From NCBI GenBank assembly GCA_028871055.1, contig JAGWON010000001.1, positions 186,001-250,000 of the forward strand: DNA of 64,000 bases, in the 5' to 3' direction. A program made the translations under genes and the position numbers. Shown here piece by piece: positions 1-64,000 of the stretch. Under the pieces are notes generated by a model, which saw only the letters and a program-made list of their open reading frames with translations, ran no database searches and was not told where the DNA came from. The stretch's first letter is position 1; each line of letters begins with the position of its first letter. This DNA comes from Alphaproteobacteria bacterium (GTDB lineage Bacteria > Pseudomonadota > Alphaproteobacteria > ATCC43930 > CGMCC-115725).

Positions 1-238
1 GCTTGAGGTCGCTGACGCCGGGGCCGACCTCCTCGACCACGCCCGCGGCCTCGGCGCCGAGGCCGCTCGGCAAGGTCGCGGGGTACATGCCCATGCGGTT
101 GTAGATGTCGACAAAGTTCAAGCCGACGGCGGTGTGGCGCACGCGCGCCTCGCCCGGTCCGGGCTTGCCGACTTGGACCTCTTCCCATTTCAGCACTTCG
201 GGTCCGCCGGTCTGATGGAAGCGGATGGCATGCGGCAT
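1..238 (-). CDS. Quinone oxidoreductase (zinc-type alcohol dehydrogenase superfamily), N-terminal part
   Basis: The first 79 codons of a minus-strand gene run off the left edge of the window. The translated start MPHAIRFHQTGGPEVLKWEE, followed by a GEARVRHTAVGLNFVDIYNR segment and GLGAEAAGVVEEVG, is the typical N-terminus of NADPH:quinone oxidoreductases (Qor, MDR superfamily). These enzymes reduce quinones with NADPH in the cytoplasm. The ATG at 238 is preceded by a purine-rich GAGGAGACCCC stretch that fits a ribosome-binding site. The cofactor-binding domain lies outside the window, so only the family is supported, not the substrate. Confidence 0.85.
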   Translation of the reverse strand, partial: MPHAIRFHQTGGPEVLKWEEVQVGKPGPGEARVRHTAVGLNFVDIYNRMGMYPATLPSGLGAEAAGVVEEVGPGVSDLK

Positions 239-278
239 CGGGGTCTCCTCGTTATCGGTTATCGCTTGGGGTTATGGC

Positions 279-977
279 TCAGCCGCCGAGATGGCGACGG
301 AAGAATTCGAGGCTGCGTTTGCCGGCCTGGTCGGCGGCGGCCTGGTCGAAATGCGCGCCGCCCGGCCGGGCGAAGGCGTGGCCGCAATTGGGATAGTCGT
401 ACAGCGTGACGTGCGGATTGCCCTTGAGGCCGGCATGGATTTTCTCCTGCGCCGGCGGCGGCACGAACTCGTCCTTGCCGGCGATGTGCAGCAGCAGCGG
501 CTGCTTGATGCTCTTCGCCTCGCCGAGCGCGTCCTGGATGCCGACGCCGTAATAGCCGACGCTGCAATCGGCGTCGCTGCGCGTCGCCATGAGATAGGCG
601 AGCTTGCCGCCGAGACAGAAGCCGACCGTGCCGACCTTGCCGGAACAGGCCGGGTGCTTGCGCAGAACGGAGAGCGCCGCCTTCGAATCCTCGACGCCCT
701 TGTCGACGTCGAAGCGCTGGAAATAGCCGATGGCCTGCTTCCACTCGGCCTCGGTCTGGTCGGTGATCTGGATGCCGGGCTTGAAGCGCCAGAACAGGTC
801 GGGGCAGAACGCGGCGTAGCCCCGGCCGGCGAGGCCGTCGGCGATCTCGCGCATGACCGCGTTGACGCCGAAGATCTCCTGGATGACGACGATGCCCGGG
901 CCCTTGCCGGATTTGGGCACCGCGAGATAGCCCGAAAAGCTGCCGCCGTCCGCGGCGCGAACCGTCACCTCGGCCAT
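279..977 (-). CDS. Dienelactone hydrolase family protein
   Basis: This is a 232-residue alpha/beta hydrolase. Family features seen are IVVIQEIFGVN near residue 40, the nucleophile elbow VGFCLGGKLA with the active-site Cys, and DYPNCGHAF carrying the likely catalytic His. Dienelactone hydrolases of this type open lactones such as carboxymethylenebutenolide, but many homologues have other or unknown substrates. I chose the ATG at 977 (MAEVTV) and not the ATG 11 codons upstream, because AGGGAGAG lies just before it and homologues begin there. It lies directly upstream of the quinone oxidoreductase on the same strand, so the two may be co-transcribed. Confidence 0.9.
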   Translation of the reverse strand: MAEVTVRAADGGSFSGYLAVPKSGKGPGIVVIQEIFGVNAVMREIADGLAGRGYAAFCPDLFWRFKPGIQITDQTEAEWKQAIGYFQRFDVDKGVEDSKAALSVLRKHPACSGKVGTVGFCLGGKLAYLMATRSDADCSVGYYGVGIQDALGEAKSIKQPLLLHIAGKDEFVPPPAQEKIHAGLKGNPHVTLYDYPNCGHAFARPGGAHFDQAAADQAGKRSLEFFRRHLGG

Positions 978-1053
978 GGTGGCTCTCCCTCTATTGTTTG
1001 TTGGCGGCAAGCCTAGCGGCGCGGGCGGCGGTTGTCACCGGCGCCGGGCGCGC

Positions 1054-1647
1054 TCAGGGCAGCCATGCGCGCCACGGCGGCCAACGTTCGATCAGGTCTG
1101 CCAGCGCCTGATAACCGCCCCTTCCGGGGTGAGCACCGTCACCGGCGGCGATTTCGCCCATCCACACGCCCGACGATTTCAGCGGGCCGAAAACGTCGAG
1201 GAACGGCACCGCAAGTTCGCTGCAGAGGCCGCTCAACACCGGAATCAGGCTTTGCACCCGCTCGTTCACATCCGCTTCGGCAATGGGCGGCGGCCCGACC
1301 ATCAAGGTCGGTGCCAGCGCCCGAGCGCCCGCGAGGATGTGCCGCGCGTTGCCGACCGACGCCGCCGGTTCAAGCTGGAGCCGTCCGTCCGCGCGCAGGC
1401 AGTCGTTCACGCCGAACGAGAATACCAGCGCGCGCCCATGGTCCGCCGGCAACCGGCGCACGGCTTCGTCGCGCCAGCGGTCGCGGACATCGGCGCTGGT
1501 GTTGCGGCGGATGCCGGCGTTGTAACACGTCACCACGTGACCGCGCGCGATGGCGGCCGCGCACACGCGACCGATCCAGCCGAGGCCATCGGGGTCGCCG
1601 AAGCCGTTGACGAAACTGTCGCCGAAAAAGCCGATGCGCAGATCCAT
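1054..1647 (-). CDS. SGNH/GDSL-type hydrolase (lipase/acylhydrolase family)
   Basis: The 197-residue protein starts MDLRIGFFGDSFVNGFG, in which GDS is the block I serine motif of SGNH hydrolases. It also has FSFGVNDC, resembling the GxND block III, and DGAHPGRGGY, which supplies the catalytic Asp-x-x-His of block V. The family comprises esterases, lipases and thioesterases; the substrate cannot be told from the sequence. No signal peptide is visible, so it is probably cytoplasmic. It is separated by about 50 bases from the toxin gene upstream and is on the same strand. Confidence 0.85.
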   Translation of the reverse strand: MDLRIGFFGDSFVNGFGDPDGLGWIGRVCAAAIARGHVVTCYNAGIRRNTSADVRDRWRDEAVRRLPADHGRALVFSFGVNDCLRADGRLQLEPAASVGNARHILAGARALAPTLMVGPPPIAEADVNERVQSLIPVLSGLCSELAVPFLDVFGPLKSSGVWMGEIAAGDGAHPGRGGYQALADLIERWPPWRAWLP

Positions 1648-1699
1648 TGCCGTTCGCCGCGCAATAGCGCGGACGGTTTATAGCAGCAGCGCGCCGAAT

Positions 1700-1990
1700 T
1701 CAGGCGGGTTCGTTCGGCGGCCAGGCTTGCGCACCGTGGAGCAGGCGCAAGACGGTCACGACCGCGCCCTCCACGGCGTAGATGGCAACCCACGGCAGGC
1801 CCGGCAACGGCAATTCGTGGATGCCTTCGACCCGACCCGCGCGGCCGCGATAGGGAAATCGGTCCAACGCGCCGACGCGCCGTTCGATTTCACGGGCGAT
1901 GGCAATGGCACGATCGAGATCGTCGCGCGCGATCGCGTCGCATTGGGCGATAAGCTCGGCCCGGGCGAGTCGGGTCCATCGGATCGTCAC
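1700..1990 (-). CDS. Type II toxin, RelE/ParE superfamily
   Basis: This 96-residue basic protein has the ParE/RelE fold pattern. MTIRWTRLARAELI opens the first strand and helix, ALDRFPYRGRAGRVEG forms the core, and WVAIYAVEGAVVTVLRLLHG is the C-terminal beta hairpin. ParE toxins poison DNA gyrase and RelE toxins cleave mRNA; the sequence does not decide between them, although ParE is likelier with a ribbon-helix-helix partner. Its start overlaps the antitoxin stop by 4 bases (ATGA), so the two are translationally coupled with the antitoxin first. Confidence 0.85.
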   Translation of the reverse strand: MTIRWTRLARAELIAQCDAIARDDLDRAIAIAREIERRVGALDRFPYRGRAGRVEGIHELPLPGLPWVAIYAVEGAVVTVLRLLHGAQAWPPNEPA

Positions 1991-2235
1991 TTACGCGCGC
2001 CGAGGCGGCGCTTCAGATCGGCGCATACCTTGGCGTGGGAAACCGTCCGTCCGGCGCGCATCTCGCGCCGCCCCGCTTCGACCGCCTCGATGAAAGCGAG
2101 CTCGGCGTCGAGATAGGACTCGAGCGCGCGGCCGACGAGCCACGACTTGCTGCGCCCCTGCGCAGCCGCAAGCTGCGCGAGCCGGCGCGCGAGATCGTCC
2201 TCGACCCGGGCGGTGATCGTCACATCCTTGCTCAT
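1987..2235 (-). CDS. Antitoxin, ribbon-helix-helix (CopG/ParD-like) type
   Basis: This 82-residue protein begins MSKDVTITARVEDDLARRL, a beta strand followed by a helix typical of ribbon-helix-helix DNA-binding proteins. AAQGRSKSWLVGRALESYL forms the second helix. The C-terminal half (EAGRREMRAGRTVSHAKV) is the segment that normally wraps around a ParE-type toxin. The ATG at 2235 has a GAGG-containing leader. An 11-base palindrome 26 bases upstream is a likely autoregulatory operator. Confidence 0.88.
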   Translation of the reverse strand: MSKDVTITARVEDDLARRLAQLAAAQGRSKSWLVGRALESYLDAELAFIEAVEAGRREMRAGRTVSHAKVCADLKRRLGARK

Positions 2236-2260
2236 GGCGCCTCGCAGCGAATACGACTGA

Positions 2261-2271
2261 ATACAATGTAT
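2261..2271. promoter_or_regulatory. Candidate operator of the toxin-antitoxin operon
   Basis: The palindrome ATACA-A-TGTAT lies upstream of the antitoxin ATG at 2235 in an AT-rich patch that stands out from its GC-rich surroundings. Ribbon-helix-helix antitoxins bind short inverted repeats overlapping their own promoter. Assignment to this antitoxin is inferred from position only. Confidence 0.4.
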
Positions 2272-2307
2272 ACGTCGACCGTCCGAGGCGCAACCGCAGC
2301 GGCGGCC

Positions 2308-2751
2308 TTACAGCAGCAGCGCGCCTTCGAACTGCAGCAGCCGGCGCTTCACTTCGATGCCGCCCGGGGCGCTGTAGCCGGTGAGCGCGCCGTCCGAGCC
2401 CACGACGCGGTGGCAGGGAACGATGATCGGAATCGGATTGCGGCCGCAGGCCTGGCCGACCTCGCGCGCGACCTGGCCGAGCTCGCGCGCGAGATCGCCA
2501 TAGGTCGCGGTCTGGCCGTACGGAATTTTGGTCATCCGCTGCCAGAGCCGCCTCTCGTCCGCGCTGCCGTCGGGCGCCAGTGGCAGGTCGAAGGCGGTGC
2601 GCTTCTTGGCGAAATACTGCTCGAGCTGGCGCTTGGCCTCGACCAGCACGGCGTCGGGCCTGCCTTCGGCGCGGCCGCCCCATTCGAGCGCGACGATCGC
2701 GCCGTCGCGCTCGACCAAAGTCATGAAACCGAACGGACCGTCGACCGGCAA
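2308..2751 (-). CDS. ogt: Methylated-DNA--[protein]-cysteine S-methyltransferase
   Basis: This protein removes methyl groups from O6-methylguanine by transfer to its own cysteine. The suicide motif IIVPCHRVVGSDGALTGY is intact, and the wing/helix IPYGQTATYGDLARELG precedes it. The reading frame stays open up to an ATG at 2814, which has a GAGGGA upstream but would overlap the preceding gene by 58 bases. The family alignment (PVDGPFGFMTLVERDG) begins close to a TTG at 2751, just after the stop of the upstream gene. I give that start but am unsure of it; the product is 147 or 168 residues. The gene is coupled to the YyaL-like gene. Confidence 0.9.
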   Translation of the reverse strand: MPVDGPFGFMTLVERDGAIVALEWGGRAEGRPDAVLVEAKRQLEQYFAKKRTAFDLPLAPDGSADERRLWQRMTKIPYGQTATYGDLARELGQVAREVGQACGRNPIPIIVPCHRVVGSDGALTGYSAPGGIEVKRRLLQFEGALLL

Positions 2752-2756
2752 GCGCT

Positions 2757-4775
<2,019 letters not shown>

Positions 4776-4858
4776 GCTGATGAACTCGCCGAAAACTCGT
4801 TTCGTTGCCACCATTATCGGCCGGAAAAGCGGACGATGTGAGGTTCATTCGATATCGC

Positions 4859-4887
4859 TTGACATTCAATACGTACGAACGTATTAA
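4859..4887 (+). promoter_or_regulatory. Promoter with embedded operator for the tetR-dehalogenase operon
   Basis: TTGACA at 4859-4864 is followed by exactly 17 bases and TATTAA at 4882-4887, close to the sigma-70 consensus. A perfect inverted repeat, AATACGT-acga-ACGTATT, covers 4868-4885, so it fills the spacer and enters the -10 box. This is the expected position for repression by the TetR protein encoded directly downstream. The -10 lies so close to the ATG at 4895 that transcription should start at or within a base or two of it, giving a leaderless mRNA. Confidence 0.75.
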
Positions 4888-4894
4888 ATGCCGC

Positions 4895-5485
4895 ATGGCT
4901 CGTCCATCGCTTCGCATCAGTCTGCTCGACGCCGGCCTGAAGGTTATGTCCCGCAAGGGCTACGTCGGCTCCGGGGTGCGCGAAATCGCCGCCGAAGCGG
5001 CGGCGCCGCAGGGCTCCTTCACCAACCATTTCCGGTCGAAGGAGGCCTTCGCCCGCGAGGTCCTCGACCGGTATTTCGAGCACGTCAAAGCGATGATGGC
5101 GCGAACCCTCGGCGACAAAAGCCGGTCGCCACGCGAGCGGCTGCGGGCCTATCTCGACCTCATCACCACGCGCTTGGGCGCCGACAAGTTCACACGCGGC
5201 TGCCTGATCGGCGATTTCAGCCTCGAAGCGGCGCTGCAGAGCGTTGTGCTGCGCGACCGTCTGGCCGCGATCTTTGCCGAATGGCAGGTGCCGTTCGCCG
5301 ACTGCATCGCCGAGGCGCAAGCCGCCGGCGAGCTCGACGCGACATTCGCGGCGACCGATCTCGCGGAGTTCCTGCTCGCGTCCTGGGAAGGCGCCATCCT
5401 GCGCATGAAGGTCGCGCGCAATGCCGAGCCGCTCGAGCGCTTCAAGCGCATCGCCTTCGCCACGATTTTCAAGGAGCCTCGCTGA
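4895..5485 (+). CDS. TetR/AcrR family transcriptional regulator
   Basis: This 196-residue repressor-type protein has an N-terminal helix-turn-helix (VMSRKGYVGSGVREIAAEAA, then GSFTNHFRSKEAFAREVLDR). Its C-terminal ligand domain contains GCLIGDFSLEAALQ, as in the AcuR/YxaF-like TetR subgroup. ATG 4895 is used because the DNA-binding domain begins there and the promoter -10 ends 7 bases before it. The stop overlaps the dehalogenase ATG by one base, so the two form one operon. By position it probably represses itself and the dehalogenase, with a halogenated substrate or product as inducer, similar in concept to DhaR. The ligand is inferred. Confidence 0.9.
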   Translation: MARPSLRISLLDAGLKVMSRKGYVGSGVREIAAEAAAPQGSFTNHFRSKEAFAREVLDRYFEHVKAMMARTLGDKSRSPRERLRAYLDLITTRLGADKFTRGCLIGDFSLEAALQSVVLRDRLAAIFAEWQVPFADCIAEAQAAGELDATFAATDLAEFLLASWEGAILRMKVARNAEPLERFKRIAFATIFKEPR

Positions 5486-6384
5486 TGAATCCGGATGTCG
5501 TCCTGCCGCAAATTCGCGTTCTCGATTCCACGATGGCCTATCGCGAGGCCGGGGCACGCCACGCACCGGTCGCGCTCTTCCTGCACGGCAATCCGACGTC
5601 GTCCTATGTCTGGCGCAACGTCATGCCGCTGGTGGCGCCAGCGGCGCGTTGCGTCGCGCCCGATCTCATCGGCTTCGGTCAGTCCGGCAAGCCGGATATC
5701 GATTATCGCTTTGCCGATCACGTCCGCTATCTCGATGCGTTCCTCGCGGCATCGGGGATCACGGCGGCTTATCTCGTGGCGCAGGATTGGGGCACCGCGC
5801 TGGCCTTCCATCTGGCGGCACGGCGGCCGGAATTCGTCCGCGGCCTCGCCTTCATGGAATTCATCCGGCCGTGGCCGACCTGGGACGATTTCCATACGCC
5901 GGCCGCGCGCGCGTTGTTCCGAAAATTCAGAACGCCGGGCGAGGGCGAACGCCTGATCCTCGACGAGAACATATTTGTCGAGCAGCTTTCACCGCGCACG
6001 GTCGTGCGCGCGCTGAGTGACGCGGAGATGGCGGTCTACCGCGCGCCCTTCCCGTCGCCACAGTCGCGCCGACCAGTCTGGCGGTTGCCCAACGAGCTGC
6101 CGATCGCCGGAGAGCCCGCGGACGTCTACGCCGTTCTCGAACGGGCGCATGCGGCGCTCGCTTCGTCCCGCTATTCGAAATTGCTCTTCGTCGGCGACCC
6201 CGGTTCGTTGGTTTCGCCGAGCTTCGCGGCGCGCTTTGCCGCAGGCCTGCACGACTGCCAGGTCGTGCAGCTCGGCGCCGGCCGCCATTGTCTGCAGGAA
6301 GACCATCCCGAGGTGATCGGCCAGTCCGTCGCCGACTGGATCAGCGGGATCGAGGAGAGGTCGCGGGAGGGTCATGCCGCATGA
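5485..6384 (+). CDS. dhaA: Haloalkane dehalogenase
   Basis: This 299-residue alpha/beta hydrolase matches the DhaA/LinB family over its whole length. It would cleave carbon-halogen bonds of haloalkanes to give alcohol and halide (EC 3.8.1.5). Visible family residues are HGNPTSSYVWRN with halide-binding Asn36, QDWG with nucleophile Asp101 and halide-binding Trp102, FMEFIRP with Glu125, RLPNELPIAGEP in the cap region, and the catalytic His in GRHCLQEDHP. All catalytic positions are present, so it should be active. It follows the TetR gene with a one-base overlap. Confidence 0.93.
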   Translation: MNPDVVLPQIRVLDSTMAYREAGARHAPVALFLHGNPTSSYVWRNVMPLVAPAARCVAPDLIGFGQSGKPDIDYRFADHVRYLDAFLAASGITAAYLVAQDWGTALAFHLAARRPEFVRGLAFMEFIRPWPTWDDFHTPAARALFRKFRTPGEGERLILDENIFVEQLSPRTVVRALSDAEMAVYRAPFPSPQSRRPVWRLPNELPIAGEPADVYAVLERAHAALASSRYSKLLFVGDPGSLVSPSFAARFAAGLHDCQVVQLGAGRHCLQEDHPEVIGQSVADWISGIEERSREGHAA

Positions 6385-6569
6385 GCGCCGAAGTCATGGC
6401 GATATCGCTGGATGACATCGAGCTCGGTTCGAATTTCACCGACAAAGGCAGATTGGCCGCGCTCGTCAGAGCCGCTGCGGCGGTAACCGCTGCGCGACAT
6501 TCGATCGGCGCTACGCCACTTCGAAATTGGCGCCGAAATCGTCCTGCCGCCGGGCTGTGGAGCGGCTAA
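6381..6569 (+). CDS. Small hypothetical protein downstream of dhaA
   Basis: This 62-codon frame starts at an ATG that overlaps the dehalogenase stop by 4 bases (ATGA), suggesting possible coupling. The product (MSAEVMAISLDDIELG at its start, then an Ala-rich helix and an Arg-rich tail) resembles no family I recognise. The C-terminal part has the look of non-coding GC-rich sequence, so the frame may be accidental. Confidence 0.25.
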   Translation: MSAEVMAISLDDIELGSNFTDKGRLAALVRAAAAVTAARHSIGATPLRNWRRNRPAAGLWSG

Positions 6570-6599
6570 CGTCCGGCTGCGGCGCGGCTAACGTTCGGC
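6562..6599 (+). repeat. Two direct copies of a 16-base repeat
   Basis: GCGGCTAACGTCCGGC at 6562-6577 recurs with one change (GTTC for GTCC) at 6584-6599, a 22-base period. It lies between dhaA and mnmE and overlaps the end of the small frame. No function is evident. Confidence 0.6.
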
Positions 6600-6666
6600 C
6601 GCGCTGCGATTGACCTTCAACTTATATATCCCCGCGTTCCGGCTTTTGCATCACACTCGCCCGCCG

Positions 6667-8004
6667 ATGGACGGCGATACCATCTATGCCTTCGCCACCG
6701 CGCCCGGCCGTGCCGGCGTCGCCATGCTGCGCCTGTCCGGTCCGCACGCCGGCGCGGCGTTGCGGGCGCTTGCCGGCCGGTTGCCGGCGCCGCGCCGCGT
6801 CCTGGTCACGCCATTCAAAGACCCGCGCAGCGGCGAGATCATCGACAAAGGCATCGCGCTTTATTTTCCCGCGCCCAAGAGCCTGACCGGCGAGGACGTC
6901 GCCGAGCTGCACGTCCACGGCGGCCGCGCCGTCGCCGCCGCGCTCATCGACGCGCTGGCGGCAATGCCGGGCCTTCGGCTGGCCGAGCCCGGCGAGTTCT
7001 CGCGCCGCGCCTTTCTCAACGGCAAGCTCGACCTGACCGAAGCCGAAGGCATCGCCGATCTGGTCGCCGCCGAGACCGCGGCGCAGCGGCGCCAGGCGCT
7101 CCGGCAGATGGCGGGCGAGGCGGGGCGGCTCTACGAAGCGTGGCGCACGCGATTGCTGAAGGCGCAGGCGCGGGTCGAGGCCGAGATCGATTTTCCCGAC
7201 GAGGGCCTGCCGCCCGCTCTTGCCGCCGCAGTGGCCGCGGAACTCGCTGAAATTCATGGCGAAATCGCCGCTTTTCTGGCCGACGGAAGGCGCGGCGAGC
7301 GGCTGCGCGAAGGCCTCGCCATCACCATTCTCGGTCCGCCCAATGCCGGCAAATCGAGTCTGCTCAATGCGCTGGCGCGGCGCGACGTGGCGATCACCGC
7401 CGCCACCGCCGGCACGACGCGCGACGTCATCGAGGTCGCGCTCGATCTCGGCGGCTATCCGGTAACGCTCGCCGACACCGCCGGCTTGCGTGCTGCCGGC
7501 GATGCGATCGAGGAAGAGGGCGTGCGCCGCGCGCAGGCGCGTGCCCAATCGGCGGATTTGAAGCTCGTCGTCGTCGACGCGACCAAGCCTGCCGAAAAAG
7601 CATCGGTTGCCGCGATGATCGACCGCGACACCGTCGTCGTCGCCAACAAGATGGATCTGGCGCCGCGCGACGCGGCGCGCTGGGCCGATGCGCTGGGCGC
7701 CAGCGCAGCGGTGAAGATTTCGGTCGCAACCGGCGCCGGCCTCGCGGCGCTCGAGGCGCAGCTCGGCGCCGAGGTCGCGCGTCGCTTTGGCGGCGAGTCG
7801 GCGCCGCTCATCGCCCGCGCGCGCCATCGCCAGGCGCTCGAGGCAACGCGCGCGGCGCTCGCGCGCTATCCGCAGGCCGGCGCGCCCGAGCTGGCCGCCG
7901 AGGAGCTGCGTCAGGCGGTACGGTCGCTGGGGCGCATCACCGGCCGGGTGGGAGTCGAAGACTTGCTCGATGTCGTGTTCCGCGAGTTTTGTATCGGCAA
8001 GTGA
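6667..8004 (+). CDS. mnmE: tRNA uridine-5-carboxymethylaminomethyl(34) synthesis GTPase MnmE
   Basis: MnmE works with MnmG to modify the wobble uridine (U34) of certain tRNAs. The 445-residue protein has the N-terminal tetrahydrofolate-binding domain (DTIYAFATAPGRAGVAMLRL), a helical domain, an inserted GTPase domain with P-loop GPPNAGKSS near residues 223-231, G3 DTAGLR near 270 and G4 NKMD, and the C-terminal CIGK with the essential Cys. The ATG at 6667 was chosen because MnmE proteins begin one or two residues before DTI; an ATG 57 bases upstream would add 19 unrelated residues. It heads the mnmE-mnmG-rsmG-parAB series. Confidence 0.97.
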   Translation: MDGDTIYAFATAPGRAGVAMLRLSGPHAGAALRALAGRLPAPRRVLVTPFKDPRSGEIIDKGIALYFPAPKSLTGEDVAELHVHGGRAVAAALIDALAAMPGLRLAEPGEFSRRAFLNGKLDLTEAEGIADLVAAETAAQRRQALRQMAGEAGRLYEAWRTRLLKAQARVEAEIDFPDEGLPPALAAAVAAELAEIHGEIAAFLADGRRGERLREGLAITILGPPNAGKSSLLNALARRDVAITAATAGTTRDVIEVALDLGGYPVTLADTAGLRAAGDAIEEEGVRRAQARAQSADLKLVVVDATKPAEKASVAAMIDRDTVVVANKMDLAPRDAARWADALGASAAVKISVATGAGLAALEAQLGAEVARRFGGESAPLIARARHRQALEATRAALARYPQAGAPELAAEELRQAVRSLGRITGRVGVEDLLDVVFREFCIGK

Positions 8005-8308
8005 AAACCAGTCAAAAACACGAACATTTCGTGATCTTACCGTTTTAATACCACATCATATAGTATTGGTTCGCGAGACGTTCCGGGGTCGAATCGCCGG
8101 GCCTTCACCAGATATCGCACCGGGGGGCCTGCACGTCGTTAATATTGGTTGATGACCTTCAATGACAGAGATGTGACGTCTATATATCGCGTTATCTGTT
8201 GCGAATACTTGGTATTACTTGGGCGCCGGAACGGTCGGAAGCGGTGTTTCACGTGAAACATGCCGCGCTCGGCTTTACACATCGCCGAGGCCTCCGTAGA
8301 TTGCCGCC
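8005..8308. other. Intergenic region between mnmE and mnmG
   Basis: This 304-base gap is richer in A and T than the flanking genes. It holds a perfect parS site (8245-8260), two copies of TATTGGTT (8064-8071 and 8143-8150), the short palindrome AATAC-ttg-GTATT (8204-8216) and the AT-rich TATATAT patch near 8190. No coding frame convinced me. It probably contains the mnmG promoter, but no clear -35/-10 pair could be fixed. Confidence 0.5.
8245..8260. promoter_or_regulatory. parS: parS centromere site 1
   Basis: The 16-base palindrome TGTTTCACGTGAAACA is a perfect chromosomal parS site, the nucleation site for ParB. It lies in the gap upstream of mnmG and about 3.4 kb from parB. Confidence 0.93.
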
Positions 8309-10165
8309 ATGCATCGTTACGACGTGATCGTAATCGGCGGCGGTCACGCCGGCTGCGAGGCTGCCGACGCGGCCGCGCGGCTTGGCGCCCAGACGCTGCT
8401 GCTGACCCACCGGCGCGACACCATCGGCGAAATGTCCTGCAATCCAGCCATTGGCGGCTTGGCCAAGGGACATCTGGTCCGTGAAATCGACGCGCTTGAC
8501 GGGCTGATGGCGCGCGCGACCGATCGCGCCGGTATTCAATTTCGGGTGCTGAACCGGAGCAAGGGGCCGGCGGTGCGCGGGCCGCGCGCCCAGGCCGACC
8601 GCAAGCTCTATCGCCGGACAATACAGGCGCTGCTGGCGGAACGTGCCGGCCTGACGATTCGCGCGGGCGAGGCGGCGGCGCTGATTTTCGATCGGGATGG
8701 TCATTGCAACGGCGTGCAAACCAGCGAGGGCGACGTTATCGCCGCCGGTGCCGTGGTGATCACCACCGGCACCTTCCTGCGCGGCCTCATCCACATCGGC
8801 GAGACCCAGACGCCGGCGGGCCGGGTCGGCGAGAATCCGTCGGTCGGCTTGGCGCAAAGCCTGGCGCGCGCCGGCTTCCGCCTTGGCCGGTTCAAGACCG
8901 GCACGCCGCCGCGGCTCGATGGCCGGACCATCGACCGATCCGGCCTCGAGGCCCAACCGGGCGACGAGCCGCCCGAGCCGTTTTCCTTCCTGACCAATCG
9001 CATCGCCACGCCGCAGATCGTCTGCCACATTACCGCGACGACACCGGCGACCCATGCCCTGATCCGCGCCAATCTGCATCGCGCGCCGATGTATTCGGGC
9101 CAGATCGAGAGCATCGGTCCGCGCTATTGTCCGTCGATCGAGGACAAGGTGGTGCGCTTTGCCCAGCGCGAGCGGCATCAGATCTTCCTCGAGCCCGAAG
9201 GGCTCGACGACGACACCGTCTATCCCAACGGCATCTCGACCTCGCTGCCGGCGGAGATCCAGGCCGCGCTACTCAAGACCATTCCCGGCCTCGAGCATGC
9301 GCGCATGATCCGTCCGGGCTATGCCATCGAATACGATTTCATCGATCCGCGCGAGCTCCGGCCGACTCTCGAAACCCGCAGGATTCCAGGCCTTTTCCTG
9401 GCCGGACAGATCAACGGCACGACCGGCTACGAGGAGGCCGCGGCCCAAGGACTTATCGCCGGCCTCAACGCCGCGCTACTCGCTGCCGGCGGCGGCGGCG
9501 AATTCATTCTCGACCGGGCCCGCGCCTATAGCGGCGTTCTGATCGATGACCTTGTTTCACGTGGAACCGACGAACCTTATCGCATGTTCACCTCGCGCGC
9601 CGAATACCGGCTGACGCTGCGCGCTGACAATGCCGATCAGCGGCTGACGCCGATCGGCATGGCGCTGGGCTGCATCGGACCGGAGCGCCGCGCCGCTTTT
9701 ACGGCCAAGGCGCAGTGGCTCGGTCAGGCGCGCGCACTGGTCCGCCGCCTGACCATGACGCCGAGCGAGCTACGCCGGTACGGCCTGACGGTCAACGCCG
9801 ACGGCATCCGCCGCTCCGCCGCCGAGCTGCTGGCATATGCCGAAATCGACCTGGAGCGGCTGACAACGGTCTGGCCCGAGCTGGCCTCGATTCCGCCGGT
9901 CATCGCCGAGCAGCTCGAAATCGACGGCCGTTATGCCGGCTATCTCGAGCGCCAGGCCGACGAGATCGCGGCTTTCCGGCGCGACGAAGCGCTCTCGCTG
10001 CCGCGCGATCTCGACTATAACGCGATCGGCTCGCTGTCGGCCGAGATCCGCAGCAAGCTGCGGACCTGTCGGCCCGAAACCCTGGGTGCCGCGGCGCGCG
10101 TCTCGGGCGTGACGCCGGCGGCGCTGGTGGCGCTGCTGCGCCACGTGCGGCGGCCGGCCGCATGA
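8309..10165 (+). CDS. mnmG: tRNA uridine-5-carboxymethylaminomethyl(34) synthesis enzyme MnmG
   Basis: MnmG (GidA) is the FAD- and NADH-dependent partner of MnmE in U34 modification of tRNA. The 618-residue protein starts with the dinucleotide-binding motif [20 protein letters not shown], followed by the GidA signatures [20 protein letters not shown] and [13 protein letters not shown]. The second signature [20 protein letters not shown] is encoded across an internal parS-like sequence. The C-terminal MnmE-binding domain is complete. The stop overlaps the rsmG start by 4 bases. Confidence 0.97.
9553..9568. promoter_or_regulatory. parS: parS-like site 2, inside mnmG
   Basis: TGTTTCACGTGGAACC differs from site 1 at two positions, including the last base, and mixes the two common half-site versions of parS. 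It is read in frame as the conserved LVSRGT of MnmG, so the site is built into a conserved protein motif. Binding strength may be lower than at site 1. Confidence 0.7.
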
Positions 10166-10821
10166 TGCTCGATGTCAACATCCGGCCGGTTTCGACCCGG
10201 CTGACGCCGGAGGGCTTCGCCAAGCTGACGGGTGTTTCACGTGAAACGCTGGAACGGTTTCAGGCCTATGTGACGTTGCTCACGGCATGGAACCGACGCA
10301 TCAATCTAGTCGGCCCGAATACCATCGGCGATATCTGGCGCCGGCATATCCTCGACTCGGCACAGCTCATGCCGTTGCTGCCCGACGAGGCGCGCGTCGT
10401 GGTCGACATCGGCAGCGGTGCCGGACTGCCGGGTCTGATCCTGTCCATCCTCGGCGTGCCCGAGGTCCATTTGATTGAAAGCGACCAGCGCAAGGCGGTG
10501 TTCCTGCGCGAGGCGCAACGCGTCACCGGCGCGCCCGTGACCATTCACGCCCAGCGCGCCGAGCGGCTGGCGCCGCTTCCAGCCGACGCCGTCGTCGCGC
10601 GAGCGATCGCGCCTGTGGATAACATACTACTAATGGTGGACAAATTTCTGACACCCTACACTATATGCCTATTTCTGAAGGGCAAAGGGATCGAGCAGGA
10701 ATTGACCCGTCTGCCGTCGGCGCTGAAGATGAAGGCGCGGATTTTGCCGAGTCGGAGCGACCCGACCGGCCGCATTCTGCGTCTCGAGGGGCCCTATGGA
10801 TCCGATGACGCTAACCGCTGA
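10162..10821 (+). CDS. rsmG: 16S rRNA (guanine(527)-N(7))-methyltransferase RsmG
   Basis: This 219-residue GidB protein methylates G527 of 16S rRNA using S-adenosylmethionine. It shows the family block [20 protein letters not shown], the SAM-binding motif [14 protein letters not shown] and the downstream [12 protein letters not shown]. The N-terminal [10 protein letters not shown] is encoded over a parS site. It overlaps mnmG by 4 bases (ATGA) and its end overlaps parA by 26 bases, so all these genes are tightly coupled. Confidence 0.96.
10233..10248. promoter_or_regulatory. parS: parS site 3, inside rsmG
   Basis: TGTTTCACGTGAAACG matches site 1 in 15 of 16 positions. It is translated as GVSRET in the N-terminal part of RsmG, a motif known to carry parS in many bacteria. 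Confidence 0.88.
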
Positions 10822-11641
10822 CCTCCCGCCACCTGCAACCGGTCCGGCGGCGGTGGCGCGCGTCATCGCCATCGCCAACCAGAAGGGTGGCGTCGGCAAG
10901 ACCACGACCGCGATCAATCTCGCCACCGCGCTCGCCGCCGCCGGCGAAGCCGTGCTGCTGATCGATTTCGATCCGCAGGGCAATGCCTCGACCGGCCTCG
11001 GCATTTCGCGCCAGGCGCGTACGGTGACGAGCTACGACGTGCTCTTGGGCGCGCGCGAGCTCGGCGCCGCGGTGGTGCAGACGGCGGTGCCGCGGCTCGC
11101 CATCGTGCCGGCCTCGGTCGATCTGTCGGGCGCCGAGCTCGAGCTGGTCGATGCCGAGCGCCGCGAGTACCGTTTGCGCGAGACGCTCGCCGGCAAGCTT
11201 GGCGCGTTCCGCTACGTGCTGATCGATTGTCCGCCGTCGCTCGGATTGCTGACGCTCAACGCGCTGGTCGCGGCGCACGCCGTGCTGGTGCCGCTGCAAT
11301 GCGAGTTCTACGCGCTCGAAGGCCTGTCGCATCTCGTCAAGACGATCGAGCGGGTGAAGACGAAGCTCAATCCGGCGCTCGAGATCCAGGGCGTGGTGCT
11401 GACCATGTTCGACCGGCGCAATAATCTCTCCGACCTGGTCGCGGCCGACGTGCGCGGACATTTCGGCGCCAAGGTTTATGAAACCGTGATTCCGCGCAAC
11501 GTGCGCATCTCCGAGGCGCCGTCGCACGGCAAGCCGGTGCTGCTCTACGACTTCCGCTGTCCCGGTTCGCAGGCCTACGTCCATCTCGCGGGCGAGATGC
11601 TGCGGCGCGAGCGCGCGCTGGTCGAGCGGTTGGCGTCGTGA
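10796..11641 (+). CDS. parA: Chromosome partitioning ATPase ParA
   Basis: ParA is a Walker-type ATPase that binds the nucleoid and moves ParB-parS complexes to segregate replicated origins. The 281-residue protein has the deviant Walker A motif NQKGGVGKTTTAINLATAL (residues 28-46), the Walker A' region VLLIDFDPQGNASTGLG, and YVLIDCPPSLGLLTLNAL as Walker B. The start at 10796 has GAGGGG just upstream and lies inside the end of rsmG. The GTG start of parB overlaps its stop by 4 bases. Confidence 0.97.
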   Translation: MDPMTLTADLPPPATGPAAVARVIAIANQKGGVGKTTTAINLATALAAAGEAVLLIDFDPQGNASTGLGISRQARTVTSYDVLLGARELGAAVVQTAVPRLAIVPASVDLSGAELELVDAERREYRLRETLAGKLGAFRYVLIDCPPSLGLLTLNALVAAHAVLVPLQCEFYALEGLSHLVKTIERVKTKLNPALEIQGVVLTMFDRRNNLSDLVAADVRGHFGAKVYETVIPRNVRISEAPSHGKPVLLYDFRCPGSQAYVHLAGEMLRRERALVERLAS

Positions 11642-12522
11642 GCGAGAAGCGCGGTCTCGGCCGCGGCCTGTCGGCGCTCCTCGGCGAGGACGCGAACGTG
11701 CCCGAGCGCGAGGCGACGGCGCCGGCGAAGGGCGCGCGCACCGTGCCGATCGATCAGATCTATCCCGGCTGGTTCCAGCCGCGGCGCAACTTCGACGAGA
11801 CCGAGATGAACGCGCTGGTCGAAAGCATCGCGGCGCAGGGCATCCTCCAGCCGCTGCTGGTGCGGCCACATCCGAAATTCGCCGGCGCGTTCGAGATCCT
11901 CGCCGGCGAGCGCCGCTGGCGCGCGGCGCAGCGCGCGCAGCTGCACGACGTGCCGGTCATCGTGAAGGAGATCGGCGACCGCGAGGCGCTCGAGATCGCG
12001 CTGGTCGAGAACATCCAGCGCAGCGATCTCAACGCGATCGAGGAGGCGCAGGGCTACCGGCGGCTGATCGACGAGTTCGGCCATACGCAAGAGGCGCTGG
12101 CGACCGCGTTGGGCAAGAGCCGCAGCCACATCGCCAACCTGCTGCGGCTGCTGACGCTGCCGCAGGAGATCAAGGACATGGTCGCCGACGGTCGGCTCAG
12201 CATGGGCCACGCGCGCGCGCTGGTCGGTCTCGCGGCCGAGCCGGCGCTGGCGCTGGCGACTGCAATCGTGCGCGACGACTTGAACGTGCGCCAGGCCGAG
12301 CGCGCCGCCAAGCCACGGGAGCAAGCGGAGTTCGTCACCCGCAAGGGCCGCGCCAAGCGCCAGCGCGACGCCAACATCGTCGCGCTCGAACGCGAGCTGT
12401 CGGCGGCGCTCGGCCTCATGGTCGAGATCGCGTTCGACGGCAAGGGCGGCGCGCTCACCATCCGCTACGCGTCGCTCGACCAGCTCGACGACGTGCTGAA
12501 GAAGCTACGCGCCATGCCGTGA
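11638..12522 (+). CDS. parB: Chromosome partitioning protein ParB
   Basis: ParB is the CTP-dependent DNA clamp that loads at parS. The 294-residue protein starts at a GTG with KRGLGRGLSALLGED, the ParA-contacting N-terminus. It has the CTPase core, including AGERRWRAAQRAQL and ENIQRSDLNAIEEAQGY, the helix-turn-helix GKSRSHIANLLRLLTLP, and a C-terminal dimerisation domain ending LDDVLKKLRAMP. Three parS sites lie within about 3.4 kb upstream, which supports the assignment. Confidence 0.97.
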   Translation: MSEKRGLGRGLSALLGEDANVPEREATAPAKGARTVPIDQIYPGWFQPRRNFDETEMNALVESIAAQGILQPLLVRPHPKFAGAFEILAGERRWRAAQRAQLHDVPVIVKEIGDREALEIALVENIQRSDLNAIEEAQGYRRLIDEFGHTQEALATALGKSRSHIANLLRLLTLPQEIKDMVADGRLSMGHARALVGLAAEPALALATAIVRDDLNVRQAERAAKPREQAEFVTRKGRAKRQRDANIVALERELSAALGLMVEIAFDGKGGALTIRYASLDQLDDVLKKLRAMP

Positions 12523-12529
12523 GCCGCCG

Positions 12530-13009
12530 ATGGCTGCGAAACCAGTCGCCATCGTCGCCGCCGAAGCCGCGCCCAATCCGAAGCCGTCGGGCTATCCCGA
12601 GCCGTTCTATTCGCGCATGCTCGGCCGCCAGAAGCGGCCGCTCGGCGACGTCTTCGGCCTTAAGAATTTCGGCGTCAACCTGACGCGGTTGGCACCCGGC
12701 GCGATCTCGGCGCTGCGCCATGCGCATTCGGCGCAGGACGAGTTCATCTACATCGTCGAAGGCGAGCCAGTGCTGGTTACCGGCGCGGGCGAGAGGCCGC
12801 TCCGGCCCGGCATGTGCGCGGGCTTCAAGGCCGGCTCGGGCGACGCGCATCACTTGATCAACCGCACCCAACGCGAGGTGATCTATCTCGAAATCGGCGA
12901 CCGCAGCATGCCCGACGACGTCGAATATCCCGACGACGACATCCGCGCCACCACCGACGCCGCCGGCAAGCGGATCTTTCTGCGCAAGAACGGCGCGCCG
13001 TTCGGCTGA
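12530..13009 (+). CDS. Cupin domain-containing protein
   Basis: This 159-residue protein has a single cupin barrel. The first cupin motif is visible as LRHAHSAQDEFIYIVEGE, with His residues and a Glu that usually hold a metal ion, and the second as PLRPGMCAGFKAGSGDAHHLIN. Substrate and reaction are not evident. It follows parB by 7 bases on the same strand. Its role relative to parAB is unknown, and the placement may be only transcriptional. Confidence 0.85.
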   Translation: MAAKPVAIVAAEAAPNPKPSGYPEPFYSRMLGRQKRPLGDVFGLKNFGVNLTRLAPGAISALRHAHSAQDEFIYIVEGEPVLVTGAGERPLRPGMCAGFKAGSGDAHHLINRTQREVIYLEIGDRSMPDDVEYPDDDIRATTDAAGKRIFLRKNGAPFG

Positions 13010-13028
13010 GACGGGCGCGGCGAGGCGG

Positions 13029-13187
13029 TTAGGCCGCCGCCTCTTCGACGATCTTCCGTCGGGCGTCCGCGATCGAAAGGTGGGCGATCCCGACGAGATG
13101 CGCGGCCTCGGCGTATTGCTTCGTCGCCAGCCATTCCTCGATGAAATCCAGCCAATCGGTGATGAGATCGATTTCCGACAAGTCCAT
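13029..13187 (-). CDS. Small hypothetical acidic protein
   Basis: This 52-residue frame begins MDLSEIDLITDWLDFIEEWL and ends ARRKIVEEAAA. It has a strong GGGGAGAG ribosome-binding site placed correctly before the ATG at 13187, which supports real expression. The protein is acidic and helical, with no recognised domain. It lies between the convergent cupin gene and holA and shares the strand of holA. Confidence 0.55.
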   Translation of the reverse strand: MDLSEIDLITDWLDFIEEWLATKQYAEAAHLVGIAHLSIADARRKIVEEAAA

Positions 13188-13296
13188 CGGCACTCTCCCC
13201 GAACGATGCTTCTCCGGGTGACGACGCGCCGCCCGATCCGGGCCCGACCATCCTGCCACAATTCGGCTGGCCCCGGTCAGTTGATCGGCTTCCGCC

Positions 13297-14337
13297 TCAC
13301 GACGCGTGACGCGACGACTGCATCGCGCCGCGGGCGATCCGGAGCAGTGCCGCGCGGCAGATGGTTTCGCCCGGCATGCCCGACGATTTCGCCTGGCGCT
13401 CGGCCTCGACCAGCGCGACCAGCACGGCGGCGGCGCGCCGCGCCGGCCATAGCCGGAGCTGGCGCTTGAAACTGTCCTTGAGCTTGAAGAACAGCGGCGG
13501 GCGGATCGCGGCGATCGCCTCGTCCGCGCCGGCGCCGTCGTCGACCCGCGCGGCGGTGCGATGGAGCTGCGTGAAGTGCCGTTGCGCTGCGCGAAGAATG
13601 CGGATCGGCGCCTCGCCCTCGGCGAGCGCCCGCGCCAGCGCGCGCTCGCAGGCGGCGGGTTTGCCCTCGGCGGCGGCCAGCACCGCGTCCTCGAGCGAAA
13701 GGTCGGCGCTGTCGCCGACCAGCGCGGCGGCGTCGGCGAGCGTCACGGTGCCGCCGTCGCCGGCGAAAAGCGCAAGCTTCTCGAGCTCCTGCCGGCTCAG
13801 GCCGCGGTCGCCGCCGAGCGACGACACCAGATAGGGCAACGCGTCGGGCGCGATGGCGATGCGGTGGGCGCGCGCCACCTCGCGCACCAGCGCCTCGATC
13901 TCGCGCGGCCCGTCGGGATAGCAGGCGATGGCGGCGGCGTTCTTGGCGCCCTCGAAAGCGCGGCGCAGGCTCGAGCGCGGCTTCAAGTCGCCGCCCTCGA
14001 CCAGCACGAAGCCGTCGCCCGCCGGCGGATCGGCAAGATAGCGGGCGAAGAGCGCGCCGACCGCATCGCCGGCGTCGCTGACATGCACCAGCCGGCGGCC
14101 GCCCATCAGCGACAGCTGCGCCGCCTCGTCGTGCAGCCGCGCGGGATTCGACAGCAGCGATTCGGCCGACAACGCGGCGACGCGGAAGGCGTCCTTGGGA
14201 TCGGGCACGATGGCGCGGGCGAGCCGCGCCGCGCGCTCGCCGACCAGGCCGCGGTCGGGGCCGTAAACGAGGCAGGCGCGGACGGCCGCATCGGGCGCCG
14301 CCAGAAACGGCTCGACGCGGCGGGGTTCGATCTTCAC
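13297..14337 (-). CDS. holA: DNA polymerase III subunit delta
   Basis: HolA is the clamp-loader delta subunit that opens the beta sliding clamp. The 346-residue protein fits the family length, with ACLVYGPDRGLVGERAARLA at the N-terminus, FVLVEGGDLKPRSSLRRAFE in the central domain and LGGDRGLSRQELEKLALFAG in domain II. The position directly after lptE and leuS (5 bases after lptE) is the conserved alphaproteobacterial arrangement. Confidence 0.94.
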   Translation of the reverse strand: MKIEPRRVEPFLAAPDAAVRACLVYGPDRGLVGERAARLARAIVPDPKDAFRVAALSAESLLSNPARLHDEAAQLSLMGGRRLVHVSDAGDAVGALFARYLADPPAGDGFVLVEGGDLKPRSSLRRAFEGAKNAAAIACYPDGPREIEALVREVARAHRIAIAPDALPYLVSSLGGDRGLSRQELEKLALFAGDGGTVTLADAAALVGDSADLSLEDAVLAAAEGKPAACERALARALAEGEAPIRILRAAQRHFTQLHRTAARVDDGAGADEAIAAIRPPLFFKLKDSFKRQLRLWPARRAAAVLVALVEAERQAKSSGMPGETICRAALLRIARGAMQSSRHAS

Positions 14338-14341
14338 CGGC

Positions 14342-14818
14342 TCAGCGCGCCGCCGCGCGGCCGCGCGACCAGAGCGACAGCTGGAGCACGACGGCGTTGG
14401 CCAGGTCTTCGATGGCGCGCTCGCGCGCGTCGTCCTCGGCGACCGTGGCGGCCCAGGCGTCGTTCTGCAGGTTGAAGGCGCTGACGGTGTGGCTTTGGCC
14501 GGTGACGCTGACGCCGTCGCCGCTCAGCGTATAGCTCGCCGAGGCATTGATCTCGGACCGGGTCGAGGTGGCGTTGCGCTGGATGCCGAGATCGGCGCGG
14601 CTCAACGTCAGCACCACGATCAGGTTATAGCGCGTCGGCACCGGGGCGCCGCGCGGATTGAGCTTCTCGCGCAGCGCCAGCTCGAGCATCTGGCCCTCGC
14701 GATCCTGGATCGGTTGGACCTTGATGGCGGCGAGCGTCGGGTCGTATTCGCCCGCGGTCGCGCCGCCGTACAGCGGATGGAAGCCGCATCCGGCCAGCGG
14801 CGTCGCGGCGAGAGCCAT
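14342..14818 (-). CDS. lptE: LPS assembly lipoprotein LptE
   Basis: LptE plugs the LptD translocon that inserts lipopolysaccharide in the outer membrane. The lipobox LAGC is followed by GFHPLYGG, the usual LptE N-terminus, and the rest (IQDREGQMLELALREKLN and a C-terminal helical part) fits the family. The ATG at 14818 leaves only 10 residues before the Cys, with no positive n-region. The only in-frame ATG upstream, at 14959, overlaps the leuS end and would read through a hairpin repeat. That extension does supply ARKRWPRRALL, a plausible n-region, so the true start is open. The gene lies between leuS and holA. Confidence 0.85.
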   Translation of the reverse strand: MALAATPLAGCGFHPLYGGATAGEYDPTLAAIKVQPIQDREGQMLELALREKLNPRGAPVPTRYNLIVVLTLSRADLGIQRNATSTRSEINASASYTLSGDGVSVTGQSHTVSAFNLQNDAWAATVAEDDARERAIEDLANAVVLQLSLWSRGRAAAR

Positions 14819-14855
14819 CAGTAAGGCTCGCCGAGGCCACCTCTTCCTCGCCGTC

Positions 14856-14923
14856 GTCCCCGCGCAAGCGGGGACCCAGGGCAGGCGACGCGCGGCGGCC
14901 TGGGACCCCTGCTTTCGCAGGGG
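14856..14923. repeat. Double-hairpin dispersed repeat between leuS and lptE
   Basis: Two perfect hairpins stand side by side: GTCCCCGC-gcaa-GCGGGGAC (14856-14875) and CCCCTGC-tttc-GCAGGGG (14906-14923). They are joined by an outer CCCAGG/CCTGGG pair. This is the form of REP/BIME-like repeats common in alphaproteobacterial genomes. It has no T-run, so it is not an ordinary terminator. It occupies the region where the lptE signal peptide start is expected. Confidence 0.75.
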
Positions 14924-14945
14924 TGACGAAAACAGAGAGTGTTGA

Positions 14946-17513
14946 TCAGACCACGACATTGACGATCCGGTTGGGCACGATGATGGTTTTGCGCGGCGAC
15001 TTGCCGCCGAGCGCGTTGATGACGTTGGGCAGCGCCAGCGCCGCTTGGCGCGCGTCGTCCTCGCCGACGTCGCGCGGCACCTCGACCGTGCCCCTGAGCT
15101 TGCCGTTGACCTGGACCGCCAGCGTCACGGTCTCGGCGACGACGAGCGCGGCGTCGGCTTCGGGCCACTTCTCCTCCGCCAGCAGGCGCCGATGGCCGAG
15201 CGCCTGCCACAGCGCCTCGGCCAGGTGCGGCATCATCGGCCCGATGAGGCGCACCGCCGCTTCGAGCGCCTCGCGCGCGACGGCGCCGGCGACGGCGGCC
15301 TTCGCCTCGATCGCGTTGGTGAGCTCGCGGATGCGCGCGACCGCGCGGTTGAAGCGGAACTTGTCGAGATCGTCGGTGACCAGCGCGATGGTCTGGTGGG
15401 TGATGCGCCGCAGGTCCTGGTCGGCGGCGGCGAGCGCGGCGGGCATCTTCGCGCCCGGCGCCGGCAGCGGTTTCTCACGCTCCGCAACCAATCGCCACAG
15501 CCGGTTGGCGTAGCGCCAGGCGCCCTCGATGCCGGCGTCGGTCCATTCGAGGTCGCGCTCGGGCGGGCTGTCGGACAGGAGATAAAGCCGCGCGGTATCG
15601 GCGCCGTAGACGTCGACGATGGCTTCGAGCCCGACCACGTTCTTCTTCGACTTCGACATCTTCTCCATGCGCCCGGCGGTCACCGGATGGCCCTTGGCGT
15701 CGCGCCAGGTGCCGTCGCTGTCGCGCCGGACTTCCTCCGGGAAGAGCCAGTTTCCGGCCGCGTCCTGGTAGGTCTCATGGCACACCATGCCCTGAGTGAA
15801 CAGGCCGGCAAACGGTTCCGTCAGCGCGAAATAGCCGCAGCGCGCGAGCGCCCGGGTGAAGAAGCGGGAATAGAGCAGGTGCAGCACGGCGTGCTCGATG
15901 CCGCCGATATACTGGTCGACCGGCAGCCAGTAATCGACGTCCTTGCGCTCGAAAGCGGCGGCGGATCGGGGCGAACAAAACCGCGCGAAGTACCACGAGC
16001 TCTCGAAGAAGGTGTCGAAGGTGTCGGTCTCGCGCCGCGCCTTGGCGCCGCAGCGCGGGCAGGCGACGTGTTTCCAGGTCGGATGGCGGTCGAGCGGATT
16101 GCCCGGCTGGTCGAAGCTGACGTCGTCGGGCAGCCGCACCGGCAGGTCCGCCTCCGGCACCGGCACGATGCCGCATGTCTCGCAATGGACCACCGGAATC
16201 GGGCAGCCCCAATAGCGCTGGCGCGACACGCCCCAGTCCCTGAGCCGCCACATCGTCGCGCCGGCGCCGGCCCGGAGGCTTTCGAGCTTGGCGATCGCCG
16301 CCCGCTTGGCGTCGCCGACCGATAGCCCGTCGAGGAAATCCGAGTTGATATGCGCGCCGTCGCCGGTATAGGCCTCGTCGCCGATCGCAAACGTCGCCGC
16401 GTCGGCCTCCGGCGGCAGCACCACCGGCGTCACCGTCAGGCGGTATTTGCGCGCGAATTCGAGATCGCGCTGGTCGTGCGCCGGGCAGCCGAAGATCGCG
16501 CCGGTGCCGTATTCCATCAGCACGAAATTGGCGACATAGACCGGCAGCAGCCAGTCGGGCTTGAACGGGTGGCGCGCCTTGACGCCGGTGTCGTAGCCCA
16601 TCTTCTCGGCGGTCTCGAGCACCGCCTCGCTGGTGCCCAGGCGGTTGCACTCGGCGACGAACGCCGCGAGCCGGGGATCGCGCTTGGTCAGCTCTTCGGC
16701 GAGCGGATGGTTGGGCGCCACCGCGACGAACGATGCGCCATAGAGCGTGTCGGGCCGCGTGGTGAAGACCTCGAGCCGTTCGGCGCGGGCCGCGCCGCGA
16801 TGATCGGCCAGCGCGAAGAAAACGCGCGCGCCTTCGGAGCGGCCGATCCAGTTCTCCTGCATCAGCTTGACGCGCTCGGGCCAGCGGTCGAGCGTCTTGA
16901 GCGAGTCGAGCAGCTCCTCGGCGAAGGCGGTGATCTTGAGGAACCACTGGGACAGCAACCGCTTTTCCACCGGCGCGCCCGAGCGCCAGCCGCGGCCGTC
17001 GATCACCTGCTCGTTGGCGAGCACCGTGTTCTCGACCGGGTCCCAGTTGACCCACGACTCCTTGCGATAGGCGAGTCCCGCCGCGAGGAAGTCGAGAAAC
17101 ATCTTCTGTTCGTGCTTGTAGTAGTCGGGATGGCAGGTGGCGATCTCGCGCCGCCAGTCGTAGGCGATGCCCATGCGCTTCAGCTGCTCGCGCATCACCG
17201 CGATGTTGGCGAGCGTCCAGTCGCGCGGATGCTGGCCGGAAGCCATCGCTGCGTTCTCGGCCGGCAAGCCGAACGCGTCCCAGCCCATCGGATGCAGCAC
17301 ATTGAAGCCCTGGGCGCGCTTGGTGCGCGCGACCACGTCGCCCATGGTGTAGTTGCGCACGTGGCCGACGTGGAGTTTCCCCGAGGGATAGGGGAACATC
17401 TCGAGGACGTAGTACTTCGGCCGCGACGGGTCGGTCTCGACCTCGAAGCTCTTACGCTCGCGCCAGACCCGTTGCCACTTCTCTTCGCTCTGCTTCGCGT
17501 TGTACCGCGCCAT
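14946..17513 (-). CDS. leuS: Leucine--tRNA ligase
   Basis: This class I aminoacyl-tRNA synthetase charges tRNA-Leu. The 855-residue protein has the HIGH-type motif [16 protein letters not shown] near residues 48-55 and the KMSKSKKN signature near residue 618. It also has the editing domain ([14 protein letters not shown]) and the zinc-type insert with CETCGIVP and CPRCGAKA. The length is normal. It lies 18 bases after the DUF3576 gene and is followed by lptE and holA, so the four probably form one transcription unit. Confidence 0.98.
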
Positions 17514-17531
17514 CGCGCGTGCGCCGTGGCC

Positions 17532-18137
17532 CTACTGCTGGTTCGAGGCCGTGCTCAGACGGATCTGACGGGCACGCGCGAGGATCGCGTTCTCGAGATC
17601 GACGGAGGTGTTCTTGTCGACCGGCGCGTCGACCCAGGTGCCCTTGGCGTCGCGCTTCTGGCGGAAGACGCTCGCGCGCACGCCGTCGGCGCGCAGCTGG
17701 CGGTTGAGGATGAAGACGTTGACCTTGAAGCGCTCGTCGGGCGTCTGCGGCGGGCTGAACCAGTCGGTGATGATGACGCCGCCGAACGGATCGGCCGAGG
17801 CCAGCGGCATGAACGAGACGGTGTCGAGGCTGGCGTGCCAGAGATAGGAATTGACGCCGACGCCGGGCGCGCCGCCGCCGCCACTGCCGGTCGCGTTGTT
17901 ATTGTTGTTGAAGAACAGCGACAGCACCGACCGGTCGCTGTCGTTCCGGGTGCGCGGGTTGTAGTCCATCGGACCGTTCATGTATTTGGGATCGGTGTGG
18001 TACGGATCTTCGGCGCGCTGCTGCGCGTCCGGGTCGTTGCCCTGCCAGCGATCGCTGTTGAAGAGGCCGCAGCCGGCGAGCAGCACGGCCGCGCCAAAGC
18101 ACAGGAATCCGACTTTCACGGATTGATGTAACGACAT
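17532..18137 (-). CDS. DUF3576 domain-containing lipoprotein
   Basis: This 201-residue protein carries a lipoprotein signal (FLCFGAAVLLAGC) and is therefore probably anchored in a membrane facing the periplasm. After a low-complexity NNNNNATGSGGGG linker, the part from GVNSYLWHASLDTVSFMPLASADPFGGVIITDW on is the DUF3576 domain, which in alphaproteobacteria usually stands just upstream of leuS, as here. The ATG at 18137 has a GAGGAG at a good distance. The function of the family is not known; the conserved context with lptE suggests an envelope role, but that is only inference. Confidence 0.9.
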   Translation of the reverse strand: MSLHQSVKVGFLCFGAAVLLAGCGLFNSDRWQGNDPDAQQRAEDPYHTDPKYMNGPMDYNPRTRNDSDRSVLSLFFNNNNNATGSGGGGAPGVGVNSYLWHASLDTVSFMPLASADPFGGVIITDWFSPPQTPDERFKVNVFILNRQLRADGVRASVFRQKRDAKGTWVDAPVDKNTSVDLENAILARARQIRLSTASNQQ

Positions 18138-18298
18138 ACCAAACTCCTCGGGGCTCCCCCCGGGGACCGCGGCCCCGGGCGAGCCGATCTTAGCGCAGGG
18201 GCCGCAACCCCGGCTATACCTTTGAAAGGCAAGGACGCCCGGGCCCCGCGGGTTTTGGCGGGCTTGACGCCCTGCCCGGCCCCGGCGAGCCTGCCGCC

Positions 18299-18982
18299 AT
18301 GCCCACCGCCGCGTTTGCGCCCATCGCCGAACGTCTGGCCGCGGTGCGGGCGCGGATCGCCGAAGCGGCGCGCCGTGCCGGCCGGCCGGCCGACGCCGTG
18401 TCCCTGGTCGCCATCAGCAAGACCCACCCCGCCGCCGCGGTCGAAGCCGCCATCGCCGCCGGCCAGCGCGTCTTCGGCGAGAACCGCGTCCAGGAGGCCG
18501 AGGCCAAGTTTCCGGCGCTGAAGGCACGCTATCCCGACTTGCGGCTCCATCTGGTGGGACCGCTGCAGACCAACAAGGCGCGCAACGCCGTGCGCCTCTT
18601 CGACGTCATCCACACGCTCGATCGTCCGCGGCTCGCCGAGGCCTTGGCGCGGGCGATGGACCAGGAAGGTCGCCGCCCCACTCTCCTGGTCGAAGTCAAT
18701 ATCGACGCCGAGCCGCAAAAAGCCGGCATAGCACCCGAGGCGGCCGACGGCTTCATCGCCGATTGCCGCGCGCGCTGGCGCCTGGCGCCGGTCGGCCTGA
18801 TGTGCATTCCGCCCGCCGGCGCCGATCCGGCGCCGCATTTCGCCCGCCTCGCGGCGATCGCCGAACGCAACGGCCTCAAAGAGCTGAGCATGGGCATGAG
18901 CGACGATTTCGAGATCGCGGTCGCGCGCGGCGCCACGCTGGCGCGCATCGGCACCGCGATCTTCGGCCCGCGCGAACGGTAG
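18299..18982 (+). CDS. YggS family pyridoxal phosphate-dependent protein (PLP homeostasis)
   Basis: This 227-residue protein is a fold type III PLP-binding protein of the YggS/PLPBP family, which buffers pyridoxal phosphate and affects amino acid balance rather than catalysing a known reaction. Lys41 in LVAISKTHP is the PLP lysine. FGENRVQEAEAKF, LHLVGPLQTNK and LSMGMSDDFEIAVARGAT are the family signatures. It is divergent from the DUF3576-leuS unit. Confidence 0.95.
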   Translation: MPTAAFAPIAERLAAVRARIAEAARRAGRPADAVSLVAISKTHPAAAVEAAIAAGQRVFGENRVQEAEAKFPALKARYPDLRLHLVGPLQTNKARNAVRLFDVIHTLDRPRLAEALARAMDQEGRRPTLLVEVNIDAEPQKAGIAPEAADGFIADCRARWRLAPVGLMCIPPAGADPAPHFARLAAIAERNGLKELSMGMSDDFEIAVARGATLARIGTAIFGPRER

Positions 18983-19008
18983 GGGTTCGGCTGCATCGAC
19001 GCCATGCG

Positions 19009-19128
19009 GGCTTCGTCCCTCGACAAGCTCGGGATGACGAGGCTCAGCCTGAGGAACATTCTCTAGGACATTAAGAAAAGTTCCTCAGCCTGAGGAGGCC
19101 GCGAAGCGGCCGTCTCGAAGGCCGCACT
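19009..19128. repeat. Dispersed repeat with several inverted repeats
   Basis: Non-coding sequence between YggS and the L,D-transpeptidase contains the inverted pair CCTGAGGAAC/GTTCCTCAGG (near 19048 and 19080). It also has the palindromic CTCAGCCTGAG in two copies and the hairpin GGCCGCGAAGCGGCC. The form, with CTCGACAAGCTCGGGATGACGA at one side, is typical of dispersed intergenic repeats in alphaproteobacteria. Function unknown. Confidence 0.6.
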
Positions 19129-19144
19129 GAATCGATCCAGCTCC

Positions 19145-19648
19145 CTAACCCGGGTTCACCACCACGCGCGACGCCGCGTCGGCTTCGGCCAGGACGCGGC
19201 GCAGATCGTCGGGCGCCAACGCGACGCAGCCCTCGGTCGGCGCGTAATCGGGCGATGCCACGTGCAGGAAGATGGCGCTGCCGGCGCCGGCGATCACGGG
19301 GTCGTCGTTATAGCCCAGCACCACGACCAGATCGTAGAGCCGGTCGGCGCGCCACAACGGCTCGGCGCGCGCCCGATAGGGCAACGTCACCGGCCGGTTA
19401 TAGGCCGCAGCCGCCGGGTCGTCGCACCAGCCGTCGGCGGCGACGATCGGCGTTACCGGCAAGCGGGTTGTCGGCGGCGGCGCGCCGCGGTCGGCGCGAT
19501 AGAGCGCGCGGCGCATGACGAAGGCGCCGGCCGGCGTGGTGCCGTCGCCCTCGGTCTTGCCGACGCGAATGCCGGCTCGGCCGAGCGCGCAGCGCATCCG
19601 CCGCGCATCCCAGCGCGCCCAGGCCGCGGGCTCGACGATGAGATCCAT
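19145..19648 (-). CDS. L,D-transpeptidase family protein
   Basis: This 167-residue protein has the YkuD-type active-site motif FLHVASPDYAPTEGCVAL, with catalytic His and Cys. KTEGDGTTPAGAFVMR, the substrate-side loop of the family, is also present. Such enzymes cross-link or modify peptidoglycan in the periplasm. No signal peptide is obvious in the annotated N-terminus (MDLIVEPAAWARWDARRM), so export is uncertain; many short members of this family likewise lack one. Confidence 0.85.
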   Translation of the reverse strand: MDLIVEPAAWARWDARRMRCALGRAGIRVGKTEGDGTTPAGAFVMRRALYRADRGAPPPTTRLPVTPIVAADGWCDDPAAAAYNRPVTLPYRARAEPLWRADRLYDLVVVLGYNDDPVIAGAGSAIFLHVASPDYAPTEGCVALAPDDLRRVLAEADAASRVVVNPG

Positions 19649-20029
19649 CGCGCCTCTATAGCCGATTGCGGCCGGTGCTGCCGCCGCGGCCGGCGACAGG
19701 GCAAACGAGTATGGTTAACTTAACCATAAGTAACCATATTAACTATACTTTTCGTCTAATTAACCAATACTTTGAATTGCTTTTGCCTCTTGGTGAAAAT
19801 ACTTTCACCGTCGAAGAAAAAGACCGAAACAGGTCTGTCGTTCAGGAAGGAAGTTCGAAGCCCGCGGAGTCGTGTCTCCGCTGGTCCCCTCCCGGCAGGT
19901 GCCCTCCGCGGCGCTCCGGACTCCTTCTTCGATAGGCCTCTTCGGTCGCTGCGGCGGCTGCGGATCGACCCTTTCCTCCCAGGGGTCCATCCGCGGACCG
20001 CTCGCAAACCGGGACACGGAGAGGTTGCG
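19649..20029 (+). promoter_or_regulatory. Regulatory region and long leader of the giant repeat protein
   Basis: This 381-base gap begins with an AT-rich island (about 19705-19800) containing several TTAACCA-type boxes. It continues as a GC-rich leader of over 200 bases with the hairpins AGACC-gaaaca-GGTCT (19821-19836) and GCGGAG-tcgtgt-CTCCGC (19864-19881). It ends with a GGAGAGG ribosome-binding site before the ATG at 20030. I found no riboswitch class that fits. Confidence 0.55.
19711..19767 (+). promoter_or_regulatory. Cluster of CtrA-like TTAACCAT boxes
   Basis: The palindrome ATGGTTAA-c-TTAACCAT occupies 19711-19727, giving one TTAACCAT on each strand. GTAACCAT at 19730-19737 and TTAACCAA at 19760-19767 follow. 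TTAACCAT is the known half-site preferred by the alphaproteobacterial cell-cycle regulator CtrA. In such GC-rich DNA this clustering is unlikely to be chance, though CtrA itself is not encoded in the window. Confidence 0.5.
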
Positions 20030-23000
20030 ATGAAAGTTTCGATCCGGACTTTGGCCAGGCACTCGGCGGCGGCGATCGCCATTCTGGCGCTGATGGATGG
20101 CGCGGCGTTCGCAGGCAGCCAGATAACGCCAAACCCGAATCCGGCGGCCGCCACGATCACGCCCAACAACGGCGATTTCAACGCCAGCAACCCCTACACC
20201 AACCTGGGCAAGATCCAGATCGAGAACAGCGGCGCGGGCGCAGTCACCTTCACCAACAACGGCGGCGCCACCATCGACAACACCGGCACCGGCGGCGCCG
20301 GCACGCCGGGCGACGGTGAGATCGACACGTTCGGCGGCGGCACCTTCGACAATGTCGGCACGGTCAATTCGACGAGCGGCGCCTTCATCACCACCGACGG
20401 CGGCCAAGGCCCGAATCGGGGCAGCGCCGCGCTCAACAACAGCGGCACCATCGTCAACGACGCGAGCAAGCTGAACAACCAGACGACCACACCGGGCGTC
20501 GGCATCTCCAGCCAGCTCAACAACACCGGCTCGATCACCAACCAGGACGGCGGCACGCTCACCAACAACGCCAACGGCAATGCCGGCGCGACCTCGACCC
20601 TGACGCAGGGCGCGGTCATCACCAATTCGGCCTCGGGCTCGCTCACCAACACCGGCACCGGCACGACCTTCACCAACGAGCTCGCCGGCCTCTTCAGCAA
20701 TGCCGGCACCTTCATCAACGAGTTGGCGGCGCACTTCGTCAACACCAACGCCAACACCGTCTGGGATAACACCGGCACGACCATCAACATGGGCGCGGGC
20801 ACGCAGATCCAGAACCAGAACGGCGCCGCGGTCACCAACGAGGGCCAGATCCTCAACATGCTCGGCGCGCTGTTCCACAACGACGCAACGTCGAGCATCA
20901 CCAACAACGGCACCGGCGCGGCCATCTTCAACATGACCAGCGGCAGCACGCTGCAGAACGACGGTCAATTGACCAACGAGAACGGCGCCCAGGTCTACAA
21001 CGAGGCGCACGGCACGCTCAACAACACCGGCACGCTCACCAACGAGACCAACGGCCAGGTCTATAACCAGGGCGGCGGCACGCTCAACAACAGCGGCACC
21101 TTCAACAACGCGGCGCAAGCCTATAACCAGGGCGCCTCGACCTTCGCCAATACCGGCACGCTCACCAACAACGGCACCAGCGCCCAGTTCACCAACCAGG
21201 GCGCCTCGACGCTGACCAACACCAACGCCATCACCAACGAGAACGGCGGCACGCTGTCGAATCTCGGCGTCGGCACGCTCCTCCACAACGAGGCGGGCGG
21301 CTCGCTGACCAACGACGGCACGGGTCTGTCCACGACGACCGTCACCAACAATCAGGCGACGATCACCAACGACTCGGGCGCGGCCATCGACAACAAGGGC
21401 GGCAACGCCAAGTTCTTCAACCAGAACGGCGGCCAGGTCGGCAACGCCGGGACTCTGACCAACGAGGTCGGCGCGCAGCTCACCAACGAGGATGCGGGCA
21501 CCGCGATCACCAACACCGGCGCGATCAACAACCAGACCGGCGCGAGCTTCAGCAACCTCAACGGCGCGGCGATCGCCAACAACGGCACCGGCACGATCGC
21601 CAACTCCGCCACGTTCACCAACGACGGCGCCGCGACCACGATCACGAACAGTAGCACCCATTCGACGAGCGGAACGCTCGATGGCATCGCCAACACCGCT
21701 GGCGGCGTCTTCACAAACCAGAACGGCGCGACCATCACCAACAACAGCGGCAGCGGCATCCTCAACGACGCCTCGACCTTCACCAACAAGCTCGGCGCGC
21801 TGGTCGACAACAAGGGCACCGTCACCAACCGCGACGGCGGCACGCTGCAGAACCTGAGCACCGCGACCCTGCATAACGAGTCGGGCGCGATCCTGACTAA
21901 CGACGGCAGCGTGTCCACCACCACGCTCCTCAACGACAACGCAACCATCACCAACGGCGGCACGCTCACCAACACCGGCGCGCACGCCCAGTTCACCAAC
22001 CAGGATCACGCCACCTTCACCAACCAGCTCGGCGCCACGTTCAACAACCTGCTGGGCGCGACATTCCTCAACGATCCGAGCTCGGTCGTGAATGCCGGCG
22101 CGATCGTCAACTCGGGCGGCTCGACCATCACCAGCGACGGCCTGGGCTCGACCTTCGACAACACGGCGACCGGCACCATCGACAACACCGGCACGGGCTC
22201 GACCATCACCAACCAGAACCAGTCGGTGATGACCAACGAGCACACGATCACCAACGAGAACAGCGCCGTCCTCGCCAATGTCGGCGGCACCAACGGCGCG
22301 ACCTTCAAGAACCAGTCGGGTGGCACCATCACCAACCAGACCGGCGCGGCGATCGACAACATCGGCACCGGCGCGGGCGTCGCGAACTTCACCAACGACG
22401 CCTCGACCATCAACAACAACGCGACGGCGTTGATCGACAACAAAGGCTCGAACGCTCAGTTCTCGAACCAGAACGCCGCGACCGTCACCAATCACGGCAC
22501 CCTGACCAACGAGATCGGCGGCCAGTTCACCAACCAGAGCGGCTCGACGGTCGACAACTTCGCCGGCCTCGTCAACGAGACCGGCGGCCAGTTCGTGAAT
22601 ACCGGTGCCGGCACGCACCTCACCAACGAAATCGGCGGCACCGTCACCAACGACGGCACCGGCACCAAGCTGTGGAACAAGCTGTCGGCGCTGGTCACCA
22701 ACCTCGGCTCGATGTTCAACCGGAACAGCGCCACGCTGCAGAACGACTCGACGTTGGCGAACAATGGCGGCACGCTCACGAATCAAACGGGCGCCACGCT
22801 GAACAACACCGGCACACTCAACAACACCAACGTCGCGACGCTCACCAACGACAACGCCACGGTCAACAACAGCGGCACGCTCACCAACGACGACAGCACG
22901 GTGAACAACCAGAACAGCGCCGCGTTCAACACCAGCGGCACGCTCACCAACAAGGACGGCGGCACGGTCAACAACACCACCGGCGCGACCATGACAGTCC

Positions 23001-26000
23001 AGACCGGCGGCCTGGTCACCAACGACGGCACCGGCCTGTTGTCGACCCAGATCGTCAACGACAACGCCAACTTCGTCACGCAGTCGGGCTCGACCGTCAA
23101 CAACAACGGCGCCAAGGCCGCGTTCACGAACCAGAACGGCGCCGTCGCCACCCTCAACGGTGCGTTCAACAACACCAACGGCGCGCACTTCACCAACGAT
23201 CCGTCGACGGTGACCAACAACGGCGCCTTCACCAACAGCGGCGGCTCGACCGTGACCAACTCCGGCCTCGGCTCGACCTTCACCAACAGTTCGACCGGCA
23301 CCTTCGACAACACCGGCACGGGCTCGACGCTGGTCAACCAGAACCAGGCAACCTTCACCAACAACGGCGCGCTCACCAACGAGAACAACGCGTCGATCCA
23401 GAACCTCGGCGGCACCACCGGCACCACCACCTTCTCGACCAGCGGCGCTGGCGCGACGCTCACCAACCAGACCGGCGCCACCATCCTCAACAACGGCACC
23501 GGCGCGGGTACCGCCCACTTCAACGTCGCGAGCGGCGGCACCCTCACCAACGCCGCGACCTCGGGCGGCATCACGAACGAGGGCACGAACGGCCTGTTCC
23601 ACGTCCACTCGGGCGGCGTGCTCGACAACTTCGGCGCCATCCTCAACAAGCTCGCCGGCACCTTTGAGAACTTCCTCGGCGGCACGGTCGACAACAACGG
23701 CGCCAGCGCGTCGATCACCAACAACGCCTCAACGCTCACCAACGCCGGCGGCTTCACCAACGAGAACAGCGCTCAACTCGTCAACCAGAACGGCGCGACG
23801 CTCAACAACACCGGCACGCTCTCGAACCAGACCGGTGCGACCATCACCAACGACGCCACCAGCACGATCGCCAACAGCGGACCGGGCGTCATCACCAACA
23901 TGACCGGCGGCGGCGCGATCACCAACAACGGCACGATGACCAACGCGTCGGGCGGCAGCGTCGTGATCCAGTCGGGCGCGGTGTTGAACGGCACCGGCAC
24001 CTATACCCAGTCCGGCCCGACCAGCAACACCACGGTCAACGGCACCTGGACGCAAGGGCTCACCAACCTGACCGACGGCAACCTCAACGGCTCCGGCACG
24101 GTCAACGGCCCGCTCTATAACGACACGCCGTCCGGCACGGGTCCGGGCGTCACCGGCACCGGCGGCGGCATCACCCTCACCGGCCCGGTCGCCGGCACGG
24201 GCAACTACGCCGGCATCGTGAACTTCACCGGCAGCTTGTCGCCCGGTTCGCCCTTCGCCAGCCCGGTCGTCAACAACAACAATCCGGACGTGACCGGTGG
24301 CACCTTCACGCCCAATCCGCTGCCGAACTATCCGCTCGGCACCGGCTCGGCGGCGCTGATCACCAGCACCGGCACGATGAACTTCGCGTCCAGCAACACG
24401 CTTTACCTGGACGTGATGGGCGCGACCCGCGGCACGCTGTACGACGCGATCAACACCGCCAACGCCAACCTCGGCGGCACGCTGACGCTCGTTCCGACCA
24501 TTCCGGGCGCGGTCGCCGGCAGCTATGACTTCATCCACTCGGGCTCGGGCGGCATCGCCGGCGACTTCAACCTCGCCCAGATGCTCAACCTCGGCAACGG
24601 CAGCGACCTCTATCTCTCCGGCCGCAGCGTGACGTCGACCGACTACACCGCGACTCTCGCGAACTTCGGCAACGGCGTGCAGAACACTTTCAGCCAGATC
24701 GGCGGCAACGGCGCTCCGGGCGGCAATCCTGGCCTCAGCGTCAGCCCGTCGCTCACCACCGCGACTTCGGGCCTGACCTTTGCCGAAGGCGGCAACGGCG
24801 GCAACGACGGCAACGGCGGCAACGGCGGCAACGCCAGCGCGACCAACGTCGTCACCGGCTCCGGCAATTCCTTCGCCATCGCCAACGCCGGCAACGGCGG
24901 CGACGCCAGCGGCGTCGGCAACGGCGGCAACGGCGGCAACGCCCTCGCCAGCTCGACGATGCAGGGCGCCACCGGCTCGGCCAACGCCACCTCGACTGGC
25001 GGCAATGGCGGCCTCGGCACCGGCGGCGGCAACGGCGGCAACGGCGGCAACAGCAGCTCGACCGCGACCGCTATCAACGCCACCGGCGACGTCACCACCA
25101 ACGCGACATCGACCGGCGGCAACGGCGGCAACGCCACCGGCGGCGGCACGGGCGGCAATGGCGGCAATGCCACTTCGACCTCGACCGCCCAGACCAGCGG
25201 CGGCGCCAACACCGCGACGGCCAATGCCACCGCGACCGGCGGCCAGGGCGGCTCGCCGAGCGGCGCCGGCGGCACGGCCAATGCCACGGCGAACGCGACC
25301 AACACCGGCCTCGCTCCGGCCGCGGTCGGCGCCCATGCGCTCGCGACATCCTTCCGCAACACCGCGACCGCGACCGCCACGGGCAACGGCCTCAGCGGCT
25401 CGCTCTCCAACACCCTGTTGGACGGCCAGGGCAATACGCTCCGCACCATCACCGGTGTCGGCTCGATCGCCAACGCCACCACCGACGGCGCCAACGCGTC
25501 GCCCAACACGCCGTCGGTCGAGGCCTCCGGCTCGGCCACCATCGGCAGCACGGCGACTTCGTTCAGCCAGACCACCTACGGCCAGAACGTCTCGACCACG
25601 GCACCGATCTCACCCTTCAGCCAGGTCAACCCGATCCCCGACAACAGCTACACCCTGGGCAACCTGAACCCGACCGGGCTCAACGCCGGCTTCTATGCGG
25701 CCAATCCGGCGGCGAACTTCGCCTTCAACAACGGCGGCGCCTCGGTCATCGCCTCCGGCCTCTTGGGTGTGGGTGCGACGAGCGCGATCTCGACCCCGCA
25801 CACCTACACTTCGTCCCTCACCTTCACCGATACCGGGGCGAACGCGGCGGGCCGGGACGTGGTCGTCAGCCTGCTCAACAACGGCAGCTCGGGCTACGCC
25901 GGCGCAACCTTCGGCACGCTCGAGTTCTACCTGACCGAGTCGGGCAAGGTGGGCAAGCTGTTCGACCAGACCTTCACCACCCTGGCCAGCGCCCTCACCG

Positions 26001-26281
26001 CCCTCGACAACGTCAACTACAATCTCGGCACGGTGTCCGGCAGCGGTCTGTTCGACGTGACCGCCAACCTGGTGTTCGATACCTCGTCGTTCAGCGGCTT
26101 CCAGACCAGCCTGCTCTACGGCTACACCACCTCGGTGCCGGAGCCCGCGACCTGGCTGCTGTTCGGCAGCGGCCTGCTCGGCCTCGGCCTCTTGGAGATG
26201 CGTCGCCGGCGCAAGTTGCCGGCCGGCGCGGCCCAAGGCGCCGACAAGGACGCCGGCGGCGCGGACCGGATGGCCGCGTAA
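20030..26281 (+). CDS. Giant Asn/Gly/Thr repeat protein with PEP-CTERM sorting signal
   Basis: The 2083-residue product starts with a signal peptide (AIAILALMDGAAFAG). From about residue 50 to 1330 it is built of short repeats around NxGTLTNxxG, N/T/G-rich and suited to a parallel beta-helix. A less regular part follows (to about 1580), then a GGNGGNGGNAS-type stretch (about 1584-1760), then a globular C-terminal part. It ends VPEPATWLLFGSGLLG plus RRRRK, a PEP-CTERM tail recognised by exosortase. It should be a large exported surface or matrix protein. ATG 20030 is chosen for its GGAGAGG site and signal peptide; the frame stays open another 258 bases upstream. No exosortase gene is in the window. 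Confidence 0.88.
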   Translation: MKVSIRTLARHSAAAIAILALMDGAAFAGSQITPNPNPAAATITPNNGDFNASNPYTNLGKIQIENSGAGAVTFTNNGGATIDNTGTGGAGTPGDGEIDTFGGGTFDNVGTVNSTSGAFITTDGGQGPNRGSAALNNSGTIVNDASKLNNQTTTPGVGISSQLNNTGSITNQDGGTLTNNANGNAGATSTLTQGAVITNSASGSLTNTGTGTTFTNELAGLFSNAGTFINELAAHFVNTNANTVWDNTGTTINMGAGTQIQNQNGAAVTNEGQILNMLGALFHNDATSSITNNGTGAAIFNMTSGSTLQNDGQLTNENGAQVYNEAHGTLNNTGTLTNETNGQVYNQGGGTLNNSGTFNNAAQAYNQGASTFANTGTLTNNGTSAQFTNQGASTLTNTNAITNENGGTLSNLGVGTLLHNEAGGSLTNDGTGLSTTTVTNNQATITNDSGAAIDNKGGNAKFFNQNGGQVGNAGTLTNEVGAQLTNEDAGTAITNTGAINNQTGASFSNLNGAAIANNGTGTIANSATFTNDGAATTITNSSTHSTSGTLDGIANTAGGVFTNQNGATITNNSGSGILNDASTFTNKLGALVDNKGTVTNRDGGTLQNLSTATLHNESGAILTNDGSVSTTTLLNDNATITNGGTLTNTGAHAQFTNQDHATFTNQLGATFNNLLGATFLNDPSSVVNAGAIVNSGGSTITSDGLGSTFDNTATGTIDNTGTGSTITNQNQSVMTNEHTITNENSAVLANVGGTNGATFKNQSGGTITNQTGAAIDNIGTGAGVANFTNDASTINNNATALIDNKGSNAQFSNQNAATVTNHGTLTNEIGGQFTNQSGSTVDNFAGLVNETGGQFVNTGAGTHLTNEIGGTVTNDGTGTKLWNKLSALVTNLGSMFNRNSATLQNDSTLANNGGTLTNQTGATLNNTGTLNNTNVATLTNDNATVNNSGTLTNDDSTVNNQNSAAFNTSGTLTNKDGGTVNNTTGATMTVQTGGLVTNDGTGLLSTQIVNDNANFVTQSGSTVNNNGAKAAFTNQNGAVATLNGAFNNTNGAHFTNDPSTVTNNGAFTNSGGSTVTNSGLGSTFTNSSTGTFDNTGTGSTLVNQNQATFTNNGALTNENNASIQNLGGTTGTTTFSTSGAGATLTNQTGATILNNGTGAGTAHFNVASGGTLTNAATSGGITNEGTNGLFHVHSGGVLDNFGAILNKLAGTFENFLGGTVDNNGASASITNNASTLTNAGGFTNENSAQLVNQNGATLNNTGTLSNQTGATITNDATSTIANSGPGVITNMTGGGAITNNGTMTNASGGSVVIQSGAVLNGTGTYTQSGPTSNTTVNGTWTQGLTNLTDGNLNGSGTVNGPLYNDTPSGTGPGVTGTGGGITLTGPVAGTGNYAGIVNFTGSLSPGSPFASPVVNNNNPDVTGGTFTPNPLPNYPLGTGSAALITSTGTMNFASSNTLYLDVMGATRGTLYDAINTANANLGGTLTLVPTIPGAVAGSYDFIHSGSGGIAGDFNLAQMLNLGNGSDLYLSGRSVTSTDYTATLANFGNGVQNTFSQIGGNGAPGGNPGLSVSPSLTTATSGLTFAEGGNGGNDGNGGNGGNASATNVVTGSGNSFAIANAGNGGDASGVGNGGNGGNALASSTMQGATGSANATSTGGNGGLGTGGGNGGNGGNSSSTATAINATGDVTTNATSTGGNGGNATGGGTGGNGGNATSTSTAQTSGGANTATANATATGGQGGSPSGAGGTANATANATNTGLAPAAVGAHALATSFRNTATATATGNGLSGSLSNTLLDGQGNTLRTITGVGSIANATTDGANASPNTPSVEASGSATIGSTATSFSQTTYGQNVSTTAPISPFSQVNPIPDNSYTLGNLNPTGLNAGFYAANPAANFAFNNGGASVIASGLLGVGATSAISTPHTYTSSLTFTDTGANAAGRDVVVSLLNNGSSGYAGATFGTLEFYLTESGKVGKLFDQTFTTLASALTALDNVNYNLGTVSGSGLFDVTANLVFDTSSFSGFQTSLLYGYTTSVPEPATWLLFGSGLLGLGLLEMRRRRKLPAGAAQGADKDAGGADRMAA

Positions 26282-26306
26282 GGTCTCCGAAGGACGATTG
26301 CGAGAC

Positions 26307-26335
26307 GAGGCCGCCGCAAGGCGGCCTCTTTTTTT
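26307..26335 (+). terminator. Rho-independent terminator of the giant gene
   Basis: The perfect 9-bp stem GAGGCCGCC-gcaa-GGCGGCCTC is followed by seven T residues (26329-26335), 26 bases after the stop codon of the giant gene. Confidence 0.93.
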
Positions 26336-26345
26336 CAGCCGCCGC

Positions 26346-27311
26346 TCATTCGCGGGCCGGCGCCGTCGCCAGCAGGATCCGGCCGGCGGCCAGGAACTTC
26401 GCCGGGTTCACCGGCCGGCCGTCGACCCGCACCTCGTAGTGCAGATGCGGTCCGGTGCTGCGCCCGGTGCTGCCGAGCAGACCGATGCGCTGATGCGCGA
26501 CGACGCGGTCGCCCGGGCGGACGAGAATCCGGGACAGATGCGCGAAGCGCGTCCGGATGCCGTTGCCGTGGTCGATTTCGATCATCCGGCCATAGGCGCC
26601 GTCGAAGCCGGCGAAATCGACGACACCGGGCGCCGTGCTGAAGACCGGATCGCCCAGATCGGCCTCGAGATCGATGCCGGTATGGAAGGCGCGCTCGCCG
26701 TCGAACGGATCGCGGCGCGGGCCGAACGGGCTGCTGATCGCGTAACGGACGAGCGGCGCCGCGAACGGCATGCGGGCGAGCAGCTGCTCGAGCCGCGCCA
26801 GCCGGTGCGGGTCGGCGGCGACGTCGCGCATCGCGCCGAGCGGGACGAAAGGTCCGCCCTCGTCGGTGGCGTGGTGCCGCGGCACGGCGCGATGCAGCAG
26901 GGTCTCGAGGCTGATGCCGGCGGCGCGCAGCCGCGCCAGGCCGGCGCTTTCGCGCGCGAGCAGCGCCGGCTCGAGGATTGCCGAATGGGTGGCGGGCGGT
27001 GCGGACACCGGAACCGGTGCTGGTGCCGGTGCAGCCGCAGCGGGAACCGGCGCGGGTGCGGCCTTGGCGGTTGCCGCTTGCATCGCCGTGGGCGGTGTGG
27101 CGCGCGCGACGGTTGCGGCCGGCGCGGGCTTAGATGTCGCTTTGGCCGCCGCAGCCGGCGGTGCCGCGGCGACCGGCTGGGCGGGTGCCACCGGATGCAC
27201 CAGGGCGCGGAGCGCCAGCACGCCGACCGCGGTGTGCAGGCCGACGACGAGCAAAAGCGCGATCGCGCTCGGATGGGCGATCGCGCGGAGGGGTGACTGG
27301 AACGAACCCAC
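26346..27311 (-). CDS. M23 family metallopeptidase
   Basis: This 321-residue protein has an N-terminal membrane helix (IALLLVVGLHTAVGVLAL), a long Ala/Pro-rich linker, and a C-terminal LytM domain. The zinc-binding motifs are FHTGIDLEAD and HLHYEV, with SSPFGPRRDPF at the domain start as usual. Active family members cut peptidoglycan cross-bridges, while degenerate ones activate amidases; here the zinc ligands look intact. It is probably anchored in the inner membrane and acts in the periplasm. It converges with the giant gene, with the terminator between them. Confidence 0.92.
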   Translation of the reverse strand: MGSFQSPLRAIAHPSAIALLLVVGLHTAVGVLALRALVHPVAPAQPVAAAPPAAAAKATSKPAPAATVARATPPTAMQAATAKAAPAPVPAAAAPAPAPVPVSAPPATHSAILEPALLARESAGLARLRAAGISLETLLHRAVPRHHATDEGGPFVPLGAMRDVAADPHRLARLEQLLARMPFAAPLVRYAISSPFGPRRDPFDGERAFHTGIDLEADLGDPVFSTAPGVVDFAGFDGAYGRMIEIDHGNGIRTRFAHLSRILVRPGDRVVAHQRIGLLGSTGRSTGPHLHYEVRVDGRPVNPAKFLAAGRILLATAPARE

Positions 27312-27382
27312 GATACGCTGAAGCTTCCCCGGGCCCTATGCCGGCCCGTGGTCCAAGATAAGGCAGCGGCGTTAAAGCCGGC

Positions 27383-28207
27383 TTAACCCTCCGGTTTCGT
27401 GTGCGCGGTGAGGCCGCGTTTTGTCAGGATCGCCCAGGCGTCCTCGGCGGTGTCGGCGAAATCGAACAGCGCCAGCTCCTCGCGGCCGATCGTCTCGGCC
27501 TCGATCAGCGCGTCGAAATTAACCACGCGCCGCCAGTAATCGGCGCCGAACAGCACGATCGGCACGACCGGCGACTTGCGCGTCTGCACCAGGGTCAGCA
27601 TCTCGAACAGCTCGTCGAAGGTGCCGAAGCCGCCCGGGAACGCGACCAGCGCGTTGGCGCGCATGGCCAGGTGCATCTTGCGCATGCCGAAATAGTGGAA
27701 CTGAAAAGTCAGCTCCGGCGTGGTGAAGGGGTTGGGCTCCTGCTCGCGCGGCAGCGCGATGTTGAAGCCGATGGTCGGCGCGCCGGCGTCGCGCGCACCG
27801 CGGTTGGCCGCCGCCATGATGCCGGGACCGCCGCCGGTGGCGATGACGTTGTCGCGCCAGCGGTGATGCGGCGCGAAGGCGCCGCCGCGCTCGGAGGCGA
27901 TGCGGCCGAATTCGCGCGCGGCCTGATACATGGCGACGCGCTCGTCGATGCGCCGGCGCTCGGCGTCGCTCGTCGCCGCGCGGCGCAGCGTTTCCGCCTG
28001 CTCGGGCGACGGCGTGCGCGCGCTGCCGAAGACGACGACGGTCGAGCGCACGCCCCAGTCGCGCAGCAGCAACTCCGCCTTGGCGTATTCGATGGCGAAG
28101 CGCAAATCGCGCATCTCGTCGCGGGTCGACAGGAAGTCGCTGTCGAGCACCGGCAGCGTGTAGCTCGAAGATATCTTCTGCGCGTGGTTGGACGGGGCGT
28201 CCGGCAT
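27383..28207 (-). CDS. LOG family protein (TIGR00730-type Rossmann fold)
   Basis: This 274-residue protein contains the lysine decarboxylase-like signatures VIATGGGPGIMAAANRGA and ALVAFPGGFGTFDELFEML, which define the LOG family. Characterised members are cytokinin riboside 5'-monophosphate phosphoribohydrolases or nucleotide-monophosphate nucleosidases. The longer form with an N-terminal extension, as here, is less well characterised. ATG 28207 follows GGAGGGAGCC. Confidence 0.88.
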   Translation of the reverse strand: MPDAPSNHAQKISSSYTLPVLDSDFLSTRDEMRDLRFAIEYAKAELLLRDWGVRSTVVVFGSARTPSPEQAETLRRAATSDAERRRIDERVAMYQAAREFGRIASERGGAFAPHHRWRDNVIATGGGPGIMAAANRGARDAGAPTIGFNIALPREQEPNPFTTPELTFQFHYFGMRKMHLAMRANALVAFPGGFGTFDELFEMLTLVQTRKSPVVPIVLFGADYWRRVVNFDALIEAETIGREELALFDFADTAEDAWAILTKRGLTAHTKPEG

Positions 28208-28316
28208 CGGTCAGGCTCCCTCCGGTTGCGGGCGCCGCCGGCCACGAAAGCCGGAACGTCGGCCGCCCGCGCTTATCATCTCATGCTGGCAGCGCGGCGG
28301 GAACGCGCCGCCGAAG

Positions 28317-30182
28317 TCATTCGGCCGCGGCGCTTTCATAGTCGTCCTGCGCCTGCAGCCAACGGGCCTCGGCCGCCGCCAGGGCGCGGGCAGCTTCGGC
28401 GCGTTGCTTCGCCAGCGCCGCCGCTTCCGCGGGATCGCGCGCGAACAGGTCGGGCGCCGCGAGATCGGCGTCGAGCCGCCGGATGCGCTCGGCGAATACG
28501 ACGACTTCGCGTTCGGCTTCGTTGGCGCGCTGCTTCAACGGCTTGAGGCGCCGCCGCTTGTCGGTGCCGTCGCGTCGGGCGGCCGGCGGCGCCGCTTCGG
28601 CGGGCCGCGTCGCCGTACTGCCGGGCGACAGCAGGAAGCGGCGATAATCGTCGAGATCGCCGTCGAACGGCGCAACGCGCCCGTCGGCGACCAGCATGAG
28701 CAGGTCCGCCGTCGCCTCGAGCAGCCGGCGGTCGTGGCTGACCAGAATCACCGCGCCGGCGAAGTCGTTGAGCGCGGTCAGCAGCTCGGTCCGCGCATCG
28801 ATGTCGAGATGGTTGGTCGGCTCGTCGAGGATGAGCAGGTTCGGCCGGTCCAGCGTCGCCAGCGCCAGCATCAGCCGCGCGCGCTCGCCGCCCGACAGGC
28901 TGGCGACCTTGGTCGTCGCCTTGGCGGCGGAGAAGCCGAAGCCGCCGAGCTGCGCGCGCAGCGCCTGCACCGGCAGCTTGGGGCGCAACACGGCGAGGGT
29001 CTCGAGGGGCGTGAGCCCGCCGTCCAGCTCCTCGAGCTGATGTTGCGCGAAATAGCCCGGCACCAGCTTGCGCGCGCGCGTGAGCTCGCCGCCCATCGGG
29101 CCGAGCTTGCCGGCGAGCAGCTTGGCGAAGGTCGATTTGCCGTTGCCGTTCTTGCCCAGGAGCGCGATGCGGTCGTCGGGATCGAAGCGCAGCGACAGGT
29201 GCGCCAGCACCGGCTTGCCGGGCTCGTAGCCGACCGACACGCGGTCCATGGTGACGAGCGGCGGGCTGGCCGGCACCGGCTCGGGGATCCGGATGGGCGC
29301 GACGTGCTCGTCGACCGGCAGCGCCACGGTCTGCATCCGCGCCAGCATCTTGATGCGGCTCTGCGCCTGGCGCGCCTTCGACGCCTTGGCGCGGAAGCGA
29401 TCGACGAACGCCTGCATGTGCTTGCGCGCGGCTTCCTGCTTCTTGGCGAAGGCGGCTTGGTGCGCGCGCTGCGCCGCGCGCGTCGCCACGAAGGTGTCGT
29501 AGCCGCCGGTGTAGAGCGCGAGCTTGCCGTGCTCGAGATGGAGGATGAAATCGACCGCGGTGTTGAGCAGGTCGCGGTCGTGGCTGACGATCAGGATGGT
29601 GCCGCGATAGCGGCGCAGGAAATCCTCGAGCCAGAGCAGACCCTCGAGATCGAGATAGTTGGTCGGCTCGTCGAGCAGCAGCAGGTCGGGTGCCGCGAAC
29701 AGGATCGCGGCCAGCGCCACGCGCATGCGCCAGCCGCCGGAGAATTCCGCGCACGGTCGCGACTGCTCCGCGGCGGAAAACCCGAGACCCGACAGGATGC
29801 TCGCCGCGCGCGCCGGCGCGGCATAGCCGTCGATCGCGTCGAGCCGCGCGTGGATGTCTGCGATCCGATGGCCGTCGGTTTCGCTTTCGGCCGCCGCCAG
29901 AAGATCGGCGCGCTCGCGGTCGGCCGCCAGCACGGTGTCGAGCAGGCTGGCCGCGCCGCCGGGCGCCTCCTGCGCCACCGCGCCGATCTTCCAGTCGCGC
30001 GGCCACGATACCTCGCCGCCGTCGGTCGCGAGCTCGCCCAGGATCACCTTCAGCAGCGTCGACTTGCCGGCGCCGTTGCGTCCGACCAGGCCGATGCGGC
30101 GGCCGGCCGGCAGGTTGGCGCTGGCGCCGGCGAGGATCTCGCGGCCGGCGATGCGGACGGTGACGGTGTCGATGCTGAGCAT
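28317..30182 (-). CDS. ABC-F family ATP-binding cassette protein
   Basis: The 621-residue protein has two ABC ATPase domains and no membrane segments, which is the ABC-F arrangement (Uup/YheS/EttA-type) of translation-associated ATPases. Domain 1 shows GLVGRNGAGKSTLLK, FSGGWRMRVALA and LLLLDEPTNYLD; domain 2 shows ALLGKNGNGKSTFAK, LSGGERARLMLA and LLILDEPTNHLD. Between them lies the charged linker (VATRAAQRAHQAAFAKKQEA). The C-terminal coiled coil rich in Arg, Glu and Ala is present. Which ABC-F subgroup it belongs to is not decided here. Confidence 0.95.
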   Translation of the reverse strand: MLSIDTVTVRIAGREILAGASANLPAGRRIGLVGRNGAGKSTLLKVILGELATDGGEVSWPRDWKIGAVAQEAPGGAASLLDTVLAADRERADLLAAAESETDGHRIADIHARLDAIDGYAAPARAASILSGLGFSAAEQSRPCAEFSGGWRMRVALAAILFAAPDLLLLDEPTNYLDLEGLLWLEDFLRRYRGTILIVSHDRDLLNTAVDFILHLEHGKLALYTGGYDTFVATRAAQRAHQAAFAKKQEAARKHMQAFVDRFRAKASKARQAQSRIKMLARMQTVALPVDEHVAPIRIPEPVPASPPLVTMDRVSVGYEPGKPVLAHLSLRFDPDDRIALLGKNGNGKSTFAKLLAGKLGPMGGELTRARKLVPGYFAQHQLEELDGGLTPLETLAVLRPKLPVQALRAQLGGFGFSAAKATTKVASLSGGERARLMLALATLDRPNLLILDEPTNHLDIDARTELLTALNDFAGAVILVSHDRRLLEATADLLMLVADGRVAPFDGDLDDYRRFLLSPGSTATRPAEAAPPAARRDGTDKRRRLKPLKQRANEAEREVVVFAERIRRLDADLAAPDLFARDPAEAAALAKQRAEAARALAAAEARWLQAQDDYESAAAE

Positions 30183-30294
30183 GGCGGCGGCTTTTTATGT
30201 CTTATCCCAACGCCGCGCCGCCGGGAAAGCGCCAGCGCCGCTTCCGTCGGTGCGGCGGTTTGTCTTCCGGCGCTCGTCGCCGATGTGTCGAAAC

Positions 30295-30369
30295 TGGAGC
30301 GGGCGAAGGGATTCGAACCCTCGACCCCAACCTTGGCAAGGTTGTGCTCTACCCCTGAGCTACGCCCGC
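30295..30369 (-). tRNA. tRNA-Gly (GCC)
   Basis: Read on the minus strand, the gene begins GCGGGCGTAGCTCAGGGG and ends with the matching CGCCCGC, discriminator T and an encoded CCA. The anticodon stem-loop CAACC-TTGCCAA-GGTTG gives anticodon GCC. The T-arm GAGGGTTCGAATCCCTT is complete, so all four arms can form. It lies upstream of the ABC-F gene on the same strand. Confidence 0.97.
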
Positions 30370-30761
30370 GCTCCGCAAGGCGGCGATATTGCAAAACCCC
30401 GCCGGGCATTGCAAGCCGCGTGCCGGCAAGGTTTACGGGATCGGCCTTAAACGGCGCTTAAGGCGGCGGCATCCGCCGCGATAGCGCCATTGCCGTGTCA
30501 GCCGAGGGCCGCGATGGCGCCGTCGACTGCCGCGCGTAGGAAGGCCTCGATCTCGGCCACGCGCTCGTGTGCCGCCAGGATGCGGCTGGCGGGCGCAATC
30601 GCCGCGGTGAAGCCGCTCGTGTGCCAATGGCCGAGCGGCGGCAGCGCCGGCAGCTCTCCCCGCCGCCTCGCATCATGGCAACCCATCGCCGCCGCCGCCG
30701 CAAGGGCCGCGACGGCTCACCCCCGCGATCGCGAACCGCGGTCGTCCGCGGCCCGCGCGGT
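30370..30761. other. Gene-poor stretch between tRNA-Gly and the mobile element
   Basis: This 392-base stretch carries no gene I can support with confidence. The only frame with some protein-like character is the 62-codon minus-strand frame listed separately. The sequence is host-like GC-rich DNA and ends abruptly at the mobile element, so it may hold the decayed end of a former gene. Confidence 0.5.
30498..30686 (-). CDS. Possible small protein or gene remnant
   Basis: This 62-residue frame ends with EIEAFLRAAVDGAIAALG, a plausible amphipathic C-terminal helix, but it has no convincing ribosome-binding site or recognised homologue. Its 5' side points toward the mobile element 75 bases away. 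It could be the C-terminal remnant of a disrupted gene, or chance. Confidence 0.22.
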   Translation of the reverse strand: MGCHDARRRGELPALPPLGHWHTSGFTAAIAPASRILAAHERVAEIEAFLRAAVDGAIAALG

Positions 30762-30783
30762 TGGGTAGTGGGTCAGTTTGAAA
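30762..30783 (+). repeat. Left terminal inverted repeat of the transposon
   Basis: Twenty-two bases starting TGGGTAGTGGGTCAG and ending TTTGAAA are repeated exactly, inverted, at the right end. The similarity to the inner copy extends beyond this repeat to 30789 (GGGTCAGTTTGAAACTAACG at 30770-30789). Confidence 0.95.
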
Positions 30784-30990
30784 CTAACGAGGAATATGAG
30801 GGCAATACCAAGACAGGAATGCAAATAGAGCATTCACGCCGGAAGTAACTGCAATGGCATAGACCGACCAACGCATATACTTGGCGCTGGCAATTTGGGC
30901 GGTTGTTTGCAAACCCAATAACCACGCTTCGGCTCCGACCTGCCCAGATTCGGCTATCTGCTGCACAGTCATATTTTCAAATTTATTCAT
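30784..30990 (-). CDS. Small membrane protein downstream of the transposase
   Basis: This 68-residue protein begins MNKFENMTVQQIAESGQVGA and has one hydrophobic segment, YAIAVTSGVNALFAFLSWY, near the C-terminus. Its ATG at 30990 overlaps the transposase stop by 8 bases, so it is probably translated by coupling. It ends at the inner edge of the left inverted repeat. The family is not recognised. A role in controlling transposition is possible but unproven. Confidence 0.55.
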   Translation of the reverse strand: MNKFENMTVQQIAESGQVGAEAWLLGLQTTAQIASAKYMRWSVYAIAVTSGVNALFAFLSWYCPHIPR

Positions 30991-31831
30991 GCTGTTCCCT
31001 TTCCCAAGCTTCGACCATTCTCACAACGTCGGTCATGTCCCAAAGCTTGTTGATAACGCCAGCGGCCATCGCGGGAGTAACGCGCGTGGTCTGGTGTATC
31101 CGGCAGAAATTGTAGTGCATGAAATAGATGGAGAGGCCGTAGACGTGATTTTCGAGCTTCTTCGAGAAGGCGTTTGTCAGCCGCGTAAACCGCCGCAAGC
31201 CCATGCGGATGGAAAGGTTCGACCGCTCGGCAAAGCTGGTGCTGATATGTGCCGGGTCTGGCTTGCCGGTAATTTCCCGCCGCTTCGCGCCGACACATAC
31301 AGGCGGGCTATAGCGTGTCTGCCCTTCAATCGGCGCGGCGTAAATCTTTTCGAGCATCGCATAATCAACGTCGATGCCGAACGCATCATCAATTGCCTGT
31401 AGGTACGGACGATGGCCGTCCGAAGTGATTTGGACGCGGCCGGCGAGCCGCGTAGCCAGATCGGCGACAAATTGCTTTGCCGCTTCGCCGCTGCGATCTG
31501 CGACCAGCCATGAAGGGATGAGCTTCGTATCTGCGTCGATGGCCGTCCACGTCCACACGTCGCCAATGTCAAACTCGCCTTTGCGAGCCTCGGGGACGTT
31601 CTTGGCCTCCATCGCGACGAAACTCCAAATCTCGTCGAGCTGTAGGTGCTTGCAGGGAAGGTTCCGTAGCGTCTTGTCCTGATACTCGGAGCAGGCGCGG
31701 CCAGCATCGCGGAGCAGTTTAACAATGGTGTTCTTGCTGGCCCCGGTCTGACGGCTGATCGCACGGATAGCCATACCTTCGATCATCAAGCCGAGGATGC
31801 GGGCGCGTTCTTCCGTGGTCAGCCGGTTCAT
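30983..31831 (-). CDS. IS1-type DDE transposase (single reading frame)
   Basis: The 282-residue protein has an N-terminal helix-turn-helix (MAIRAISRQTGASKNTIVKL) and a DDE catalytic domain. The likely acidic residues are Asp66 in LQLDEIWSF, Asp99 in AIDADTKLIPSW, and Glu in HISTSFAERSNLSIRMG. RRFTRLTNAFSKKLENH and NFCRIHQTTRVTPAMAAG are typical of the IS1-like group with an unbroken frame. ATG 31831 is chosen because it matches the MNRLTTEERA family start; the frame extends 12 codons further up. A near-consensus promoter ends immediately before this ATG. The protein looks intact, so the element may still be mobile. Confidence 0.88.
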   Translation of the reverse strand: MNRLTTEERARILGLMIEGMAIRAISRQTGASKNTIVKLLRDAGRACSEYQDKTLRNLPCKHLQLDEIWSFVAMEAKNVPEARKGEFDIGDVWTWTAIDADTKLIPSWLVADRSGEAAKQFVADLATRLAGRVQITSDGHRPYLQAIDDAFGIDVDYAMLEKIYAAPIEGQTRYSPPVCVGAKRREITGKPDPAHISTSFAERSNLSIRMGLRRFTRLTNAFSKKLENHVYGLSIYFMHYNFCRIHQTTRVTPAMAAGVINKLWDMTDVVRMVEAWEREQHE

Positions 31832-31838
31832 ACTGACC

Positions 31839-31867
31839 TTTATACTTGAGAAATTGACTGGTGTCAA
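31839..31867 (-). promoter_or_regulatory. Promoter of the transposase gene
   Basis: On the minus strand TTGACA (31867-31862) is followed by 17 bases and TATAAA (31844-31839). Transcription should begin near 31832, next to the transposase ATG at 31831, so the message is predicted to be leaderless. Confidence 0.7.
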
Positions 31868-31884
31868 CGCGGTTTATCGTCCAC

Positions 31885-31912
31885 TTGACCAGATCATGCG
31901 TTAGTTTATAAA
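31885..31912 (+). promoter_or_regulatory. Promoter of the AAA+ ATPase gene overlapping a palindrome
   Basis: TTGACC (31885-31890), 16 bases, then TATAAA (31907-31912) form a good promoter for the ATPase gene starting at 31944. The palindrome AGTTTATAAACT (31903-31914) coincides with the -10 box, a position where a bound protein, possibly the transposase, would repress. Confidence 0.55.
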
Positions 31913-31919
31913 CTGAGCC
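31899..31919 (-). repeat. Inner inverted copy of the transposon left end
   Basis: CGTTAGTTTATAAACTGAGC at 31899-31918 matches the reverse complement of 30770-30789 except for one inserted base and one substitution. With the left end it brackets only the transposase and its small partner gene, a unit of about 1.16 kb, the usual size of an IS. It looks like a former or alternative right end. Confidence 0.6.
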
Positions 31920-31943
31920 ATAAGTTAGCTAGGGATACGCAGC

Positions 31944-33191
31944 GTGTTCTCGATAGACCCGACGAAGCCACCACAGACCGACAAGGACTGGCAGCAGCGC
32001 ATTTATGATGCGCTTGATGCCTTTAGTCCTGGCGCGCCGATTGATGACCTGAACCTTATCGCGGGGCGCACACGTCAGATCGACAGCATGGTCGAAACGG
32101 TCATGCAACGCGGTCAGCACGCAATCTTGTATGGCGAACGCGGCGTCGGCAAATCGTCACTCGCCAATACGTTCGCGACGAAGCTCCTTGGGGGCGTCAA
32201 GACGCTGAATAGCGTTCCGATCAACTGCCACCCGAGCGACGATTTTACCCAGGTATGGCGCAAGGTGTTTCGTCGCCTCAGTTCTGATGGGGCGAATCTT
32301 GCTGACAAGTACCAGGCTGAGATTCACCCAGATGACGTTGTGGTCGAGTTGGGCGGTTTCTCGCTCAATACGGTGCCAATTATCATTCTGGACGAGTTCG
32401 ATAAGCTACGCGATCACGATGCGCGCACACTCATCGCGAATACGATTAAGAACATGTCAGACCGCGCAGTGCGGGCGACCGTTATCATCGTCGGTGTAGC
32501 CGATTCCGTGAGTGATCTGATCGAGGAACATGAATCCGTGTTGCGCTGTCTTCGGCAAATTCCAATGCAGCGCATGGTGCCGGACGAGTTGCGGCAAATC
32601 ATTAACGGCCGCCTTCCAGCCCTCGGCATGAAGATTCATCAAGACGCGCTCGCGCATATTGTTGCGCTGTCGCGCGGGCTGCCTCATTACACGCATTTAT
32701 TCGGGCAACAATCCGCCAAAAAGGCGCTCGAAGATCGTCAACTCGTCGTTGACGTGAAACACGTCGAAGCCGCGATGCCAGAATGCATTAACCAGACGGC
32801 GCAAACCGTTCGGGAGCAATATCACCGCGCCACGATTAGCCAGAGACAGGGCAATATCTATCGCGAAGTTTTGCTCTCTGCTGCGCTCGCGCAAGTCGAT
32901 GACCTCGGATATTTCCAGCCCGTGGCGCTGAGCAAGCCACTGACCGCGTTATTGAAGCGTGAGGCCCCCGTGTCCTTATATGCGCAGCACCTCAAGAACC
33001 TGTCGGAGGATGACCGGGGTAAAATTCTTGAGCAGATCGGAACTGACCGGCGGTTTCGGTATCGGTTTGCCGAGCCGCTAATGCAGCCCTATATCCTGAT
33101 GCATGGCCTTCGGAATGGCTTAATCACGCGCGAGCAGGTCAATACCCTAGCAGCTACTCACTACGAGCCGAGACTTTCCACCGAGTTTTAG
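31944..33191 (+). CDS. AAA+ ATPase carried by the transposon (Orc1/Cdc6-like arrangement)
   Basis: The 415-residue protein has Walker A GERGVGKS (residues 64-71), Walker B IIILDE (146-151), a sensor-1-like IIVGVADSV, arginines in LRCLRQIPMQRM, and a sensor-2-type segment SRGLPHYTHLFG. The C-terminal third may be a winged helix. It starts at a GTG with AGGGA 9 bases upstream; its promoter lies between it and the divergent transposase. It may be cargo (for example anti-phage or plasmid-related) or a transposition helper like TniB/TnsC, but IS1-type elements do not normally need one. The last 38 bases overlap the convergent small gene. Confidence 0.85.
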   Translation: MFSIDPTKPPQTDKDWQQRIYDALDAFSPGAPIDDLNLIAGRTRQIDSMVETVMQRGQHAILYGERGVGKSSLANTFATKLLGGVKTLNSVPINCHPSDDFTQVWRKVFRRLSSDGANLADKYQAEIHPDDVVVELGGFSLNTVPIIILDEFDKLRDHDARTLIANTIKNMSDRAVRATVIIVGVADSVSDLIEEHESVLRCLRQIPMQRMVPDELRQIINGRLPALGMKIHQDALAHIVALSRGLPHYTHLFGQQSAKKALEDRQLVVDVKHVEAAMPECINQTAQTVREQYHRATISQRQGNIYREVLLSAALAQVDDLGYFQPVALSKPLTALLKREAPVSLYAQHLKNLSEDDRGKILEQIGTDRRFRYRFAEPLMQPYILMHGLRNGLITREQVNTLAATHYEPRLSTEF

Positions 33192-33402
33192 CTGCTTTCT
33201 TGGCGATTTTCTTGCGCCTCTCGGCGCTCAATACTTTGGCGCGCGCGTTGCCGCCCTTTAAGCCGCCTAGCGTGCCACGCGCCACGGCGGCAGGGTTGCG
33301 CTTATCCTCCACCGCGTCCTGCACCTGTCCCGTCGCTATGTCGCCTATGAGCTTGGCGAGGGATACCGGATCGCGAGGGCGTTTAAGGCGCTTAGTGGCC
33401 AT
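33154..33402 (-). CDS. Small basic GGxKGG-type protein in the transposon
   Basis: The 82-residue basic protein contains GTLGGLKGGNARAKVLSAE followed by RRKKIAKKAAKTRW, a motif seen in many short, Lys/Ala-rich hypothetical proteins of mobile DNA that probably bind nucleic acid. Its ATG at 33402 overlaps the stop of the upstream small gene in the form TAATG, and there is no separate ribosome-binding site, so translation is coupled. Its 3' end runs antisense into the end of the ATPase gene. Function unknown. Confidence 0.65.
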   Translation of the reverse strand: MATKRLKRPRDPVSLAKLIGDIATGQVQDAVEDKRNPAAVARGTLGGLKGGNARAKVLSAERRKKIAKKAAKTRWKVSARSE

Positions 33403-33605
33403 TAGAGGGGGCCACAGCTCATCGGGATGCCGATATTTAAGTGAGAGTTGGGGTCTCGGGTGCAATACACCCCGCCGCCCGTCCAACGGTCATATATCAG
33501 GACGTGGAGTGTATCCCCGAACGAAACTACGTCCCAACGCTCTATAAATAGGATGGAGACTGCTATAAGCGCTCCGGCAATTATTATGGCTTTAGGGATG
33601 TCCAT
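33402..33605 (-). CDS. Small single-pass membrane protein in the transposon
   Basis: This 67-residue protein starts MDIPKAIIIAGALIAVSILF, a single N-terminal membrane helix, and continues with a short soluble tail containing two Cys (YCTRDPNSH and PMSCGPL). It sits just inside the right inverted repeat and is followed, with TAATG overlap, by the basic protein gene, so both form a two-gene unit running against the ATPase gene. The family is unknown. Confidence 0.55.
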   Translation of the reverse strand: MDIPKAIIIAGALIAVSILFIERWDVVSFGDTLHVLIYDRWTGGGVYCTRDPNSHLNIGIPMSCGPL

Positions 33606-33651
33606 GGATTGAACATGGCAGAACCCTAGGACAAGGCCAAGACTATCTGGA

Positions 33652-33673
33652 TTTCAAACTGACCCACTACCCA
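33652..33673 (-). repeat. Right terminal inverted repeat of the transposon
   Basis: These 22 bases are the exact reverse complement of 30762-30783. They are followed by CGGT, the same four bases that precede the left end. Confidence 0.95.
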
Positions 33674-33753
33674 CGGTTGAACCGGCTTGATTCCGCCATG
33701 GTCCTTGCCAATATTGCGCCGCACCGCCATCTATCGGGGCGGAAAGGATTCCC

Positions 33754-34689
33754 ATGGACGCGATCATCGGCAAACCCGGCAAAGGCCCGGCACCCGGCGG
33801 CGCCGCTGCCGCCGCCGTCAAGGACGGCTCGACCGCAACCTTCATGGCCGACGTCATCGACGCCTCGGCCGAGGCGGCGATCGTCGTCGATTTCTGGGCG
33901 CCGTGGTGCGGTCCGTGCAAGCAATTGGGCCCGGCGCTCGAGAAGGCGGTCAAGGACGCCAAGGGCGCGGTGCGGCTGGTCAAGATCAACGTCGACGAGA
34001 ATCCCGAGCTGGCGCAGCAGATGCGCATCCAGTCGATCCCGGCGGTCTACGCCTTCAAGGACGGCAGGCCGGTCGACGGCTTCGTCGGGGCGCTGCCCGA
34101 GGGACAGATCAAGCAGTTCGTGCAGCGCCTCGCCGCGCTCGGCGGCGCCGGTGCCGCATCGCCGGTCGACGACGCGCTGGCGCTCGCCAAGGAGGCGCAG
34201 TCCGCCGGCGACGCCGCCCGCGCCGCCAACATCTGGACCCAGGTGCTGCAGCACGAGCCGCAGAACGTCGCGGCGCTCGTGGGGCTGGCGCGCGTCGCGC
34301 TCGACAAGAAGGACATCGCGCAGGCCAAGGCGCTGATCGAGCGCGTGCCCGCCGACCAGGCCGCTCACGCCGACGTCGCCGCCGTCAAGACGGCGCTCGA
34401 GCTCGCCGAAGCCGGACAGAAGGCGGCGGGCGAGGTCGGCAAGCTCGAGGCGCGGCTCGCGGCCGATCCCAAGGACCACCAGGCGCGGCTCGATCTCGCG
34501 GTGGCACTGTTCGCCGCCGGCGCGCGCGACCAGGCGATCGATCACCTGTTCGAGATCATCAAGCGCGACCGCGCCTGGAACGAGGACGCGGCGCGCAAGC
34601 AGCTCTTGAAGTTTTTCGAGGCGATCGGCCTCGCCGATCCGCTCACCGTCGCTTCGCGCCGGCGGCTGTCGTCCATCCTGTTCTCATGA
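33754..34689 (+). CDS. cnoX: Co-chaperone thioredoxin-TPR protein CnoX (YbbN)
   Basis: The 311-residue protein has an N-terminal thioredoxin domain with IVVDFWAPWCGPCKQLGPAL, including an intact CGPC, and IPAVYAFKDGRPVDGFVG. A C-terminal set of TPR-like helices follows. CnoX (YbbN) proteins hold unfolding or over-oxidised proteins and hand them to GroEL or DnaK. An AGGA site precedes the ATG. The transposon right end lies 80 bases upstream, so the native promoter may have been separated from the gene. The stop overlaps the next start (ATGA). Confidence 0.92.
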   Translation: MDAIIGKPGKGPAPGGAAAAAVKDGSTATFMADVIDASAEAAIVVDFWAPWCGPCKQLGPALEKAVKDAKGAVRLVKINVDENPELAQQMRIQSIPAVYAFKDGRPVDGFVGALPEGQIKQFVQRLAALGGAGAASPVDDALALAKEAQSAGDAARAANIWTQVLQHEPQNVAALVGLARVALDKKDIAQAKALIERVPADQAAHADVAAVKTALELAEAGQKAAGEVGKLEARLAADPKDHQARLDLAVALFAAGARDQAIDHLFEIIKRDRAWNEDAARKQLLKFFEAIGLADPLTVASRRRLSSILFS

Positions 34690-35333
34690 CCGGCGTGGCA
34701 CACACGCTGCCCGACCGCCTGCCGCTCTTCCCCCTCACCGGGATGCTGCTCCTGCCGCGGGGCGTGCTGCCGCTCAACGTCTTCGAGCCGCGCTATCTGG
34801 CGCTGACCGAGGCCGCGCTCGGCGCGGGCCGCATGATCGGCATGATCCAGCCGCTCGACGGCAAGGGCGACGCCGGCGATCCGCCGCTCTACAAGACCGG
34901 CTGCGCCGGCCGCATCGTCGAATTCCGCGAGAGCGGCGACGGTCGCTATCTCATCAGCCTCGAAGGCGTGGCGCGTTTCGACGTCGCCGAGGAGTTGCCG
35001 AAGACCGAGCTGTTCCGCCGCGCGCGGCCGGATTGGGCGCGCTATGCCGGCGATCGCGAGGAGACCGACCTCCCCGGCTTCGACGCCGCCGGGCTGATCG
35101 ACAAGCTCACGCCCTTCCTCCGCCGCCACCGCGTCAAGGCCGATCTCTCGGCGGCCGCCTCGGTGCCGGCGATGCGGCTCGTCGACGCGGTGGCGATGAT
35201 GGCGCCCTTCGCGCCGGTCGAGAAACAGGCGCTGCTCGAGGCCGCGCCGGCCGAACGGGCACAGCTCTTGACCAAGCTCGTCGACATGGCGCTTCTTTCC
35301 TCTGCGCCCGACGCCGCGTCGGCGCGCCATTGA
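34686..35333 (+). CDS. LON peptidase substrate-binding domain-containing protein
   Basis: This 215-residue protein consists of a Lon N-terminal (PUA-like) domain: LPLFPLTGMLLLPRGVLPLNVFEPRYLALTE at the start, then GCAGRIVEFRESGDGRYLISLEG. There is no ATPase or protease domain. Such proteins stand after cnoX in many alphaproteobacteria, as here, with a 4-base overlap. The role is unknown; a substrate-recognition or adaptor job is inferred from the domain. Confidence 0.9.
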   Translation: MTGVAHTLPDRLPLFPLTGMLLLPRGVLPLNVFEPRYLALTEAALGAGRMIGMIQPLDGKGDAGDPPLYKTGCAGRIVEFRESGDGRYLISLEGVARFDVAEELPKTELFRRARPDWARYAGDREETDLPGFDAAGLIDKLTPFLRRHRVKADLSAAASVPAMRLVDAVAMMAPFAPVEKQALLEAAPAERAQLLTKLVDMALLSSAPDAASARH

Positions 35334-35345
35334 GGAAGAAGGCTG

Positions 35346-35558
35346 ATGCCCGAAGTCGATCCGCAGCTGCTCGATATCCTGGTCTGCCCGCTGACCAAGG
35401 GGCCGCTGGTCTACGACCGCGCGGCGCAGGAGCTGCTGAGCGCCGAGGCCGGCCTTGCCTATCCGATCCGCGACGGCATCCCGATCATGCTCGCCGACGA
35501 GGCGCGGCCGTTGCGCGACGAAGAAAAAGCGCGGCTCAAGGCCAAGCCGCAATCGTGA
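35346..35558 (+). CDS. Trm112 family protein
   Basis: This 70-residue protein is a short Trm112/UPF0434 type ([20 protein letters not shown], then [18 protein letters not shown]). Eukaryotic Trm112 activates methyltransferases; the role of bacterial short forms is not clear. Only one of the usual zinc Cys positions is visible. A GAGGAAGAAGG site precedes the ATG, and the stop overlaps a GTG start of the next gene. Confidence 0.92.
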
Positions 35559-35929
35559 ACGCCATGCCCTGGCCGGTCGAAATCCGCCTCAAGCCGGCGG
35601 ACAAGGCGCTCGAGATCGATTTCGACAGCGGCGAGACCTTCCGCCTGCCCGCCGAATATCTGCGCGTCGAAAGCCCGTCGGCCGAGGTCCAGGGTCACGG
35701 GCCCGGCCAGAAGCAGATCGTCGCCGGCCGCCGCCACGTCGGCATCCTGGGCGTCGAAGCGGTCGGCAACTACGCCGTCCGCATCAAGTTCGACGACCTG
35801 CACGACACCGGCATTTATTCCTGGGCCTATCTCTACGAGCTCGGCCGCGAGCAGGAGCGCCGCTGGCGCGACTATCTGGCCGAGCTGGAGAAGCGCGGCC
35901 TGGCGCGCGAGCCGCGGCGTAGCTCGTAA
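35555..35929 (+). CDS. DUF971 domain-containing protein
   Basis: This 124-residue protein matches DUF971, the small domain also found at the N-terminus of gamma-butyrobetaine hydroxylase. Seen are [40 protein letters not shown], and the end [23 protein letters not shown] at 35555 overlaps the Trm112 stop by 4 bases; an ATG at 35564 is an alternative. Reported roles of the domain involve iron-sulphur cluster handling, but for this protein that is only suggestive. Confidence 0.9.
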
Positions 35930-36049
35930 AAAGCGCAGCCGCTATCGCGAAGTGCGGCGGCTGAAATTTCGCCACAGTCTTCGATTCAGATCGGGCCGCC
36001 GTCGCCGCCGTCCTCCTCAACCCCCTGAACCCCGTCGAGACTCCATCGC

Positions 36050-36598
36050 ATGCGTCCTGCCACCTATTCGCCCGCCGCCAAGGTCCTGCATTGGCTCGTC
36101 GTCGCGCTCATCGCCGTTCAGCTGGCGCTCGGCTGGCTGATGCCGGGCGCGCGCCGCACCACGCCGCCCGATCTGCTCAACAACGGACACATGTCGTTCG
36201 GCGTCATCATCCTGGCGGTGATCGTGATCCGCGCCGCGTGGCGCGCCGTCGCCGGCCCGCCCGCGCCCGAGGCGGGCATGCCGCGCTGGCAGATCGCCGC
36301 CGCCCACTGGACCCACCTGGCGCTCTATGGACTCGTGTTCGCCCTGGTGTTCAGCGGCTGGGCCAACGCGGCAGCGCACAACTGGCCGATCGCGCTGTTC
36401 TGGCCCGTGACACTGCCGACGCTGCTCCCGGCGGGCGCCGCCTGGGTGCGCGACCTCGGCGAATTGCACGAGACGATCGTCTGGGTCCTGTTAGGATTCG
36501 TCGGCCTGCATGTCGCCGCCGCGCTCGGCCACCACTTCATCCTCGGCGACAACGTGCTGCGCCGGATGCTGCCGATGCGGACGACCGACCGCGGCTAA
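36050..36598 (+). CDS. Cytochrome b561 family protein
   Basis: This 182-residue integral membrane protein has four hydrophobic helices. The expected haem-ligand histidines are in VLHWLVVALIAVQLALGW, NNGHMSFGVIILAVIVIR, AAHWTHLALYGLVFALV and ELHETIVWVLLGFVGLHVAAALGHH. Bacterial cytochrome b561 carries electrons between quinol and a periplasmic acceptor. Its end overlaps the convergent UbiH gene by 4 bases. Confidence 0.93.
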   Translation: MRPATYSPAAKVLHWLVVALIAVQLALGWLMPGARRTTPPDLLNNGHMSFGVIILAVIVIRAAWRAVAGPPAPEAGMPRWQIAAAHWTHLALYGLVFALVFSGWANAAAHNWPIALFWPVTLPTLLPAGAAWVRDLGELHETIVWVLLGFVGLHVAAALGHHFILGDNVLRRMLPMRTTDRG

Positions 36599-37818
36599 AG
36601 TCGCTCGCCGCGCACCAGCCGAGGAAGATCGCCGCTGGCGCCCATGGCGTGGCGCATCAGCGCCTGCTTGAGCCGCGGCATGCGGTTGACCGCGGCCAAG
36701 CCGAGGTCGCGCACCAGCCCCACGCTGCGCAGGTCGTTCGAGAACAGCCGGGTCAATCCGTCGGTGACCGCGGCGAGCGTCACCGCGTCGAAGCGCCGCC
36801 AGCTCTCGTAGCGCGCGAGCAGGTCGGACGCGCCGATGTCGAGGCCGAGCCGCCGCGCGTCGACGGCGAGCTCGGCCAGGCTGGCGACGTCGCGGATGCT
36901 GAGGTTGAGGCCCTGGCCGGCGATCGGATGGATGGCGTGCGCCGCCTCGCCGACCAGCGCCAGGCGCGGCGCGGTGTAGCGCTCGGCGTGGAGGAACGAC
37001 AGCGGATAGGACCACACCGGCCCCGCCAGCGTGACCGCGCCGAGGAAGTCGCCGAAGCGGCGCTGCAGCTCGGCGGCGAAGCGCGCCTTCGGCAGCGCGA
37101 GCAGCTCCGGCACGCGCGCGCGCCGCTCGGACCATACGATCGACGAGCGGTTGCCGGTCATCGGCAGGATGGCGAAGGGACCCGACGGCCGGAAATGCTC
37201 GACCGCGACGCCGCGATGCGGCTTCTCGTGCGCGACGCAGGCGACGATCGCCGTCTGGCGGTAGTCCCAGGTCATGCACTTGATGCCGGCGTCCTGGCGC
37301 AGCTTGGACTGGCGGCCGTCGCAGGCGGCGACCAGCGCGGCTTTCAGCCGTGTGCCGTCGTCGAACTCGACCAGCGCAGTGGCGCCCTCGTCCGCAACCC
37401 GTGCAACGCCGGCCGGCGCCAGGTAGCGCAGGTTGCGAAACGCGCGTGCGCGCTCATAGAGCACGCGCCGCAGCAGCCCGTTCTCGACGATGAAGCCGAG
37501 CGGCTCATCGCCGATATCGGCGTGGTCGTAATGCAGGAAGAACGGCGACGCGCCGTCGACGACGCGGATATCGAGGATCGCGCCGGCCTGCGGCGCGAGA
37601 TCGTCCCACACGCCGAGCGCCGCCATCGCCTGCTTCGAGCCGTGCGCCAGCGCCGTGGTGCGGCCGTCGAACTTCGGCGCCAGCATGGTCTTGAGCGGCA
37701 AGCGGTCGATCAGCGCGACTTCGAGGCCGGCGGTGGCGCAGGCGAGCGCCAGCGTGACGCCGGCGAGTCCGCCGCCCACCACCGCGATCTCGACGCGCGT
37801 CTCGCGCTCCCGGGCCAT
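36595..37818 (-). CDS. UbiH/UbiF/VisC/COQ6 family FAD-dependent hydroxylase
   Basis: This 407-residue flavoprotein belongs to the ubiquinone hydroxylase family. The FAD-binding motif IAVVGGGLAGVTLALACA is at the N-terminus, the DG motif AALVAACDGRQSKLRQ is in the middle, and LALVGEAAHAIHPIAGQGLNLSIRDV is the GD/AHxxxPxxGQG block. The family hydroxylates the ring of ubiquinone precursors; which carbon cannot be told from sequence alone. Confidence 0.93.
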   Translation of the reverse strand: MARERETRVEIAVVGGGLAGVTLALACATAGLEVALIDRLPLKTMLAPKFDGRTTALAHGSKQAMAALGVWDDLAPQAGAILDIRVVDGASPFFLHYDHADIGDEPLGFIVENGLLRRVLYERARAFRNLRYLAPAGVARVADEGATALVEFDDGTRLKAALVAACDGRQSKLRQDAGIKCMTWDYRQTAIVACVAHEKPHRGVAVEHFRPSGPFAILPMTGNRSSIVWSERRARVPELLALPKARFAAELQRRFGDFLGAVTLAGPVWSYPLSFLHAERYTAPRLALVGEAAHAIHPIAGQGLNLSIRDVASLAELAVDARRLGLDIGASDLLARYESWRRFDAVTLAAVTDGLTRLFSNDLRSVGLVRDLGLAAVNRMPRLKQALMRHAMGASGDLPRLVRGERL

Positions 37819-37916
37819 CGCGCGACAATGGCCGGGAAGCGTGGGGCTGTCCAGACGCGGCCGCGGCGGCCGCAGGCGATGGCGGCGATTTCAGCTTGGC
37901 GCGCGAACGGCTTGGC

Positions 37917-37966
37917 AAAAAAACTTCCGGGGTGGGGCGGCGGGAACACCGCCATCCCACCCCGGA
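37917..37966 (-). terminator. Rho-independent terminator of the first ammonium transporter gene
   Basis: On the minus strand the 11-bp stem TCCGGGGTGGG/CCCACCCCGGA (37966-37956 and 37936-37926), extended by inner pairs, is followed by a run of seven T residues (37923-37917). It lies 34 bases after the stop of the ammonium transporter gene. Confidence 0.9.
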
Positions 37967-37999
37967 GCAATCGACCGGAACAACGATCCGGATCGCCGG

Positions 38000-39319
38000 C
38001 TACTCGCCTTCCACGCCGATCGCGTAGGCGGTCTCGCCGTGAACCGCGTCGTCGCCCACTTTCAGCGTCGCCTCGTCCATGCGCAAGGGCGTGACGAACG
38101 AGATGACCTTGAGGATGATGAACGTGGCAACGATGTTGTACGCGATGATGAAGGCCGCGGCGTAAATCTGCAGCACGAACTGATGCGGATTGCCGTAGAG
38201 CCAGCCGACGGCGTTGACGCCGGGCGCGTCCTTCTCCGTCCCGACATATTCGAGCATGCCGGGATTGGCGAGGATGCCCGTCAGCAGACCGCCCATCAGA
38301 CCGGCACAGCCGTGGGTGGAGAACACGCTCAGCGTATCGTCCACCTTCATCATCAGCTTGGTCTTCTGGAGCTTGTTCATCGCGAACCACGGAATGATGC
38401 CGGCGCACACGCCGATGATCATCGCGCCCCAGCCGTCGACGTAGCCGGCGGCCGGCGTGATCGCCACCAGACCCGCGATCATGCCGTTGACCGCGCCGAT
38501 GATCGACGGCTTGCCATAGGCCATCTTGTCCATCAGCGTCCAAACCAGCAGCGCCACCGCGGTGGCCGTGTTGGTGTTGAGCACCGCGGCGCCGGCATCG
38601 GCGTTGGCGAAGTAGGGATCGCCGCCGTTGAAGCCGTTCCAGCCCAGCCACAGGATGCCGGCACCGATCAAGGTGACCAGCAGGCTATTGGGCGGGAAAT
38701 GCTCGCGGTCCGCTTTCAGGCGCGGACCGACCATCGCCGCGGCGACGAATCCGGACGTGCCGGCGGCGAGATGGATGACGTAGCCGCCCGAGAAGTCGAC
38801 CGCGCCCAGGGTCGCGAGCCAGCCGCCACCCCACAGGCTGAACGCGCCCACGGTGTAAACCAGGGTCATCCACACCGGGCAGAAGATCACCCACGCGCGG
38901 AAGCTCATGCGGCCCAGCACCGAGCCGCCGAGAATGATCACCGTGATCGCGGCGAACACGAACTGGAAGAAGACCAGGGTGGCCATCGGGAACGCCATGG
39001 CCGGCATGCCCGAGGCGGCCGCCGGAACCGTCGCCTGGCCGGTGGTGAACGCGGCCGAGGTTGCCAGCATCGGCTGGCCGAGGAACGGGAACCACTGCGG
39101 CCCGAAGGCCATGTTGTAATCGAACAGGATCCAGACGACCAGAACCGACGCGAAGGCGTAGAAGCACATGAAGGCGGAATTGATCGCCCACTTCTTCTTG
39201 ACGATGCCGCCGTAGAGAACCGCCAGACCGGGAATGCTTTGCAGGCCGACGAATGTTGCCGCCGCCAACTGCCAAGCGTTGTCGCCCGTATCGAGCCATT
39301 TCGGTGATGGTACAAGCAT
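38000..39319 (-). CDS. amtB: Ammonium transporter (Amt/MEP/Rh family), first copy
   Basis: The 439-residue membrane protein shows family signatures: IPGLAVLYGGIVKKKWAINS near the N-terminus, DFSGGYVIHLAAGTSGFVAA with a pore His, ILWLGWNGFNGG, and THGCAGLMGGLLTGI with the second pore His. It should conduct ammonium across the inner membrane. No signal peptide is seen, and the periplasmic N-terminus is short, in contrast to the second copy. The ATG follows GGGGGGA. It is divergent from the small periplasmic protein and the kinase-phosphatase gene, and a sigma-54-like promoter lies just upstream. Confidence 0.94.
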   Translation of the reverse strand: MLVPSPKWLDTGDNAWQLAAATFVGLQSIPGLAVLYGGIVKKKWAINSAFMCFYAFASVLVVWILFDYNMAFGPQWFPFLGQPMLATSAAFTTGQATVPAAASGMPAMAFPMATLVFFQFVFAAITVIILGGSVLGRMSFRAWVIFCPVWMTLVYTVGAFSLWGGGWLATLGAVDFSGGYVIHLAAGTSGFVAAAMVGPRLKADREHFPPNSLLVTLIGAGILWLGWNGFNGGDPYFANADAGAAVLNTNTATAVALLVWTLMDKMAYGKPSIIGAVNGMIAGLVAITPAAGYVDGWGAMIIGVCAGIIPWFAMNKLQKTKLMMKVDDTLSVFSTHGCAGLMGGLLTGILANPGMLEYVGTEKDAPGVNAVGWLYGNPHQFVLQIYAAAFIIAYNIVATFIILKVISFVTPLRMDEATLKVGDDAVHGETAYAIGVEGE

Positions 39320-39668
39320 GAAAATCCCCCCGTGTTTGCGGTTGCGAGGAAAACCAACAATTCACGTGCCCTTGAGCGCGGGGCCCGAGTGACCCTTCGG
39401 ATCACTGGTGGGGGAGCAAGAGGTATGCCATTTGTGCGGCGCGGCCAGATCACCGGCTCGAGATGCTTTCCGCAGGGCCGGAGGCGCGGTTCCGATCCTG
39501 GTGATGACAAAAGCGCCATATTGCCCATGGACTAGGCAAACCCGATACGAATCGGCCGCCGGCTGCCGACTCGCGACGAATCGGCGCGCCGATTGCCCGC
39601 GCGCGGCGGCTTTGCAGGCTCGCCGGATTTGGCTATGGATCGGAGATGGCCATGAAGCCGAGGCGACC
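39320..39668. other. Intergenic region upstream of the first ammonium transporter
   Basis: This 349-base gap separates the divergent ammonium transporter and small periplasmic protein genes. Close to the transporter it has a sigma-54-like element (39357-39370). The remainder has no clear coding frame, NtrC site or riboswitch that I could recognise. Confidence 0.4.
39357..39370 (-). promoter_or_regulatory. Candidate sigma-54 promoter of the first ammonium transporter
   Basis: The minus strand reads GGCACGTGAATTGT, that is GG-N10-GT, against the sigma-54 consensus GG-N10-GC. The -24 half (GGCACG) is perfect and the -12 half has one change at the conserved C. The start of transcription would be about 26 bases before the ATG, leaving room for the GGGGGGA ribosome-binding site. 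Confidence 0.4.
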
Positions 39669-40004
39669 ATGTTCCTGAGCCGGCCCGTTCTCGCGGGTAT
39701 CGCCGGATTGGCGGCCGGCGTGGCGGTCGCCGCCGCTCCGGTCGACGCGCAGCCGCGCCCGACCGTGATGACCTGCAGCAATCCGGCGAGCGGCGCGACG
39801 TGGCAGATCCGGATCGATTACGATAAGGGCACCGTGGATTCCAATCCGGCCCGGATCAGCGACACGGAGATTGCGTGGCACGACGCCGCGGACGGCGGCA
39901 ATTACACGCTCGATCGCGAGTCCGGCGATCTCACCGAGGTCGTCGCATCGAGCACCGGGGGCTATTTCCTCCATGACCGTTGCGGGCCGGAGAAGTCGGG
40001 CTGA
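39669..40004 (+). CDS. Small exported hypothetical protein
   Basis: This 111-residue protein begins with a signal peptide (LAGIAGLAAGVAVAAAPVDA, likely cut after VDA). The mature part is an 80-residue domain with two Cys (MTCSNPASGATWQIRIDYD and LHDRCGPEKSG), which could form one disulphide bond. No family is recognised. ATG 39669 is chosen for the signal peptide; the frame extends further upstream without protein-like sequence. It lies 86 bases ahead of the kinase-phosphatase gene on the same strand. Confidence 0.65.
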   Translation: MFLSRPVLAGIAGLAAGVAVAAAPVDAQPRPTVMTCSNPASGATWQIRIDYDKGTVDSNPARISDTEIAWHDAADGGNYTLDRESGDLTEVVASSTGGYFLHDRCGPEKSG

Positions 40005-40090
40005 CGGATTGAAGCCCCGAGCCAGGCGGCGCCGCGGCGCCGCGATCGCATCGTGCTTCGATCAGCCGCTTCTTCGGCGCAATCGGAGCG

Positions 40091-41803
40091 ATGGCGATGG
40101 TTGACGCGGTCGTCGGCATCGGAGCGACCGTCGGGTTCGATTCGCAGACCGGCCCGCGCCAGCGCAACGAGGATTTCGTCGCCGCCGTCATCGGCGCGGA
40201 GCTGGCCGTGCCGCGCCGCGAGGTGGTGGCGGCGATCGCCGACGGCATCGGCGGCGCGAAAGGCGGCCGCGTCGCGGCCGAGATCGCGGTGCGCGGCTTT
40301 CTCGACGGATTCTGGGACCTGCCCGAGACCATGGAGGTGCGGCGCGCCGCCGCCAGGATCGTGAGTTCGCTCAACGGCTGGATCCAGTCGCTGGGCCGGC
40401 AGGACGCCGAGCTGGCGGGGATGGGCTGCACGTTCACCGCATTGGTGCTGCGCGGCCGCGTCGCGCACGTGCTGCATGTCGGCGACACGCGCGCCTATCG
40501 GCTGAGCGGCGACCGTCTGACCCGCCTGACCGCCGACCACGTGCGCGAGAGCGGCGGCGGCCGGTCGCATGTCCTCAACCGCGCGTTGGGGGTCGAAGCG
40601 GAGGTGCGGCTCGACTACGCCACCCAGCCGGTGGCGCTGCACGACCGCTTTCTCCTTTGCAGCGACGGCGTGCATGGGTTTCTGACCGACGACGGCATCG
40701 CCGACATCCTGCGCGAGCGCTCGGCGCCCGGCGATACCGCGCGGGCGCTGGTCAAGGCCGCGCTCGAATCCGGCGGCACCGACAACTGCACCGCCCTGGT
40801 GCTGGACGTGGTTCGGCTGCCGACGGCGGCGTCGGCCGACATCGGCACCGGCATCATGCAGCTGCCGCTGATCCCCGTTCCGGTCGACGGCGAGACGATC
40901 GACGGCTTCGTGCTCAAGGTCCTGCTGTCCGACGGCCGCTACAGCCGCCTGTTCGGCGCGATCGACGACGTCGAGGGCGGCGAGGTCGCGTTGAAGTTTC
41001 CCAAGCCCCAGGTCGCCGCCGTCGCGACCCACCGCGCGGCATTCGTCCGCGAAGCCTGGGTCGGCGCCAGCGTGAACAGTCCGTGGGTCGGCCACGTCAT
41101 CGAGCTGCCGCCGGGACGGCAGACCTGCCTCTACACAGTGATGCCGCTTTATCAGGGCGAGCTCTTGGAGACGCGGCTGGCGCGCCGTCCGGCGCTGGGC
41201 CTGGAGGAAGGACGGAACATCGCCATCAAGCTGGCCCGCGCCGCGGCGGCGTTGCACCGCGCCGGCATCATCCATCGCGACATCAAGCCGGATAACGTGA
41301 TTCTCGAGCGCGACGGATCGCTCAAGCTGGTCGATCTCGGCGTGGTGCGGATCCCCGGGCTCGAGGATTTCCCGCCGGCGGACATTCCGGGCACGCCGGC
41401 CTACATGGCGCCCGAAATGTTCGGCGGCGAGCCGGGGAACGAGGCCACCGACATCTACGCGCTCGGCGTCACGCTGTTCCGCGCCTTCACCGGCGAGTTC
41501 CCTTATGGCAACGCCGACGCCACCGGCCCGCCGCGCCGCGATCGGCCGAAGGAGCTCGCCGTCTTGCGTCCGGATCTTCCGGCATGGCTCCAGGCCGCGC
41601 TGGCGCGCGCGATCGCCGTCGAACCCGCCGACCGTTTCCACGACATGATCGAATTCGCGGTGGAGATGGAGGCCGGACCGGCGCGTGCGCCGGTTGCGAT
41701 CCCCCGGCCGCAAACGCTCTATGAACGCCATCCGCTCCGGTTCTGGCAGGGGATTGCCGCGCTGCTGGCGCTGGCGCTCCTGCTGTTGCTGCTGCTGCGG
41801 TGA
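40091..41803 (+). CDS. Fusion of PP2C phosphatase and Ser/Thr protein kinase, membrane-anchored
   Basis: The 570-residue protein joins two opposed activities. The N-terminal PP2C domain shows QRNEDF, AIADGIGG with Asp51, CTFTALVLRGRVAHVLHVGDTRAY, LCSDGVHGFL and GGTDNCTAL. From about residue 270 a Hanks-type kinase follows, with VALKF (Lys302), HRDIKPDNVIL (Asp397), DLGVV in place of DFG, and GTPAYMAPE. The glycine-rich loop is poor. A C-terminal helix (IAALLALALLLLLLL) should anchor it in the inner membrane with both domains in the cytoplasm. It lies between two ammonium transporter genes, suggesting a link to nitrogen signalling, but this is inferred. Confidence 0.9.
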   Translation: MAMVDAVVGIGATVGFDSQTGPRQRNEDFVAAVIGAELAVPRREVVAAIADGIGGAKGGRVAAEIAVRGFLDGFWDLPETMEVRRAAARIVSSLNGWIQSLGRQDAELAGMGCTFTALVLRGRVAHVLHVGDTRAYRLSGDRLTRLTADHVRESGGGRSHVLNRALGVEAEVRLDYATQPVALHDRFLLCSDGVHGFLTDDGIADILRERSAPGDTARALVKAALESGGTDNCTALVLDVVRLPTAASADIGTGIMQLPLIPVPVDGETIDGFVLKVLLSDGRYSRLFGAIDDVEGGEVALKFPKPQVAAVATHRAAFVREAWVGASVNSPWVGHVIELPPGRQTCLYTVMPLYQGELLETRLARRPALGLEEGRNIAIKLARAAAALHRAGIIHRDIKPDNVILERDGSLKLVDLGVVRIPGLEDFPPADIPGTPAYMAPEMFGGEPGNEATDIYALGVTLFRAFTGEFPYGNADATGPPRRDRPKELAVLRPDLPAWLQAALARAIAVEPADRFHDMIEFAVEMEAGPARAPVAIPRPQTLYERHPLRFWQGIAALLALALLLLLLLR

Positions 41804-42008
41804 GCACGGCTTCCGGTCGGTGCGGGGCCGTGCCGATCCCGTTGGCGCGTCCGCCGGACAGCCGCACGCGTCCAATACCGCCGGCCAGAATCCGGTTGCC
41901 TAAACTTTGTGCAATTCGCCGCAAACTGGCGCGAAACCTCGCAATCCGTGCTTATCCACAGGGCAGATTAATTCGGATTCGCCGTGGCGCGCAGCCGCCG
42001 CCCCGAAT

Positions 42009-42022
42009 GGCACGAATCTTGA
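42009..42022 (+). promoter_or_regulatory. Candidate sigma-54 promoter of the second ammonium transporter
   Basis: GGCACGAATCTTGA (preceded by T) gives GG-N10-GA, one base away from the sigma-54 consensus GG-N10-GC, with a perfect TGGCACG -24 half. It lies about 60 bases before the ATG at 42081. The same -24 half and the same single fault in the -12 half occur before the first transporter gene. Confidence 0.45.
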
Positions 42023-42080
42023 GTTTGGAGAGGCGGTCCGCCCGCTCGGGGGGCTTGGCTCATTGGGAGGGGTTCGCTCG

Positions 42081-43535
42081 ATGCGTAGGAATTCACCGGC
42101 CGCTTCATGGATAAGGGGTGCGCTCCGGCTGCTGCCGGTCGTCGCTTTCGTGGTCCTCTTGCCGCTGATCGCGGCGCACGCGCAGCAGACGACGCCGCCG
42201 GCCGCGCCGGCGCCGGCCGGTGCCGCGCCTGTGGCCGCCGCTCCGGCCACGCCGCCGGCGCCCGCCGCCTGCAGCGCCAAGGTGCTGGCGAAATGCACGC
42301 CCGATTCGGGCGACAGCGCGTGGATGCTGGCTTCGGTCGCGCTGGTGCTGATGATGACGATTCCCGGCCTCGGCCTCTTCTACGGCGGCATGGTGCGCAA
42401 GAAGAACGTCGGCGACACGGTGATGACCAGCTTCTTCATCACCTGCCTGGTCACCGTGCTGTGGGCGGTGTGCAATTACAGCTTCGCCTTCCGCGCCGGC
42501 ACGCCCTTCATCGGCAGCCTCGATCGCGCGTTCCTGCAAGGCATCTTGAGCGACATCTCGAACAACACCGGCAATCCCAATCCGCTGGCGCCGACCATTC
42601 CCGAAACCGTCTACATGTGCTTCCAGATGACGTTCGCGATCATCACGCCGGCGCTCATCGCCGGCTCGTTCGCCGAGCGCATGAAGTTCTCGTCGATGTG
42701 CGTGTTCATCGCGCTGTGGGCGACGGTGGTCTATGCGCCGATCGCGCACTGGGTCTGGGGACCTGACGGCTTCCTCAACAGCGGCAACGACGCCGCCTAC
42801 GTCAAGGTGCTCGACTTCGCCGGTGGCACGGTGGTGCACATCAATTCCGGCGTGGCCGGCTTGATGACGGCGCTGATGCTCGGCAAGCGCCGGGATAGCG
42901 GCCCGGCGCATAACGTCGTGCTCACCTTCATCGGCGCGTCGCTGCTGTGGGTCGGCTGGTTCGGCTTCAACGCCGGCTCGGCGGTCTCGGCCGGCATGCA
43001 GGCGGGCATGGCGATGACCGTGACCCAGATCGCGACCGCAACGGCCGCCCTCGCCTGGATGATCGTCGAGTGGGCGCTGCGCGGCAAGCCGACGGTGGTC
43101 GGCATCTGCTCCGGCGCCGTCGCCGGCCTCGTCGCCATCACGCCGGCCTCGGGCTTCGTCGGCCCGGTCGGCTCGCTGGTGATCGGCGCGGCGGCGGGCG
43201 TCCTCTGCTACTGGGGCGCCACCGGCCTCAAGCACGCCTTCGGCTACGACGACGCGCTCGACGCTTTCGGCGTCCACGCGGTCGGCGGCATCACCGGCGC
43301 ATTGCTCACCGGCGTCTTCGCCATCCAGCAATACGGCGGCACGCCTGGCCTGATCGAAGGCAATCCCGGCCAGGTGCTGAACCAGGCCGAAGGCATCGTC
43401 ATCGTCCTCGTCTACGACGCGATCGTCACCCTCATCCTGTTGAAGGTCATCGACGTGGTGATGGGTTTGCGGGTCGACGAGGAGATCGAACGCGACGGAC
43501 TCGACCTCGCCCTCCACGGCGAAGTCGTACAGTAA
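42081..43535 (+). CDS. amtB: Ammonium transporter, second copy, with signal peptide and Ala/Pro-rich N-terminus
   Basis: The 484-residue protein has a signal peptide (ALRLLPVVAFVVLLPLIAAHA), a periplasmic Ala/Pro-rich stretch of some 30 residues, then the Amt domain. Seen are IPGLGLFYGGMVRKKNVGDT, FAGGTVVHINSGVAGLMTAL with a pore His, WVGWFGFNAGSAV, and FGVHAVGGITGALLTGVF with the second pore His. ATG 42081 is chosen for the signal peptide and the GGGAGG upstream. It is the E. coli AmtB-like subtype, whereas the other copy is shorter. It probably transports ammonium under nitrogen limitation. A strong terminator follows. Confidence 0.94.
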   Translation: MRRNSPAASWIRGALRLLPVVAFVVLLPLIAAHAQQTTPPAAPAPAGAAPVAAAPATPPAPAACSAKVLAKCTPDSGDSAWMLASVALVLMMTIPGLGLFYGGMVRKKNVGDTVMTSFFITCLVTVLWAVCNYSFAFRAGTPFIGSLDRAFLQGILSDISNNTGNPNPLAPTIPETVYMCFQMTFAIITPALIAGSFAERMKFSSMCVFIALWATVVYAPIAHWVWGPDGFLNSGNDAAYVKVLDFAGGTVVHINSGVAGLMTALMLGKRRDSGPAHNVVLTFIGASLLWVGWFGFNAGSAVSAGMQAGMAMTVTQIATATAALAWMIVEWALRGKPTVVGICSGAVAGLVAITPASGFVGPVGSLVIGAAAGVLCYWGATGLKHAFGYDDALDAFGVHAVGGITGALLTGVFAIQQYGGTPGLIEGNPGQVLNQAEGIVIVLVYDAIVTLILLKVIDVVMGLRVDEEIERDGLDLALHGEVVQ

Positions 43536-43561
43536 GCCCACTTTCCCCGTGTGGTGCCCTC

Positions 43562-43589
43562 GGGGGCGGCGCAAGCCGCCCCCTTTTTT
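43562..43589 (+). terminator. Rho-independent terminator of the second ammonium transporter gene
   Basis: The perfect stem GGGGGCGGC-gcaa-GCCGCCCCC is followed by six T residues, 26 bases after the stop codon. Confidence 0.94.
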
Positions 43590-43750
43590 CTGCGCCGGCG
43601 GCCGCCCAGGGCGCAGAACGGGCGTGTTTATCCACTATTTTTACCTTTGGTTTACGGTTGCTTCCTTGGCGATTCTCGACTCTTAGAGTATGATCCCCTG
43701 GTTATCCCCGGGAATCACAGAGTTTTCCCCCGTTTTCAGAGGCCGAGGCC

Positions 43751-46090
43751 ATGGTAAGCATCGACGCCGGCCGCAGCCGAACCCGCCAGGGCACAGGGAT
43801 CCACTGGCCGCGCCTCGGCGTGCGTCTGGCCGGCGGCGGCGTGCTGCTCGCCGCCCTGTTCGCAGGATTGGCGCTCGCCAGCTTCGACCGCAGCGATCCG
43901 TCCTGGAACCATGCCGTCGCCGTCGTCCGGCCGGTGACCAACCTGATGGCGCTGCCCGGCGCGCGCCTCGCCGATGCGCTGCTGCAAACCTTCGGCGCCG
44001 CGGCGGTGCTGGTGCCGCTGTTCCTCGCCGATTGGGCGGCGCGCTTGCTCGCGCGGCGCGGCCTGCGCCGCTTCTGGCTCAAGCTGCTGCTGGCGCCATG
44101 GACCGTGCCGCTGGCGGCGTTGGCTGTCTCCATCCTGCCGGCGCCGGCGTGGTGGCCGATCCGCTCCGGCGTCGGCGGCTTCGTCGGCAAGCTGGCGCGG
44201 CAGGGCGCCGGCTATCTCAACGTGGCGCCGCCGCTCTCGGCGATGGCGGCGGCCGCGCTGCTGGGAACGATCCTGCTTTACGTGCTGGGTCCGTCGGCCG
44301 GCGTGCGCGCCGCGCGCGTGCCGCGCGAAACGCGGCCGGGCCTGGGCGCGCGGCTGGCCGGCTGGCTGCCGCGGCTGCGCCTGCCGCGCTGGCGCCGCGC
44401 CGCCGTCGACCGTCCGATCGCGCTCGAGACCGGATTGCGCCGCGAGCCGCTGCTGCTCGATGCCACCGGCGCCGACGGCTTCGACGACGAGCCCGTGGCG
44501 CCGCCGCGCCGCTCGGCCGCGGTCGACCTGCCGCCGCGCGAGCGCAAACTCAAGCGCCTGCGCCAGACGTCACTCGCGCTCGACGCCGCCGATCAGGTGC
44601 TGCCGTCGGTCGATCTCCTCGCCGAGGTGCCGCCGTCGCGCGGCGCTTCGGTCAACGAGGAGGCGCTGCAGCAGAACGCGCGGCTCCTCGAATCGGTGCT
44701 CGAGGATTTCGGCGTGCGCGGCCAGATCGTCAAGGTGCGGCCGGGTCCCGTCGTGGCGCTCTACGAGCTGGAGCCCGCCGCGGGCATCAAGGCGTCGCGC
44801 GTCATCGGATTGGCCGACGACATCGCGCGCTCGATGAGCGCGCTGTCGGCGCGCGTCGCCGTCATCCCCGGCCGCTCGGTGCTCGGCATCGAGCTGCCCA
44901 ACGCCCGCTCCGAGATGGTCTTCCTGCGCGAGTTGCTGGCGTCGGAGGCCTACGAGCGCAGCGGCGCCAAGCTGCCGCTAGTGCTCGGCAAGGACATCGG
45001 CGGCGCGCCGGTGATCGCCGATCTCCAGCGCATGCCGCATCTGCTGATCGCCGGCACCACCGGCTCGGGCAAGTCGGTCGGCATCAACACGATGATCCTG
45101 TCGGTTCTCTATCGGCTGTCGTCCGACCAGTGCAAGTTCATCATGATCGATCCCAAGATGCTCGAGCTGTCGATGTACGACGGCATCCCGCATCTGCTGA
45201 CGCCGGTCGTCACCGAGCCGCACAAGGCGGTCGTCGCGCTCAAGTGGACGGTGCGCGAGATGGAGAACCGCTATCGCGCCATGTCCAAGCTCGGCGTGCG
45301 CAACATCGAGGGCTACAACCAGCGCATCGCCGAAGCCAGGACCAAGGGCGAGGTGCTCATGCGCCGCGTCCAGACCGGCTTCGACGAGGAGACCGGCCGC
45401 CCGATCTTCGAGGAACAGCCACTCGCCAACGAGCCGCTGCCGCTCATCGTCGTCGTCGTCGACGAGATGGCGGATCTGATGATGGTCGCGGGCAAGGAGA
45501 TCGAGCACGCGATGCAGCGCCTGGCGCAGATGGCGCGCGCCGCCGGCATCCACATCGTCATGGCGACGCAGCGGCCGTCGGTCGACGTCATCACCGGCAC
45601 GATCAAGGCGAACTTCCCGACGCGGATCAGCTTCCAGGTCACCAGCAAGATCGACAGCCGCACCATCCTGGGCGAGGCCGGCGCCGAGCAGCTCCTGGGC
45701 CGCGGCGACATGCTCCACATGGCCGGCGGCGGCCGCATCACCCGCGTCCACGGCCCCTTCGTCTCCGACCAGGAGGTCGAATCCGTCGTCCGCTTCCTCA
45801 AGGAGAACGGGCCGCCGCCGACCTACATCGAAGACGTCACCGCCGACGAGGACGACGAGACCGGCGCCTTCGGCGACGACGGCGAGGGCTCGGGCGACCA
45901 GCTCTACGACCAGGCGGTCAACCTGGTGCTGCGCGAGCGCAAGGCTTCGACCAGCTTCGTCCAGCGCCATCTGCAGATCGGCTACAACCGCGCCGCCCGG
46001 ATCATCGAGCGCATGGAAGCCGACGGCGTGATCAGCACCGCCAACCACGTCGGCAAGCGCGAGGTCTTGGGCCGCGGCCGCGACGACTGA
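43751..46090 (+). CDS. ftsK: DNA translocase FtsK
   Basis: The 779-residue protein has the expected membrane segments in its first 200 residues (for example [14 protein letters not shown] and [16 protein letters not shown]) and a short linker. The RecA-like motor contains Walker [14 protein letters not shown] near residue 435-446 and Walker [15 protein letters not shown]. The C-terminal gamma winged helix ([31 protein letters not shown]), which reads KOPS DNA motifs, is complete. FtsK pumps chromosome ends at the septum toward XerCD recombination. GAGG precedes the ATG. LolA follows, as in many alphaproteobacteria. Confidence 0.96.
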
Positions 46091-46196
46091 TCCACGCGCC
46101 GCGCATGCGTCACGCGCCGGGTCCATAAAAAGGCCACAAAGCGCGGCCTTATGGCTGCGCGAGAAGCCTCGACAACGCACCGCCGGACCCCGATAT

Positions 46197-46853
46197 ATGA
46201 CCCGCATGTCTTCCCGAACGCCCGTGCGCGCACCGTCGCGCCGCCTCGTCCTCGCCGGCCTTGCGGCGGCCCTGGCGCTGCCGCGCGCCGCGCGGGCCGC
46301 GCTGAAGCCGATCGACCAGTTCGATCTCCAGAAGGTCCAGGCTTATCTCAACGGTATCCACACCATGGTGTCGAACTTCGATCAGGTCGCCGACAGCGGT
46401 GCGACCGCGACCGGCACGATTTATCTCCAGCGGCCGGGCCACATGCGCATCGTCTACAACCCGCCGCATCCGATCCTCATCGTCGCCACCAACGACCAGG
46501 TCTATTACTACGACGGCCAGCTCGGCCAAGTGACCTGGACCGATCTCGACAACACGCCGGCTTGGTTCCTGCTGCAGAACTTCGTCGAACTCGGCGGTGA
46601 TATCCTCGTTGAAGGCGTCCAGCACACGCCCGGCGCGATGCGCGTGACGGTAACCGAGTCCAAGCGGCCGCAGCGCGGCCGCGTCACCATGGTTTTCAGC
46701 GACCAGCCGTTGCAGCTTCGCCAGTGGACGGTGCTCGATGCCCAGAACAAGACCGTCACCGTGACGCTCAACAACCCGCAGTTCGGCGTGCCGATCAATC
46801 CGCAGCTCTTCAATTGGCAGGATCCGCGCGGCAGCGGCGGTTCCGGCGGCTGA
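46197..46853 (+). CDS. lolA: Outer membrane lipoprotein carrier protein LolA
   Basis: This 218-residue protein has an export signal (SRRLVLAGLAAALALPRAARA, with twin arginines that might suit the Tat path). It then has the LolA fold, seen in YLNGIHTMVSNFDQVADSG, GTIYLQRPGHMRIVYNPPHP and VYYYDGQLGQVTW. LolA ferries lipoproteins across the periplasm. It is placed directly after ftsK. The Gly/Ser-rich end GSGGSGG is unusual but short. Confidence 0.9.
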   Translation: MTRMSSRTPVRAPSRRLVLAGLAAALALPRAARAALKPIDQFDLQKVQAYLNGIHTMVSNFDQVADSGATATGTIYLQRPGHMRIVYNPPHPILIVATNDQVYYYDGQLGQVTWTDLDNTPAWFLLQNFVELGGDILVEGVQHTPGAMRVTVTESKRPQRGRVTMVFSDQPLQLRQWTVLDAQNKTVTVTLNNPQFGVPINPQLFNWQDPRGSGGSGG

Positions 46854-46925
46854 TTGCGCAAGGCTCCTCCGCGATAACGGCGTTGCTGGCTCCGGCCGGC
46901 TCCGCCAATATGGCGCTCCGTGCCG

Positions 46926-47714
46926 ATGTCCGATCCGTCACAATCCAGTAAATCCGCGCCGCCGCTGATCGGCGTCCAGTGCTGCACGCGGCCGTTGCGC
47001 GGCCATCCCACCCATGCCGTGGTCGAGAAGTATCTCCGCGCGGTGCGGCAGGGCGCCGAGGCCCTGCCGCTGCTGGTCCCGGCCCTGGGCGACGTCCCGC
47101 CGGCGGATGTGGTGGCGCGGCTCGACGGCCTGCTGCTGCCCGGCGCGCGTTCGGACGTGGCGCCCGAGCATTACGGCGGCGCGCCCGCGGCGGCCGGCCG
47201 CGAATGCGATCCGGCGCGCGACCAAGCAGTGCTGCCGCTGATCCGCGCCGCGCTCGCCGCCGACCTGCCGGTGCTGGCGATCTGCCGCGGCATCCAGGAG
47301 CTCAATGTCGCGCTCGGCGGCACGCTGCACCCGGCGGTGCATGCGGTCGCCGGCCGGCTCGATCACCGCGCCGAGCCGGACCTTCCCGTCGACGAGCGCT
47401 ATGCCTACACCGCCCACACCGTCCGTCTCGCGCCGGGCGGGCTTTTCGCCGGCCTCGCGGGCGCCGACACCGTCGCGGTCAATTCGTTGCATTACCAGGG
47501 CATCGACCGGCTGGCACCCGGTCTCGCGGTCGAGGCGACCGCGCCCGACGGCCAGATCGAGGCGGTGCGCGCGCCGGCCGCGCGCTTCGTCGTCGGCGTG
47601 CAGTGGCATCCCGAGTATCGCTTCGGCGACAACGATTTCTCCCGCGCGCTCTTCCGCGCTTTCGGCGCGGCCTGCCGCGCGCGGGCGGCGCGCCGGATCG
47701 CCGCCACCGCATGA
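46926..47714 (+). CDS. Gamma-glutamyl-gamma-aminobutyrate hydrolase family protein (class I amidotransferase)
   Basis: This 262-residue protein belongs to the PuuD-type peptidase C26 family. The nucleophile Cys is in VLAICRGIQELNVALGGTL, and VGVQWHPEYRFGDNDFSRAL supplies the catalytic His and Glu. The family cleaves gamma-glutamyl bonds, for example of gamma-glutamyl-GABA in putrescine breakdown. No putrescine pathway partners are nearby, so the substrate is open. A GTG 6 bases upstream of the ATG is an alternative start. The stop overlaps the next gene by 4 bases. Confidence 0.9.
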   Translation: MSDPSQSSKSAPPLIGVQCCTRPLRGHPTHAVVEKYLRAVRQGAEALPLLVPALGDVPPADVVARLDGLLLPGARSDVAPEHYGGAPAAAGRECDPARDQAVLPLIRAALAADLPVLAICRGIQELNVALGGTLHPAVHAVAGRLDHRAEPDLPVDERYAYTAHTVRLAPGGLFAGLAGADTVAVNSLHYQGIDRLAPGLAVEATAPDGQIEAVRAPAARFVVGVQWHPEYRFGDNDFSRALFRAFGAACRARAARRIAATA

Positions 47715-48658
47715 TGGACGCGTTCCGCATGGCGGACGAGTTCCGCTCGCTGAGCGGTGCCGACGCCGTCTTCACCGTCGCCACGCCCGACGGCGCGCGC
47801 CTGCCGGTCTACGAATTGCGCGCGCCCGCCGCCGGTCCGGCGCTGCTCCTCGGCCATGCCAACGGCCTGCCGGCCGGTTCCTATGAACCGTGGCTCAAGG
47901 CGCTCGCGCGCGACGTGCATGTTTTCGCCTTCGACGCGCGCGGCCACGGCGGCGCCGCCTGGCCCGCGGGTCCGCTCGAGGCCGTGTTCCACATCGACCG
48001 ATTCGCCGAGGATCTACGATGCGTCGCCGACGCGGTGGCGGCGCGGATCGAGGGCACGCCGCTCTACTATCTCGGCCACTCGCTCGGCGGCGCGGCGGCG
48101 CTCGATCTCGCCGCCGCCGGCAATCTGCCCGATTTCGCCGGCGTCATGCTGATCGAGCCGCCGGTCGTTCCGCCACCGGACTCGCCGGTGCGCGCCGAGG
48201 CCGAAGCTACCCAGATGCAGCTGGTCGAGCGCGCCCGGCGCCGCCGCGCCGACTGGCCGAGCATCGAGGCCTTCCACGCCCGGCTCAAGAGCGGCAACCA
48301 CGCGTTCGCGCGCTTCGCGCCCGAAATGCTCGAGGCGCATTGCCGCGCCGCGCTCAAGCCCAAGCCGGACGGCGGCTTTACCCTCGCCACGCCGCCCGCG
48401 GTCGAAGCCATGATCTTCACCGTCCGCCGCCACGGCACCACCTGGCAATGGCTCGACCGGATCGAGCGGCCGCTCGACCTGATCGGCGGCGATCCCAACT
48501 TTCCCGATCGCGACTGGGTGGCGCGCGCCGTGCCGGAGATGGCGCGCCGGATGAAGCGCGCGCGGCTGACACAGCTCGCCGGCATCGGCCATCTGATGAT
48601 GCAGGAAGACCCCAAGCGGCTGCTGGCGCTGGTGCGGCGCTGGCTCGGTTGCGCCTAG
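47711..48658 (+). CDS. Alpha/beta fold hydrolase
   Basis: This 315-residue protein has the alpha/beta hydrolase signatures LLGHANGLPAGSYEPW (oxyanion region), YYLGHSLGGAAALDLAAAG with nucleophile Ser, a likely acid in LDLIGGDPNFPDRD, and catalytic His in AGIGHLMMQEDPK. The substrate is unknown. It is coupled to the amidotransferase gene by an ATGA overlap, so both may act in one pathway. Confidence 0.9.
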   Translation: MMDAFRMADEFRSLSGADAVFTVATPDGARLPVYELRAPAAGPALLLGHANGLPAGSYEPWLKALARDVHVFAFDARGHGGAAWPAGPLEAVFHIDRFAEDLRCVADAVAARIEGTPLYYLGHSLGGAAALDLAAAGNLPDFAGVMLIEPPVVPPPDSPVRAEAEATQMQLVERARRRRADWPSIEAFHARLKSGNHAFARFAPEMLEAHCRAALKPKPDGGFTLATPPAVEAMIFTVRRHGTTWQWLDRIERPLDLIGGDPNFPDRDWVARAVPEMARRMKRARLTQLAGIGHLMMQEDPKRLLALVRRWLGCA

Positions 48659-48807
48659 GTCGGGCGGCCGCTGCATGTTTTGCATGCCTCGGGCCCCTCG
48701 AAATTGCCTCCGCCGCTTCCTATTTCCTAACTAGAAGCCGTCCACGGTTTTGCCGCGGATGGGCCGGGGGGCCGCAATAGACCCTTCGACTCCTCAACGG
48801 GACTTCG

Positions 48808-48848
48808 GGCGCTCGGCCACTCCCCCCTGGCCGGGCGCCTTTTATTTT
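48808..48848 (+). terminator. Rho-independent terminator after the hydrolase gene
   Basis: The 12-bp stem GGCGCTCGGCCA/TGGCCGGGCGCC (one wobble pair) with loop CTCCCCCC is followed by TTTTATTTT. It stands between the alpha/beta hydrolase and the SDR gene. Confidence 0.85.
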
Positions 48849-48910
48849 GACCGCATTTTCAAGGCCTTGCCCGGCTTGACCGGCCGCCTTTTCCATGCAG
48901 GATGCGGCCG

Positions 48911-49837
48911 ATGAACGAGACCCTGAAAGGCCGGGTCGCGCTGGTCACCGGCGGCGGCCGGGGCATCGGCCGCGCCATCGTCGAGGCGCTGCACCAGGCC
49001 GGCGCCGCCGTGGTGATCGCCGACAACGGCACCACCATCGCTGGCGCCGGCGCCGATCCGACCGTCGCCGAAGCCCTGGCGAAGGCGCTGGGCGAGCGCG
49101 CCGCCGCCGTCACCGAGTCCGTCGCCTCGCCCTCGGCCGCCAAGGCCGCGGTCGACTTCGCCGTCGCCCGCTTCGGCGGCCTCGACATTCTGGTCAACAA
49201 CGCCGCGATCCTGCGCGACGCCTTCGTTTTCAAGGCCGATCCCGGCGACTGGGAAGCGGTGCTGCGCACCAACCTCTTCGCGCCGTTCTATCTGATCGCC
49301 GCGGCGACGGCGGTGCTGCGCGACCAGGCCAAATTCTCCCGCGGCGGCGGCGCCTATGGTTGGGGCCGCATCGTCAACCTGGTCTCGACCGCGGGCTTCT
49401 ACGGCAATTACGGCCAGGCCGCCTATGCTGCGTCGAAGGCGGGGCTCGTCGGATTGACGCGCGTCACCGCGCTCGACATGGCGCGCTCGCGCGTCGCCTG
49501 CAACGCGGTTGCGCCCTTTGCCGCCACCCGGGTCACGGAGAGCATCACGCCGCAGAACCCGGCGCAGCAGGCCTACAAGGATACGGCGATGCGGATTCCG
49601 GCGCGGCCCGTTGCCGACCTCGTGGCGTATCTGGCGGGCGATGCGGGGGCCAAGATCACCGGCCAGCTGTTCGGCGTGCGCGGCCGCGAAGTCTTCCTGC
49701 TGTCGCAGCCGCGGCCGGTGGCGTCGGCCGTGGCCGAGACGCCGGCGGAGCTCGGCGCGGCGATCGCGGCGCTATCGCCCCATTTCCTGCGGCTCGAGAC
49801 CGATCTCGAAGCATTTGCGAACCAGCCGGTTCTTTGA
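48911..49837 (+). CDS. SDR family NAD(P)-dependent oxidoreductase
   Basis: This 308-residue short-chain dehydrogenase has the cofactor motif VALVTGGGRGIGRAI, ILVNNAAILRD, catalytic Ser in IVNLVSTAGFYG, and YAASKAGLVG with the catalytic Tyr and Lys. The length and the C-terminal extension resemble the 17-beta-HSD4/MFE-2-like SDRs that act on acyl-CoA derivatives, but this is a guess. ATG 48911 is preferred over the ATG three codons upstream because an AGGA lies 8 bases before it. Confidence 0.9.
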   Translation: MNETLKGRVALVTGGGRGIGRAIVEALHQAGAAVVIADNGTTIAGAGADPTVAEALAKALGERAAAVTESVASPSAAKAAVDFAVARFGGLDILVNNAAILRDAFVFKADPGDWEAVLRTNLFAPFYLIAAATAVLRDQAKFSRGGGAYGWGRIVNLVSTAGFYGNYGQAAYAASKAGLVGLTRVTALDMARSRVACNAVAPFAATRVTESITPQNPAQQAYKDTAMRIPARPVADLVAYLAGDAGAKITGQLFGVRGREVFLLSQPRPVASAVAETPAELGAAIAALSPHFLRLETDLEAFANQPVL

Positions 49838-49848
49838 TAAGGTCCTTC

Positions 49849-49864
49849 TCTATAGACCTATAGA
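49849..49864. promoter_or_regulatory. Palindrome in the promoter region of the PaaA-like gene
   Basis: TCTATAG-ac-CTATAGA is a perfect palindrome located 18 bases before the ATG at 49883. A TTGATA lies at 49834-49839 and the right arm could serve as a -10 (TATAGA, spacing 19). It looks like an operator overlapping the promoter; the regulator is not in the window. Confidence 0.4.
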
Positions 49865-49882
49865 ATCGAAAAGGAAGGGACC

Positions 49883-50596
49883 ATGAGCGCAACGGCGATC
49901 GCCCCGATCAAGTCCGTCGACGCCCTCAAATCCGCGCCCGACGATTACCGGCTTGCCGTGCGCAAGATCGTCCGCAGCCACGCGGTGAACGAGCTCTATG
50001 GCGCGCGCGTCTACGACGAGCCGGCGATCGCGTTGGCGCCGACGCCCTATCTCAAGTGGCTCACCTGCCGCATCGCCATGGAGGAATACGGCCATCACGT
50101 CCGCTTCCGCCAGCTCGGCGAGCAGATGGGCATTCCCGAATCCGAGCTGACGCCGGAAGGGCGCGAGCCGCTGTCGATCTTCGGCTTCCCGCTCAAGACC
50201 TGGGAGGAATTCTGCGTCGTCAAGCTGTTGGCCGATCTCGCCGAGATCATCCAGGTCGAGGACCTGATGACCTGCAGCTTCCTGCCGCTACGCAACCTCG
50301 CCAAGATGACGATGCCGGAAGAGATCTTCCATTCGCAGTTCGGCAAGGACACCTGCACCGAGCTGATCAAGACCGAGGCCGGCCGCAAGAAGGTGCAGGC
50401 GGCGATCGATCGCTATTTCCCGATGATGCCCGCCTTCTTCGGCAAGAAGGATTCGGCGAACAACGCGCTCTTTCGCAAATACGGCATCAAGCAGCGCACC
50501 AACGAAGCGATGCGCGCGGACTTCCTGAAGCGCGTCAAGGCGCTGGTCGAGGGCTATCTCAAGCTCAAGCTGCCCGAGGTCGCCGAGGCGGCGTGA
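49883..50596 (+). CDS. Phenylacetic acid catabolic (PaaA/PaaC-like) diiron protein
   Basis: This 237-residue protein is a ferritin-like diiron oxygenase-type subunit. Iron ligands are suggested by HAVNELYGARVYDEP, MEEYGHHVRFRQ (ExxH), IIQVEDLMTCSFL and MPEEIFHSQFGKD (ExxH). PaaA-type proteins epoxidise phenylacetyl-CoA together with PaaC and other Paa subunits, none of which is found nearby. It may therefore be a stand-alone monooxygenase acting on another CoA ester or ring. The ATG has a strong GGAAGGGA site. The next, frameshifted gene overlaps it by 4 bases. Confidence 0.85.
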   Translation: MSATAIAPIKSVDALKSAPDDYRLAVRKIVRSHAVNELYGARVYDEPAIALAPTPYLKWLTCRIAMEEYGHHVRFRQLGEQMGIPESELTPEGREPLSIFGFPLKTWEEFCVVKLLADLAEIIQVEDLMTCSFLPLRNLAKMTMPEEIFHSQFGKDTCTELIKTEAGRKKVQAAIDRYFPMMPAFFGKKDSANNALFRKYGIKQRTNEAMRADFLKRVKALVEGYLKLKLPEVAEAA

Positions 50597-51163
50597 GCGC
50601 GATCGCGCGTGACGAGGCGGCGGCCGCCTTCGAGCGACTTGCCGCCTTTGTTGCCGAAATTCCCCGCCTGCCGTGGTTCGCGGCCGCCGGCATGCCGCTC
50701 GCGGCGCGACACGTCGCCGCCGCCGAAGCCTATGTCGGCGCGCTCGGCCTCGCGCCCTGCGCCGTCGCGCCGGTCTCCGGCTGGCGCGCGGCTGCCGACG
50801 TCGCCCAGCGGCCGGATTGGAGCCGCGCCTGGTGGCAGGCCGAGAGCGAGCGCGAAAAGTCGCTGCAACGCCAGGGCGCCGCGCGCTGCGGTCGCGATCC
50901 GTTGCTCGCGGCCTTGACCGACGTGACTGAGGCCGCCGCGGTGCTGCGCGATCGCGCCGCCGACGCGCTTGCCCGCGCCGGCGTCGCGGACGAGGCGCTC
51001 GCTAAGGTGGCGGGCGGCGCGGCCGGCCCAGGCCTGCCATCAGCGTGGCCTGGCGCTCGTCGCCGACGGCGATGCCGGCCGCGCGTTCGCCGCCAAGTAC
51101 GCGCTCTTCGCCGCCGGCCATTGGCCGCTCGGCATTGTCGGCGGAACTTGCTTCGTGTTTTAA
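50593..51163 (+). pseudogene. Frameshifted gene coupled to the PaaA-like gene
   Basis: A GTG start overlapping the stop of the PaaA-like gene (GTGA) opens a frame that codes well ([20 protein letters not shown], then WWQAESEREKSLQRQGAAR) to about residue 140. It then turns into Arg-rich nonsense near 51005-51030. The next frame continues sensibly as QACHQRGLALVADGDAGRAF and ends GGTCFVF at 51163. One extra base in the GC-rich run would explain this, either as a real frameshift or as a sequencing fault. The restored protein would be about 190 residues, family not recognised, probably a partner of the diiron protein. Confidence 0.7.
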
Positions 51164-51187
51164 GACCATCATGGCCTAACGGCGCCC

Positions 51188-51982
51188 ATGGCCTTCACCC
51201 TCGTCACCTGGAACATCAACTCGGTCCGGCTCAGGCTCAGCAACCTGAAGCGGCTGTTCGCGCAGCTGGCGCCCGACGTCATCTGCCTGCAGGAGACCAA
51301 GACGCCGGACGAGTTCTTCCCCCGCGCGGCGGTCGAAAAACTCGGCTACAAGCACATGCTGATCCACGGCATGAAGGGCTATAACGGCGTCGCGATTCTC
51401 TCCCGCCTGCCCTTGGAAAGCCCGCGCACGCAAAGCTGGTGCACGCGCGAGGATTGCCGCCACGCCGTCGCCGCTCTTCCCGGCGGGATCGAGCTGCACA
51501 ACCTCTATGTCCCGGCCGGCGGCGACGTTCCCGATCCCGAGGCCAATCCCAAGTTCGCGCACAAGCTCCAGTTCATCGACGAAGTCTCGTCGTACTTCGC
51601 CGGCGAAAAGTCGCGCCGCAAGACGATGATCCTGGTCGGCGACCTCAACGTCGCGCCCCTTGAAACGGATGTTTGGTCGCATAAACAACTCCTAAAAGTG
51701 GTGAGCCATACGCCCGTCGAAGTGGAGAAGCTGACGCGGCTCCAGGCGCGCGGCGGCTTCGTCGACGCGGTGCGCCATTTCATTCCGCCCGAAGAGCGGC
51801 TCTACACCTGGTGGAGCTACCGCAACCGCGACTGGGCCGCGTCGGACCGCGGCCGCCGTCTCGACCACATCTGGGTCTCGCCCGCGCTTCGGCCGGCGCT
51901 CAAGGCGGCCCGCGTCCATCGCGCCGCGCGCGACTGGAACCTGGCCTCGGATCACGTACCCGTCGTGCTCCAAGTCGGTTGA
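51188..51982 (+). CDS. xth: Exodeoxyribonuclease III
   Basis: This 264-residue endonuclease/exonuclease/phosphatase-fold protein repairs abasic DNA sites. It starts VTWNINSVRLRL, has CLQETKTPDEFF with the metal-binding Glu, YNGVAILSRLPLE, LVGDLNVAPLETDVW with catalytic Asp and Asn, and ends DHIWVSPAL and SDHVPVVL with the final Asp-His pair. The stop shares one base with the ATG of the CoA-ligase gene. Confidence 0.95.
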   Translation: MAFTLVTWNINSVRLRLSNLKRLFAQLAPDVICLQETKTPDEFFPRAAVEKLGYKHMLIHGMKGYNGVAILSRLPLESPRTQSWCTREDCRHAVAALPGGIELHNLYVPAGGDVPDPEANPKFAHKLQFIDEVSSYFAGEKSRRKTMILVGDLNVAPLETDVWSHKQLLKVVSHTPVEVEKLTRLQARGGFVDAVRHFIPPEERLYTWWSYRNRDWAASDRGRRLDHIWVSPALRPALKAARVHRAARDWNLASDHVPVVLQVG

Positions 51983-53391
51983 TGGCGCGCGACCTCAAGC
52001 CCTTCTTCGATCCCGCCAGCGTTGCCGTGGTCGGCGCCGCCGAGCGCCCGACCTCGTCGGGCGGCGCGGTGCTGCAGAACCTGCGCATATCCGGTTTCAC
52101 CGGCGAGATCATCCCGGTCAATCCCAAGGGCGGCGCGATGTTCGGCATCGCCGCGCGCAAGTCGCTGTCCGAGCTCGACCGTCCGGCCGACCTCGCCGTC
52201 ATCGTCATCCGGCCCGACCTCATCCTCGACGCCGTGCGCGAGGCCGCGGCGACCGGCCACCGCAATCTCATCATCCTGCCGGGCGGTTTTGCCGAGGCGG
52301 GCGAGGCGGGCTTGGCGCGCGATCAGGAGCTCCGCGCGCTGATCGCGCGCGAGAAGCTGACGGTCGTCGGACCCAACTGCGCCGGGATCATCCATCTGCC
52401 GCCGGGCGCGCGCTTCGCCGCGACCTTCCTGCGCGACATGCCTTTGGGTCCCAATCGCCGCGGTATGGCGACGTTCATCACCCAATCGGGCGCGCTCGGC
52501 GAGGAGGCGATCGCCGCCTCGCGGAACCTGACCGTGCCGTTGGGCTCGCTGGTCTCGGTCGGCAACGCCGTGCAGCTCGGCATCACCGACTATCTCGAAT
52601 ACCTGGGCGCGCAGGACTCGATTTCGGTGGTGCTGCTCTATATCGAAAGCGTCGAGGACGAGGCGCGGTTCCGGCGCGTCGCGCGCCGGGTCGCGGCGAC
52701 GAAGCCGGTCGTCGCGCTGATCGCCGGCCGCACGCCGGCCGGCGCGGCGGCGGCGCGGCGGCATACCGGCGCGCAAGCCCAGGGCGAGGCCGCGATCGAG
52801 GCGCTCGTCCGCGACGCCTGCCTGCTACGGGTCAAGAACCTGCGTCAGCTGCTGTTCGCGGCCAAGGGCTTCGGCAGCTTTCCGCAGGGCATCGGCCGGC
52901 GCGCGCTGATCCTGTCGAATTCGGGCGGACCTGGCGTGCTCTGCGCCGACGAGGCGGCGGCGCAAGGCCTCGAGCTCGTCGATCTGCCGACGGCGATGGC
53001 GGCGACGCTGCGGGCGAATCTGCCGGGCGAGGCGGCGGTCGCCAATCCGATCGACCTGCTCGCCGACGCGCGCGAAGAGCGCTTCGGCATGACCCTCGAG
53101 GTCGCGTTGCGCGACGGCGCCGGCGCCTTCGATGCGATCCTCGGCATCCACGTCGTGCCCTTCATGGTCGATGCGACGCCGGTGGTGGCGCGGATGGCGG
53201 CGCTGGCGCCGACCGTGCCGGTGCCGTTTCTCTATTCGATGATGGGGACGCTGCCGGGCAAGGCCGAGTGGTTCGCCACCCTGGAGGCGGCCGGCGTTCC
53301 GGTCTTCAACGACGTCGAGGCGATGGCCGAATGCGCCGGGCTGCTGGCGCGCTATCCGGCGCTCAAGGCGCGCGCTGCGGCCGACGCCTGA
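51982..53391 (+). CDS. CoA-binding protein of the acetate--CoA ligase (ADP-forming) alpha-subunit type
   Basis: The 469-residue protein has a CoA-binding Rossmann domain (FFDPASVAVVGAAERPTSSG) and succinyl-CoA-ligase-like flavodoxin domains. Seen are VVGPNCAGIIHLPPG, FITQSGALGEEAIAAS, the active-site-like RRHTGAQAQGEAAIEAL with a His, and ILSNSGGPGVLCADEA. Typical ADP-forming acetyl-CoA synthetases pair this with a beta (ATP-grasp) part, which is absent here. It may act with a separate subunit or have another acyltransferase role. Confidence 0.85.
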   Translation: MARDLKPFFDPASVAVVGAAERPTSSGGAVLQNLRISGFTGEIIPVNPKGGAMFGIAARKSLSELDRPADLAVIVIRPDLILDAVREAAATGHRNLIILPGGFAEAGEAGLARDQELRALIAREKLTVVGPNCAGIIHLPPGARFAATFLRDMPLGPNRRGMATFITQSGALGEEAIAASRNLTVPLGSLVSVGNAVQLGITDYLEYLGAQDSISVVLLYIESVEDEARFRRVARRVAATKPVVALIAGRTPAGAAAARRHTGAQAQGEAAIEALVRDACLLRVKNLRQLLFAAKGFGSFPQGIGRRALILSNSGGPGVLCADEAAAQGLELVDLPTAMAATLRANLPGEAAVANPIDLLADAREERFGMTLEVALRDGAGAFDAILGIHVVPFMVDATPVVARMAALAPTVPVPFLYSMMGTLPGKAEWFATLEAAGVPVFNDVEAMAECAGLLARYPALKARAAADA

Positions 53392-53450
53392 GACGCCGGT
53401 CGCCGCCGCTCATCCGGCGCGGCGCACCAATCGGTGGCGCGGTCGGTGGG

Positions 53451-53638
53451 CTAGTACCTGGAATCGTAAATGGGTGATACGTCCCTCTTGAACGTCATGG
53501 CCCGGGCCGGCCGCAGGCCGAGACCCGGCCATCCACGTCTTGCGACGGAACCAAGAAGACGTGGATGGCCGTGACAAGCACGGCCATGACGGTTGGAGCG
53601 GGCGATATGACTCACGCATTTGCAATAGTCGGTACTAG
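53451..53638. mobile_element. MITE-like inverted-repeat element flanked by CTAG
   Basis: The 188-base sequence begins CTAGTACC and ends GGTACTAG. Within it are the perfect 16-bp pair CGGCCATCCACGTCTT (53526-53541)/AAGACGTGGATGGCCG (53556-53571) and the pair CGTCATGGCC (53493-53502)/GGCCATGACG (53582-53591). It codes for no protein. The size, terminal inverted repeats and central hairpins suggest a non-autonomous element with a CTAG target. The right CTAG contains the stop codon of the methyltransferase gene. Confidence 0.65.
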
Positions 53639-54111
53639 CTGGCGCGGTAAAGGTGATGCCGGCCTTCACGTACGCCGTCGGGCGGCGGCAGTGTCTCCCA
53701 GCCGGGCAGCTCGACGGCGATCTCGCTCACCACCACGGCGCCCGGCCGCAGCATGGGTGCCACCAGCGGCGCGACCTCGGCGGCAATTCGCGCCTCGTCG
53801 GTGATCGGGAAATTGATGAGCGCCAGCGCCGCGCTGCGCTTCAGCCGCTCCCAGCTGCGCGGCAGCGTCTCGCGCGGATCGCCTTCGATGCGCTCGGCCG
53901 CCTGCCGCGCCTGGCCGTCGGTGATGGGGCCCTTGTCGAAGACGATGACCGCGCGCTTGCGCACCACCTCGCAAAGATGGTCGAGCGCGGCGCCGTCGCC
54001 CAGGCCGAGCAGGATCGCCGGCCCGTCGAGCGCCGCGACGAGATCGCCCGCGCGCTCGATCGACGCGCGCTGCGCCATCAATCGCCGGATGAGCATGTCG
54101 AGTTCGCTCAC
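53635..54111 (-). CDS. Class I SAM-dependent methyltransferase, small form
   Basis: This 158-residue protein begins VSELDMLIRRLMAQRASIER and contains GPAILLGLGDGAALDHLCEV, which fits the SAM-binding glycine motif, then AVIVFDKGPITDG and PMLRPGAVVVSEIAVELPGW. It resembles the small methyltransferase family Methyltransf_17. The substrate is unknown. A GTG start at 54111 with GGGGGA upstream is used; an ATG five codons in is the other option. The stop TAG sits in the CTAG end of the MITE-like element. Confidence 0.75.
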   Translation of the reverse strand: MSELDMLIRRLMAQRASIERAGDLVAALDGPAILLGLGDGAALDHLCEVVRKRAVIVFDKGPITDGQARQAAERIEGDPRETLPRSWERLKRSAALALINFPITDEARIAAEVAPLVAPMLRPGAVVVSEIAVELPGWETLPPPDGVREGRHHLYRAS

Positions 54112-54194
54112 CGCATCCCCCCTCCTCGGCCGCGACCGGACGCTATCCTCGCCCGGCCCGCCTCGGCTTGTCGAGGGTGCGAGGGCATCTTGCG

Positions 54195-54884
54195 CTAGGG
54201 CACCAGGCGATAGCCGCCCGAATCGGTCACCAGGATCTCGGCGCGCGTCGGATCGCGCTCGATCTTCTGGCGCAGGCGGTAGACGTGGGTCTCGAGCGTG
54301 TGGGTGGTGACGCCCGAGTTGTAGCCCCAGACCTCGTCGAGCAGCACGTTGCGGCCGACGGTCCGCTTTCCGGCGCGGTAGAGGTATTTGAGGATCGCGG
54401 TTTCCTTCTCGGTCAGGCGCACCTTCTTGCGCCGCGGTTCGTCGACCAGCAGCTTGGCGCCCGGACGGAATGTGTAGGGGCCGATGGTGAAGACGGCGTC
54501 GTCGCTCTGCTCGTGCTGCCGGAGCTGCGCCCGGAGCCGCGCCAGCAGCACGTGCAGCCGGAACGGCTTGGTGATGTAGTCGTTGGCGCCCGAATCGAGT
54601 CCGAGCACGGTGTCGGCCTCGCTGTCGGCGCCGGTCAGGATCAGGATCGGCGCCCGCACGCCCTCGCGCCGCATCAGCCGGCACAGCTCGCGCCCGTCCA
54701 TGTCGGGCAGGCCCACGTCGAGGATCACAGCGTCGTGGTATTGCTGCTTGGCGAGGTCGAGCGCCTCGGCGGCGGTTTCCGCCTCGACCGGCATGAACTC
54801 CTCGTGCAGCTGGAGCTGCTCGGCGAGCGAATGGCGCAGCGCCAAATCGTCGTCGACGATCAGGATCCGGCGTTTCGGCGGCAT
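54195..54884 (-). CDS. OmpR/PhoB-type response regulator
   Basis: This 229-residue two-component regulator has a receiver domain (RILIVDDDLALRHSL, phosphoryl-accepting Asp56 in VILDVGLPDMDG, LTGAD, and Lys in ITKPF). Its C-terminal winged-helix DNA-binding domain contains RLTEKETAILKYLYRAGKR and VTTHTLETHVYRLRQKIERD. No sensor kinase gene is adjacent, so it is an orphan in this window. The target genes are unknown. Confidence 0.94.
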   Translation of the reverse strand: MPPKRRILIVDDDLALRHSLAEQLQLHEEFMPVEAETAAEALDLAKQQYHDAVILDVGLPDMDGRELCRLMRREGVRAPILILTGADSEADTVLGLDSGANDYITKPFRLHVLLARLRAQLRQHEQSDDAVFTIGPYTFRPGAKLLVDEPRRKKVRLTEKETAILKYLYRAGKRTVGRNVLLDEVWGYNSGVTTHTLETHVYRLRQKIERDPTRAEILVTDSGGYRLVP

Positions 54885-54953
54885 CGCTGCCCGGTCTCGC
54901 TTGCTCGCATGCTGCCAGACTATAGGCGGGCGGGCGCCCGCCTGTCCCGTGTC

Positions 54954-55808
54954 TCAGGCGCCGCGCAAGCGCAGCAGCACGGCACGGAACAGTGCGCCCT
55001 CGGGCGCGGCGAAGCGGTCGAGCAGGCTGAAATGGTCCTCGCCCGGCAGCTCGATCGTCTCGACGGCACCGCCCTGCCGCCGCCACGCGGCTTCGAGCGC
55101 CCGCGCCTGACGCCGGTATTCGAGGCTTTCGCGTCCGCCGGTGGCGACGACTGCGGCGCAATCGGGCGGCGGCCGGTGCAGCGGGCTCAACCGGAACGAT
55201 TCGTCGCGGTCGAGGCCGAGCGCGGCGTTGAGATAGGACAGCCGCACCGGCTCGAGATCATAGAGTCCACCGAGACCGATCACACCGACCGCCGGCCGGC
55301 CGAGCAGCTCGTAAGGCCGCCACGATGCCGAGACCGCGGCAAGAGCGATATGGGCGCCGGCGCCGTGCCCGGCGAGATGGATCCGCGTCGGGTCGAGATC
55401 GAGCTCGACGGCGTTGCGATGGAGCCAGACGACGGCGCGCCGGCCGCGCTCGACCAGCTCGGCGAGCGGCGTCGCCGGCACGCCGCCATAGCCGACCAGC
55501 GCCACTGCGATGCCGTGGGCGAGGAACGGCGGCGCCAGGAACGCGAAGTCCGCCTTGTCGAGCGCCTGCCAGTCGCCGCCGTGGAAGAAGACGACCAGCG
55601 GCGCCACCGGCCCGGCCACGCCGAACAGGTCGAGCCGCTCGGCCGCGTCCGCGCCGTAGGCGAGGTCGCGCCGGCAATCGTGCGCGGCGCGGGCGGCCTC
55701 CGCCGCCGCGTGCCAGCGCTGCACGTGATGGATCAACGCCGGCGTCGCCGCGCGCGGATTGAGCTGGGCGTCGAGCGCCGCCTGGTCGAGATCGCGATAG
55801 ACCGCCAT
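54954..55808 (-). CDS. Alpha/beta hydrolase-fold protein lacking the nucleophile serine
   Basis: This 284-residue protein resembles kynurenine formamidase and esterase-like alpha/beta hydrolases: LVVFFHGGDW (oxyanion motif, residues 76-78), VALVGYGGVPATPLAELVER, GVIGLGGLYDLEPVR and a candidate catalytic His in LPGEDHFSLLDR. The nucleophile elbow reads LAGHGAGAH, so residue 149 is Gly where homologues have Ser (GHSAGAH). Unless another residue takes over, it should be inactive as a hydrolase and could be a binding protein or a decaying enzyme. Confidence 0.85.
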   Translation of the reverse strand: MAVYRDLDQAALDAQLNPRAATPALIHHVQRWHAAAEAARAAHDCRRDLAYGADAAERLDLFGVAGPVAPLVVFFHGGDWQALDKADFAFLAPPFLAHGIAVALVGYGGVPATPLAELVERGRRAVVWLHRNAVELDLDPTRIHLAGHGAGAHIALAAVSASWRPYELLGRPAVGVIGLGGLYDLEPVRLSYLNAALGLDRDESFRLSPLHRPPPDCAAVVATGGRESLEYRRQARALEAAWRRQGGAVETIELPGEDHFSLLDRFAAPEGALFRAVLLRLRGA

Positions 55809-55962
55809 GACCGCAGCATGGCCGCGCTTCGCCGCCGATGCCAGCGCGGCGGCGTCGCCGATGCGCGTTCGGTCTCAGTTGCCGCGTTGCCGCGCGCTGG
55901 CGGCGAACTCAATCGGGCAAATATCTCAAGTGAGGCGGCGTCCCGGGGACGCGGCCAGCCGG

Positions 55963-57531
55963 TTACGAGAGTTGAGCGATGGAATTGGCTTGCCGGCTGG
56001 CGCGATGGATGAAGTCCGGCAGCCCCTGCCCCATCGAATGCTCGTAGCGCAAAGCCGCCGCGCCTTGATTGAATGGTATCCGGAGCGCGGCGCGCACGTC
56101 GCGCTCGACGCGATCGCGCAGTTCGACGATGCGTTGCGCCGAAAGATGGTCGGTGAAGACGAAGGATTCATAGCCGCCGTTCGGATCGCCCTTGTAGTAA
56201 TTGGCCGACACCGTGTAGTCGACCTCATAGGCATGCAGCCGGTCGCCGGTCTTAGGATGGGTATAGGTCCAGACACCGGGCTGCGAGGCATGCGGCACGG
56301 CGAGGTCGTAATAAGGCGTGCCGGGATAGGTCGTGATCACCGTGCAATCGAATTCATCGACGCGGCTCTTCACGAGCCATTCCTGGATGTCGCCGATGCT
56401 GCCCTCGTTGTCGCCGGGATGCCCGACCGACATCAACGCCTTGACCTTGAGTCCATGTTTCCTGGCGGTCTCGATGCAGCGGTTGTTGTCGTCGAGCGTC
56501 GCGCGCTTTTCGATGTTGGTCAGGATGCGCGGATTGGCGGCCTCGAAGCCGCACAACAGCCACCGGAATCCTGCACGGCGCATGGCAATGGCCTGCTGTT
56601 CGTTGAAGAGTTCGGCCTTGACGAAGCCGCGCAAATGGAACTCGACGCCGAGGCGCGACTGCAGATCGGCGAGGCCGTTCATCAGCTCGACCATGCTCTT
56701 ACTGACGTTGAGCTCGTCGTCGTAGAACATGAACCCGGTGTAGCCATAGGTTCGATGCAGATGCTCGACCTCGGCCAGGATTGATTCGACCGAGCGGTTG
56801 CGGATGAGGCGCAGGCTCTTGCTGTTGCGCCCGCCGCAGAAACCGCAACCGAACGGGCAGCCGAGCTGGGCGATGAGGCTGGTCGCGCGATGTCCTTCGA
56901 TCACGTAGCGATAGGAGGCGAGGTCGACCAAGTGCCGCGCCGGGAGGGGTCCCTCGGTGAACATCTTGTCGTCGAGGAATAATCCGCCCTTCGGATCGTC
57001 GCCGTCGATGAACTTCGGCGCGTCCTCTTTCAGTGCCATGAAGACCGCGAGCTCGCCGTCGCCGCTGCATAGCACGTCGAAGGCGCGCTCGAGCTGTTCG
57101 GCCGCCGCGGCCGCGCGGCCACGGCGAATGCCGCGCTTGCGCTCGAGTTTCAGCGCCGAATAGACCAGCGTCACGTGCGGCCCGCCGAGGATGATGCGAA
57201 GGTCCGGGCGCGCCGCGCGGATGGCCTCGGCGATCTTGATCACCGCCGGAAGTTGCGGCGTGGTCGCGGTAATGCCGATCGCCTCGTCATCGCACGCGGC
57301 GATGTAATCCGACAGAGCATTGAGGTAGTTCTCGACACCCGAGAGATCGAGGCAATTGACGGTATAGCCGCGGGCCTCGAGGCTCGCCGCAACCTTGAGA
57401 ATGCCGAGACTGACGAAAACGCGCTCGTCGAGCAGGAACGCCGAGGGCGGCGTGATCAGGCAAACCGATTTCGTCCGCGTGCGCGCCCGTGGTGCCGCCA
57501 ATCCGGAAAGCGCGCCTGGCTGTGCGACCAC
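55963..57531 (-). CDS. B12-binding domain radical SAM protein
   Basis: The 522-residue protein has an N-terminal cobalamin-binding-like domain (VCLITPPSAFLLDERVFVSLGILKVAASLEARGY and IILGGPHVTLV). It continues with a radical SAM domain whose cluster motif is CPFGCGFC (Cys225, Cys229, Cys232). The C-terminal part contains GTPYYDLAVPHAS. Family members include methyltransferases and oxidative cyclisation enzymes of natural products. It stands between a hydrolase-like gene and two glycosyltransferases, which could mean a small biosynthetic group, but the strands differ. Confidence 0.9.
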   Translation of the reverse strand: MVAQPGALSGLAAPRARTRTKSVCLITPPSAFLLDERVFVSLGILKVAASLEARGYTVNCLDLSGVENYLNALSDYIAACDDEAIGITATTPQLPAVIKIAEAIRAARPDLRIILGGPHVTLVYSALKLERKRGIRRGRAAAAAEQLERAFDVLCSGDGELAVFMALKEDAPKFIDGDDPKGGLFLDDKMFTEGPLPARHLVDLASYRYVIEGHRATSLIAQLGCPFGCGFCGGRNSKSLRLIRNRSVESILAEVEHLHRTYGYTGFMFYDDELNVSKSMVELMNGLADLQSRLGVEFHLRGFVKAELFNEQQAIAMRRAGFRWLLCGFEAANPRILTNIEKRATLDDNNRCIETARKHGLKVKALMSVGHPGDNEGSIGDIQEWLVKSRVDEFDCTVITTYPGTPYYDLAVPHASQPGVWTYTHPKTGDRLHAYEVDYTVSANYYKGDPNGGYESFVFTDHLSAQRIVELRDRVERDVRAALRIPFNQGAAALRYEHSMGQGLPDFIHRASRQANSIAQLS

Positions 57532-57880
57532 CGGTACCGAGCCTCCGAGTATTGAGGGCGCCGTGTAAAAACCCCATGCAACCGCTGCAATTCTCCCCGC
57601 GGCCGGCCATTCGCGTGGCTGGTCCGAAACATATACGACGAGGGTGCCGGGTCAACGAATTTTGCGCGACGGGCGCAGAAAACCATGCGGTTTCAATCGG
57701 TTGGCCGAGAGCCGGCGGCCAGATCGCCGATCGATTCTTCGCCCGGCGAGAGTCGAAGACCGAAAGGCACCGGCGCCGCTCGGCCAGCTCGGCGAGCGGC
57801 GTCGCCGGCACGCCGCCGATGCCAGCCGCTCGCGGTGGCGAGGCTGACGCCGCGGCGGCGGCGCGATATATATCTCGGCC
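57532..57880. other. Intergenic region with a fragment matching the neighbouring hydrolase gene
   Basis: This 349-base gap between the divergent radical SAM and glycosyltransferase genes contains, at 57784-57817, 34 bases identical to 55454-55487 in the alpha/beta-hydrolase-fold gene, in the same orientation. Read in the matching frame it gives GGVPATPLAELAERRR against GGVPATPLAELVERGR. The rest shows no gene. The region also includes the GATATATAT patch just before the glycosyltransferase GTG start. Confidence 0.5.
57784..57817 (-). repeat. 34-base duplicate of part of the hydrolase-fold gene
   Basis: The segment is identical to 55454-55487 and the match extends to 40 of 41 bases when the preceding CGCTCG is included. 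It is probably the remnant of a second copy of the gene or the trace of a small duplication. Confidence 0.7.
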
Positions 57881-58789
57881 GTGACCGGCGTCTCTTTCAT
57901 CGTCACCGTCTACAACAAGGCAGTGTTCCTGCCTGCCGTGCTGGGCGCGATCTTCGCCCAGGAGGGCGATTTCGCGCGCGAGTTCATCATCATCGACGAC
58001 GGCTCGCGCGACGACTCGGTGGCGGTGATGGAGCGACTCTGTTCCGGTCGCACCGACGTCCGCATCATCCGCCAGGCCAACGCCGGTCCGGCCAAGGCGA
58101 CCAACGCCGCGGTCAAGGCGGCGACGCTGCCCTGGCTCAAGATCGTCGACGGTGACGACGTGCTGGCGCCGTGGTGCACGCAATCCTTGCTCGAAGCCAC
58201 CTCCCGCCTCGGCACGCGCTTCGCGGTGGGCCGCACCGTGATCTATCGCGATCTGGCGCACGTCGCCTTCCCCGAGGCCTCCGCGCCGCCCGCCATCCGC
58301 CGGGGCGACCTGTTCGCCGAATGCCTCCGGAATGCGCCGTGCAATTTGACGCCGACGTTGATCGACCGCGCACTTTACTGGGAGGTCGGCGGTTGCGACG
58401 AGCGGCTTTTCATCCAGGATTTCTCGCTGTTGCTGCGGCTGTCCTGGCGCGAGACGCCCGTCCTGGTCGACCGCGCCGTCAACGCCACCTCCGATCTGCC
58501 AGGTAGTCGGGTCACCGACAACCAGCGTCTCATCCTCAAGGAAACCAACCAGGCGATGATCTATTTCCTCGCCGAAACCGCGGGATTGCCGTTCGCGGTG
58601 CGGCGCACGGCGGTCGAGCGCGCCTTCGGCCGCGCCTGGAAATGGCAGCGCCGGAAATTGGGCGCGTCGCTCGCTTCGCGCTGGTTCTGGCTCTACGCGC
58701 TGGCGAAGCTGGGACCGCCCGGACTCGCGTCGCCCTTTCTGGCGTCGACGCTCGATGCCTTCGCCGCGCCCGCCGGCGGACGTCCATGA
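57881..58789 (+). CDS. Glycosyltransferase family 2 protein, first of a tandem pair
   Basis: This 302-residue GT-A fold glycosyltransferase starts VSFIVTVYNKAVFLPAVLGA and has the IIDDGS nucleotide-sugar motif and a DGDD metal-binding motif (WLKIVDGDDVLAPW). The C-terminal part (FGRAWKWQRRKLGASLASRWFWLYALAKLG) is shared with the next gene. It starts at a GTG at 57881. Sugar donor and acceptor are unknown. The stop overlaps the start of its paralogue by 4 bases, so the two are one operon. Confidence 0.9.
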   Translation: MTGVSFIVTVYNKAVFLPAVLGAIFAQEGDFAREFIIIDDGSRDDSVAVMERLCSGRTDVRIIRQANAGPAKATNAAVKAATLPWLKIVDGDDVLAPWCTQSLLEATSRLGTRFAVGRTVIYRDLAHVAFPEASAPPAIRRGDLFAECLRNAPCNLTPTLIDRALYWEVGGCDERLFIQDFSLLLRLSWRETPVLVDRAVNATSDLPGSRVTDNQRLILKETNQAMIYFLAETAGLPFAVRRTAVERAFGRAWKWQRRKLGASLASRWFWLYALAKLGPPGLASPFLASTLDAFAAPAGGRP

Positions 58790-59691
58790 CCGGCGTTTCC
58801 TTCATCGTCCCCGTCTGGAACAAGGCGATCTATCTACCGGCCGTGCTGAACGCGATCTTCGCCCAGGAGGGCGATTTCGCCCGCGAGCTCATCGTTGTCG
58901 ATGACGGCTCGACCGACGATTCGCCGGCGATTCTCGACCGGATCTGCGCGGGCCGGGCCGATACGCGCGTCATCCACCAGAAGAACCAGGGCCAGGTCGC
59001 CGCCAGCAATGCGGGCGTGCGAGCGGCGACCCAGCCCTGGCTCAAATTCGTTGACGCCGACGACGTGCTGGCGCCTTACGCGACGCGCGTGCTGCTGGAT
59101 GCCGCCGCCAGCATCGGCGCCAGGATCGCGGTCGGCGCGACGACGTCCTATGTTTTCAGCGAGAAGGTGACGTTCGGCGATCTCGATCCCGCGCAAGCCG
59201 CGCCGTATCGCCGCGACCTGTTCGCGGAGTGCATCGTCAATTGTCCCTGCAACCTGTCGGCGACCCTCATCGACCGCGCGCTTTACTGGGAAGTCGGCGG
59301 CGCCGACGCGCGGCTGTTTTACGTCATCGACACGGCGTTGCTGATGCGGATATCGCGGAGGCACGCCGTCGCCGCGGTGAACGCTCTGGTGGCCAAGGGT
59401 CCGGTCACGGCGCCGGGCCGCATGAGCGGCGACCAGGGCCGCATGCTGCGGGAGCACAACCATGCCATGCTCTATCTGCTCGCCGAAAATCCCGACCTGA
59501 CCTGGCGGCAGCGGCGTCAAGTGCTCGAGCGCGCCTTCGGCCGCGCCTGGAAATGGCAGCGGCGAAAATTGGGTGCATCGATCACTTCCCGCTGGTTCTG
59601 GCTCTACGCGCTGGCCAAGCTCGGCCCGCCGGCGCTGGTCGAGCCCTATCTCGGCTCGACGCTCGACGCCTTCACCGAAGCGTCAACGTAG
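58786..59691 (+). CDS. Glycosyltransferase family 2 protein, second of a tandem pair
   Basis: This 301-residue paralogue of the preceding gene has VSFIVPVWNKAIYLPAVLNA, VVDDGSTDDSPAIL and WLKFVDADDVLAPY (DADD in place of DGDD). It has the same C-terminal block FGRAWKWQRRKLGAS. The high similarity over the whole length shows a tandem duplication. The middle part (residues 180-240) differs most, which may reflect a different acceptor. ATGA overlap with the first copy. Confidence 0.9.
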   Translation: MTGVSFIVPVWNKAIYLPAVLNAIFAQEGDFARELIVVDDGSTDDSPAILDRICAGRADTRVIHQKNQGQVAASNAGVRAATQPWLKFVDADDVLAPYATRVLLDAAASIGARIAVGATTSYVFSEKVTFGDLDPAQAAPYRRDLFAECIVNCPCNLSATLIDRALYWEVGGADARLFYVIDTALLMRISRRHAVAAVNALVAKGPVTAPGRMSGDQGRMLREHNHAMLYLLAENPDLTWRQRRQVLERAFGRAWKWQRRKLGASITSRWFWLYALAKLGPPALVEPYLGSTLDAFTEAST

Positions 59692-60894
59692 CAGCCACAG
59701 GCCGAGCGCGATGGTGATCACCGTCACCGGCGCGCCGACGCGGAAATAAGGCCAGAAGCCGACGGTGACACCGGTAGCGCGCGCCCGCTGGACCACGATC
59801 AGATTGGCGATCGAGCCCAGGATGGTGAAATTGCCGGCGAGCGTCGCCGCCATCGCCAGCACCAGCCAGGCCTTGCGCGGATCGGCGAGGTCGCCGACGA
59901 ACGGCTTCAGCACCAGCACCGCCGGCACGTTGCTCACCAGGTTCGACAACACCGCGGCGACGGTCGCGAGAATGGCAGGCTGGCCGAGTGCCAGACCGCC
60001 GACCGCGCGGTGCATCTCCGGCGTCAGCACGGCCTTCTCGGCACCGCCGACGACGATGAACAATCCTGCGAACAGCAGCAGCAGCGGCCAATCGATCTCG
60101 CGCATCACCCGTTCCGGCCGGATGCGCCGCGTCACCAGCAGCAGCGCGCCGGCGACGATCGCCACCTTGGGCGGCGCGACGCCGAGAAAGAACAGCACGA
60201 TCGCACCAACGATCGCCGCGAGCGACTTGGCGAGCAGTGGGCCGTTCCAGCGCGCGCGCAGCTTGGCCTCGCCGTGGCGCGGCGGGGCGGCGACCAGGAA
60301 TTCGTCGCGATGCGCCAGCACAATCGCGCCCACTGCGACGACCACGCCCAGCACCGCCACGGGCGCCAGCGCCGCGGTGAACGCGCCGTAGGGGATGCGC
60401 GACATCGTGCCGATCACCATGTTCTGCGGATTGCCGGTGATCGTCGCCACCGAGCCGATGTTCGACGCCGTCGCCACCGCAATGACATAGGGCACCGGGT
60501 TGCGCCGCATGGCGCGCGTGATCTCGATCACGAACGGCGTCAGCATCAGACACACGGCGTCGTTGACGAGGAACGCCGAGAGCAGCGCTGAAACCGCGGT
60601 CACGCCGACGAGTAGGACGACGGGCCGGTGCGCGTGGCGGCCGACCCACAGCGCCGCCAGGCCGAAGAATCCGGCGAGCCGCAGATTGGCGACCACGATC
60701 ATCATGCCGAGCAGCAGCGTGATGGTGTCGAGGTCGATCGCCCGGTAGGCCTCGTCGAGGCTGAGTGTGCCGGTCGCCACCATCAGGCTCGCGCCGAGAA
60801 GCGCGGCGCCGGTGCGGTCGAGTCGCGATGCCGGCAGCCGGCCGAGCGCCATCACCAGATAGGTTCCGGCGAGAATCAACAAGGCGACGGTCAT
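59683..60894 (-). CDS. SLC13/ArsB-NhaD superfamily permease
   Basis: This 403-residue protein has about eleven hydrophobic segments in two similar halves. Each half contains a typical substrate loop, LLSAFLVNDAVCLMLTPF with SNIGSVATITGNPQNM in the first and LSNLVSNVPAVLVLKPF with GNFTILGSIANLIVV in the second. This is the ion transporter superfamily of ArsB, NhaD and SLC13 proteins. The ion (arsenite, sodium, dicarboxylate or sulphate) cannot be told. ATG 60894 is used since the sequence before it is not protein-like. The stop overlaps the glycosyltransferase end by 9 bases. Confidence 0.9.
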   Translation of the reverse strand: MTVALLILAGTYLVMALGRLPASRLDRTGAALLGASLMVATGTLSLDEAYRAIDLDTITLLLGMMIVVANLRLAGFFGLAALWVGRHAHRPVVLLVGVTAVSALLSAFLVNDAVCLMLTPFVIEITRAMRRNPVPYVIAVATASNIGSVATITGNPQNMVIGTMSRIPYGAFTAALAPVAVLGVVVAVGAIVLAHRDEFLVAAPPRHGEAKLRARWNGPLLAKSLAAIVGAIVLFFLGVAPPKVAIVAGALLLVTRRIRPERVMREIDWPLLLLFAGLFIVVGGAEKAVLTPEMHRAVGGLALGQPAILATVAAVLSNLVSNVPAVLVLKPFVGDLADPRKAWLVLAMAATLAGNFTILGSIANLIVVQRARATGVTVGFWPYFRVGAPVTVITIALGLWLLR

Positions 60895-61043
60895 CGGCGC
60901 TCGCTCGTCAAATTCGAGGGCGAAATCGCGGCGGCAGGGCGGCGGTTTTGCGGCAATACGCCGATCGGCGCGCATCATCGCAAAAGCCGCACATCGCCGC
61001 TATCGCGCTGTGGTAGAAGCAGGGCCGGGAACAGCGGATTGCG

Positions 61044-63014
61044 ATGGCGCGGCTCGGTAAAGACGATTTGCGCGGCGACCGGCGGCCGCGCGCCGCCAAG
61101 CAGCCGAGGCGGCGACGGCCGCAGCAACGGCTCGCGTTCGCGGTCCTGTGGGGCTTCCTCGCCGCCGCCGGCGCCCTCGCCTATTTCGCCCTCACCCTGC
61201 CGAGCACCGATCAGCTCACGGCGTCGCTGCGCCGGCCTTCGGTCACCATCCTGGCCGACGACGGCTCGCTCATCGCGACCTTCGGCGATCTGTTCGGCGA
61301 GCCGCTGCGGCTGCGCGAGATGCCGCGCTACCTGCCGCAGGCGGTGATCGCGACCGAGGATCGCCGCTTCTACCACCACTTCGGCATCGATTTGCTGGGC
61401 ATGGCGCGCGCGGCCCTCGCCGATCTGCGCGCCGCCCACATCGTCCAGGGCGGCAGCACCATCACCCAGCAGCTCGCCAAGAACCTGTTCCTCACGCCCG
61501 ACCGCACGATCGGCCGCAAGATCCGCGAGACCATGCTTGCGCTCTGGCTCGAGCACAAATTCACCAAGGACCAGATCCTCGAGCTCTATCTCAACCGCGC
61601 CTATCTCGGCGCCGGCACTTACGGCGTCGACGCGGCGGCGCACCGCTATTTCAACAAGTCGGCGCGCAACCTCACGCTCTTCGAGGCGGCGGTGATCGCC
61701 GGCCTTTTGAAGGCGCCGTCGCGGTTCAGCCCGGTGAACGATCGCGCCCGCGCCGCCGACCGCGCCGACCAGGTGCTGCAGAACATGGTCGAGGCGGGCT
61801 ACATCTCCGAGGCGCAGGCGCGCGCCGCCGAGCGGCAGAAGAGTCAGCTCGCCGAGGCCGACCGCGCGCCCCCCGGCAGCCGCTATTTCGCCGACTGGGT
61901 GGCGGGGCAGATCGGCAGCTTCGCCGACATCAACGGTCACGACGTCGTCGTCACCACCACGCTCGATCCCAAGATGCAGGCTTACGCCGAGCATGCGGTC
62001 GCGAGGACGCTCGCGGCCGACGGCACGGCCGATCACGTCACGCAGGGCGCACTCGTCGCCATGTCGCCCGACGGCGCCATCCGCGCCATGGTCGGCGGCA
62101 GCGATTACAATGACAGCCAGTTCAACCGCGCCACCCAGGCGCTGCGCCAACCGGGGTCGAGCTTCAAGCCCTTCGTCTATCTGACGGCGCTCGAGCACGG
62201 CATCAAGCCGAGCGACCACTTCAACGACGCGCCGATCCGCATCGGCGACTGGGAGCCGCACAACTACGAGAACAAGTATCGCGGCGACGTCACTGTGGCC
62301 GACGCCGTGGCTTATTCGATCAACACCGTCGCCGCGCAGGTCATCGAGCGCGTCGGGGCGAACAACGTCATCGCCACCGCGCGGCGCCTCGGCATCACCA
62401 CGCCGTTGCCGCACGACGACAGCCTGGCACTCGGCACCGGCAGCGTCTCGCTCATGGAGCTCACCGCGGCCTATGCCGCCTTCGCCAGCGGCGGCGTCGC
62501 CGCCTGGCCGCACGCCGTGCTCGAAATCCACGACGCGCACGGCGGCGCCGTGCTCTATCGCCGCGCCGGATCGGGCGCGCCGCGTGTCATCGACGCCGGC
62601 ATCGCGGGCGAAATGAACCAGCTGCTCGAGGGCGTGATCGAGCGCGGCACCGGCCGCGCCGCCGCGCTCGACCGGCCGGATGCCGGCAAGACCGGCACGA
62701 CGCAGGATTTCCGCGATGCGCTGTTCGTCGGCTACACCGCCAACCTGGTGTGCGGCGTCTGGTTCGGCAACGACGACAATTCGCCGATGAAGCGGGTGGT
62801 GGGCGGCACGCTGCCGGCGCGCACCTGGCATAGCTTCATGGTCGCGGCGACGCGCGACCTGCCGGTGCGTGAACTACCCGGGCCGAGCGCTTTTGTCGCT
62901 CTCGGCAATCTCTTCGGTCGCGGCGCGCCGCCGGCTCCGGCCCAGCAGCCCCGACCGAGCAGCAGTCCGGGTCTCCTCCAAAGCCTGATCCACGCGATTT
63001 TCGGCTCGCGCTAG
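61044..63014 (+). CDS. Penicillin-binding protein 1A family (transglycosylase/transpeptidase)
   Basis: The 656-residue class A PBP has a basic cytoplasmic tail and one membrane anchor (LWGFLAAAGALAYFALTL). Its GT51 transglycosylase domain has catalytic Glu105 in ATEDRRFYHHFGID and GGSTITQQLAKNLFL. The transpeptidase domain has SSFK (Ser372, Lys375), YSINT (Ser425) and KTGT (Lys549). It polymerises and cross-links peptidoglycan in the periplasm. It is shorter than E. coli PBP1a and lacks a large insert, similar to the PbpC/MrcA-like forms of alphaproteobacteria. Confidence 0.95.
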   Translation: MARLGKDDLRGDRRPRAAKQPRRRRPQQRLAFAVLWGFLAAAGALAYFALTLPSTDQLTASLRRPSVTILADDGSLIATFGDLFGEPLRLREMPRYLPQAVIATEDRRFYHHFGIDLLGMARAALADLRAAHIVQGGSTITQQLAKNLFLTPDRTIGRKIRETMLALWLEHKFTKDQILELYLNRAYLGAGTYGVDAAAHRYFNKSARNLTLFEAAVIAGLLKAPSRFSPVNDRARAADRADQVLQNMVEAGYISEAQARAAERQKSQLAEADRAPPGSRYFADWVAGQIGSFADINGHDVVVTTTLDPKMQAYAEHAVARTLAADGTADHVTQGALVAMSPDGAIRAMVGGSDYNDSQFNRATQALRQPGSSFKPFVYLTALEHGIKPSDHFNDAPIRIGDWEPHNYENKYRGDVTVADAVAYSINTVAAQVIERVGANNVIATARRLGITTPLPHDDSLALGTGSVSLMELTAAYAAFASGGVAAWPHAVLEIHDAHGGAVLYRRAGSGAPRVIDAGIAGEMNQLLEGVIERGTGRAAALDRPDAGKTGTTQDFRDALFVGYTANLVCGVWFGNDDNSPMKRVVGGTLPARTWHSFMVAATRDLPVRELPGPSAFVALGNLFGRGAPPAPAQQPRPSSSPGLLQSLIHAIFGSR

Positions 63015-63021
63015 GCGCCGC

Positions 63022-63447
63022 TCAGGCGGTGGCTTCGGCCGCCGGGACGAAGGGCCGCGGCCGGCCCTCGGCATCGAGCGCGACGAAGGTGAACTCTGCG
63101 GACGTGACTTTGCAGCGCGTGCCGCGGCTGCCGCGCAGCACCCAGACTTCGATGTGGAACGTGGCCGAGGTGCGGCCGACGCGCGCCAGATCGGTATAAC
63201 AGCAGACGACGTCGCCGACCTTGACCGGGCAATGGAAGGCCATGTTCGTGACGGCGACGGTGGTGACGCGTCCCTGGGCGTGCCGCGTCGCCGTCATCAT
63301 GCCGGCGGAATCCATCTGCGACATGATCCAGCCGCCGAAGATCTCGCCCGACGGATTGGTGTCGGCCGGCATGGCAACGGTGCGCGCGGCCAACTCGCCG
63401 CGGGGACCGCTCAATGCATCGGCTTCCTCGACCGTGTCAGGCCACAT
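63022..63447 (-). CDS. Acyl-CoA thioesterase, YciA type
   Basis: This 141-residue hotdog-fold protein resembles YciA, which hydrolyses short and medium acyl-CoAs. The family block MPADTNPSGEIFGGWIMSQMD with the catalytic Asp, and the second strand VAVTNMAFHCPVKVGDVV, are present. It is probably a cytoplasmic hexamer by family. It converges with the PBP gene, with 7 bases between stops. Confidence 0.92.
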   Translation of the reverse strand: MWPDTVEEADALSGPRGELAARTVAMPADTNPSGEIFGGWIMSQMDSAGMMTATRHAQGRVTTVAVTNMAFHCPVKVGDVVCCYTDLARVGRTSATFHIEVWVLRGSRGTRCKVTSAEFTFVALDAEGRPRPFVPAAEATA

Positions 63448-63589
63448 GGCAAAAACTCCCGTGCAATGCCCGCGGCGTTTCCAACCCGACAGCTATATTG
63501 CATCGCACAATACAATTTTCAAGGTATTGATAACACGCAAATTTTACTAGGTGCGATGCACAATTATCGAGCAGGACAGGCGCCGAAGG

Positions 63590-64000
63590 TCAGCTTTCGG
63601 CGGCCTCGATCAGGCGCCGATAGAACTCGGCGAGCACCACGGCATCGAGCGCCTCGATCAGGAAATCGGCGACCGTGCCGACCAGGCCGCGCAGGATGAA
63701 CAAGCCCATCGGCGCTCGTGTCGCGCCGCCGCCGACACCGGCGAAGGCCGCGCCCATGACGATCTGCACGCCGATGAGAAGCGGCGCGGTGGCGAAGAAC
63801 CAGCACAGCACGATCCGCCAGGCGTTGCCGCGGGTCGCGCGCCAGGCGCCGCGCAAGCCGATCGGCTCGCCGGCGGCTGCTGCCGGAAACAGCAGCGACA
63901 GCCGCGCCATCGTGAACAACAGCGCGACGGCGACCGCGAGATCGACCAGGAACGAAACGATCTCGATCGCCAAGCCCCGATCCTGGGCGGCTGTCGCCAG
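63590..64000 (-). CDS. Integral membrane protein, C-terminal part
   Basis: The frame is open to the right edge, so the N-terminus lies outside the window. The visible 136 residues carry hydrophobic segments (VSFLVDLAVAVALLFTMARLSLLFP, IVLCWFFATAPLLIGVQIVMG, MGLFILRGLVGTVADFLIEALDAVVLAEFYRRL). The pattern resembles the multi-pass domain of DUF-type glycerophosphodiester phosphodiesterase membrane proteins, but no motif proves a function. Confidence 0.6.
   Translation of the reverse strand: MATAAQDRGLAIEIVSFLVDLAVAVALLFTMARLSLLFPAAAAGEPIGLRGAWRATRGNAWRIVLCWFFATAPLLIGVQIVMGAAFAGVGGGATRAPMGLFILRGLVGTVADFLIEALDAVVLAEFYRRLIEAAES

What the first reader, a model, noticed from the sequence alone, without database searches (positions are those of the whole stretch)
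20030..26281. 2083-residue Asn/Gly/Thr repeat protein ending in a PEP-CTERM signal
The product consists mostly of short repeats around NxGTLTNxxG, then a GGNGG-type tract, a globular part and VPEPATW plus helix plus Arg-rich end. PEP-CTERM proteins are known mainly from exopolysaccharide-producing Gram-negative bacteria with exosortase. One this large and repetitive in an alphaproteobacterium-like genome may be a beta-helical matrix fibre or adhesin. The composition is so narrow that ordinary homology searches would miss relatives.
Basis: partly seen in the sequence, partly recalled or inferred. Interest (0 to 1): 0.62.

Follow-up and report, generated by a model that had tools for sequence, protein, structure and literature searches.

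The report
Giant beta-helix PEP-CTERM matrix fibre
This gene encodes a very large, repetitive secreted protein that an exosortase probably installs at the cell surface as part of the bacterium's sticky polysaccharide coat; its parts are each of a familiar kind, but their combination, and the conserved RNA leader in front of the gene, look unusual.

Summary
In detail: window 20030-26281 (+) encodes 2083 aa with a signal peptide, about 1,270 residues of N/G/T repeats, a 270-residue non-repetitive cap, a GGNGG tract, a C-terminal domain and a PEP-CTERM signal above Pfam's cut-off. The same genome has an XrtA exosortase inside a complete XrtA-type exopolysaccharide locus plus PrsR, and AlphaFold2 models the tested part of the repeats as a regular three-sided beta-solenoid whose best PDB matches are autotransporter passengers (Ag43, TibA, Vag8). 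Two congeners carry syntenic orthologs with shorter repeat regions (1764 and 1706 aa). A third lacks both this protein and XrtA. Two proteins from another genus keep the cap, glycine tract and PEP-CTERM end but carry a different N-terminal repeat. The GGNGG tract is modelled as a polyglycine/polyproline-II bundle like a springtail antifreeze protein (Z 13.8). I also found a strongly conserved, structured 215-nt leader and an AT-rich repeat shared with the upstream region of another PEP-CTERM gene. Most likely this is an exosortase-sorted, exopolysaccharide-associated beta-helical surface fibre. Location, function and sorting were not tested. New variant of a known kind; moderate interest.

The parts
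19720..19772 (+). AT-rich block with three imperfect copies of TTAACYATWACTT (19720, 19739, 19760); possible promoter/operator region
   Evidence: Three matches with up to 2 mismatches in 64 kb, all here; expected 0.08. An exact match to TTAACYANWACTT also lies about 92 nt upstream of the 63-aa PEP-CTERM gene (L004). One sigma-70-like site overlaps, 19720-19749.
19812..20029 (+). Conserved, structured RNA leader (5' UTR), two long hairpins ending at the Shine-Dalgarno region
   Evidence: 87-88% identical in two congeners, 96-99% over the first 84 nt, against 60-76% at third codon positions of nearby genes. Folding z -5.5 on the + strand and -2.0 on the - strand. The first hairpin is predicted in all three species. 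No Rfam family above threshold.
20030..20113 (+). Signal peptide, residues 1-28 (MKVSIRTLARHSAAAIAILALMDGAAFA)
   Evidence: Sequence: basic start, hydrophobic core, AFA end; conserved in congeners. No signal-peptide predictor was available.
20150..23920 (+). N/G/T-rich repeat region, residues about 41-1297: predicted three-sided parallel beta-helix
   Evidence: Periodicity. AF2 model of residues 852-1569. PDB matches Ag43, TibA and Vag8. Residues 41-851 were not modelled.
23921..24736 (+). Conserved cap domain, residues 1298-1569
   Evidence: 46-83% identical across five proteins of two genera. No Pfam family in any member. Its C-terminal two thirds are modelled at pLDDT below 50.
24737..25339 (+). 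GGNGG tract, residues 1570-1770: predicted polyglycine/polyproline-II bundle with intervening strands
   Evidence: pLDDT mostly 76-93. VIA-align to 7jjv_B (springtail antifreeze protein) Z 13.8, rmsd 2.2, 122 of 126 residues aligned.
25340..26131 (+). C-terminal domain, residues 1771-2034, fold undetermined
   Evidence: The last ~264 residues of the protein (this domain plus anchor and tail) are 81-83% identical in congeners. AF2 pLDDT about 25-40 over most of it, so no fold can be read.
26132..26278 (+). PEP-CTERM sorting signal (VPEPATW, hydrophobic helix, RRRRK) and 24-residue tail, residues 2035-2083
   Evidence: PF07589 and TIGR02595 above curated cut-offs.

Best explanation
The protein is a substrate of the genome's XrtA exosortase. 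It is exported by Sec, held in the inner membrane by its PEP-CTERM helix, cut at the PEP motif by XrtA, and handed to the cell surface or exopolysaccharide matrix. There, about 60 coils of beta-helix (roughly 28 nm) on a cap and a stiff polyglycine-II segment act as a structural fibre or adhesin. Shown: gene, repeats, sorting signal, XrtA locus and PrsR, conserved architecture, repeat-number change between species. Predicted by model: beta-helix, glycine bundle. Inferred: cleavage, surface location, adhesive or matrix role, length in nm.
For: PEP-CTERM above cut-offs. XrtA in a locus with EPS export protein, chain-length determinant, tyrosine autokinase, TIGR03016 outer-membrane protein, polysaccharide deacetylase, TIGR03087 glycosyltransferase and flippase; Cys, NxxR and HxxxG motifs are in the XrtA sequence. 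PrsR 665 bits against a cut-off of 502.6 on the same contig. All five family genomes with the cap have XrtA; the congener without XrtA lacks the protein. No Cys in 2083 residues and a Thr/Asn-rich composition, as described for PEP-CTERM proteins (PMC1569441). Best fold matches are surface autotransporter passengers. A PEP-CTERM protein is involved in floc formation elsewhere (PMC9850573).
Against: 24 residues follow the PEP-CTERM model region. Haft et al. report a median of three, 87% under ten, and suspect long-tailed examples may be non-functional; congeners have similar tails. No sigma-54 promoter was found above background, unlike many proteobacterial PEP-CTERM genes. The model rests on two sequences and covers only about one third of the helix region. 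No experiment supports cleavage, location or function.
Confidence: 0.72

Rival explanations
1. It is a self-associating adhesin that works like Ag43: neighbouring cells' beta-helices zip together, and the polysaccharide plays little part.
For: Best Foldseek matches are Ag43 (E 4.5e-7), TibA and a 'self-associating protein'; VIA-align Z 19-22 for these.
Against: The fold class is shared with many unrelated beta-helices (Z 14-18 for lyases and tailspikes), so fold does not fix function. There is no autotransporter barrel, and the anchor is the exopolysaccharide-linked XrtA system.
Confidence: 0.15
2. It is an ice-binding or surface-water-ordering adhesin: the GGNGG bundle binds ice as the springtail antifreeze protein does.
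For: The only strong structural match of the tract is a springtail antifreeze protein, Z 13.8, rmsd 2.2.
Against: Polyglycine-II sandwiches are also proposed for PE_PGRS proteins, which have no link to ice (PMC10216338). One shared fold shows no function; no ice-binding face was identified. In one congener the tract is much shorter, 4 GGxGG against 10.
Confidence: 0.05
3. It is a decaying or non-functional repeat ORF kept by chance.
For: Low-complexity sequence; long tail after the PEP-CTERM.
Against: Open over 2083 codons here and over 1764 and 1706 in congeners with the same architecture. The C-terminal part is 81-83% identical, with third codon positions at 73-75% and second positions at 88-92%, the pattern of purifying selection.
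Confidence: 0.03

Closest known systems
PEP-CTERM/exosortase A (XrtA) substrates (PF07589, TIGR02595), such as the floc-related PepA protein
   Same: Signal peptide, C-terminal PEP-hydrophobic-Arg signal, no Cys, Thr/Asn-rich, XrtA exopolysaccharide locus and PrsR in the genome, single gene after a large intergenic region.
   Different: A predicted solenoid of about 1,270 residues, a 24-residue tail after the signal, no sigma-54 site found. The paper library held no paper with both 'PEP-CTERM' and 'beta-helix'.
Self-associating autotransporter passengers (Ag43, TibA) and Vag8
   Same: Predicted right-handed three-sided beta-helix; best matches among solved structures.
   Different: 12-17% identity, no barrel domain, exosortase anchor instead.
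Polyglycine-II / polyproline-II bundles: springtail antifreeze protein (7jjv) and PE_PGRS domains
   Same: GGX triplets; the model superposes on 7jjv over 122 residues.
   Different: Here a 165-residue module inside a giant fibre, with intervening strands of 7-10 residues; function unknown.

Membership tests
PEP-CTERM proteins (XrtA substrates) | C-terminal PEP motif, hydrophobic helix, basic end | tested here: met
   PF07589 22.4 bits against 20.7; TIGR02595 19.9 against 16.
PEP-CTERM proteins (XrtA substrates) | Cognate exosortase in the genome | tested here: met
   XrtA TIGR03109, 287 bits against 208.
PEP-CTERM proteins (XrtA substrates) | N-terminal signal peptide | tested here: inconclusive
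   Read by eye from the sequence and its conservation; no predictor was run.
PEP-CTERM proteins (XrtA substrates) | Signal lies at the extreme C-terminus (few residues after it) | tested here: inconclusive
   24 residues follow; this is outside the usual range given in PMC1569441 but conserved in congeners.
PEP-CTERM proteins (XrtA substrates) | Cleavage by the exosortase | not testable with these tools
   Needs an xrtA deletion and proteomics.
PrsR/sigma-54-regulated PEP-CTERM genes | -24/-12 sigma-54 promoter upstream | tested here: not met
   Best site scores 6 of 10, a score that 248 sites in the window have. The response regulator PrsR itself is present.
Autotransporters (type Va) | Beta-helix passenger | tested here: met
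   By model only.
Autotransporters (type Va) | C-terminal beta-barrel translocator | tested here: not met
   No barrel family in Pfam or NCBIfam; the protein ends in PEP-CTERM.
Polyglycine-II bundle proteins | Antiparallel GGX helices packed in layers | tested here: inconclusive
   Model superposes on 7jjv at Z 13.8; helix geometry was not measured and no experiment exists.

The most novel reading that the evidence does not exclude
A lineage-restricted family of exosortase-anchored giant fibres built on a fixed chassis (cap, polyglycine-II stalk, C-terminal domain, PEP-CTERM) onto which different N-terminal solenoids are exchanged, expressed from a PEP-CTERM regulon with its own AT-rich operator and, in this genus, a conserved structured RNA leader that controls translation.
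Probability: 0.3. Interest if true: 0.6.

Novelty: new variant of a known kind. Interest (0 to 1): 0.42.

Why it matters
PEP-CTERM proteins are widespread in environmental bacteria and have been tied to floc formation, yet I found no published beta-helix model for one. This one gives a concrete and testable architecture: a solenoid fibre on a stiff stalk, released by an exosortase. The chassis with exchangeable solenoids offers a clean way to ask what the cap and stalk do. The conserved leader, if confirmed, would add an RNA layer to PEP-CTERM control.

Tried and rejected
Pfam and NCBIfam on the whole protein gave only the anchor. Sequence search of the PDB with the protein gave nothing; with the cap profile only chance hits. 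The beta-sandwich-like matches to the C-terminal domain (Z about 6, including TasA) were discarded because that part of the model has pLDDT about 25-40. The viral structure library gave nothing usable. A sigma-54 promoter was rejected. No Rfam family fits the leader. The cap is not in the plasmid collection, nor beyond the own family in 385 genomes of the class except one weak partial hit. An empty-site comparison in congener G034 failed because the flanking M23 gene has only a 48% relative there. The longer TTG start at 19772 was rejected because the leader is not conserved as protein. Covariation of the leader could not be tested with three sequences. The cap's resemblance to autotransporter caps is a recollection and was not confirmed.

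Full report
What is there. Window 20030-26281 (+) encodes 2083 residues without interruption. A signal peptide is followed by about 1,270 residues dominated by Thr, Asn and Gly, then a 270-residue non-repetitive stretch, a GGNGG tract, a C-terminal domain and a PEP-CTERM signal. Both public models of the signal score above their cut-offs. The repeat is degenerate: Asn and hydrophobic residues recur every 6 to 9 residues, with Asn autocorrelation peaks at 8, 14 and 22. One block is duplicated at a distance of 375 residues, 59% identical over 100 residues. The GGxGG count is about ten times that of shuffles.

The sorting system. The genome (G000, 33 contigs, 99% complete) has one exosortase, of the XrtA class, fused to an EpsI domain. 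Its neighbours are the XrtA-type export protein, chain-length determinant, tyrosine autokinase (just under its cut-off), TIGR03016 outer-membrane protein, deacetylase, TIGR03087 glycosyltransferase and a flippase. The XrtA sequence holds the Cys, NxxR and HxxxG motifs (motifs as given in PMC1569441). PrsR is on the same contig. Four further loci reach a PEP-CTERM cut-off, but one of these, at C19:269022, has its PEP motif in mid-ORF and may be two genes or a misread start.

Relatives. Of 39 family genomes searched, two congeners hold orthologs of 1764 and 1706 aa in the same gene order. The length difference lies mainly in the repeats and partly in the glycine tract. One of these congeners appears in the public collection as an Alphaproteobacteria MAG, isolate REEB11. 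Two genomes of another genus hold proteins of 3421 aa and at least 2098 aa (the second is cut by a contig end) that share the cap (46-52% identity), a glycine tract and a PEP-CTERM end, but whose N-terminal part is a quite different AQSIGGGGG-type repeat. All five have XrtA, 11 of the other 34 do, and congener G034 has neither this protein nor XrtA. The five come from two genera, so this is suggestive only. The cap was found nowhere else in 43 genomes of the order, 385 of the class (one weak partial hit) or the plasmid collection.

Structure. Only two sequences could be used per model. For residues 852-1569 the solenoid part has pLDDT 85-96 over about 180 residues and mostly 60-90 elsewhere, with a strand every 6-8 residues. 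Foldseek's eight significant matches are Ag43, TibA and a related self-associating protein; VIA-align puts Vag8 first, Z 24.7. Most of the cap is below pLDDT 50. For residues 1570-2083 the glycine tract has pLDDT mostly 76-93. A second look at Foldseek's list aligns residues 1593-1757 with a springtail antifreeze protein, Z 13.8, rmsd 2.2, while the next row has Z 6.5 and covers another part. Foldseek itself did not rank this match as significant. Similar folds are proposed for PE_PGRS proteins (PMC10216338). I read the tract as a polyglycine-II bundle, as a prediction. The C-terminal domain is not modelled reliably.

Upstream of the gene. The roughly 215 nt before the start codon are 87-88% identical in two congeners and 96-99% over the first 84 nt, while third codon positions of nearby genes are 60-76% identical and the intergenic part further upstream 73-79%. 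The + strand folds far better than shuffles (z -5.5) and the - strand much less so. The long hairpin is predicted in all three species. It occurs once per genome in these three. Only two pairs show changes on both sides, so covariation does not yet support it. In the own sequence the last stem includes the Shine-Dalgarno region, which suggests translational control (inference). Before it lie three AT-rich repeats, and an exact copy of the motif lies upstream of the smallest PEP-CTERM gene. A one-mismatch copy lies ahead of the XrtA exopolysaccharide operon. The motif was derived from this promoter, so a genome-wide test is still needed.

Interpretation. The simplest account is an XrtA-sorted, exopolysaccharide-associated beta-helical fibre. 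A PEP-CTERM protein is involved in floc formation in another bacterium (PMC9850573), and PEP-CTERM proteins were proposed as protein components of the extracellular material (PMC1569441). Conserved ends with a variable repeat number fit a structural or adhesive role better than an enzyme. The 24-residue tail and the missing sigma-54 site depart from the usual pattern. Each module is of a known kind; the combination and the leader are what is new.

Noticed in passing
19812-20029: A structured RNA leader more conserved than the nearby coding sequence, not in Rfam, one copy per genome in three congeners.
   Followed up: partly
19720-19772; L004:1289-1301; L007:1161-1173: AT-rich motif TTAACYANWACTT repeated upstream of this gene, exact upstream of a 63-aa PEP-CTERM gene and with one mismatch ahead of the XrtA exopolysaccharide operon: possible common operator.
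   Followed up: partly
L026:5432-15694 and L027:7152-13445: Giant PEP-CTERM proteins of another genus with AQSIGGGGG repeats on the same cap and anchor; the same genome G013 has a further PEP-CTERM match in a 2581-residue open frame (C1:101334).
   Followed up: partly
L040:718-2121: One ORF of 467 aa reads signal peptide, PEP-CTERM motif in the middle, then a second signal-like stretch and TPR repeats: probably two genes read as one, or a misread start.
   Followed up: no
L004:1393-1584: A 63-residue PEP-CTERM protein with almost nothing between signal peptide and anchor (a short Gly-rich stretch).
   Followed up: no
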